From positions 1 through 28,675 of IMG/VR virus record IMGVR_UViG_3300022924_000028: DNA of 28,675 nucleotides. One strand, given 5' to 3'. This document shows positions 1 to 28,675 of the stretch, one piece after another. Below the pieces are notes generated by a model. That model had not been told where the DNA came from. It worked only from the letters and a program-made list of their open reading frames with translations, and did not search any database. Numbering within the stretch: the first letter of the stretch is position 1; every line of letters begins with the position of its first letter. The DNA is from a virus. The translations under genes were made by a program, and so were the position numbers.

Positions 1-27
1 CTGCCGACCTCCGCGGTCGCCTCGTGA
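1..27 (+). CDS. 3' end of an upstream gene (partial)
   Basis: Reading frame 1 runs from the left edge to a TGA at 25-27, giving the C-terminal residues LPTSAVAS. The stop overlaps the GTG of the next gene by four bases (GTGA), the same coupling used by most genes in this window, which is the main reason to believe it. Too little is visible to say what the protein is. Confidence 0.4.
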   Translation: MPTSAVAS

Positions 28-623
28 CCGTCCCCGCCATCTGGCGCGCCGGAGCAATCTGCACCGCCGCCGTCATCCTCACCTCACTCGCGTTCGCCGC
101 ATCCCCCGCCCAGGCCACCGAGACCGCCGAGGTCTACTGGCAGCTCCCCGCCGGCGCCGCTCCGGTGAACGCGCCCGCAGCGCCCGAGGCCGGCATCCGC
201 TACGAGCTCGGCGTCGGCAACGACGGCTGGCCGCAGGCGCTCGGCTCCCGCGATGCGCTCGCCTGCGGCTTCTGGTACCAGGTCGACCGCTACGCGATCG
301 CCGACATCCCCGGACTTATCGCCGACGGAATGCTCATGGCCGGTGAGGACAACGGCAAGGCGATCTCATGGGTCATGGTCTACGCCGGCGACTGCCCGCC
401 CGTCGATGTGCCCGCGCCGCTCCCGCCAGTAGTCGACCAGCCGTCGACCGAGACGCCTTCGGCCACTTCCGAGACCGCCGCTGCGCCCGAACCGACTGAC
501 CGCGAGCTCGCGCACACCGGCTCGAGCAACTCGCCGCTCTGGCTGCTCGCGGCCTTCGGCGGACTCACGACCGCCGGTGCCACGCTTCTCGCCTTCACTC
601 GCCGCCGGGCCACCAACCGATGA
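24..623 (+). CDS. Exported surface protein with LAHTG class E-type sorting signal
   Basis: A 199-residue secreted protein expected to be covalently fixed to the host cell wall. The N-terminus has a charged residue, a hydrophobic stretch (about residues 8-27) and a signal-peptidase site ending AQA at 29-31. The mature core (about 35-125) has two cysteines (81 and 124) and no domain I recognise. A Pro/Thr/Ser/Glu-rich spacer (126-160) leads to LAHTG at 162-166, a hydrophobic segment (171-191) and an RRR tail, the standard layout of a sortase substrate. LAxTG is the motif class E sortases use in high-GC Gram-positives. The GTG start overlaps the previous stop, and the 3' end overlaps the next gene by four bases. 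No sortase is encoded in the window, so a host enzyme would have to process it. A role in lysogenic conversion or in blocking superinfection is inference. Confidence 0.8.
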   Translation: MTVPAIWRAGAICTAAVILTSLAFAASPAQATETAEVYWQLPAGAAPVNAPAAPEAGIRYELGVGNDGWPQALGSRDALACGFWYQVDRYAIADIPGLIADGMLMAGEDNGKAISWVMVYAGDCPPVDVPAPLPPVVDQPSTETPSATSETAAAPEPTDRELAHTGSSNSPLWLLAAFGGLTTAGATLLAFTRRRATNR

Positions 624-883
624 ACTACGTCATCCGCCGACCGGACCTCACCGACTACGTGGTGACCGCTGCATTCGCTGTCGCGACCATCATCGCCGCG
701 GCGAACCTGCCCGCCGTGCTCGCCGCCATGATCCTCGTCAACTCGATCTTCATCCTCGCCGGCCGCATCAACCAGCTACGCGCACGCAGCCGAGCCTTCC
801 GCGCGATCGGCGCCATCGAACACCTACCCATCGGAGTCACCGCCGTGGCCCTCGTCATCCCCACCCGTGAGCCCGCGCTGTGA
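620..883 (+). CDS. Small integral membrane protein
   Basis: An 87-residue protein with two or three hydrophobic segments (about residues 13-44, with a short break, and 68-82) and a basic stretch between them (RINQLRARSRAFR). It starts with the ATG of an ATGA overlap with the surface-protein gene and ends in a GTGA overlap with the next gene, so it is translated from the same message. I do not recognise a family. The overall character (short, hydrophobic, basic loop) is that of phage membrane proteins placed beside lysogeny genes, some of which exclude other phages, but nothing in the sequence proves this. Confidence 0.7.
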   Translation: MNYVIRRPDLTDYVVTAAFAVATIIAAANLPAVLAAMILVNSIFILAGRINQLRARSRAFRAIGAIEHLPIGVTAVALVIPTREPAL

Positions 884-1131
884 GCGCCGCCCGCCACCTG
901 AACCCCACGGCGCCGGCCGTGGACGGCATCGGAGGCGTGCTCTCGGTCACGCCCGAGATGCCACCGCGCGCGGAGGTCGTCCCCCCGACCTCCGCGCCAC
1001 TCTTCCTCCCGCCCGCATGCTCCGGCTGCGGGCTCTCAATCGCCAACGACTCGCCCACCGGACCGCGCGTCTGCCGAACCCCTTGGTGCGACTTCTTCAC
1101 CGGTACCCCACCCGAGAGCAGCGACCGGTGA
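880..1131 (+). CDS. Small protein with four-cysteine zinc-finger-like motif
   Basis: An 83-residue protein with an unstructured, Pro/Ala-rich N-terminal half. The C-terminal half has two cysteine pairs (CSGC, and later CRTPWC) spaced like a small zinc ribbon. GTG start and GTG of the following gene both lie in 4-base overlaps. Short proteins with this kind of cysteine pairing are common in actinophages and generally uncharacterised. Zinc binding is inferred from spacing only. Confidence 0.65.
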   Translation: MSAARHLNPTAPAVDGIGGVLSVTPEMPPRAEVVPPTSAPLFLPPACSGCGLSIANDSPTGPRVCRTPWCDFFTGTPPESSDR

Positions 1132-1292
1132 GCGCCGATCAGATCTTCGCTGGCGTCGCGGTCGTCATGGTGATCGCGGTCCTGATCCTCGCCGCCCTGG
1201 CGATCCTCGCGGCGATCGACATCCACCGCGTCAAGCGCCCCCGCTACCGCCGCACCTCCCCGCTCGCTCCCGCTGAACCGACAGAACGGTGA
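1128..1292 (+). CDS. 54-residue single-span membrane protein
   Basis: Starts at the GTG overlapping the previous TGA and ends in a GTGA overlap with the antirepressor gene. After a short polar N-terminus (MSADQ) a very hydrophobic stretch of about 25 residues (rich in Val, Ile, Leu and Ala) forms one membrane span. It is followed by a strongly basic cytoplasmic-type tail (HRVKRPRYRR). A longer ORF in the same frame begins upstream at 867, but that part overlaps the 880-1131 gene and has shadow-like Arg/Pro-rich composition, so I place the start at 1128. The function is unknown. Confidence 0.6.
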   Translation: MSADQIFAGVAVVMVIAVLILAALAILAAIDIHRVKRPRYRRTSPLAPAEPTER

Positions 1293-1993
1293 CCACCATG
1301 GTGCGCCCCGCAATCGTCCCCTTCCGCTGGACAGGCCACGGCCTCGACCTGCACGCCTACCTCGACCCCTCCGGGCCCCTGTTCTACGCCGAGGACGTGT
1401 GCCGTGCGCTGCGCATCGACGTCCCGTACACGTACAACCACCGCACCGGGCGCCTCGACTACGAGTGGCCCGCCGGCGTCGCCGTCTTCGAGGACGTCCT
1501 CAAGGACGGCGTGCACGTCCCGCTTTACCGCGTCGAGATCGTCGCCCGTCTCGGCGAACTGAACAGCGAGTTCCTCACCTGGTTCGAGACCGTCGCCGCA
1601 TCCCTCACCGGCGACGACCTCGCCCGCGCGATCGACACCACCACCGGTGTCGAGCTCAGCCCGCACCAGGTCGTCAGCTACACCGCCTCCCGCGCCGCCG
1701 CGATCCTCACCAAAGACCCGAGCCTCACCTTCCGCCGCGACGAGCTCTTCACCGCCATGCACCTGCGCCTCGAGTGGATCCACCGCATGAACAACATCTG
1801 GATCCCGACGAGCAACGCCCTCCGCGCCGGCTACCTCGTCCGCCAGCCCGTCTACATCGCCGGTATCAAGAGCACCTACCCGCAGATCCGCATCACCCAC
1901 GACGGGCTCCACCGCCTGCACGCGCTGCTCGGCGGCACCGCACCCCTCGACACCACCCCCGACAGCCCCCTCACCCTCGTGGAGCCCTCATGA
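1289..1993 (+). CDS. Phage antirepressor-like protein (Bro-N plus KilAC-type domains)
   Basis: A 234-residue protein. Residues 15-100 resemble a Bro-N domain, including the hallmark run in which a phenylalanine/tyrosine precedes a DVCRALRI helix (32-43). Residues 120-215 resemble the KilAC DNA-binding domain, with a helix-turn-helix-like stretch (133-160), a turn giving way to GYLV (181-184), and a final PQIRITHDGLHRLHALL segment (199-213). Proteins of this type (P1 Ant, BRO and KilA-C families) bind DNA or a phage repressor and promote lytic growth. The start is the GTG overlapping the previous gene; an ATG three codons in is an alternative. It is coupled at its 3' end to another tiny membrane protein. 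That the protein relieves repression in this phage is inference from the family. Confidence 0.7.
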   Translation: MTTMVRPAIVPFRWTGHGLDLHAYLDPSGPLFYAEDVCRALRIDVPYTYNHRTGRLDYEWPAGVAVFEDVLKDGVHVPLYRVEIVARLGELNSEFLTWFETVAASLTGDDLARAIDTTTGVELSPHQVVSYTASRAAAILTKDPSLTFRRDELFTAMHLRLEWIHRMNNIWIPTSNALRAGYLVRQPVYIAGIKSTYPQIRITHDGLHRLHALLGGTAPLDTTPDSPLTLVEPS

Positions 1994-2166
1994 TCCGCAC
2001 CCTCGTCCGCGCCATCCTCGCCACAGCCGTCATCCTGCTGGCACTCGTCGCCGTCGCAGCCATCGAAGGCGGACACGAGTCCGCCCCGATGCTGCTCGCC
2101 GCCGCGCTCATCGTCATCTGGCCGGTGACCGTCGCACTGATGCGTCGACGCACGCTCTCGCGCTGA
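1990..2166 (+). CDS. 58-residue membrane protein with two spans
   Basis: Begins at the ATG in an ATGA overlap with the antirepressor gene. It has two hydrophobic stretches (about residues 6-25 and 33-50) joined by a short acidic loop (EGGHES) and ends in a basic RRRTLSR tail, so both termini probably face the cytoplasm. The stop codon shares one base with an ATG at 2166. Its family is not known. It is one of three very small membrane proteins in the first 2.2 kb. Confidence 0.6.
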   Translation: MIRTLVRAILATAVILLALVAVAAIEGGHESAPMLLAAALIVIWPVTVALMRRRTLSR

Positions 2167-2882
2167 TGCCACCGCGGCCGAGCGACAGCCCGATCATCTC
2201 CCTCGAGCGCCAGCTCGAGCTGGCGCTCGGCGCCACACCTCGCGAAACAACCCCCGCCACTCTTCGCCCCCATGAACCCGAAGGTCACGACATGCTCATC
2301 GAACCGCTCTCCTCGAGCAGCGCCCTCGCGCCCAAGCCCCGGCCCTCGAAACCACTCACCGTCGAACCGGTCGTCGAAGTAGACGAACAGGGCGACACCG
2401 TCTCGGCCGACGCTCCGCAGCCCGCCACCGCCCCAGACGTCACGCCGGCGGACGAGCACGACGCGATGACCGACAAGCAGAAGCGAACACACTACTCCGG
2501 CGGATGCCGCGAACAGCCCTGCCGAGACGCGATCGCCAAAGCAGCACGCGACCGCAAAGCACAGCGAACAGCAGAGGCAACCGCGGCCGCGACCGCAGAG
2601 GACACTCCCTCCACGCCCGACGACCTCCCGTCCGCCGTCAACCAGGACGAGCCCTACACCCACCACGCCGACACCGAGCAGCAGCTGCACACCGAGATCG
2701 CAGAGCTCAAGCGCCTCGCCGTAGACCGCGCCAACACCATCGTCCGCCTACAGACCGAAGTAGTCGAACACATGGCGCGGGTGCGCGAGCTGACCGATCA
2801 GGCGTCAGCGGCGCCCACAGCAGAGCCCGTCACCTTCTGCGCTCCCGGCGTCACCGTCACCGTCACGATCGAGAGCCGCTAG
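2166..2882 (+). CDS. Cys-motif protein with C-terminal coiled coil
   Basis: Up to 238 residues. Residues 108-135 carry a motif (HYSGGCREQPCRDAIAKA, then Arg/Lys-rich) that recurs in many actinophage proteins and also in the gene at 4372. About 168-215 is a charged heptad-like coiled coil (EQQLHTEIAELKRLAVDRA and onward), followed by a short beta-rich tail with one Cys. The first ATG shares a base with the previous stop. A second in-frame ATG at 2292 (residue 43) has a better Shine-Dalgarno-like GAAGG just upstream, so the protein may really be 196 residues; the first 125 bases would then be a leader containing the 26-bp palindrome at 2204-2229. The function is unknown; it sits directly before the replication initiator. 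Confidence 0.65.
   Translation: MPPRPSDSPIISLERQLELALGATPRETTPATLRPHEPEGHDMLIEPLSSSSALAPKPRPSKPLTVEPVVEVDEQGDTVSADAPQPATAPDVTPADEHDAMTDKQKRTHYSGGCREQPCRDAIAKAARDRKAQRTAEATAAATAEDTPSTPDDLPSAVNQDEPYTHHADTEQQLHTEIAELKRLAVDRANTIVRLQTEVVEHMARVRELTDQASAAPTAEPVTFCAPGVTVTVTIESR
2204..2229. repeat. Perfect 26-bp palindrome
   Basis: The left arm CGAGCGCCAGCTC (2204-2216) is followed directly by its exact reverse complement (2217-2229), with no spacer and no mismatch. It lies 38 bases after the first possible start of the Cys-motif gene, or about 63 bases before the alternative start at 2292. If translated it encodes part of SLERQLELALG. It could be an operator, a site for one of the HTH proteins, or an RNA hairpin. 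Confidence 0.6.
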
Positions 2883-2886
2883 AACC

Positions 2887-3663
2887 ATGCCTGTCGCAAC
2901 ACCCGAGGAACACCGCGGCTTCGCGCAGATGCCCGTCTGGCTGCAGCGCAGCACAACGGTCAGCGGCCCCGCCAAGCTCACGTACCTCGCCCTGTCGTCC
3001 CGCGCCGACGAGAACGGGGAGTGCTACCCCTCCCACGAGCTGATCGCAACAGAGGCGTCCTGCAGCGTCGCCACAGTGAAGCGTGTGCTCGAGGATCTCA
3101 AGGCCCTCGGGGTCGTGTCTTGGACGAAACGTCCCCGCAAGGACGGCACCGGCCAGAGCAGCAACCTCTACAAGATCAGCATCAGCAAGGCTGTGGATAA
3201 CTCCTCGAATGCGGTAGCTCACAGTGAGCTACCCGGCCTCGAAACACCCGCTCGGGTAGCTCAGGGTGAGCTGGGGGGTAGCTCACACAGAGCTACGAAG
3301 AAGAACCATTTAACTAAAGACTTAAGCGCGTCATCAGTCCTTCTCGGAACTCACGTAACTGAGGCTGTGGATAACTCCAGCGACGATGACCGAAATTCTT
3401 CTCGCCCCACCCCGGCGAAGATCCGTCACCACAAGGCCGGCATCGACTGGGCCGTCGTCCTGGTCCGTGCCCCCGCCTTCACCTACTTCGCCCCCGACGA
3501 CCTGCACACCATCGGCGCCGAAATCCTCCGCAGGGCGAAGACCACCGTCGTCGACGAGACCGCGTACGTCGGCTATGCCCTCGAGCAGAACCCCTTCGAG
3601 TGGCAGAAGGCAGCGCACGACCTCGACGCCTCCCGCGCCAGCCAGGGAGGGAACCCGTTTTGA
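2887..3663 (+). CDS. Winged-helix replication initiator protein (origin-containing gene)
   Basis: A 258-residue protein of the phage replication-initiator type with an N-terminal helix-turn-helix domain. Residues 27-100 form the winged helix: Lys-Leu-Thr-Tyr helix, the recurring GECYPSHELIA entry, recognition helix SVATVKRVLEDLKALG (60-75), then a wing ending in NLYKI. Residues 100-165 are a polar, low-complexity linker whose DNA carries the candidate origin (3192-3374). Residues 170-245 are a second folded part with no motif I recognise. Initiators with this layout (lambda O, and many Gram-positive phage helix-turn-helix or DnaD-type proteins) bind iterons inside their own gene and recruit the helicase. 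The ATG is four bases after the previous stop. A nuclease gene follows with a small overlap. Confidence 0.75.
   Translation: MPVATPEEHRGFAQMPVWLQRSTTVSGPAKLTYLALSSRADENGECYPSHELIATEASCSVATVKRVLEDLKALGVVSWTKRPRKDGTGQSSNLYKISISKAVDNSSNAVAHSELPGLETPARVAQGELGGSSHRATKKNHLTKDLSASSVLLGTHVTEAVDNSSDDDRNSSRPTPAKIRHHKAGIDWAVVLVRAPAFTYFAPDDLHTIGAEILRRAKTTVVDETAYVGYALEQNPFEWQKAAHDLDASRASQGGNPF
3192..3374 (+). other. Candidate phage replication origin inside the initiator gene
   Basis: Two exact DnaA boxes (TGTGGATAA, the complement of TTATCCACA) lie at 3192-3200 and 3366-3374. Between them are three inverted-repeat elements built on GTAGCTC/GAGCTAC (3213-3233, 3255-3275, 3278-3296). These are followed by the most AT-rich stretch seen here (about 3297-3360, including ATTTAACTAAAGACTTAA), a plausible unwinding element. 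This matches the origin plan in which iterons sit in the linker-coding part of the initiator gene. That it functions as an origin is inference. Confidence 0.7.
3213..3296. repeat. Three inverted-repeat iterons
   Basis: Element 1 (3213-3233) is GGTAGCTCAC, one base, then its exact reverse complement. Element 2 (3255-3275) keeps AGCTCA-GGG-TGAGCT as a core with degenerate flanks. Element 3 (3278-3296) is GTAGCTC, five bases, GAGCTAC. GGTAGCTCACA occurs identically at 3213-3223 and 3277-3287. The centre-to-centre distances are about 42 and 22 bases, i.e. roughly four and two helical turns, so the sites would face the same side of the DNA. They probably bind the initiator encoded by this gene. 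Confidence 0.7.
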
Positions 3664-4037
3664 ACGACATCGGACCCGCCTCCATCACCGCCGCCGAGTA
3701 CCACGCCCTGCAGTCCAGCCAGATGAGCGAAGAGCAGCTGCAGCGCATCGTCACCGTCACCGCGAACCGACTCGGCTGGTTGGTCTACCACACCCACGAC
3801 TCCCGCCGATCGCAGGCCGGCTACCCCGACCTGCACCTGGTCCACGCCGGCCACGGCCTCTCGCTGTTCCGCGAGCTCAAGTCGATGAAGGGCAAGACCA
3901 GCAAGGCGCAGGACGAATGGATCGCCGCCCTCAACGAGACCGGCCAGTCCGCCACCGTCTGGCGCCCCATCGACTGGTTCGACGGCACCATCAGCGCCGA
4001 GCTCGACCGCGGCCCCCACCTCCGGTCCGCCCGATGA
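3660..4037 (+). CDS. VRR-NUC domain nuclease
   Basis: A 125-residue nuclease of the VRR-NUC branch of the PD-(D/E)XK superfamily, stand-alone as usual in phages. The catalytic signature is visible: GYPDL at 54-58, then a beta strand ending ELK (72-74), and the KTSKAQDEW helix (79-87). Such enzymes cut branched DNA, and phage examples have been shown or proposed to act as Holliday-junction resolvases. No ATG or GTG fits; the TTG at 3660 overlaps the initiator stop by four bases and is preceded at 10 bases by AGGGAGGG, a strong Shine-Dalgarno, so I use it. The 3' end overlaps the next gene by four bases. It likely processes replication or recombination intermediates before packaging. Confidence 0.85.
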   Translation: MNDIGPASITAAEYHALQSSQMSEEQLQRIVTVTANRLGWLVYHTHDSRRSQAGYPDLHLVHAGHGLSLFRELKSMKGKTSKAQDEWIAALNETGQSATVWRPIDWFDGTISAELDRGPHLRSAR

Positions 4038-4375
4038 GCGCCCGCGACATCTGCGGGAAGATCACCGCCAACGGCACCCCGTGCCCCTCGCGCCCCCGTC
4101 ACGTCGGCTCCTGCTTCCGCACCCCCACCGTCGTCGAGGTGATCGACCTCGAGGCGGAGAACCTGCGCCCCGCCCGCCGCGAGGAACAGATCCGGATCCG
4201 CTTCGGCATGTCCACCGCCCGCTACCAGGGGATCCTCGCCAGCTTCCTCGACACCGACACCGCGCTGCAGCACAACCCGATCCTCGTCAACCGCCTCCGC
4301 GCACGCCGCGACGGGCGAGTACTCGACCGCGCCGCTCGCGCCCACCTCACCGCCCCCAGGAAGGACCAGCCGTGA
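4034..4375 (+). CDS. DUF3263-like protein
   Basis: A 113-residue protein. The middle (about 44-95) matches the DUF3263 pattern known from actinobacteria and their phages: a basic helix, then RFGMSTARYQGILASFLD (57-73), then an ALxHNPILVNRLRARRDGR ending. This stretch looks like a helix-turn-helix, so DNA binding is plausible. The N-terminal 30 residues hold three cysteines (7, 17 and 27) and a histidine (23) in a zinc-finger-like arrangement. Starts at an ATGA overlap with the nuclease gene and is coupled to the next gene by GTGA. The family has no established function. Confidence 0.75.
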   Translation: MSARDICGKITANGTPCPSRPRHVGSCFRTPTVVEVIDLEAENLRPARREEQIRIRFGMSTARYQGILASFLDTDTALQHNPILVNRLRARRDGRVLDRAARAHLTAPRKDQP

Positions 4376-5325
4376 CCGCCCGCGAGATCTGCCCGCCTAC
4401 CCATAAGCACGCCGTCAGCTCCAACTGCTACAACCGTCACCGCTGCGGCTGCGCCCCGTGCCTCGAGGCGATCACCTCCGCCGCCCTCGTCCGCCGCAAG
4501 CAGCAGGCTTTCGGCCGGTACGTCGATCCCTTCGTGCCCGCCGACAAGGTGCGCGCCCGCCTTCTCGAGCTGCGCACCGCCGGCGTCGGCCTCCCCCAGG
4601 TCGCCCGCAACACGGGAGTCAGTCTCTCCGTCATCCGCGGCGTGATGGTGCCCCGCTCCGTCGGCCGGAACCGGCCCGTCAAGACACAGCCTGCGCAGCG
4701 GATCCTCGCTACCAACGCCGAGCGGATCCTCGCCTTCGAACCGAGGATGGAACTGCTCAGCTCCGGCACCAACGTCCCCGCCTTCCCCACGGTGCGCCGC
4801 CTGCAGGCGCTCGTCACCAACGGTTGGTCGATCACCCGCCTCGCCGGCCGCCTCGGCGTAACCCAGCAGAACTTCTCGTTCTTCCTGGCCGCCGACAAGG
4901 TCACTGTCCGCACGCACCTGAGGATCGAAGCCCTCTACGAGGAACTCTGGAACGTGCAGCCAGTCAGCAGCACACCGAACGACCGGATCTCCGTCACCGT
5001 CGCGAAGAAGCACGCGGCCGCCCGCCGCTGGCTCCCGCCCATGGCATGGGACGACATCGACACCGACATCGAACCGCCGCTCGCCGACGTCGACCCGGAC
5101 TACACCGACGACGTGCTCATTGGCATCGCCATGACCGGGGAGGCCGTGCGCCTCACCCGGGCCGAACGTCTCATCGCCCTCACCCGACTGCACGCACGCC
5201 ACCTCACCGACGGGGTGATCGCTGAGCTGCTCCACGTCGACGCCCGCACGGTGCTACGCGATCGCCAGGAGCTCGGCCTGCCCGCCGCCGTCGGCCCCGA
5301 CAAGCAACCGCTCCTCGCGGCATAG
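4372..5325 (+). CDS. Multi-helix-turn-helix DNA-binding protein with Cys motif
   Basis: A 317-residue protein. Residues 10-45 hold the actinophage cysteine motif (CGCAPC at 25-30 followed by an Ala-rich, RRKQQ helix), also present in the gene at 2166. Three later segments look like helix-turn-helix units: GLPQVARNTGVSLSVIRGV (about 74-92), WSITRLAGRLGVTQQNFSFF (about 150-169) and a final DGVIAELLHVDARTVLRDR (about 281-299). Proteins with this series of HTHs are common next to replication genes in actinophages and are usually only called HTH DNA-binding proteins. The GTG start is in a 4-base overlap. A regulatory role on the early region, or a structural role at the origin, is inference. Confidence 0.65.
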   Translation: MTAREICPPTHKHAVSSNCYNRHRCGCAPCLEAITSAALVRRKQQAFGRYVDPFVPADKVRARLLELRTAGVGLPQVARNTGVSLSVIRGVMVPRSVGRNRPVKTQPAQRILATNAERILAFEPRMELLSSGTNVPAFPTVRRLQALVTNGWSITRLAGRLGVTQQNFSFFLAADKVTVRTHLRIEALYEELWNVQPVSSTPNDRISVTVAKKHAAARRWLPPMAWDDIDTDIEPPLADVDPDYTDDVLIGIAMTGEAVRLTRAERLIALTRLHARHLTDGVIAELLHVDARTVLRDRQELGLPAAVGPDKQPLLAA

Positions 5326-5340
5326 ACCCTCCACCCCAAC

Positions 5341-5359
5341 CGAAAGGCACACCATGACC
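5341..5359 (+). promoter_or_regulatory. Ribosome-binding leader shared with 11196-11214
   Basis: CGAAAGGCACACCATGACC occurs identically here and at 11196-11214, each time placing AAAGG eight bases ahead of the ATG of the next gene. The two genes downstream (ParB-like, and terminase-like fragment) are not similar, so the leader was copied or selected on its own. Confidence 0.55.
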
Positions 5360-6733
5360 TCCGCCACCGTGATCCCCGAGATCGGAACCAGCCAGCGCGT
5401 CCCGCTCGCCTCGTTCATCGTCGACACCAACATCCGCAAGGACAACACCCTCGCGAAGGAGTTCGTCGCCTCCGTCAAGCAGCACGGCGTCATCGTCCCC
5501 GTCGACGCCTACTTCAACGCCGAAGACAGCACCTGGCACCTGCAGGACGGCCAGCTCCGCTTCCTCGCATCCATGGACGCCGGCCACACCGACATCCCCG
5601 TCCTCGTCTCCGACCCCGAGATGGCCGACACCGTCCGCATCCAGCGCCAGCTCATCCTCAACGAACGCCGCAACGAGCTCACCGAGGCCGACCGCGTCGG
5701 CGCCTACCAGACCCTCTTCGATATGGGCGTCTCCGCCGACCAGATCGCGCGCAAGACCAACACCCCCGCCAAGCGCGTGCAGACCGCACTCACCGTTTCC
5801 GCCAGCCCCGTCGCGCTGAAGGCACTCACCGCCGCCCCAATCACGCTCGACCAGGCCGCCGCGATCGCCGAGTTCGGCGACACCCCCGAGCAGGCCGAGA
5901 CCCTCACCACCCTCGCGATCGAGCGCCCCGGCAACTTCGTCCACCGCCTCGAGCAGCTGCGCGTCGAGCGCGATTACCTCGCCACCTCCGAAGCGCTCGC
6001 CGCCGAGCTCATCGCTGCCGGCTACACCCAGATCCCGCGCGTCGACACCACCTACCAGGGGCCGGCTCTCGCGATCGACTACCTCTACACCGACGAGAAA
6101 CTCACCGTCCCCCTCGCCGCGGAACGCACCGACCGACTCCCCGCCGACACCACAGGCCTCGCCTTCTTTCTCCAGAACTACGGCGGCGAAGCACGCCCGA
6201 CCTTCGTCATCCAAGACTGGGACGCCAACGGCTACTACACGGAGGCATACCGGAACACCGGGCGCAAGTCGGCCGACGCCGGCGGCGGACTCACCGATGA
6301 AGAGAAAGCCGCCCGCAAGGTCGTCCGCGAGAACAACAAGCTGTGGGCCCCCGCCAGCACCGTCCGCCGCGCCTGGGTGACCGAGTTCCTGCAGCGCAAG
6401 GAACTCCCCGCCGACGCCCTCATCTACGCCGCCCACTACTTCGGCCCCCTGCCCACCTCGATGCCCGGCCAGTCCACCATCCTCACCAGCTGGCTCTCGA
6501 TCGAAAGCCGCAACGCAGGCATCCCCGCCTACCTCAAGAGCAACCCGAAGCAGGCACTCAACGTCCTCCTCGCCGGGGCGCTCGCCGCGGCCGAGGGCGA
6601 GTACGACTTCGCGAAGGACGGATGGCGTCGCGCCGTCGCGAAGCCGTACCTGGCGCAGCTGCAGTCGTGGGGCTACACGCTCTCCGACATCGAGCTCGCC
6701 GTCGTGGCAGGCACCGCGGACAAGGGCGTCTGA
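5354..6733 (+). CDS. ParB/Srx-fold domain protein
   Basis: A 459-residue protein. Residues 15-90 are a ParB-type N-terminal domain: a start-site strand (VPLASFIVDTNIR), the G-VIVPVDAY strand, then a DGQLRFLASMDAG element (65-77) where classical ParB has GERR, and IPVLV. Residues 105-150 contain a helix-turn-helix (MGVSADQIARKTNTPAKRVQ). The long C-terminal half (about 190-459) is not recognised. With no ParA in the window, plasmid-style partitioning is unlikely; related phage proteins act as nucleases, CTP-binding switches or regulators. The ATG is preceded by CGAAAGGCACACC, shared word for word with the gene at 11209. Confidence 0.75.
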   Translation: MTSATVIPEIGTSQRVPLASFIVDTNIRKDNTLAKEFVASVKQHGVIVPVDAYFNAEDSTWHLQDGQLRFLASMDAGHTDIPVLVSDPEMADTVRIQRQLILNERRNELTEADRVGAYQTLFDMGVSADQIARKTNTPAKRVQTALTVSASPVALKALTAAPITLDQAAAIAEFGDTPEQAETLTTLAIERPGNFVHRLEQLRVERDYLATSEALAAELIAAGYTQIPRVDTTYQGPALAIDYLYTDEKLTVPLAAERTDRLPADTTGLAFFLQNYGGEARPTFVIQDWDANGYYTEAYRNTGRKSADAGGGLTDEEKAARKVVRENNKLWAPASTVRRAWVTEFLQRKELPADALIYAAHYFGPLPTSMPGQSTILTSWLSIESRNAGIPAYLKSNPKQALNVLLAGALAAAEGEYDFAKDGWRRAVAKPYLAQLQSWGYTLSDIELAVVAGTADKGV

Positions 6734-6736
6734 CCC

Positions 6737-7126
6737 ATGAACCTCCTCGAGCGCATCACCTGGATCACGGAGAAGATCGCAGGCGCCAGCATCACCATGG
6801 GCGACGAGTACGACCTGCAGGCCGGCATCCAGGCTGCGCTCGAGGGGCACGGCGTCGAGGTCCGCCGCGAGGTGCGCCTCGCCGACGGGATCTCCCGCAT
6901 CGACCTGGTCGTCATCGACCCGCTCATGCTCGCCACCACGGTGGGCATCGAGGTGAAGGTCGACGGATCCGCGGCCGACGTCGTCCGCCAGCTCACCCGG
7001 TACTCGAAGGAGCCCACCCTCGACGGCCTCGTGCTCGTCACCACCCGCTCCAAGCACCACCACATCCCCACCGAGCTGAACGCCAAGCCCGTCCGCCTCG
7101 TCTCGCTCATCGGCGCCGGCCTGTGA
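6737..7126 (+). CDS. Small PD-(D/E)XK nuclease
   Basis: A 129-residue protein with the core of a PD-(D/E)XK nuclease. An N-terminal helix carries an acid (about 24), then come RIDLVVID (54-61), GIEVKV (70-75) and a helix with a conserved Gln and Tyr (QLTRY, 85-89). The following strand, LDGLVLVTT (95-103), is typical of RecB-like or Mrr/Hjc-like enzymes. It is separated by three bases from the ParB-like gene and overlaps the SNF2 helicase gene by four bases. That suggests a nuclease-helicase pair working on the same DNA. The exact substrate cannot be read from the sequence. Confidence 0.75.
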   Translation: MNLLERITWITEKIAGASITMGDEYDLQAGIQAALEGHGVEVRREVRLADGISRIDLVVIDPLMLATTVGIEVKVDGSAADVVRQLTRYSKEPTLDGLVLVTTRSKHHHIPTELNAKPVRLVSLIGAGL

Positions 7127-8934
7127 CCCGCACCTACGGCACCTACCGATACCAGGCACAGAGCAACCCGCCCGAGACCGGCACCGCCGAGGCGCTCGAC
7201 ATCCCCGTCGAGGTCGACCCGAAGAAGCGCGTGCGCAAGGACCCCGGCATCTGGGTCCTCGACCTCGAGCCGGCCGTCCGCATGCGCGCGCGCCGCACCT
7301 TCGGCAAGGTCGCACTCACCCGCACCAGCGAGGTCACCATCATCAACACGGTGGAGGTGTGCCGCGACCTCGAGTGGTTCATGAAGCGCTGGCCGCTGAA
7401 GGCCGCCGACGCCGGATCCCGGGTGATGCTGAAGGCCGGCGCGTCCGAGCACGCCGCCATGGAGAAGACCGTCGGCGCGATCATCACCGGCAAGCACGTC
7501 CGCCTCGACCTGCCGACGAAGCCGCTGAAGGAACCGCGCGACTACCAGCTGTCCGCCGTCGACCTGCTCCGCGCCCGCGGCGCCCTGCTGCTCACCGACG
7601 AGGTCGGCCTCGGCAAGACCTTCACCGGCCTGCTCAACCTCGTGCACGCCGACGCCCTCCCGGCCGTCGTCATCCCGCCCACCCACCTGCCGAAGCGCTG
7701 GCTCACCGAGCTCACTGACGCCTTCCCCTGGCTGACCGTCGAGATCGCGAAGAAGACCACCCCCTCAGCAGCCGTCGCCGCCGGCCAGCTCGCCGACGTC
7801 ACGATCGTTCCCTACTCGAAGATCGACGGTTGGGCTTCCTACCTCGCAGGCGGCATCGCCACCGTCGTCTTCGACGAAGTCCAGGAACTCCGCAACGGCA
7901 CCGCCACAGTGAAGGGCAACGCCGCGGCCCTGCTCACCGAGTCCGCCACCTACGTCCTCGGCCTCACCGCCACCCCCGTCTACAACTACGGCGGCGAGAT
8001 CTGGTCCATCTACGACATCCTCGCCCCCGGCGCCCTCGGCTCCAAGGAAGAGTTCACCCGCGAGTGGGGCGGCGGCACCTCCGGACGCAACGGCCTGATG
8101 ATCAAGGACCCCGGCGCCCTCGGCAGCTACCTCCGTGAGCAGGGTCTCATGCTCGGCCGCACCCGCAAGGAGGTCGGCCGCGAACTCCCGAAGACGATCA
8201 AGGTGCCGATGCTCATCGACTCCGACACCGCCGCCCTCACCGCCGTCGCCGGAAACGCCGCCGCCCTCGCCCGCCTCATCCTCGACGACACCGCCACCCC
8301 GCAGGAGAAGTTCCAGGCATCTGGCGAAATCAACTGGATGCTCCGCCACGCCACCGGCGTCGACAAGGCCCCCTACGTCGCCGAGTTCGTCCGCCTCCTC
8401 CTCGAGAGCGAAGAGAAGATCGTCCTCTTCGGCTGGCACCGCGACGTCTACGACATCTGGATGGAAGCACTCGCCGAGTTCAACCCGATCCTGTACACGG
8501 GCAGCGAGTCGCCGAAGCAGAAGAGCGACGCCGAGGACACCTTCACCCAGCCGTACAACGCCGAGGACCCGAACGCTTGCCGGATCCTCATCATGTCGCT
8601 GCGCTCCGGCGCCGGCGTCGACGGCCTGCAGAAGGTCGCCCGCGTCGCCGTGTTCGGCGAGCTCGACTGGTCGCCGGCCACACACGAGCAGGCCATCGGC
8701 CGCCTCCGCCGCGACGGCATGGGCGAAGACCCGCCCGTCGCCTACTTCCTCAACTCCACCGAGGGCTCCGACCCGATCGTCATGGACGTCCTCCAGGTGA
8801 AGCGCCAGCAGTCCGAACCCCTGATCAGCACCGACGGGAAGCTGCTCGGCAACGCCACCAACGAACCCAACCGCGCACGACGCCTTGCCGAGAACCTCCT
8901 CGGCATCACCCCCACAGAAACGGAAGCCGCCTGA
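7123..8934 (+). CDS. SNF2-type superfamily 2 helicase/ATPase
   Basis: A 603-residue DNA-dependent ATPase. Helicase motifs in order: RDYQLSAVDLL (139-149, Q-like), DEVGLGKT (159-166, Walker A), VIPPTHLPKRW (183-193, motif Ia), FDEVQ (250-254, motif II, a DEAH variant), GLTATP (280-285, motif III), KIVLFGWHR (432-440, motif IV), SLRSGAGVDGLQ (492-503, motif V) and EQAIGRLRRDG (522-532, motif VI). The N-terminal 135 residues are not recognised. Phage SNF2 proteins commonly sit with VRR-NUC or Cas4-like nucleases in replication modules and are thought to remodel or unwind DNA there. GTG start in a GTGA overlap with the nuclease gene. No DnaB-type helicase is in the window, so this may be the phage's main helicase. 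Confidence 0.9.
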   Translation: MTRTYGTYRYQAQSNPPETGTAEALDIPVEVDPKKRVRKDPGIWVLDLEPAVRMRARRTFGKVALTRTSEVTIINTVEVCRDLEWFMKRWPLKAADAGSRVMLKAGASEHAAMEKTVGAIITGKHVRLDLPTKPLKEPRDYQLSAVDLLRARGALLLTDEVGLGKTFTGLLNLVHADALPAVVIPPTHLPKRWLTELTDAFPWLTVEIAKKTTPSAAVAAGQLADVTIVPYSKIDGWASYLAGGIATVVFDEVQELRNGTATVKGNAAALLTESATYVLGLTATPVYNYGGEIWSIYDILAPGALGSKEEFTREWGGGTSGRNGLMIKDPGALGSYLREQGLMLGRTRKEVGRELPKTIKVPMLIDSDTAALTAVAGNAAALARLILDDTATPQEKFQASGEINWMLRHATGVDKAPYVAEFVRLLLESEEKIVLFGWHRDVYDIWMEALAEFNPILYTGSESPKQKSDAEDTFTQPYNAEDPNACRILIMSLRSGAGVDGLQKVARVAVFGELDWSPATHEQAIGRLRRDGMGEDPPVAYFLNSTEGSDPIVMDVLQVKRQQSEPLISTDGKLLGNATNEPNRARRLAENLLGITPTETEAA

Positions 8935-9215
8935 TGCTCACACCCAACCTCCTCCCCGACGGGCAGATGTTCATGGCATCCGACCGGATGATCCTCGCCG
9001 AGAAGATCGAGACGATGGCAACGAAGGGTTTCAAGATCGGCGACGCCCGCCCCGAGTACGCGATCCACGCGACCGTCACCGGTCGCCTGAACAACTCCGA
9101 GGAACCCGCCGACGTCACCTTCGCCGTCTCCCCACAGGACGCCATGGCCCTGGTCGACATGATCATGACCAGCGTCGAAGCGATCACCCTCGCGAAGGCC
9201 GGAGACGACCAGTGA
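8934..9215 (+). CDS. Conserved-looking 93-residue protein of unknown function
   Basis: The ATG shares one base with the helicase stop. The sequence is a mix of predicted helix (DRMILAEKIETMATKG) and strand (EYAIHATVTGRL, ADVTFAVS), ending in a helix with DAMALVDMIMTS, so it is a small soluble alpha/beta protein. There are no cysteines and no motif I can name. It is coupled to the next gene by a 4-base overlap. Its place after nuclease and helicase genes suggests a part in DNA metabolism, but this is only context. Confidence 0.6.
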   Translation: MLTPNLLPDGQMFMASDRMILAEKIETMATKGFKIGDARPEYAIHATVTGRLNNSEEPADVTFAVSPQDAMALVDMIMTSVEAITLAKAGDDQ

Positions 9216-9685
9216 CCCACACCATCCAGCACGGCCTCCGCGACCTCGCCGTCGAGAAGGAAGCCGGCCGCCAGTTCGAGCTCGACGCCGACCAGCCCTG
9301 GGGCACCGCCACCGACACTGAGACCGAGTACTACCGCCGCGCTGCCACCGTCGCGATCGCCTCCATCGCACCGATGTTCGAAGAGGCGATCGCCGACACC
9401 GACCAGCGCCGCATCAGCGCCGAGCTCGACTACGACCTGCTCCTCGCTGTCTTCCCGCAGAAGACACCGCCCCTGACCGCGGACGAGGCCGCGATCGCCC
9501 GCCGCTTCGGCCTCGACACCAACCACACCCTCCCGCCCGTGGACACCGTCCGCCTCGGCGAGACCCGCACCATCACCGGCCAGGTGTTCTCCGCCAGCAT
9601 CCGCGACGAAGGCCCCGAGGAAGACCGCAAGCTCCTCCCCAACGGCGAGTACCTCGTCGGCCTGCACGTCCGCCCCAACGCCTGA
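9212..9685 (+). CDS. 157-residue protein of unknown function
   Basis: GTG start in a 4-base overlap. The N-terminal half is helical and rich in acidic residues (EFLD-like patches, WGTATDTETEYYRRAATVAI), with a middle region DYDLLLAVFPQKTPPLTADE and a beta-rich end (TRTITGQVFSASI ... YLVGLHVRP). I recognise no family. It is the last gene of the run that starts at the left edge: a 56-base gap follows, the first of note after 5326-5353. Confidence 0.55.
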   Translation: MTHTIQHGLRDLAVEKEAGRQFELDADQPWGTATDTETEYYRRAATVAIASIAPMFEEAIADTDQRRISAELDYDLLLAVFPQKTPPLTADEAAIARRFGLDTNHTLPPVDTVRLGETRTITGQVFSASIRDEGPEEDRKLLPNGEYLVGLHVRPNA

Positions 9686-9741
9686 CCCGTCCACACCCGC
9701 ACCGCGCAGCGTCCAGCACCAACCAGCAGGGATCACTACCA

Positions 9742-10602
9742 ATGCACTCGTACCCGCAGCACGTGGCACCATCCACCACCGACTACTGCCTAGCGCCCGG
9801 ATGCCGCATCAACCCCACCAGCGACACCGCGCTCGCCGCAGCGATCCTCGGTGCACCGCTGGCTCGTCACGCCGTCCCGGGCACGGACCTGTGCAACTGG
9901 CATCAGGCGCAGATACCGCGGATCCTCAACGACCTGGTCAGGTTGTGGCCGGACCTCGAGGCGGCGCTGTACCGGAAGACGGGCGGGAGTCAGAACGATC
10001 GCGTCCAGACGTCCGGCATCGTGGACATCTCGCAGTCGTGGAATCCGGCCGTCTCGGAGATCATGGCCGACGTCACCGAGTGGACGACGCGTCTCGCCCG
10101 CACGGTGCTGGACGACTTCACGCTGCCCGCGGCGTCCGTGGACACCGTCGTCCAGAAGAGCATCGTCTTCGCTGCGAATCCCGAGGACGGATCGTCCGTC
10201 GTCCAGAAGACGCAGACGCGGACGACTGTCCACACGCACCGGCTCGCGAGCGTGACCGGCACGCGGATGCAGCTGTCCGTCCTCGGCCGGCACTACGCAC
10301 ACTGGCTGGCCTCGTATCCGGGACTCGGCTCGTCCATCCTCGCGGATGCCTTCGAACACCGGTACGCCGTCACGAAGGCCCTCGATAGCACGTCCGTGCG
10401 CCGCGTCCGATTCCCCGCCGCGCAGTGCGGCCACGTCGCCGTCGACGAGCAGCTCGGCGCCCTCTCGTGCATGGGGTCGATGATCGCCGTCTTCCCCGAC
10501 CCGGACGACCTCCGTCCCACCGTCGTCATGTGCTCCATCCACCCGAAGACCCACCCTCAGTTCACCCCCGACCAGTTCATGTCGTGGGGCCCGGATGCGT
10601 GA
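9742..10602 (+). CDS. Zinc-ligand protein of actinophage type, function unknown
   Basis: A 286-residue protein. The N-terminus carries C16, C21, C51 and H54 (CLAPGC, then LCNWHQAQIPRILNDL), an arrangement seen in many uncharacterised actinophage proteins that begin with a zinc-binding head and a LC-W-H helix. The C-terminal part has a second Cys set (QCGH, SCMG, VVMCSIHPKTH) that may be a second zinc site, and ends with a WGP motif. The region between (130-220) is helical. The ATG is preceded by GCAGGGATCACTACC, a moderate Shine-Dalgarno. It overlaps the next gene, an HTH protein, by eight bases. This pair commonly travels together in actinophages; their task is unknown. Confidence 0.6.
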   Translation: MHSYPQHVAPSTTDYCLAPGCRINPTSDTALAAAILGAPLARHAVPGTDLCNWHQAQIPRILNDLVRLWPDLEAALYRKTGGSQNDRVQTSGIVDISQSWNPAVSEIMADVTEWTTRLARTVLDDFTLPAASVDTVVQKSIVFAANPEDGSSVVQKTQTRTTVHTHRLASVTGTRMQLSVLGRHYAHWLASYPGLGSSILADAFEHRYAVTKALDSTSVRRVRFPAAQCGHVAVDEQLGALSCMGSMIAVFPDPDDLRPTVVMCSIHPKTHPQFTPDQFMSWGPDA

Positions 10603-10819
10603 CCGCCTCCGCAGCGCCCTGGCCGGCGAGTCCCTCGGCGTTTGGGTCCTGATCGACGTCGCGATGGAAGCGCTCAACGTCAGCCAACGCCGCGCCTATC
10701 AACTCGCCAAGTCCGAGGGCTGGCGGGTCGCCCGCGGCACCTACCCGAAGCAGTACTCGTTCGAGGACATCCGCACCACCTACCGCACCCGCAATTCAGG
10801 AGACAGCAATGCCACGTAA
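10595..10819 (+). CDS. Small helix-turn-helix DNA-binding protein
   Basis: A 74-residue protein with an HTH at about residues 20-45 (VLIDVAMEALNVSQRRAYQLAKSEGW without the first residues), followed by a wing (RVARGTYPKQYSFEDIRTTY). The pattern is like the MerR/excisionase-type winged HTH that checks a site through the sequence after 'GW'. The ATG lies eight bases before the previous stop; a GTG at 10599 is out of frame and leads only to a short Ser/Pro-rich ORF. It could be an excisionase, a regulator or an accessory to the zinc-ligand protein; I cannot decide. Confidence 0.6.
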   Translation: MRDRLRSALAGESLGVWVLIDVAMEALNVSQRRAYQLAKSEGWRVARGTYPKQYSFEDIRTTYRTRNSGDSNAT

Positions 10820-11186
10820 CCGCCGCCCCACACCCGCCGACCAGGCACGCATCCGCCAGGCGGCCGCGCTCGAGCTCGTGGCGCAGGCGCTGCAGCCGAC
10901 GTCGCCCGCGGCGCCCGTGCTCGAGCAGCCCGACACCACCACCTCGGTCCGCCACCTCACGATCGAGCACCTCGGCCGCTGGGTGTCCCTCGCCCCGCGC
11001 GAGGGCGGCGACGTCGCGCTGATCAAGACCACCGCCGGCCGCCTCGTCGGCATCCTCCCGGGCGGCGCCAAGAGCGGCAGCACCGCCCCCACCCGAAAGC
11101 TCATCATCCAGACCGGGTCCATCACCGGCCCTATCGAGTACTCGCTCGACCACCCCGCCACAGTCGCACCCCGCAGCTGGTCCTAA
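10809..11186 (+). CDS. 125-residue protein of unknown function
   Basis: The ATG has a clear AGGAG six bases upstream and overlaps the previous gene by 11 bases. Residues 1-45 are charged and helical; 47-120 look like a beta-barrel (HLTIEHLGRWVSL, VALIKTTAGRLVGIL, TRKLIIQTG, ITGPIEYSL), so a small SH3- or OB-like fold is possible. No family recognised. Confidence 0.55.
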   Translation: MPRNRRPTPADQARIRQAAALELVAQALQPTSPAAPVLEQPDTTTSVRHLTIEHLGRWVSLAPREGGDVALIKTTAGRLVGILPGGAKSGSTAPTRKLIIQTGSITGPIEYSLDHPATVAPRSWS

Positions 11187-11195
11187 ACCACCCCA

Positions 11196-11214
11196 CGAAA
11201 GGCACACCATGACC
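11196..11214 (+). promoter_or_regulatory. Ribosome-binding leader, second copy
   Basis: Exact 19-base copy of the leader at 5341-5359, ending in the first two codons of the gene at 11209. It lies in a 22-base gap after the previous stop. Confidence 0.55.
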
Positions 11215-11742
11215 ACCAGAGCAACAGCCAAGACCGAGGCCGCGCGCGCATTCCTCCGCGCCACCCCGAAGCGAGTCACTCTCCCCAGCCCATGGGAGGC
11301 CGGCTTCGACGCCGGATGGGATGCCGCGATCGCCAGCACACAGCCGGCACCCGAGACCGCGCCTACCGCGCCTAGCTTCGACGAGATGACGGTCGACGAG
11401 CTGCTCGCCTACATCGTCGAGAAGGAAGTCCGCCGCATCCTCCTGATCGCGCCCACCGCCGCCATTGCCAAGGACCGCCTCGTCGCCCTCCACGCCAGAC
11501 TCTTCCCAATGTTCCCCGCGGGACAGGTCATCATCCGCCACGCGATCGGCGCCGAGCAGATCCGCCTCCCCAACGGCGTCACCATCGTCATCTCCGGCCT
11601 CCGCAGCCTCCGACCCCGCATCCGCCGATCCCTCGACCTCGTCGTCATCGACCCGTTCATCGCCCTCACCCCCGAGCAGTACGGCGACATCGGCCCCGCC
11701 TTCTCCACCACCGACGGCCGCATCGTCCGGGTCGCACTCTGA
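11209..11742 (+). CDS. Terminase-like ATPase fragment without Walker A
   Basis: A 177-residue protein that reads like the centre of a terminase ATPase. It has RRILLIAPT (75-83, motif Ia-like), IIRHAIGAEQIRLPNG (108-123, matching the 'IRxxNG' strand in TerL proteins), a GLRSLRPRIRRSL stretch (130-142, where TerL has 'RGRG') and DLVVIDP (143-149) where TerL has a Walker B ending DE. After it comes TPEQYGDIGPAFST, like the TerL helix after Walker B. The Walker A loop and the nuclease domain are missing, and the Walker B glutamate is replaced by proline, so ATPase activity is unlikely. It could be a decoy, a regulator or a decaying duplicate. The real large terminase is intact at 16639. The start has the same CGAAAGGCACACC leader as the gene at 5354. 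Confidence 0.55.
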   Translation: MTTRATAKTEAARAFLRATPKRVTLPSPWEAGFDAGWDAAIASTQPAPETAPTAPSFDEMTVDELLAYIVEKEVRRILLIAPTAAIAKDRLVALHARLFPMFPAGQVIIRHAIGAEQIRLPNGVTIVISGLRSLRPRIRRSLDLVVIDPFIALTPEQYGDIGPAFSTTDGRIVRVAL

Positions 11743-12218
11743 TGGGCGCCGACGACGCAGCCGAGATGCTGCTCGCCGCCCAGGCCGAGTGCCTCCGCCT
11801 CGAGCGCGCCCTCGCGGCCGCCACGGCGGACGCTCTCGAAGGACGCACCATCGCCGGGCTGGACTCGCGAGGCCTGATGGCGATAGCCACCGAACGCTCC
11901 CGCCAGATCAACTTCGAGGGCTACACGCCCCTACACGACGTCGGCCACGAACTCGACCTCACCCGAGCCGCCTACTGCTACCTCGATGCCGCGATCAACC
12001 AGATGATCTTCGGTGACTACCTCTCGTCGCCCCTCCTCCACGTCATCCCGCCCACCTGGCCGTGGGCACGCGAGGACTGGAAGCCCGACCCCGACCCCAC
12101 CCGCAACCTCGTCAAGGCCGGCGCGCTCGCAGCAGCAGCCGTCGACGCACGCCTCGCGGCCGCGGCCGCACTGCTCGAGGAGCCCGTCTACCGCGAGGGA
12201 GGCATCGGCGATGAGTAA
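11742..12218 (+). CDS. Phage protein of a widespread uncharacterised family
   Basis: A 158-residue protein. The middle carries the pattern known from many tailed phages: IATERSRQINFEGYTPLHD (positions 48-66), a helix with TRAAYCYLDA, then PPTWPWAREDWKPDPD and RNLVKAGALAAAAVDAR. In relatives this reads ERxRQIxxEGWTxxHD ... WPWxxxxWKPxDxxRxLVKAGALIxAE. The function is not established; some annotators compare it to MazG-type nucleotide hydrolases, but I see no conclusive EExxE motif. It starts one base before the end of the previous gene and overlaps the next by eight bases. Confidence 0.65.
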   Translation: MGADDAAEMLLAAQAECLRLERALAAATADALEGRTIAGLDSRGLMAIATERSRQINFEGYTPLHDVGHELDLTRAAYCYLDAAINQMIFGDYLSSPLLHVIPPTWPWAREDWKPDPDPTRNLVKAGALAAAAVDARLAAAAALLEEPVYREGGIGDE

Positions 12219-12681
12219 CGTCCTCGACTTCATCAAGAACACGCTCGGGATGCAGCTGCTGCCCTTCCAGCAGACCGCCATCACCCAGGCCCTCGACGGT
12301 GCGGCCGCGTTCGAGGCGACGATCGCCCACGCCACCGCCCTCGGCTACCAGGAAGAAGACGCCAGCCGCACCATCAACGACCTCCGCACGAAGCTCGGCT
12401 GGTCCTGGGCAGACATCCGTGACCAGCTCACCCGGCTCAAGACCGACCCCGCACCCGCACCCGCCGGCAGCATGCGCGGCCACGACGCATCCCTCGTCAT
12501 CTACGACGAAGCACCCGCCGTCACAGCCAGAGCCCACCCCCACGTCCAACTCGCCGACCACACCATCACCCTCCTCCTCGAGCAGGGCTGGACCTACACC
12601 CCGCACGAAGACGGCACCAACCGCTGGACCCACCCCGACAACAACGCCGCGCTCGCCGCAGACGACGAGAAGAGCTCGTGA
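12211..12681 (+). CDS. Small protein with terminase-like sequence pieces
   Basis: A 156-residue protein that opens with FIKNTLGMQLLPFQQTAI (7-24). That looks like the adenine-binding start of TerL proteins and helicases (compare VILGVELYPWQCWLL in the real terminase at 16639). Residues 89-101 read RGHDASLVIYDEA, close to a Walker B preceded by the 'GxxADLxxxDE' approach. Between them, instead of Walker A, there is a UBA-like helical segment (TALGYQEEDASRTINDLRTKLGWSW). The C-terminus (128-145) has a PHEDGTNRWTHPD stretch. It may be a mosaic assembled from terminase pieces. The ATG overlaps the previous gene by eight bases; the 3' end is GTGA-coupled to the ASCH gene. Confidence 0.5.
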   Translation: MSNVLDFIKNTLGMQLLPFQQTAITQALDGAAAFEATIAHATALGYQEEDASRTINDLRTKLGWSWADIRDQLTRLKTDPAPAPAGSMRGHDASLVIYDEAPAVTARAHPHVQLADHTITLLLEQGWTYTPHEDGTNRWTHPDNNAALAADDEKSS

Positions 12682-13223
12682 CCGAGATGCGCGTCCTCAC
12701 CGTGAAGCAGCCGTGGGCATGGGCGATCGTCCATGGCGGCAAGGACGTCGAGAACCGTGTCCGGAACCTCGCCGGTGACTACCGCGGGCCCGTCGCCATT
12801 CACGTCGCCCTCCGTGACGACGACGAGCCTGCCGAATACGCCCACCCGATGCACGGCCTGATTCACGCACCGTGCCCCTACGCTGCCCGATACCCGTACA
12901 CGCACAACGTGCACGCCTGCACCTGGTGCACGGCCACCTCGCAACGCCGCTGGTCCGATCAGGGCCACATCATCGGCATCGTCAACCTGTGGGCTGTGCA
13001 CCAGGACCGCGACAACGGCGACTGCTGCCCTCACCGCCCAAGCGGCGGACCGGGCGGCTCGCCCTGGTCAGAGCGTGACGTCTGGCACCTCTGCCTCAGC
13101 TACTCTCGCCCCCTCGCCGAGCCGTTCCCGTACCGGGGCGGACTCGGCCTGCGCCGTCTCCCAGATGACGTCGCCGTGCAGCTGCTTGCCCTCACCACCA
13201 CCGACCAGGAGCCCACCCCATGA
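12678..13223 (+). CDS. ASCH domain protein
   Basis: A 181-residue protein with an ASCH fold. The first strand-helix is VLTVKQPWAWAIVHGGKDVENR (6-27, cut here: key residues KQPW and ENR), then YRGPVAIHVA, and later GHIIGIVNLWAVHQD and the C-terminal strands. ASCH domains bind RNA or nucleosides, and some act as amidohydrolases on modified nucleosides. Between the two halves (about 55-90) a cysteine- and histidine-rich insert (C64, C77, C80) could bind zinc. GTG start in a GTGA overlap; the C-terminus QEPTP is shared with the next two proteins because the stop overlaps a copied start cassette. The role in the phage is unknown. Confidence 0.75.
   Translation: MTEMRVLTVKQPWAWAIVHGGKDVENRVRNLAGDYRGPVAIHVALRDDDEPAEYAHPMHGLIHAPCPYAARYPYTHNVHACTWCTATSQRRWSDQGHIIGIVNLWAVHQDRDNGDCCPHRPSGGPGGSPWSERDVWHLCLSYSRPLAEPFPYRGGLGLRRLPDDVAVQLLALTTTDQEPTP
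13204..13222 (+). promoter_or_regulatory. Start cassette copy 1 (Shine-Dalgarno ACCAGGAGCCCACCCC + ATG)
   Basis: The sequence ACCAGGAGCCCACCCC precedes the ATG at 13220 and encodes the QEPTP tail of the ASCH protein. The same cassette occurs at 13461 and, minus its first base, at 14196. AGGAG is a good Shine-Dalgarno, eight bases from the start codon. Confidence 0.7.
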
Positions 13224-13480
13224 ACCAGCTGCGCAAGAAGACCGCCCGCACCATCCGCCGGGCCGTCTCCGCTGACCGTCCGCACTACATCGCCTCGCCC
13301 GCACACCTCCCCGTCTGGCTCGAGCGCCTGCTGCTCGTGATCGCGGACAGGCTCCACCCGCGCACAGCCCTCACCTGTCGTCACTGCGGCACCCGCATTG
13401 ACTACCGCGGCAGCATCCACGACCAGGCCGACCGCGCCTACCAGCACTCCGAAACCCACTACCAGGAGCCCACCCCATGA
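13220..13480 (+). CDS. 86-residue protein with zinc-finger-like CxxC
   Basis: A basic N-terminus (KKTARTIRRAVS) and a helical middle (LPVWLERLLLVIADRLHP) lead to CRHCGTRIDYRGS and a histidine set (H72, H78 and H81). This could make a CCHH zinc finger of the kind seen in small actinophage proteins. Start and stop both lie in copies of the ACCAGGAGCCCACCCC cassette. The function is unknown. Confidence 0.6.
   Translation: MNQLRKKTARTIRRAVSADRPHYIASPAHLPVWLERLLLVIADRLHPRTALTCRHCGTRIDYRGSIHDQADRAYQHSETHYQEPTP
13461..13479 (+). promoter_or_regulatory. Start cassette copy 2
   Basis: ACCAGGAGCCCACCCC is exactly repeated here, followed by ATG at 13477. It encodes the QEPTP tail of the zinc-finger-like protein and serves as ribosome binding site for the DUF4326 gene. 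Confidence 0.7.
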
Positions 13481-14214
13481 CCGACCAGCAAGAGAAGCTC
13501 GCGCTCGCCGCAGCCATCACCGAGCTCCGCCGACAGTCCACCGAGTCCCGCGGTGCTCTGATCTTCGACCTCGCCGACAACCCGGAAGCCCTGCACATCG
13601 ACGGCATCCTCAACCTGCGCCTGCTCACCGAGGCGATCCTCACCGCAGTAGGGATCGACACCGGGGCGCGCACGGCCCTCGGCGTCGACGTGGTCCCTGA
13701 GCGCACCATCACCAGCGTCTCCTACGTTGGTCTCCACGAAACCCGCGTCGTGCCCGCCGGGGATCCATGGCCGACCTCACCGTTCAGGCTCTCGGAGTGG
13801 CCGCCACCCCTCGCCGACGGACCGCGCCGGATCTTCGTCAACGTCGTCAGCGACCGCTTCGGCCCGCCCGCAGACCCCGCGGTCGTCTACGTCGGCCCGG
13901 GCTCGAGGTGGGCCAACCCGGTGACCTTCTCAGACGTCGGCGGCCAGTACCCCAGCCTCAACGACCAGCAGCTCGCCGTCATGGTGCGACGCCAGTTCGA
14001 AGACATCCAGCGGGCCGGCACCGTCACTCTTCCGAACTGGCGCCACCTCGGCGGCCGCCGCGGCCCCATCACCTTCACCTACCCGCCACTCGAGGAGATC
14101 CGCGCCGAGCTCGCCGGCAAGCACCTCTCCTGCAACTGCCCTCCCGACGAGGCCTGCCACGCCGACATCCTCCTCACGCTCGCCAACCCCACCACCCAGG
14201 AGCCCACCCCGTGA
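13477..14214 (+). CDS. DUF4326 domain protein with extra N-terminal region
   Basis: A 245-residue protein. The C-terminal domain (about 112-237) has the DUF4326 signature: VVYVGPGSRWANPVTF (about 135-150), an LxVMVRRQFED helix, and ELAGKHLSCNCPPDEACHADILLTLAN at the end (key residues CNCP...CHAD). The N-terminal 110 residues, mostly helix then a Pro-rich linker, are not seen in the minimal family and I cannot identify them. DUF4326 is common in phages and has no agreed function. It is the third gene in the cassette-linked run with the ASCH gene. Confidence 0.75.
   Translation: MTDQQEKLALAAAITELRRQSTESRGALIFDLADNPEALHIDGILNLRLLTEAILTAVGIDTGARTALGVDVVPERTITSVSYVGLHETRVVPAGDPWPTSPFRLSEWPPPLADGPRRIFVNVVSDRFGPPADPAVVYVGPGSRWANPVTFSDVGGQYPSLNDQQLAVMVRRQFEDIQRAGTVTLPNWRHLGGRRGPITFTYPPLEEIRAELAGKHLSCNCPPDEACHADILLTLANPTTQEPTP
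14196..14213 (+). promoter_or_regulatory. Start cassette copy 3 (before a GTG)
   Basis: CCAGGAGCCCACCCC is again placed directly before a start codon, here the GTG at 14211. The preceding bases differ (ACC instead of A), so only 15 bases are exact. The stop of the DUF4326 gene overlaps the GTG. Confidence 0.65.
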
Positions 14215-14855
14215 AGTACTTCAGACGCATCATCCTCACCGTCCTGGTCACCATCGTCGGCGGGTCCGCATTCGCGCTGTCCTTCGACGCACAGGTGACC
14301 CTCGCCGTAGGGTCCGGCATCAACCCGGCCATCGCCGGCCTCTACCCGGCCGTCGTCGACGTCGCCATCCTCACCGGCGTCCTCATCCGCATCTGGAACC
14401 CCAACCTCAGCAGCGCGGTCAACCGCTACCTGTGGGCCGCAATCGGCTTCTGGTCCATCACCAACATCCTCGGCAACGCCTTCCACGTCACCGCCCTCGA
14501 ACCCGGACGCATCACCGTGCCCATACCCCTCGCGATCGCCGTCAACACCGTCCCCGCCCTCACACTCTTCATCGTCATCCACATAGCCACCATCCCCACC
14601 TCACACCGCCCCGCCCAAACCACGACAGCGCTCGCCGAAGAAGCACCGCGCTCGCAGCAGCCACGAACCGCAGTCGAGCGCACAGCACCGAGGACCGACG
14701 TGCCAGAGCCGACGGGCGCCGAGCTGCTCGAGATGAACAAGACCCTGTCCATGGCGGAGATCGCAATCGAAGTGGGTCGCTCCAAGTCGTGGGTGGGCAC
14801 TCGCGTGAAGGCAGCACGCGAAGCCGCGCTCGAGCAGGGAGAGGCGACAGCATGA
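14211..14855 (+). CDS. DUF2637-type membrane protein with C-terminal HTH
   Basis: A 214-residue protein. Four membrane spans are visible at about 6-27, 42-62, 72-92 and 103-125, matching the DUF2637 family, best known from actinomycete conjugative plasmids (SpdB-like 'spread' proteins) and integrative elements. After a Pro/Ala/Arg linker (128-160) follows a soluble HTH, LEMNKTLSMAEIAIEVGRSKSWV (about 173-195, cut here: key part SMAEIAIEVGRSKSWV), giving a membrane-anchored DNA-binding protein. Phage copies occur, but the fused HTH makes it a candidate for placing DNA at the membrane. GTG start in a copied cassette; overlaps the next gene by four bases. Confidence 0.8.
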   Translation: MKYFRRIILTVLVTIVGGSAFALSFDAQVTLAVGSGINPAIAGLYPAVVDVAILTGVLIRIWNPNLSSAVNRYLWAAIGFWSITNILGNAFHVTALEPGRITVPIPLAIAVNTVPALTLFIVIHIATIPTSHRPAQTTTALAEEAPRSQQPRTAVERTAPRTDVPEPTGAELLEMNKTLSMAEIAIEVGRSKSWVGTRVKAAREAALEQGEATA

Positions 14856-15058
14856 TGACCGCGATCGCTTGCACTTCCGAGGAGGTGTTCCCCTGGGGAT
14901 GCAGCTGCAAGTCGAACGGTTGGGATCACGACTGGGACTACGCCACAGCGGCGTCGACCAACAACGCGGGCCTCCTGTGGTGTGGCAACTGCGACTGCTG
15001 TATCGGCTGGCGGCCGACTCCCCTGAGCCCCGGCATGTTCATCGCCATACCGCTCTGA
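14852..15058 (+). CDS. 68-residue Cys/Trp-rich protein
   Basis: A small protein with five cysteines in three clusters (WGCSCKSNGWDHDW, then WCGNCDCCIGW) consistent with a zinc site. The ATG at 14852 is in an ATGA overlap; another ATG follows immediately. It ends the early/accessory run; no gene of note follows for 363 bases. The function is unknown. Confidence 0.6.
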   Translation: MMTAIACTSEEVFPWGCSCKSNGWDHDWDYATAASTNNAGLLWCGNCDCCIGWRPTPLSPGMFIAIPL

Positions 15059-15106
15059 TCGACACCGACAGCGCGGCACACAACGCTGTCTGGCCGGGCA
15101 CAGAGG

Positions 15107-15143
15107 GCGGCCTCCCGGGTCTTCTCGACCCGCGCGAGGCCGC
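15107..15143 (+). terminator. Strong hairpin, possible U-less terminator
   Basis: Outer arms GCGGCCTC (15107-15114) and GAGGCCGC (15136-15143) pair perfectly. Inside them GGGTC and GACCC pair around a TTCTC loop, with a small internal bulge. No T-run follows, which is common for terminators in high-GC Gram-positives. It lies 49 bases after the stop of the 68-residue gene. Confidence 0.45.
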
Positions 15144-15194
15144 TCCCGTCTGCTGTGAGAAACCGCCTCAAAAAGCGACACGCCGAATTCGGGC

Positions 15195-15223
15195 TTGACG
15201 AATGACAGAAATCATTGCAAAGT
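15195..15223 (+). promoter_or_regulatory. Candidate promoter before the late genes
   Basis: TTGACG (15195-15200) matches a sigma-70/SigA -35 in five of six bases. Seventeen bases later CAAAGT (15218-15223) is a weak -10. An alternative -10 is TAGGTT (15231-15236), which fits the TANNNT pattern but lacks a good -35. It sits in the only long intergenic region and reads towards the late genes. Confidence 0.4.
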
Positions 15224-15261
15224 CTGTTCCTAGGTTGTCGTTCCGCACACCCGAATACTGC

Positions 15262-15287
15262 AGGCCTCGCTACGGCGGGGCCTTTCT
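15262..15287 (+). terminator. Rho-independent terminator
   Basis: AGGCCTCGC (15262-15270) pairs with GCGGGGCCT (15275-15283) in nine base pairs including one G-T pair. They close a TACG tetraloop between C and G, one of the very stable cUNCGg class, and TTTCT follows. It lies only about 30-50 bases downstream of the promoter candidate. Confidence 0.7.
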
Positions 15288-15421
15288 CGTTCCCGGCCGC
15301 TCTCTTCGCCGCCCGCAACGATCACTCCTGCCAGCCTCACGACCACACGCGCTCACCTGATCTGGGTCGCGAGCAGGCTGGCATCCTCACCGGCAGCTGT
15401 CGCGTTCACATCACATGGGAG

Positions 15422-15511
15422 ATGAAGGCCGCCCTAAGCACCCGATGCCTCGGGTGTGGCGTGTCCTGCGCGCTGCTGCCGGAGTTCACTTCACCGAGAG
15501 GCGCACCGTGA
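15422..15511 (+). CDS. 29-residue CxxCxxxC micro-ORF (tentative)
   Basis: ATG at 15422 opens a 29-codon frame whose product contains RCLGCGVSC, a zinc-knuckle-like cysteine run. Its TGA overlaps the GTG of the HNH gene (GTGA), the same coupling used elsewhere in this phage, and GGGAG lies a few bases upstream. The size is too small for codon statistics. It could be a real micro-protein or a leader whose translation feeds the HNH gene. Confidence 0.35.
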   Translation: MKAALSTRCLGCGVSCALLPEFTSPRGAP

Positions 15512-15828
15512 CCCGCACGAACACCCGCCGCATGCACACCCTGCGAGACAAGTTCTTCGCCGAGGGCAAGGCGCAATCCGAGTCGCCGGATCCAGAGGTC
15601 AGGGCGCTGTCGTTCTGCTGGCTGGACAACTCGGCGATCGACTACACAGCGGAGCCTCACACCACCAGCGACTCCCACAACCTCGACCACTACTACACCG
15701 TGCACGACCGACCCGACCTCCAAGAGGACTGGGACAACTTCCGCCACTCACACATGACCTGCAACACCAGCCGCGGCAAGAACACCCCCAGCCCGGGCCT
15801 AGGCGAGCCGGTACCCGACTGGTGGTGA
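15508..15828 (+). CDS. HNH endonuclease next to terminase
   Basis: A 106-residue HNH nuclease. The ββα-metal elements are visible: AIDYT (43-47), DSHNLDHYYTV (55-65, catalytic DH), and DNFRHSHMTCNTSRG (76-90, the N and H residues). In most relatives a zinc-binding CxxC precedes AIDYT; here it reads CWLD (37-40), so the second cysteine is missing. HNH proteins encoded beside terminases in cos phages such as HK97 are known parts of the packaging machine and are needed for cos cleavage. I choose the GTG at 15508 because GAGAGG lies seven bases ahead of it and a coupled ORF ends there; an ATG at 15415 would add 31 residues that look random. Confidence 0.85.
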   Translation: MTRTNTRRMHTLRDKFFAEGKAQSESPDPEVRALSFCWLDNSAIDYTAEPHTTSDSHNLDHYYTVHDRPDLQEDWDNFRHSHMTCNTSRGKNTPSPGLGEPVPDWW

Positions 15829-15851
15829 CCGCAACGACAGGAGAACCGACC

Positions 15852-16130
15852 ATGGCCGCATTGCTACCAATCACCGGCACCGTCAGCGTCAGCCTCGACG
15901 GCTGCGAGGCGGTGGCTCTCGGTATGTTCAGCGTCCCCGTGACCGCTGTGCATGACGAGGCGACCGGCCTACTTCACGTCGAGGCCGCCACTGACGACGC
16001 GATCAAGACGGCAATGGTCGAAGCCCTGCGGAGCGCGGCGGATCAGATCCTTGCCGCCCTACCGTCTGCCGAGATGGGATCGGCCGACGGCGGCCACGCG
16101 CCATCGGACACCGAGATCGTTCGCGACTGA
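15852..16130 (+). CDS. 92-residue protein of unknown function
   Basis: ATG with AGGAG eight bases upstream. The N-terminal half is beta-rich (PITGTVSVSLDG, VALGMFSVPVTAV, GLLHVEAATD), followed by a helix (IKTAMVEALRSAADQILAAL) and an acidic tail. It lies between the HNH gene and the small terminase, a place where head or packaging accessory genes are found. I do not recognise the family. Confidence 0.6.
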   Translation: MAALLPITGTVSVSLDGCEAVALGMFSVPVTAVHDEATGLLHVEAATDDAIKTAMVEALRSAADQILAALPSAEMGSADGGHAPSDTEIVRD

Positions 16131-16137
16131 AGCTCTC

Positions 16138-16160
16138 AGCGCCTCCCACAGGCGCTATTT
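16138..16160 (+). terminator. Short hairpin with T-rich tail
   Basis: AGCGCCT (16138-16144) and AGGCGCT (16150-16156) form a perfect 7-bp stem around CCCAC, followed by ATTTCTG. It begins eight bases after the preceding stop codon and probably lowers read-through into the terminase genes unless the late operon is antiterminated. Confidence 0.55.
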
Positions 16161-16287
16161 CTGCCTCTTTGCGCGATTTCCCCAGAAAATCCAGACATGG
16201 CCTAGGGGACGGACCAGAGCCAGGGGGAGCTGTCCTCCCTCCCCGGGGTCGGAGTCCATTTTTTTACCCACTCCGAGAGGGGGGACG
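16161..16287. other. Candidate cos region before the small terminase gene
   Basis: A 127-base non-coding stretch with marked G and C runs (CAGGGGGAGC, CCTCCCTCCCCGGGG) and a T7 run. TCGGAGT (16249-16255) and ACTCCGA (16270-16276) form an inverted repeat with the T-run in the loop, right before the Shine-Dalgarno of the small terminase gene. In cos phages with an HNH gene beside the terminase, cos usually lies close to terS, so this is the best cos candidate in the window. No cleavage site can be read directly. Confidence 0.4.
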
Positions 16288-16617
16288 ATGAGAAAAAAGA
16301 TGGGGCCGCACCGCAAAGCGGTCATGCGGATGCTGCGCGCGACCGGCCTCGTGCACGTCCCCGAAGAGGCGCCGCTCATCGAGCTCGTCAAAGAGCTCGC
16401 GGACGAACTCGACACCGAGGGCGGCGCGCGAAACCGGCAGGCCTACCTCTCCGCGCTGAAGGATCTGCGCCGCGTGATCAACGCGAGCACCGGCGTACCG
16501 CGAGGTTCGGCCGAGGTTATCCCGCCGGCCGACGCCGACGAAGAGCCGACGCATGACACCGAGGTCCCTCGCCAGAACGACCTGGCGAATTTCAAGCAGA
16601 AACACAAGATCGCCTAA
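16288..16617 (+). CDS. Terminase small subunit-like protein
   Basis: A 109-residue protein that begins with a basic stretch MRKKMGPHRKAVMRML. It continues with two predicted helices (LIELVKELADELD; RQAYLSALKDLRRVINAS) and an acidic, disordered tail ending in basic residues (NFKQKHKIA). Size, position directly before the large subunit and the 'GPxRxA ... LADELD ... YLxALKDLR' pattern match small terminases of actinophages, which recognise cos or pac and regulate cleavage. The ATG has a very G-rich Shine-Dalgarno (AGAGGGGGG) ahead of it. Confidence 0.75.
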   Translation: MRKKMGPHRKAVMRMLRATGLVHVPEEAPLIELVKELADELDTEGGARNRQAYLSALKDLRRVINASTGVPRGSAEVIPPADADEEPTHDTEVPRQNDLANFKQKHKIA

Positions 16618-16638
16618 GCCTGGGAGGGGGTCGATTCG

Positions 16639-18318
16639 TTGACGACCCTCGCCCCACCGGCTCCCCAACGGAGCTCCACTGCGACGGCGAACCTGAAAGG
16701 CCGCACCGAACCGCGGCTGTGGACCCGCCCGCTGCGCAAACTCACCCCGGAAACCTCCCTCGGATACGAGGTCATCGAGTTCGCCAGGGTCATTCTCGGC
16801 GTCGAGCTCTACCCGTGGCAGTGCTGGCTGCTGATTCACGCACTCGAGCTACTCGTCGACGGGCAGTATCGGTTCCGCCGCGTCATCGTTCTCGTCGCCC
16901 GCCAGCAGGGAAAGACCACTCTCGCCTCCGTGCTCGCCGCCTGGTGGCTGTACATCGACTCGGCCCGCCACCCCGACCGGGTGCCGCCGCTGAAATTCAA
17001 GGTTGTCGGCGTCGCCCAGAACCTCGACATCGCCCGCGAACCCTGGGCGGTCGTGAAGCTCTGGTGCGATCCGAAGCCGGAGACCGTCGAAGAGTCCGTG
17101 CTCGCCATCCAAGCGCTGCAGGATGCGACGGCGAAGGTGTCTGACACCAACGGCAAGGAGGCTATCGTCGCGCGATCGCGCGCGCACTACGAGATCCGCG
17201 CCGGCAAGAACGCCCGCGGCAAGCCCGCCGCCCGCGTGCTGATGGATGAGATGCGCGAGCAGAAGGACTGGGCCGTCTGGAACGCGGTCTCGCAGACCAC
17301 GAAATCCTTCTGGAACGGCATGCTTGTCGGCTTCTCCAACGCCGGCGACAGCGGCGCGGTCGTCCTGCGCCAGCAGCGCGACGCGGCGATCGCCGACCAG
17401 GCCGACTTCGACGCCTACGTCAACGCCGGACTCACCTCGGCCGAGGAGTTCGCCAACACCCACGACATGTCCCTCGGCCTGTTCGAGTGGTCGGCGCCCG
17501 ACGGCTGCGCGAAGGACGACGTCGACGGGATCCTCCAGGCCAACCCGTCCATCGGCTACGGCTCGATGACAGTGCAGAGCGCCCTCGCGGACATCCGCGG
17601 AATGACCGACGCCGGCTACCGCACCGAGGTGCTCTGCCAGTGGGTCACCGCCCAGGTGGACTCCTTCATCGACGTGAAGGACTACCGCGTCCTGGTCGCG
17701 ACGGTCGCCGAGGTCAGGGGCCGGATCCCGAAGGGCGCCCGCACAGTATGGGGCGTGGACGTCTCGGACGACCGGCAGACCACGTGGGTGTCGTCGGCGG
17801 TGTACACCGACGACGGCAAACCCTTCCTGTACAGCCGGATCAAGCGCGCCGGCATGGTATGGGTGCCCGCGTATCTCGCCGCCCTCGCTGAGGAATCGGG
17901 CCACCGCGAGGTGGCGCTGAACGCCAAGGGATGCCCGGCGATGGAGTTCGTCGAGCCGCTCGAGGAGCTCGGCCTCACCGTGCACAAGTTCGACGGGCCC
18001 ATGTTCGCGATCGCCACCGGCCGCCACCAGGACGCGGTGCGCGACAAGACCATCGTCGTCACCCACCAGCCCGATATCGACCTCGCCGTGCAGGGCGGAG
18101 TCGTGGTCCGGTACGGCGACAACAAGGCGTGGTCCCGGCCGAAGTCGATGCCGGTGGACATCGCCGGCCTGGTCGGGATGTCGCTCGCACTGTATGCGCT
18201 GGAGATCCTCACGCCGCCTCCGCCCGAGCCTGCCGCTCCTCCGCCGCCGGCCGCCGAGATGGTCACCCGCGATGACTCATCGCCCTCCGATGTGAACCTC
18301 GCAACCGCGGGGTTCTAA
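16639..18318 (+). CDS. Terminase large subunit
   Basis: A 559-residue packaging motor and nuclease. N-terminal ATPase: an adenine-binding LYPWQCWLL (57-65), Walker A ARQQGKTT (87-94) and Walker B ARVLMDE (198-204), with coupling region TTKSFWNGMLVGFSNAG (220-236). C-terminal RNase H-like nuclease: first acid in VWGVDVSDD (Asp 374), last acid in SMPVDIAGL (Asp 507). The spot where many relatives have a second metal-binding Asp reads LNAKGCPA (427-434). A TTG at 16639 is the start: GGGAGGGGG lies nine bases ahead, and no closer ATG or GTG fits. A Pro-rich tail ends the protein. Confidence 0.95.
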   Translation: MTTLAPPAPQRSSTATANLKGRTEPRLWTRPLRKLTPETSLGYEVIEFARVILGVELYPWQCWLLIHALELLVDGQYRFRRVIVLVARQQGKTTLASVLAAWWLYIDSARHPDRVPPLKFKVVGVAQNLDIAREPWAVVKLWCDPKPETVEESVLAIQALQDATAKVSDTNGKEAIVARSRAHYEIRAGKNARGKPAARVLMDEMREQKDWAVWNAVSQTTKSFWNGMLVGFSNAGDSGAVVLRQQRDAAIADQADFDAYVNAGLTSAEEFANTHDMSLGLFEWSAPDGCAKDDVDGILQANPSIGYGSMTVQSALADIRGMTDAGYRTEVLCQWVTAQVDSFIDVKDYRVLVATVAEVRGRIPKGARTVWGVDVSDDRQTTWVSSAVYTDDGKPFLYSRIKRAGMVWVPAYLAALAEESGHREVALNAKGCPAMEFVEPLEELGLTVHKFDGPMFAIATGRHQDAVRDKTIVVTHQPDIDLAVQGGVVVRYGDNKAWSRPKSMPVDIAGLVGMSLALYALEILTPPPPEPAAPPPPAAEMVTRDDSSPSDVNLATAGF

Positions 18319-18340
18319 CCCAACTGAAAGCAGGTGCCAC

Positions 18341-19765
18341 GTGGCTGACGAGCAGGGGTACCAGGTAAGCGGCACAGCACTAGCGTCTTGGGCGACCATG
18401 GCCTCAGAGGCGAACGAGACGAACCCGGATCTCATGTGGCCGCTGTCCATCGAGGTGTTCGACAAGATGCGCCGCGAAGACTCGCAGATCGGTTCCGTGC
18501 TACGCGCTGTGACGCTCCCGATCCGCGGCGCCGAGTGGATGATAGACCCCGCTGGCGCCCGGGACGAGGTCGTAGAGCTCGTCGCGACCGACCTCGGACT
18601 GTCCGTGAAAGGCCAGCCTCCGCTCCGGCCGCTGCGCACCAAGGGGCGATTCCAGTGGGGCGAGCACCTGCGCCTGGCGCTGCTCGAGCTGGTCTACGGA
18701 CACTCGTTCTTCGAGCAGGTGTACGAGGCGGAGGGCAACAGGCTGCGCCTGAAGAAGCTGGCGTGGCGCCCGCCGCGCAGCATTGCGAAGATCAACGTCG
18801 CCCGCGACGGCGGCTTGATCTCCATCCAGCAGCACGGCGTCACCAAGCCGATCCCCGTTGATCGCCTCGTGGCCTACGTCAACGACCGCGAGGGCGGCAA
18901 CTGGATCGGCCTGTCGCTGCTCCGCACGGCGTACAAGAACTGGCTCCTGAAGGACCGGATGCTCCGGGCGCAGGCCCTCACGGTGGAACGCAACGGCCTC
19001 GGCGTGCCGGTCTACGAGGCCGCTCCCTACCCGGAGAAGGCGGACGAGTCCGGCCGCGAAGCCTGGCAACAGTCGGAGAAGGAGGCGGGTCTCAAGCTCG
19101 CGAAGGGATTCCGGGCAGGCGAGGCGGCCGGCGCCTCCATCCCCAACGCCGCGAAGCTCACGCTCACCGGCGTCACCGGGAAGCTGCCCGACACCGACCA
19201 GCCCATCCGCTACCACGACGAGCAGATCGCCCGCGCCGTGCTCGCCCACTTCCTGAACCTCGGCACCGAGACCGGGTCCTGGGCGCTCGGATCCACGTTC
19301 GCCGACTTCTTCACCAGCTCCCTCAACGCCGTCGCCGAGCACATCCAGGACACCACCCAGGCGCACGTCGTCGAGGATCTCGTCGACTGGAACTGGGGTG
19401 AGGCCGAGCCGGCGCCGCGGCTGGTGTTCAAGCCCATCGGCTCGGGCGGATCCCTCACTGCCGAAGGGCTCAAGATCCTCATCGATGCGGGTGTCATCAA
19501 GCCCGACGAGTCGCTCGAGGTGTTCATGCGAACGGCCTTCAGCCTCCCGGCGAAGGACACCGCCGCCCCGGACGCGGCGGACAGCGGCGGGATGACCGAT
19601 GCGGAGCTGGCTCGGTTCGCGGCCGAGGTCATCCAGAAGGTCTATCTCGGAGTCGGCCCCGTCATCACCGAGGCCGAAGCCCGCAACATCGTCGACCGCG
19701 CCGGCGGCAACCTCAGCACCACCGCCCCGGCTGCCAAGCCCTCGACCTCACAGGAGGAAGCATGA
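18341..19765 (+). CDS. Portal protein, DUF935/Mu gp29-like
   Basis: A 474-residue portal, the dodecameric DNA gate at the capsid vertex. Clues are the early RREDSQIGSVLRAVTLPIRGAEW run (43-65, cut: key IGSVLRAV...I-GAEW), YGHSFFEQVYE (about 124-134), the clip-stem region WIGLSLLRTAYKNWLLKDRML, and a helix HEQIARAVLAHFLN (about 293-306) that leads to GSWALGSTFADFF. Similar features occur in Mu gp29/DUF935 proteins. The GTG start at 18341 has GAAAGCAGG upstream. The last four bases overlap the protease gene. Confidence 0.85.
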   Translation: MADEQGYQVSGTALASWATMASEANETNPDLMWPLSIEVFDKMRREDSQIGSVLRAVTLPIRGAEWMIDPAGARDEVVELVATDLGLSVKGQPPLRPLRTKGRFQWGEHLRLALLELVYGHSFFEQVYEAEGNRLRLKKLAWRPPRSIAKINVARDGGLISIQQHGVTKPIPVDRLVAYVNDREGGNWIGLSLLRTAYKNWLLKDRMLRAQALTVERNGLGVPVYEAAPYPEKADESGREAWQQSEKEAGLKLAKGFRAGEAAGASIPNAAKLTLTGVTGKLPDTDQPIRYHDEQIARAVLAHFLNLGTETGSWALGSTFADFFTSSLNAVAEHIQDTTQAHVVEDLVDWNWGEAEPAPRLVFKPIGSGGSLTAEGLKILIDAGVIKPDESLEVFMRTAFSLPAKDTAAPDAADSGGMTDAELARFAAEVIQKVYLGVGPVITEAEARNIVDRAGGNLSTTAPAAKPSTSQEEA

Positions 19766-21039
19766 CCCGCACTGACACGTGGCCGAACCGATTCTGGGGA
19801 AGCCAGGAGCTGCCGAAGACCAAGCGCGACTTCTTCAATGCCGTCGTCGCGCCGCCGCCCTCGGGAGAGAACCCCGAGATCGCGACCATCCGGCTGTACG
19901 GTCCGATCGATTCTTGGGGCGGGTACTGGGGCATCTCGGCCAAGGACGTCGGCGGCGTTCTCGACGCGCTCCCCGACTCGGTGACGCAGATCATCCTGCG
20001 CATCAACTCTCCCGGCGGTCACGTGTTCGAGGGCATCTCGATCATGAACCTTCTGCGTGCCCACCGCGCGAAGGTGACCGCGGTGGTCGACGGGCTCGCC
20101 GCCTCCGCCGCGTCGGTGATCGCTGCCGGCGCAGACGAGACCGTGATGTCGCCCGGCACGCAGATGATGATCCACTGCACCTCGACGATCGTCTGGGGCA
20201 ACGCGGTCGACATGCACAAGGAGGCCGCGGTCCTCGAAGGCCTCGACCGGTCGCTCGCCGAGATCTACACGACGAAGGCCGGCGAGAAGGACTGGGCTTC
20301 ACTGCTCGAGGCCGAGACCTGGCTGACCGCCAAAGACGCCGTCGACATGGGCCTCGCGAACCGCGTCGCCGACATCCCCGACGCGGGAGAGACCGAGACC
20401 GTCGGTGATGAAAACGACGAGCTCCTCTACCTCCCCGACGACGACGAACCCGAGGACACCGCGGCCGCACGAATCATCCGCTTCGTCGCCCGCGGTCGCT
20501 CCCTCCCCGTCGCGGCTCAGGCCGCCCCCAATCTCCCGAGCTCGTCCGAGCCGGGTGTCCCCAACCGAAAGGAGAACGCTGTGGCTTACAGCGATCTGCA
20601 GGCTGGCATCCGCGCGCGACTCGGCGTGACCGATGCTGCCGCCAACGATGAGACGCTGTTCGCAGCCCTCGACGAGGCGCTCGCGGAGCAGCCCGAAAGC
20701 ACCACCGCCCCCATACCGGACGGCACCGTCCTGATCGACTCCGCTGTGCTGACCGACCTGCAGGCATCCGCCGCGCTGGGCCGCCAGGCAAGCGAGGCGC
20801 AGGACACCGCCCGCCGGGAAGCCATCGTCGACACCGCCGTGAACGAGGGCCGCATCGCCCCCGCCTCGCGCGACATGTGGCTGACCAACCTCGCTTCGAA
20901 CGAAGACGGCACCGTGTCGCTCATCGCTTCGCTCGCGAAGAACACCGTCCCGGTGCGTGAGATCGGCAAGTCCGACGACATCACCACCGCCGGCGACAGC
21001 ATCTACGACGCCGTCTACGGCGCCAAGAAGGAGGCCTGA
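19762..21039 (+). CDS. ClpP-type head maturation protease with C-terminal scaffold domain
   Basis: A 425-residue fusion. The N-terminal 210 residues are an S14/ClpP-like protease: IRLYGPIDSWGG (43-54), INSPGGHVFEG (81-91), catalytic Ser in GLAASAASVIAAG (111-123, Ser 115), catalytic His in MMIHCT (136-140), then TAKDAVDMGLAN as the family's last element. Residues 210-270 are an acidic, disordered linker. Residues 274-425 are helical and polar, as expected of a scaffold. A Shine-Dalgarno and GTG at 20581 lie in frame at the start of this last domain (separate entry). The layout equals phage Mu protease I and the Z scaffold, and lambda C/Nu3. The ATG is in a 4-base overlap with the portal gene. 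Confidence 0.9.
   Translation: MTRTDTWPNRFWGSQELPKTKRDFFNAVVAPPPSGENPEIATIRLYGPIDSWGGYWGISAKDVGGVLDALPDSVTQIILRINSPGGHVFEGISIMNLLRAHRAKVTAVVDGLAASAASVIAAGADETVMSPGTQMMIHCTSTIVWGNAVDMHKEAAVLEGLDRSLAEIYTTKAGEKDWASLLEAETWLTAKDAVDMGLANRVADIPDAGETETVGDENDELLYLPDDDEPEDTAAARIIRFVARGRSLPVAAQAAPNLPSSSEPGVPNRKENAVAYSDLQAGIRARLGVTDAAANDETLFAALDEALAEQPESTTAPIPDGTVLIDSAVLTDLQASAALGRQASEAQDTARREAIVDTAVNEGRIAPASRDMWLTNLASNEDGTVSLIASLAKNTVPVREIGKSDDITTAGDSIYDAVYGAKKEA
20581..21039 (+). CDS. Nested scaffold protein (internal in-frame start)
   Basis: The GTG at 20581 is in frame with the protease and is preceded by AAAGGAG (20568-20574) with a 6-base spacer, a better ribosome binding site than most genes in the window have. 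From it a 152-residue protein (VAYSDLQAGIRARLG...) would be made at higher level than the full fusion, as for lambda Nu3 and Mu Z. The product is helical and charged, with an Ala/Gln-rich middle (TDLQASAALGRQASEAQ), and would guide capsid assembly before being cleaved by the protease. Direct proof would be two products in a protein gel. Confidence 0.75.
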   Translation: MAYSDLQAGIRARLGVTDAAANDETLFAALDEALAEQPESTTAPIPDGTVLIDSAVLTDLQASAALGRQASEAQDTARREAIVDTAVNEGRIAPASRDMWLTNLASNEDGTVSLIASLAKNTVPVREIGKSDDITTAGDSIYDAVYGAKKEA

Positions 21040-21040
21040 G

Positions 21041-21403
21041 ATGGCTAAGAACTACCTGCCCCTGTTCCGCCCCGGCCAGACCGTCACCTTCGGCGTCAGC
21101 GCCGCCGTCACCGCCGGTCAGGTCGTCGAGGTCGGCGCCGTCGACTTCGCTGTGGCACCGGCCGCAGCAGCATCCGCGAAGGTTGTCGGCGTTGCCGGTC
21201 ACGACGCGGCCATCGGCGACAAGATCACCGTCGAAGTCGGCAAGCCCATCCACGAGCTCAAGGCCGTAGGCGCGATCGCGCGCGGCTCGAAGCTCGAAGC
21301 CGCAGCGGCAGGCAGCGTGCGCACGCTCGCCGCCGGCACTGCGATCTTCCTCGCCCTCTCCTCCGCCGCTGACGGTTCCACCGTCAAGGCCCTGCAGCTC
21401 TAA
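21041..21403 (+). CDS. DUF2190-like capsid decoration protein
   Basis: A 120-residue beta-rich protein. It begins with MAKNYLPLFRPGQTVTFGVSAAV, then GQVVEVG, KVVGVAGHDAAIGDKITVEVGKPIHEL, and GAIARGSKLEAAAAGSV. This is the pattern of DUF2190-type capsid cement/stabilising proteins, which bind the outside of HK97-fold shells. The ATG lies one base after the protease stop with AAGGAGG ahead of it. It precedes the major capsid gene, a usual order. Confidence 0.75.
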   Translation: MAKNYLPLFRPGQTVTFGVSAAVTAGQVVEVGAVDFAVAPAAAASAKVVGVAGHDAAIGDKITVEVGKPIHELKAVGAIARGSKLEAAAAGSVRTLAAGTAIFLALSSAADGSTVKALQL

Positions 21404-21421
21404 GAAAAGGACCACACGGAT

Positions 21422-22333
21422 ATGAACGTCTACCCGTACACGCCGTCGCAACTGTCGGCGGCTTCGTCCGCGGATCTGATCGCATTCCTCAAGCAGCCGA
21501 CCCTGGTCGCGCGCCGCCTGGAAGAGATCCTCTCCGCTCAGCAGTTCATCGGGAACTTCCTTCTCGCCGGCCGCTACGTCATCCAGGGCGGCGCAATCGG
21601 CATCCCGGTGAACGAGGTGCTCCGCACCGACCGCGGCGCGGAGATCGTCGCCCCCGGCGGCGAGTACAAGCTCACCACCTTCTCGCAGGAAGAGTACGAG
21701 TTCTACGCCGCTCAGAAGGAGGGCCTCGCAACCGAGGTAACCGACGAGCAGATCGGCCGGCTCCAGCGCCAGCCGATCGACGACGCGCTCCTGCACCTCC
21801 AGACGGAGCTGGTGTTCTCGGCGAACGAAATGGCGCTCGGCGTCATCCGCTCGTCGATCACGAACACCCGCCCCGCCGGCGGACTGTGGACGACCGGCAA
21901 GCAGATCTTCAAGGACGCACTCGGCGTCCAGGCCGCGGTGCGCGCGCAGAAGCTCGGCTACGCAATCGACACCGCCGTGCTGCCCGGCACGCTGTACGCC
22001 GAGGTCATCCCGGAGCTGCTCGACATCCTGCCCGACAGCGATGACACCGCCCGCACCGGTGCCTTCCCGACGATCGCCGGCATCACCTGGATCTCGGATG
22101 ACGGCGACGACCTCACCGACCCGCTGTTCCTCGACCGTCGCCGCCTCGGCGGCATCGCCCGGGAGAACATCCCCTCGCCCGAGTACAGTCCTGTCGGCAA
22201 CGACACGGGCGTCGAGGTGATGACCGAGCGCGACGGTAAGCGTGAGAAGACTCACATCCAGGCGCGCAACGCTCACGTCCCGCTGGTCACCAACCCGCTG
22301 GCCGCGTTCTACCTCACCGGGACCCGCGCATGA
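21422..22333 (+). CDS. Major capsid protein (HK97 fold)
   Basis: A 303-residue capsid protein identified mainly by position and general pattern: helical N-arm (PSQLSAASSADLIAFLKQPTLVARRLEEIL), beta strands and an E-loop-like region (GGAIGIPVNEVLRTDRGAEIVAPGGEYKLTTF), a spine-helix-like segment (LQRQPIDDALLHLQTELVFSANEMALGVIRSSI), and a C-terminal half of A-domain type. The length suits an HK97-type shell protein without a long scaffold-like delta domain, agreeing with a separate scaffold. The ATG has AAAAGGA upstream. It overlaps the next gene by four bases. Confidence 0.85.
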   Translation: MNVYPYTPSQLSAASSADLIAFLKQPTLVARRLEEILSAQQFIGNFLLAGRYVIQGGAIGIPVNEVLRTDRGAEIVAPGGEYKLTTFSQEEYEFYAAQKEGLATEVTDEQIGRLQRQPIDDALLHLQTELVFSANEMALGVIRSSITNTRPAGGLWTTGKQIFKDALGVQAAVRAQKLGYAIDTAVLPGTLYAEVIPELLDILPDSDDTARTGAFPTIAGITWISDDGDDLTDPLFLDRRRLGGIARENIPSPEYSPVGNDTGVEVMTERDGKREKTHIQARNAHVPLVTNPLAAFYLTGTRA

Positions 22334-22776
22334 GCGGCGTTCTCCACGTCGCAACTGCGGCGGTCGTGAAGGTGTCGCTCGGCGGGAACGGAGGCAACCG
22401 CGTCGCACGTTTCGTGCAGCGCGGAGATCTCGTGCCCGTCGGCGTCGACGGCGAGCAGCTCGAGCGCCTGACCGCGCGCGGCCTCATCGCTGCGGTGGTC
22501 GTCGAGGAAGAGCTCGTGGTCGACCTCGACGCAGAACGGGTCGCGGCGGAAGCGGTGACCCAGGCTGCGTTCGACGAGGCAGTCAAGACCGCCGCGAAGG
22601 AACTCGTGCTCGCACGCGAACCCGAGCTCGAAGCGGGGATCCAGCAGGAACTCGCCCGCCTCGACGCGGAACGCGAACGAGAGTTCGAGGCGCGCGTGAC
22701 GGCTGCGGCCGAGACGATCGCCGCGAACCAGGCACCGCCGAAGACCGGCACGGCCAAGCCGGCCACGAAGCCGTAA
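22330..22776 (+). CDS. Post-capsid protein with C-terminal coiled coil
   Basis: A 148-residue protein. The first 60 residues carry a pattern (GNRVARFVQRGDLVPVGVDG, then EQLERLTARGLIA) found in small actinophage proteins encoded just after the major capsid gene; there it reads as a short beta-hairpin and helix. Residues 65-130 form a highly charged, Ala/Glu-rich helix, likely coiled coil, and the C-terminus is a Lys/Pro tail. The function is unknown. ATGA overlap with the capsid gene. Confidence 0.65.
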   Translation: MSGVLHVATAAVVKVSLGGNGGNRVARFVQRGDLVPVGVDGEQLERLTARGLIAAVVVEEELVVDLDAERVAAEAVTQAAFDEAVKTAAKELVLAREPELEAGIQQELARLDAEREREFEARVTAAAETIAANQAPPKTGTAKPATKP

Positions 22777-22794
22777 CCAGAAGGGGGCGATGGA

Positions 22795-23157
22795 GTGATC
22801 ATCAAGCCAGAAGACATCAGCGAGGACGACGATCTCGCGCGGCGCATCCTGGTGCGTGCGCGCTCCATCGCCCCCTGCCTCGCCTCAATCCCTGACGACG
22901 ACGACCGCCGCCTCGACGCGATCGCGATCCTGAAGGGCGTCGTCGCCGAGGTGCCGGCGCCCGGGGCGCGGCGGGTCCGCTCGCGAGGGCGGAACGGAAC
23001 GTCGATCAGCTACAGCGATCTCGGCGCAGCGTTCAGCGACGACGACATGGCGAGCCTCCGCTCGCTCTGTGAAGTCGTGCCCACCGGCCTCCCCGTCGGG
23101 AGCTTCCCGGAGGCGCGCCCGATCGAGCGCGCATGGGCGGAGGGGCCGTACTCGTGA
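22795..23157 (+). CDS. Head-tail adaptor protein
   Basis: A 120-residue protein in the connector position. N-terminus has a helix RRILVRARSIAPCLASIP, then DDRRLDAIAILKGVV. The middle has the recurring GTSISYSDLGAAFSDDDMASL (63-83, cut: ISYSDLGAAF) and the end is GLPVGSFPEARPIERAW. Actinophage adaptors show the same 'RNGTGxTYxDxGxAFxDADxAAL' and 'GLPVGSFP' words. The adaptor ring sits under the portal. Starts at a GTG, preceded by AAGGGGG. Confidence 0.75.
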   Translation: MIIKPEDISEDDDLARRILVRARSIAPCLASIPDDDDRRLDAIAILKGVVAEVPAPGARRVRSRGRNGTSISYSDLGAAFSDDDMASLRSLCEVVPTGLPVGSFPEARPIERAWAEGPYS

Positions 23158-23483
23158 GCTGGGACGATCCGTTCTTCTACCCGCACAAGGTGAGCATCCG
23201 CAACGCTCGCCCGTCCGGTGGCATGGGCACCGGCTACGCGGCCGCGCGCACCGTCAGGTCGGAGGTGAAGGACGAGCAGCGTCTCGTCCGCACCGCCGAC
23301 GGCCGCGAGGTCGTCTCCTCCTCGTCGGTCACCGTGCCAGTCAGCGAGCACGTCCCGGTCGGCTCCCTCGTCACCGTGTGGCCCGGCACCGCCCGGGAGC
23401 GCGAGGCCGAAGTCCTCGCCGTAGCCGCCAACGAGAACGACATCGACGACCTCGACTCGTTCCTCGTCCTATCCCTAAAGTAG
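23154..23483 (+). CDS. Head-tail stopper / head closure protein
   Basis: A 109-residue beta-rich protein in the stopper position. It starts with VSWDDPFFYPHKVSIRNARP. Strands follow: ARTVRSEVKDEQRLVR, REVVSSSSVTVPVSEHVPVGSLVTVW, REREAEVLAVAANEND, and a final FLVLSLK. I place the start at the GTG overlapping the adaptor stop; it has GGAGGGG ten bases upstream. An ATG at 23133 would add seven residues. The stopper plugs the portal after packaging. Confidence 0.7.
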   Translation: MSWDDPFFYPHKVSIRNARPSGGMGTGYAAARTVRSEVKDEQRLVRTADGREVVSSSSVTVPVSEHVPVGSLVTVWPGTAREREAEVLAVAANENDIDDLDSFLVLSLK

Positions 23484-23492
23484 GAGGTCGCC

Positions 23493-23810
23493 ATGCGCAT
23501 GCATGTGCCCATTGCAACCGAGCTCGAGAAGGCAGTCCAAGACGGGCTGCGCACGGCCGGGCGCCAGATGCTGAAGCGCGCCCGTGAGCTGAGCCCCACG
23601 GACAGCGGTGCCTCGGACAAGTCGGGGTTCTCCCTGGTGGACGACCTCACCATGCAGGTGGGGTTCACGTCGCACATCTCCCGTCTGCAGCACGAGGACC
23701 TCGAGGCCCAGCACAAGCCGGGCGAGCAGGCCAAGTTCCTCGAGGCGGCGGCCGACGAGATCGACGTCGGCGCGATCATCGCCGCGAAGGTGCGGTCTGC
23801 TCTTGGATGA
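23493..23810 (+). CDS. HK97 gp10-like tail-completion protein
   Basis: A 105-residue helical protein. ATG preceded by TAGGAGG. The helix LEKAVQDGLRTAGRQMLKRARELSPTDSG (cut: ARELSPTDSG) is the mark of the HK97 gp10 family, in which a helix leads to 'xxxPVDTGxLR'. Next come SLVDDLTMQVGFTSHISRLQHED, then an ending like KFLEAAADEI. These proteins sit at the head-tail interface or on the tail terminator. Confidence 0.7.
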   Translation: MRMHVPIATELEKAVQDGLRTAGRQMLKRARELSPTDSGASDKSGFSLVDDLTMQVGFTSHISRLQHEDLEAQHKPGEQAKFLEAAADEIDVGAIIAAKVRSALG

Positions 23811-24240
23811 CGTGACGCTCACGAAGCTCATCTGCTCCACCCTCGGCGAGATCCCCGGGTGGGACTGGCACGACTCCGATCTAGACGCACCCGAGGACGA
23901 GCCACACGTCTACGCGCCTGACGCGGTCGTGATCTACTACGGCGCGATCGGCACCGAGCCGGACAAGGCGGTCGGCGTCCGTGTCTACGGAACCACCGAC
24001 GAGCCGGACCTCAGCTGGCGGCGCGCGCAGCTGCGACTGCGCGGCGTAGCCGGCCGCCCCGACGGAGCCGACAAGCTGTCCGCCCCGTCGTTCGCGATCC
24101 TCCATGGACTTTCCCGTTTGGGAGGGATCAGCAGCATCAGCAGACAGTCGATGGCACCAGCCGGTACCGACGACAACCGGCGCGAAGAGCGCACGGAGAA
24201 CTACCTCATCATCCTCGACAACCAGGAGAGCCTCACATGA
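23803..24240 (+). CDS. Tail terminator-like protein
   Basis: About 145 residues, alpha/beta. The family clues are a start helix (TLTKLICSTLG), PDAVVIYYGAIGTEPDKAVGVRVYG (cut: AVVIYYGAIG and KAVGVRVYG), SWRRAQLRLRG, then APSFAILHGLSRLGG. Phage tail terminators and 'minor capsid 3'-type proteins show the same progression. The start is uncertain: TTG at 23803 (8-base overlap) or GTG at 23812; neither has a good Shine-Dalgarno. The protein caps the tail tube and ends its growth. ATGA-coupled to the tail tube gene. Confidence 0.7.
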   Translation: MDDVTLTKLICSTLGEIPGWDWHDSDLDAPEDEPHVYAPDAVVIYYGAIGTEPDKAVGVRVYGTTDEPDLSWRRAQLRLRGVAGRPDGADKLSAPSFAILHGLSRLGGISSISRQSMAPAGTDDNRREERTENYLIILDNQESLT

Positions 24241-24998
24241 ACACCAAAGTCCCCCTTCCCGCCGGCACGACCCTCGGCAAGAGCTTCGAGTACGGCCTCG
24301 ACGTAAACCTCGGCACCTTCGCCGATCCGATCTGGCAGCCGTTCCGCCGGATCAGTGGATTCCAGGTGACGCCCACACCGACGACGATGGACGCGCAGAC
24401 CTACGACGACCAGGGATCGCCGAACCAGGACATCACCGGCTGGGGCTGGGGCATGACGTTCCTCGCGCAGGTCAACCGCTCCCTCGCCACCGGCGCCTAC
24501 CTGCCCGAGGTGGAGTACCTCCTCGCTCGCACGCGCCCGTCGGCGAAGGCCGAGGCCGCTGTCGCCGACGTCCGCTGGTACCACAAGCCCGAGCTCGGAA
24601 CGCCGAACCCGGACGACGCCGGCCGCGGATTCTGCACCGTCGCTGCGCAGCGCCAGAACACAGGCCCAGGTGGCGAGATCGAAAACCTCACCTTCACCCT
24701 CACGGGCAAGGGTGCTTACGAAGAGATCGTCAACCCCTTCACGGGATGGGGCTCGACCGCCCCGACGATCTCCGGCATCCCCGAGCTGCTCGCGGGCGAT
24801 GGCGATCTCTTCACCATCAACGGCACCGGGCTGATCGGCACCACCGCCGTGACCATCGACGACGTCGCCACGGAGTTCACCACCGTCGGAGCCGGATCCA
24901 TCATCGCCCAGATGCTGACGGGCGATGCCGGCAGCGTCGCCATCGAGGTCACCACCCCGGGCGGCAGCGCCACGTTCAGCTACACGAGAGGGGCGTAA
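24237..24998 (+). CDS. Major tail (tube) protein with C-terminal Ig-like domain
   Basis: A 253-residue tube protein. Residues 1-165 are the tube domain: KSFEYGLDVN, WQPFRRISGFQVTPTPTTMDAQTYDDQG (cut: RRISGFQVTPTP), ATGAYLPEVEYLL, VRWYHKPELGTPN, GFCTVAAQRQNTGPGGEIENLTFTLTGKG (cut: IENLTFTLTGKG). Residues 173-253 form an IPT/TIG-like Ig domain: PTISGIP, GDLFTINGTGLIGTTAVTID (with the typical 'GTGL' turn), FTTVGAGSI, and the last strand GSATFSY after TTPGG. Such add-on domains sit outside the tube and may aid weak surface binding. Confidence 0.85.
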   Translation: MNTKVPLPAGTTLGKSFEYGLDVNLGTFADPIWQPFRRISGFQVTPTPTTMDAQTYDDQGSPNQDITGWGWGMTFLAQVNRSLATGAYLPEVEYLLARTRPSAKAEAAVADVRWYHKPELGTPNPDDAGRGFCTVAAQRQNTGPGGEIENLTFTLTGKGAYEEIVNPFTGWGSTAPTISGIPELLAGDGDLFTINGTGLIGTTAVTIDDVATEFTTVGAGSIIAQMLTGDAGSVAIEVTTPGGSATFSYTRGA

Positions 24999-25001
24999 GC
25001 C

Positions 25002-25403
25002 ATGGGCGCTGTCGACTTCTCAGAGTGGGCGGCGCCCGCCCTCGAGCTCACGTTCGGCGGCCGCACCTACGAGGTGCAGCCGCCGACCGTGGAGGGCTCG
25101 AAGCAACTGATCGCAGCAGCCGTGCGCGCCGAGGTGAACCTCGGGCTGGTGAAGGGCGAGATCCCTCCCGCAGTGCTGGAAGTGCTCAGCACCATCGGAC
25201 CCGGCGAGCATCCGGCGCTGGGCGAGGCGTACGCGCTGCTCGCCGCCGACGGCGTCCCGCAGCAGTCCATCGACCGGATGGCCTACTACGCGACGTTCTA
25301 CTGGGCGCGCGGCAAGGAATACGCCGACAGCCTCGCCACGATCCTCTTCACCGCCCGCGAAGACGGGACTGCGCAGGGTGGCGAGCCTGTCCCAAAAGAC
25401 TGA
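25002..25403 (+). CDS. Tail assembly chaperone, short form (gpG-like)
   Basis: A 133-residue acidic, helical protein between tail tube and tape measure, the place of lambda G. It starts GAVDFSEWAAPALELTFGGRTYEVQPP (cut: LELTFGGRTYEV), then the helical part KQLIAAAVRAEVNLG and ALGEAYALLAADGVPQQSIDRMAYYATFYWARG (cut: RMAYYATFYWARG). The ATG lies four bases after the previous stop. Near the 3' end a slippery heptamer CCCAAAA (25391-25397) directs part of the ribosomes into the -1 frame. The chaperone coats the tape measure protein during tail assembly. Confidence 0.85.
   Translation: MGAVDFSEWAAPALELTFGGRTYEVQPPTVEGSKQLIAAAVRAEVNLGLVKGEIPPAVLEVLSTIGPGEHPALGEAYALLAADGVPQQSIDRMAYYATFYWARGKEYADSLATILFTAREDGTAQGGEPVPKD
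25391..25397 (+). promoter_or_regulatory. -1 programmed frameshift site CCCAAAA
   Basis: Zero-frame codons are GTC CCA AAA GAC TGA, so the heptamer is C-CCA-AAA, an exact X-XXY-YYZ slippery sequence. The TGA follows one codon later. Slipping back one base gives CCC AAA AGA CTG and reads on to the stop at 25720. Location and direction match the conserved G/GT frameshift of long-tailed phages. Confidence 0.85.
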
Positions 25404-25720
25404 ACACCGCCGAGGACTGGGCACCCTACGGCATCGGTGAGCCAGACGACGAGGGCTGGTATCCGGACTACCGCCCGGTGCCTGAAGCACTCAAGCCCGA
25501 AGCAGCGTCCGCTGTGGCGAAGCCGACCGAGATCGTCATCGACGGCTCGTGGCTCGCGCTCGTCACGCACTGGCGGCTGGTCGTCGCAGAGCTAGCCGAA
25601 CGCGGCATCGACCTCTACGACCCGCTGATCCTCGCGCGCCCGTGGCCGGGCATCCGTGCCGTCATATTCTCGCTGCTCGATTCCAACACGCGCCTGCGTG
25701 CCGTACTGACCCGGAGGTAA
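25397..25720 (+). CDS. Tail assembly chaperone extension (T-like part of the frameshift product)
   Basis: The -1 frame from 25397 to the TAA at 25718-25720 encodes about 107 residues (RLNTAEDWAPYG ... SLLDSNTRLRAVLTRR) that are joined to residue 132 of the short form, giving a fusion of about 239 residues. It has no start codon or Shine-Dalgarno of its own. The helical part WLALVTHWRLVVAELAERGIDLYDPLILARPWPGIRAVIFSLL (cut: GIDLYDPLILARPWPG) is like actinophage chaperone ends. In lambda the T domain binds tail tube subunits. Confidence 0.85.
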   Translation, partial: RLNTAEDWAPYGIGEPDDEGWYPDYRPVPEALKPEAASAVAKPTEIVIDGSWLALVTHWRLVVAELAERGIDLYDPLILARPWPGIRAVIFSLLDSNTRLRAVLTRR

Positions 25721-25722
25721 CC

Positions 25723-28675
25723 ATGGCGACACTCAGGGCAGCCGAGCTCGAAGTCCTCTTCACCGCGAACACCAATGAAGTGACGCAGGCCGAGAGAACT
25801 GTGCAGGCCACTGGTCAGCGGATCGAGAGCACTCCCATCACGGCGACCGTCACCGCCGACACGAGCAGCGTCGTATCCAGCGCGGACCGGATCGAGGCCG
25901 CCTTCGCCAGGGCGTTCGAAAACACCTCCGAGGCATCCGCTCGGCAGAAGCGGGAGCTCGTCGAGAACTACCTCGCCTCGGACCGCGCCGCCGGGAAGAC
26001 CGCGGACCAGATCGAGTCAGTGCTCACGCGCTCCTACGGAATCGCCACAACCGCCGCCCGCGAGCTCGCACGTGTAGCCAGCGGCGAGATCACCGTCGAC
26101 GTCGAGGCGGAGCCCGCGCTCGCCAGCATGGACCGCGTCGAGGCCGCGGTAAAGCGACTGGTCTCTGAGGCCACCGCCATCAAACTCGACGCCGACATCA
26201 CCGCCGCCGACAAGAACCTCCTCAAGGCACAGCAGCGACTCGAAGACCTCCAGGTGCGCGCACTCGGCGGACTCGACGTAACCGCCGACGTGCGCCGCGC
26301 CGAGGCCGCTCTGTCGCGCATTGAGCGCAACCTCACCGGGCTGCAGACGGCGCGCACTCAGATCGAGATCGACCCTGCCCAGGCGCTCGCCAGCATGGAC
26401 CGCGTCGAGAACGCGGTCCGCCGTGTCGTCTCGCAGGAGACCGCGCTGAAGCTCGACGCCGACGTGACTGGCGCGGAGACAGAACTCGACAAGGCGAAGA
26501 AGCGCCTCGAAGAACTCGAGCTGCTCGCCCTCGGCGGCATGGACGTATCGGCAGACGTCACCCGTGCCGAGACGAACCTGCAGCGGGTCGAACGCCGCCT
26601 CGACGCGCTCCGCTCGGCGCGCACCCTGATCGACATCGACGCCAGCACGATCGCCGTGGAGCAGTCCCTCGACGGCGTCGCGGACGACGCGGGCGAGACG
26701 GGCGCGGAAGCCGGGTCCAACCTCGGCGAGAACATCATCGCCGCGCTCGTGACGATACCGATCGCCGGCGCGGTGATCGGCTTGGGTGCCGCCGCCGCGA
26801 AGGCACTCGTCGGCGCGTTCAATGACGGCCTACAGCAGGAAGTTTCCTATGACCGCCTGCAGGCGCTCACCGGCATCTCCGAGCAGGACGCACTCCGATT
26901 CGGTAGGGCATCTGGCGAGGCGTACGCGAACGTCTTCGGTGAGTCCATCGAAGCGAACATGGACACCGCTCGACTGGCGCTGCAGTACAACCTCATTGAC
27001 GAAGAGGCCACCACGCGATCCGCGCAGAAGGTCATCGAAGGTCTCTCCGGAATTGCGGACGTCCTCGGCGAGGACGTGCGCCCCATAGCCGCGGCGGTCA
27101 CCACCCTCCTTAGCTCCGGCGTGGCGACGTCGGCGGAGAATGCATTCGACCTCCTCGCCACCGGCGCGCGCGAGGGCGTGAACCGCGGAGAGGACTTGCT
27201 CGACACCTTCACCGAGTACCCCGCTGTCTTCGCACGACTCGGGCTGTCCGGGGAAGAAGCGCTCGGGTTGATCAGCCAGGGCCTCGACGCGGGCGCACGG
27301 AACAGCGACATCGCGGCCGATGCCCTGAAGGAGTTCCAGATCCGGTCAACGGATGCGTCCAAGGCGTCGACCGAGGGCTACGAGCTGATAGGCCTGAGCG
27401 CCGAGGAGATGACGGCGAAGATCTCCCGCGGAGGAGCAGAGGCCCGAGACGGCCTCGAGCTCGTCCTCGACAAGCTGCGCGAGACCGAAGACCCCGTCGT
27501 GAGGAACGCCGCCGCCGTCGCGCTGTTCGGGACGAAGGCTGAAGACCTCGGCTCCGCTCTGTTCGCCATGGACCTGTCGACCGCTGTCGACCAGCTTGAC
27601 GGCGTGACCGGGTCCGCGCAGAAGATGTTCGACACCCTCGCTGACAACGACGCGACGAAGATGGAGCAGGCGCAGCGCAATATCGAGGTCGCCGCCGACG
27701 GCATCAAGGGTGCCCTTGCGGCCGCCTTCTCGGAGCCGCTCGGCGAGCTGGCAGATTTCGTGTCGGAGAACCGCGGGCCCGTGATGCAGTTCATGCTCGA
27801 CCTCGCGAACGGCGCGCTCGACTTCGGCGTCTTCATGGTCAACTCCGTGGCCGACGGCACCGAGGCGCTCGGCGAGTTCCTCGCCGGCCCCGGCGCGGAC
27901 ATGATCGACCTGCTCATCGGGATCCAGAAGTCCATCAATCCCTTCGCCGACACCTCCTCGCTCGAGGGGCTGCGCGACGGGATGAGGGAGTTCGACGAGG
28001 TCACGGCCAGCGCTGCCGAGACGATGCGCACGAAGCTGATCGACGAGGGCCTCGAGCCCGCGCGCGTGAAGCTGAACGAGTTCGGCGAAGGCGCTGTCGC
28101 GATGGGGTTCCTCAACGACGCGTCGCTACGGCTGGCCGGCGCGATCGGCGAAGTGGGCACCAACGCCGAGGGTGCCACGATCGGACTCGACGGCATCGAC
28201 CTCGCGAACCTCCGCGCATCCGACTCAGGCAAGCTGCTCGAGGACCAGGTGCGCAACTCGATCGCCGCGATGGGCGACGAGGTCGAGGCGGCAGCCGCCA
28301 CGGGCGAGCAGCAGGAAGCGCTCACCGAGCGCTACCGCATCGCGACGGACGCGCTTGCCGACCATCTCGAGCAGATGGGGCTGACCGAAGAGCAGGCGCG
28401 GGCGCTGATCGACACGATGCTGACGACCCCCTCCGCCGTTACCACCGAGTTCGGATCGAACGCGGTGGCCGAGCAAGGCAAGGTGCAGGCTCTAGCCGAT
28501 CGAATCATCACGCTCCCCGACGGGAGTGTGGTGGTCGTCGCCGACACCGCCAGCGCCTACGACAAGATCATGACCCTGCAGGCTGCGCTGCGCACCCTGA
28601 CCGGCAACAAGTCGCTGCACATCGCGACGGGCCCCGGCGGACAGGGCGGCATGACGCTCGCCTCCGGTGCCGTCG
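25723..28675 (+). CDS. Tape measure protein (5' part, runs off the window)
   Basis: At least 984 residues; the frame has no stop before the edge. ATG with GGAGG seven bases upstream. The first 300 residues are alternating helices and short strands, including two tandem 89-residue repeats (DNA 26097-26630). A hydrophobic stretch follows (about 335-365, IIAALVTIPIAGAVIGLGAAAA), then a 'DRLQALTGISEQDALRFG' region and the tape-measure core (ARLALQYNLID, VIEGLSGIADVLGED, LISQGLDAGARNSDIAADALKEF). The length of this protein sets the length of the tail, and parts of it pass into the host during infection. The core pattern is typical of TP901-like and other siphophage tape measures. Tail-tip genes should follow. 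Confidence 0.9.
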   Translation, partial: MATLRAAELEVLFTANTNEVTQAERTVQATGQRIESTPITATVTADTSSVVSSADRIEAAFARAFENTSEASARQKRELVENYLASDRAAGKTADQIESVLTRSYGIATTAARELARVASGEITVDVEAEPALASMDRVEAAVKRLVSEATAIKLDADITAADKNLLKAQQRLEDLQVRALGGLDVTADVRRAEAALSRIERNLTGLQTARTQIEIDPAQALASMDRVENAVRRVVSQETALKLDADVTGAETELDKAKKRLEELELLALGGMDVSADVTRAETNLQRVERRLDALRSARTLIDIDASTIAVEQSLDGVADDAGETGAEAGSNLGENIIAALVTIPIAGAVIGLGAAAAKALVGAFNDGLQQEVSYDRLQALTGISEQDALRFGRASGEAYANVFGESIEANMDTARLALQYNLIDEEATTRSAQKVIEGLSGIADVLGEDVRPIAAAVTTLLSSGVATSAENAFDLLATGAREGVNRGEDLLDTFTEYPAVFARLGLSGEEALGLISQGLDAGARNSDIAADALKEFQIRSTDASKASTEGYELIGLSAEEMTAKISRGGAEARDGLELVLDKLRETEDPVVRNAAAVALFGTKAEDLGSALFAMDLSTAVDQLDGVTGSAQKMFDTLADNDATKMEQAQRNIEVAADGIKGALAAAFSEPLGELADFVSENRGPVMQFMLDLANGALDFGVFMVNSVADGTEALGEFLAGPGADMIDLLIGIQKSINPFADTSSLEGLRDGMREFDEVTASAAETMRTKLIDEGLEPARVKLNEFGEGAVAMGFLNDASLRLAGAIGEVGTNAEGATIGLDGIDLANLRASDSGKLLEDQVRNSIAAMGDEVEAAAATGEQQEALTERYRIATDALADHLEQMGLTEEQARALIDTMLTTPSAVTTEFGSNAVAEQGKVQALADRIITLPDGSVVVVADTASAYDKIMTLQAALRTLTGNKSLHIATGPGGQGGMTLASGAV
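26097..26630 (+). repeat. Two tandem 89-codon repeats in the tape measure gene
   Basis: A unit of 267 bases occurs twice (about 26097-26363 and 26364-26630). An identical 27-base stretch at 26116-26142 and 26383-26409 (GCGCTCGCCAGCATGGACCG onward) sets the exact offset. The protein units share ALASMDRVE-AV-R-VS-ETA-KLDAD, then LEEL-ALGG-DV-ADV-RAE and R-E-L--L--AR. A first, more diverged copy may begin near residue 38 (TATVTADTSSVVSSADRIEAAF). Confidence 0.75.

Follow-up and report, generated by a model that had tools for sequence, protein, structure and literature searches.

A gene at the left end of the window, by which we mean the whole analysed stretch of 28,675 nucleotides of viral DNA (IMG/VR record IMGVR_UViG_3300022924_000028), encodes a predicted class E sortase substrate of a type that recurs in phages. 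We consider this conclusion well supported, because an LAxTG motif is present in every phage copy examined and class E sortases are present in the proxy hosts. As judged from its sequence, the protein is very probably displayed with the help of a sortase, being exported, joined to the cell wall and presenting one domain on a stalk. As to its role, we tentatively propose superinfection exclusion by blocked adsorption, which we regard as the most likely of the options weighed below.

The LAHTG protein

The first-pass annotation of this DNA had described a complete sortase substrate, consisting of a signal peptide, a cysteine-containing core, a Pro/Thr/Ser spacer, LAHTG, a hydrophobic stretch and RRR, and each of these elements is found in the translation (Table 1). 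By eye, the N-terminus reads as a Sec-type signal peptide in which a hydrophobic run leads to a cut between ASPAQA and TE. At the C-terminus LAHTG is followed by the hydrophobic residues and by RRR near the end, and the cysteines of the core are Cys81 and Cys124. The GTG start is presumed, since the frame contains no stop up to the left window edge, and a longer N-terminus is possible.

Table 1. Features of the window, with the basis of each assignment.
Feature	Position	Strand	Basis
Putative LAHTG surface protein of the phage, built like a class E sortase substrate, 199 aa	24..623	+	GTG start; translation, anchor profiles, homologues of like architecture
Signal peptide (about residues 1-31), with cleavage predicted between AQA and TE	24..116	+	By-eye reading of translation
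Two-cysteine core domain, residues 36-124	129..395	+	A3 alignment of five phage cores; profile; AlphaFold
Pro/Thr/Ser/Glu-rich spacer, about residues 125-161	396..506	+	Translation
LAHTG sorting motif, residues 162-166	507..521	+	Translation, motif scan, anchor profiles
Hydrophobic stretch (171-190) and basic tail RRRATNR	534..620	+	Translation, anchor profiles
Small protein with hydrophobic segments, ATGA-coupled, no family	620..883	+	Family searches
KilAC/ANT-domain protein, antirepressor-like	1289..1993	+	Pfam PF03374, 25.3 bits (equal to cut-off, 25.3)
Replication initiation protein	2887..3663	+	phrog_270, E 6.9e-18
ParB-like protein	5354..6733	+	phrog_6218, E 1.3e-49
Helicase, phrog_62	7123..8934	+	Same PHROG as helicase downstream of LAxTG gene in L091 and L167
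Terminase large subunit, bait for relatives and hosts	16639..18318	+	phrog_9, E 1e-62

Anchor profiles score the window protein at or below their thresholds: TIGR01167 (LPXTG_anchor) gives 15.9 bits, exactly at its cut-off of 15.9, NF058582 (Microco_LAVTG) gives 20.3 bits (E 0.00044), below its cut-off of 27, and Pfam Gram_pos_anchor (PF00746) gives 16.3 bits, below its cut-off of 20. When the protein was shuffled at constant composition, a full L[PA]xTG anchor arose in 78 of 200,000 shuffles. A looser anchor scan over 55 records (the window and the first 54 loci) gave seven matches among 8,670 stop-to-stop frames, and the window protein was the sole one with LAxTG. The like architecture of the homologues is stronger evidence for the predicted anchor than these shuffle and scan statistics.

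Several other readings of the protein were rejected. A chance motif does not agree with the conservation of the motif in all homologues, a lipoprotein would need a lipobox that by eye is lacking at Cys13, and a virion protein is at odds with the signal peptide, the anchor and the position of the gene outside the structural block. Nothing seen at the locus pointed to a retrotransposon-like element, a toxin-antitoxin system or a restriction system.

Gene neighbourhood

The GTG at 24 overlaps the TGA at 25-27 of another frame (GTGA), and an identical 4-base coupling recurs at 620, 880, 1128, 1289 and 1990. Because the LAHTG gene overlaps its neighbours in the same manner as the next genes overlap each other, we assign it to the early run of the phage. 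On the plus strand it is followed by small hydrophobic proteins, the ANT-domain gene, replication initiation, the ParB-like gene and the phrog_62 helicase, and then by the structural genes (terminase, portal, head protease, major head protein and major tail protein). The earlier claim that a phage-borne gene is encoded in one coupled run with an antirepressor is thus upheld by the 4-base overlaps, by the ANT domain, whose score lies at the cut-off, and by the phage genes downstream.

Three small proteins with hydrophobic segments and without a family match (620-883, 1128-1292 and 1990-2166) lie in the coupled run of the LAHTG and ANT genes; from their sequences they could be further membrane-acting early proteins. 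An excisionase-type protein (phrog_733, 14211-14855) and an HNH endonuclease (phrog_338, 15415-15828) are encoded between the early and the packaging genes. GC skew is about -0.2 over the early half of the window and about -0.05 over the structural half, with the shift at about 16000-17000, where early and packaging genes meet.

Relatives in viral contigs

Direct similarity searches with the window sequence gave little. By tblastn the window protein had no match in phages at E <= 0.01, its core alone had none at E <= 10, and the protein had none in plasmids. Exact 8-residue patterns of the protein were absent from the viral contigs and genome contigs searched, and the ANT/antirepressor protein found no match in viral contigs when used as bait. 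Among the terminase relatives, 0 of 24 records contained the LAHTG gene by single-sequence search (many of these records are fragments) and 0 of 24 by profile. A single-sequence family search of 398 genomes yielded 62 genomes at E <= 0.1, and 20 loci were compared among the matches listed, of which all but one were dropped as apparent chance. The one kept (L073) is a weak match to a chromosomal protein of 500 aa from the same family as Cryobacterium sp. Y11, which has the CGFTYQMDRYRI motif, of the form CGFxYQxDRYxI, together with an LAVTG anchor. A pattern search over the 398 genomes found no match.

A DNA pattern for CGxWxQxDxY retrieved five loci from the viral contigs, of which three are true relatives (L086/L091, L087/L092 and L089/L090) and two (L085 and L088) are chance matches in another frame. 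The proteins of L091, L092 and L090 have a signal peptide, the core, a Pro/Thr spacer and anchors with LAKTG, LAVTG and LAETG, respectively. The best pair is the window core and the 376-aa LAETG protein (45% over 91 aa, 79.3 bits). With the pattern relaxed (30 stretches), L112 (LAYTG) and, weakly, L100 (LASTG) were added, and a third pattern (24 stretches) gave no further relative. Together, all six viral contigs with the core, the window included, have an LAxTG anchor and none has LPxTG.

The prophage of L090 (39,759 bases) is intact and 100% identical within a bacterial contig of 104,459 bases, and its LAETG gene, the first to follow a repressor/HTH pair, lies 4 kb away from the integrase. 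In the window, L091 and L167 a phrog_62 helicase is encoded downstream of the LAxTG gene. The surroundings of the gene are those of an early or replication region in the window and in L090, L091, L092 and L112, as well as in the isolated phage Kithara.

Some peculiarities of these loci deserve mention. In L092 (7082-8362, G798) no stop separates the LAVTG protein from an HNH-endonuclease-like stretch that precedes it in the same frame (HNH_3, 20.7 bits, below cut-off); the resulting frame of 426 residues either is a fusion or contains an internal start. The protein of L091 (7440-8594) has, besides the core, a CHNG...HGD stretch that by eye resembles ICHAT...GHGDH of the chromosomal protein L122. 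The 61.6-kb viral record with the LAKTG gene contains a second weak profile match (G797:C1:8804-8905, E 0.0061) in a frame of 94 aa.

Core domain

Alignment of five phage cores (A3) gave the pattern [VE]xW...WPQ...CGxWxQxDxY...LxxDxxLxxGEDxGxAxxW...C, with W, WPQ, CG, QxD, Y, GED, W and the second C as invariant columns. The profile built from it scores the window core at 128.9 bits, the window being one of the profile's own rows. An AlphaFold2 model from the five core sequences had a mean pLDDT of 89.1 and a pTM of 0.81. Foldseek returned 0 matches to this model at E <= 0.001 in PDB or BFVD, which is not to say that the fold is new; late BFVD matches had E > 1 and were set aside as noise, and the best Z in VIA-align was 2.0. 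No Pfam family matched the core above its gathering score, either in the window protein or in six homologues. The search of the core by HMM and structure that had been suggested earlier succeeded on the side of the profile, which found phage and chromosomal homologues, and gave neither a Pfam family nor a PDB match (Foldseek E <= 0.001). What it has singled out is a domain without a Pfam family.

The A3 profile matched 7 of 396 genomes of the order, one being the L090 prophage itself and the others encoding large secreted proteins. Among these chromosomal proteins, L124 has LASTG and L120 has, by eye, several copies of the motif. Since the profile matches both chromosomal surface proteins and phages, the domain appears to be a surface module common to phages and hosts. 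One genome (G494:C41:13949-18080; L121, L125 and L156) contains two chromosomal domain genes about 4 kb apart, which suggests a surface-protein cluster.

LAxTG proteins of isolated phages

A tblastn search with the L100 core at E <= 10 gave nine records, including the Curtobacterium phages Sunfish and Kithara and the Microbacterium phage Big4; the other six (Prevotella, Pseudomonas and Microcystis phages, E 2-10) look like noise. Kithara gp65 as query led to Shrew and Yappy, with all four records being Curtobacterium phages, and Big4 gp260 led to 39 records. Relatives of Krampus gp58 were found at E <= 0.001 in 133 of 50,697 phage records, and Microbacterium phages account for 132 of the 133. 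Because 30 of the 133 are at least 95% identical, this type of gene appears to be kept within its lineage.

We read the C-termini in 18 isolated phages (Sunfish, Kithara, Big4, Krampus, Yappy, Shrew, Magritte, Pumpernickel, Kurnik, FuzzBuster, SM23, Leaf, A3Wally, Zooman, Terij, Ariadne, ClearAsMud and Hager). LAxTG was present in 18/18 and the whole anchor in 17/18, and a signal peptide was seen by eye in 16, with none in Pumpernickel and SM23 as annotated. An anchor scan that also allowed LPxTG, run on 1,895 frames around the genes of isolated phages (21 loci, two of them from one Krampus record), flagged only these LAxTG genes. SM23 (L202 1460-3397) keeps LATTG and has, unlike the 17 others, a non-hydrophobic tail in the annotated frame, which may be due to a frameshift or sequence error.

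The relation of these proteins to the window core is graded. The A3 profile scores Sunfish, Kithara, Yappy and Shrew weakly (11.0-19.5 bits) and Zooman, A3Wally and Magritte more weakly still. Big4 scores 1.2 bits, and its sole connection runs through L100 (39.7% over 66 residues, E 1e-5). For Krampus gp58 (543 aa) the score is -0.4 bits, and the Krampus group has no core relation. As many of the isolated-phage proteins, those of the Krampus type, match in architecture and not in core, a purpose common to the window and Krampus types is something that we can only infer.

The LAxTG gene of Kithara is located between replication genes, and that of Krampus adjoins DNA polymerase genes. When all annotated features were read, no annotated integrase was found in Krampus (83 features) or Kithara (99 features). 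Because isolated phages without an annotated integrase carry LAxTG genes, a role in lysogens only is too narrow, and so is the lysogen part of the first-pass annotation. The databases label the LAxTG phage proteins as 'membrane' or 'hypothetical' protein. The name 'DnaE-like DNA polymerase III alpha', given to a Krampus gp58 relative in Microbacterium phage Potty (ON526977.1, 43600-45228), does not fit the sequence and is probably an annotation slip.

Hosts and their sortases

The window belongs to an actinophage, and its terminase is about 74% identical to prophage terminases of Glaciibacter superstes and two Cryobacterium strains, all of them Microbacteriaceae; a fourth locus in the genome search was a weak partial match in Mycolicibacterium. 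The window is a virus record with no accompanying host genome; these three hosts of terminase relatives served as proxy hosts. Each of them has exactly one sortase, and in 3/3 it is of class E (235.5, 237.6 and 242.2 bits; cut-off 160). In the bacterial family as a whole the class E model matches 275 of 299 genomes, 266 of them above the cut-off. The class E sortase that was to be sought in a host is present in the proxy hosts and in most genomes of the family. In the genome with the L090 prophage there are three sortases: a class E enzyme at 254.7 bits (cut-off 160) and two that stay below every class cut-off. Class E sortases take LAXTG rather than LPXTG according to PMC5148588, in agreement with the original reading of LAHTG as a class E type signal.

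Proposed role and alternative explanations

We propose the following course of events. The protein would be made from the early replication and regulation run, in which its gene is coupled to the antirepressor-like gene and from which we deduce early timing. Export from the cell would proceed through the signal peptide that can be read in its sequence. The housekeeping class E sortase of the host would then cut LAHTG between T and G and join the protein to peptidoglycan; motif and, in the proxy hosts, enzyme are present, and the reaction is extrapolated from PMC5148588. The Pro/Thr stalk would present a compact, presumably disulphide-type domain, which surface proteins of hosts contain as well. 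Once displayed, this domain may cover or alter the adsorption site, and the infected cell and its debris would take up no further phage, which is superinfection exclusion. Blocking further adsorption is the simplest of the options considered. Both the early or replication-region position of the gene and the lack of an annotated integrase in Krampus and Kithara favour a role during infection. A wall protein of phages that may not form lysogens is best accounted for as being of use to the phage while it infects.

The main alternative is lysogenic conversion, in which the protein on lysogens would serve the bacterium in adhesion, aggregation, biofilm formation or predator evasion, like SasX. The presence of the domain in large chromosomal surface proteins, with several copies of the motif by eye in L120, the place of the L090 gene next to a repressor and near an integrase, and the effect of the prophage-borne, wall-anchored SasX on colonisation (PMC10232760) would all agree with it; we nevertheless consider it rather unlikely, as the gene lies on the early strand amid replication genes and not beside lysis or attachment-site cargo, and as Krampus and Kithara have no annotated integrase. 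It is less probable again that phages have repeatedly captured a host surface-protein module which is displayed and of little use to them. Such a passenger would explain the patchy distribution among the window's terminase relatives and the occurrence of the domain in host proteins, but not why motif and anchor are conserved across strongly diverged phages, nor the number of Krampus gp58 relatives (133/50,697) and the near identity of 30 of them.

The 'membrane protein' label of the counterparts implies another possibility, namely an ordinary membrane protein in which LAHTG occurs by chance and is not processed by a sortase. The sub-threshold anchor profiles point that way for the window protein alone; with LAxTG in 6/6 viral contigs and 18/18 isolated phages, and no LPxTG from a scan open to both, we regard this as very improbable. 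It is hardly credible, finally, that the gene is a bacterial one for a surface protein, caught at the margin of a wrongly delimited prophage or of a chimeric contig. The gene does lie at the very end of the contig, starting at base 24, but it has 4-base coupling to the next phage genes, and copies are found inside phage sequence in L090-L092, L112, Sunfish and Kithara.

Returning to superinfection exclusion by a displayed protein, a still more tentative generalisation is that Microbacteriaceae phages, some of them without signs of lysogeny, widely coat the infected cell by way of the host class E sortase. This coat might form a general, as yet unnamed superinfection-exclusion layer, of which the window protein would be a minimal form, presenting a single domain taken over from surface proteins of the host. 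A ready system for asking whether phages remodel the wall of an occupied cell is Microbacterium foliorum NRRL B-24224, for which numerous phages have been isolated.

Comparison with known systems

The core of the window protein is presumably unlike the chaplins. The class E substrates of Streptomyces coelicolor, chaplins ChpA-C with LAXTG, resemble the present proteins in signal peptide, LAxTG, hydrophobic stretch and basic tail (PMC5148588); unlike them, the present proteins are encoded by phages. Krampus gp58 and its relatives, annotated as 'membrane protein' in Microbacterium phages, are like the window protein in signal peptide and LAxTG anchor and have, by the A3 profile, an unrelated core.

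Surface superinfection exclusion proteins are similar in the proposed block of receptor access, which for the window protein is our suggested role. In PMC9863714, prophage proteins that block receptor-binding proteins are described and the LPXTG-anchored GamR is named as a phage receptor. The literature searched contained no sortase-anchored superinfection excluder, and among open-licence PMC papers, which do not prove absence, we found none that joins phages with LAXTG or class E sortase substrates.

SasX is an LPXTG/class A system of Firmicutes, and the LPXTG signal of the SasX type is absent from the window protein, which has LAHTG. Compared by description, SasX of Staphylococcus aureus, from a PhiSPbeta-like prophage, is alike in being a phage-borne gene with a product anchored by the host sortase (PMC10232760). 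It comes from a temperate phage only, whereas the present genes also occur in phages for which no integrase is annotated, and their places are early or replication regions. Phage-encoded proteins anchored by a host sortase have, to our knowledge, been single virulence-linked cases in Firmicutes such as SasX. The present genes would add a class E (LAxTG) version of this trick in high-GC Gram-positives, carried by unrelated phages and, for relatives of one gene, by more than 100 deposited records, with the window protein as one of many putative phage class E substrates that annotation has missed.
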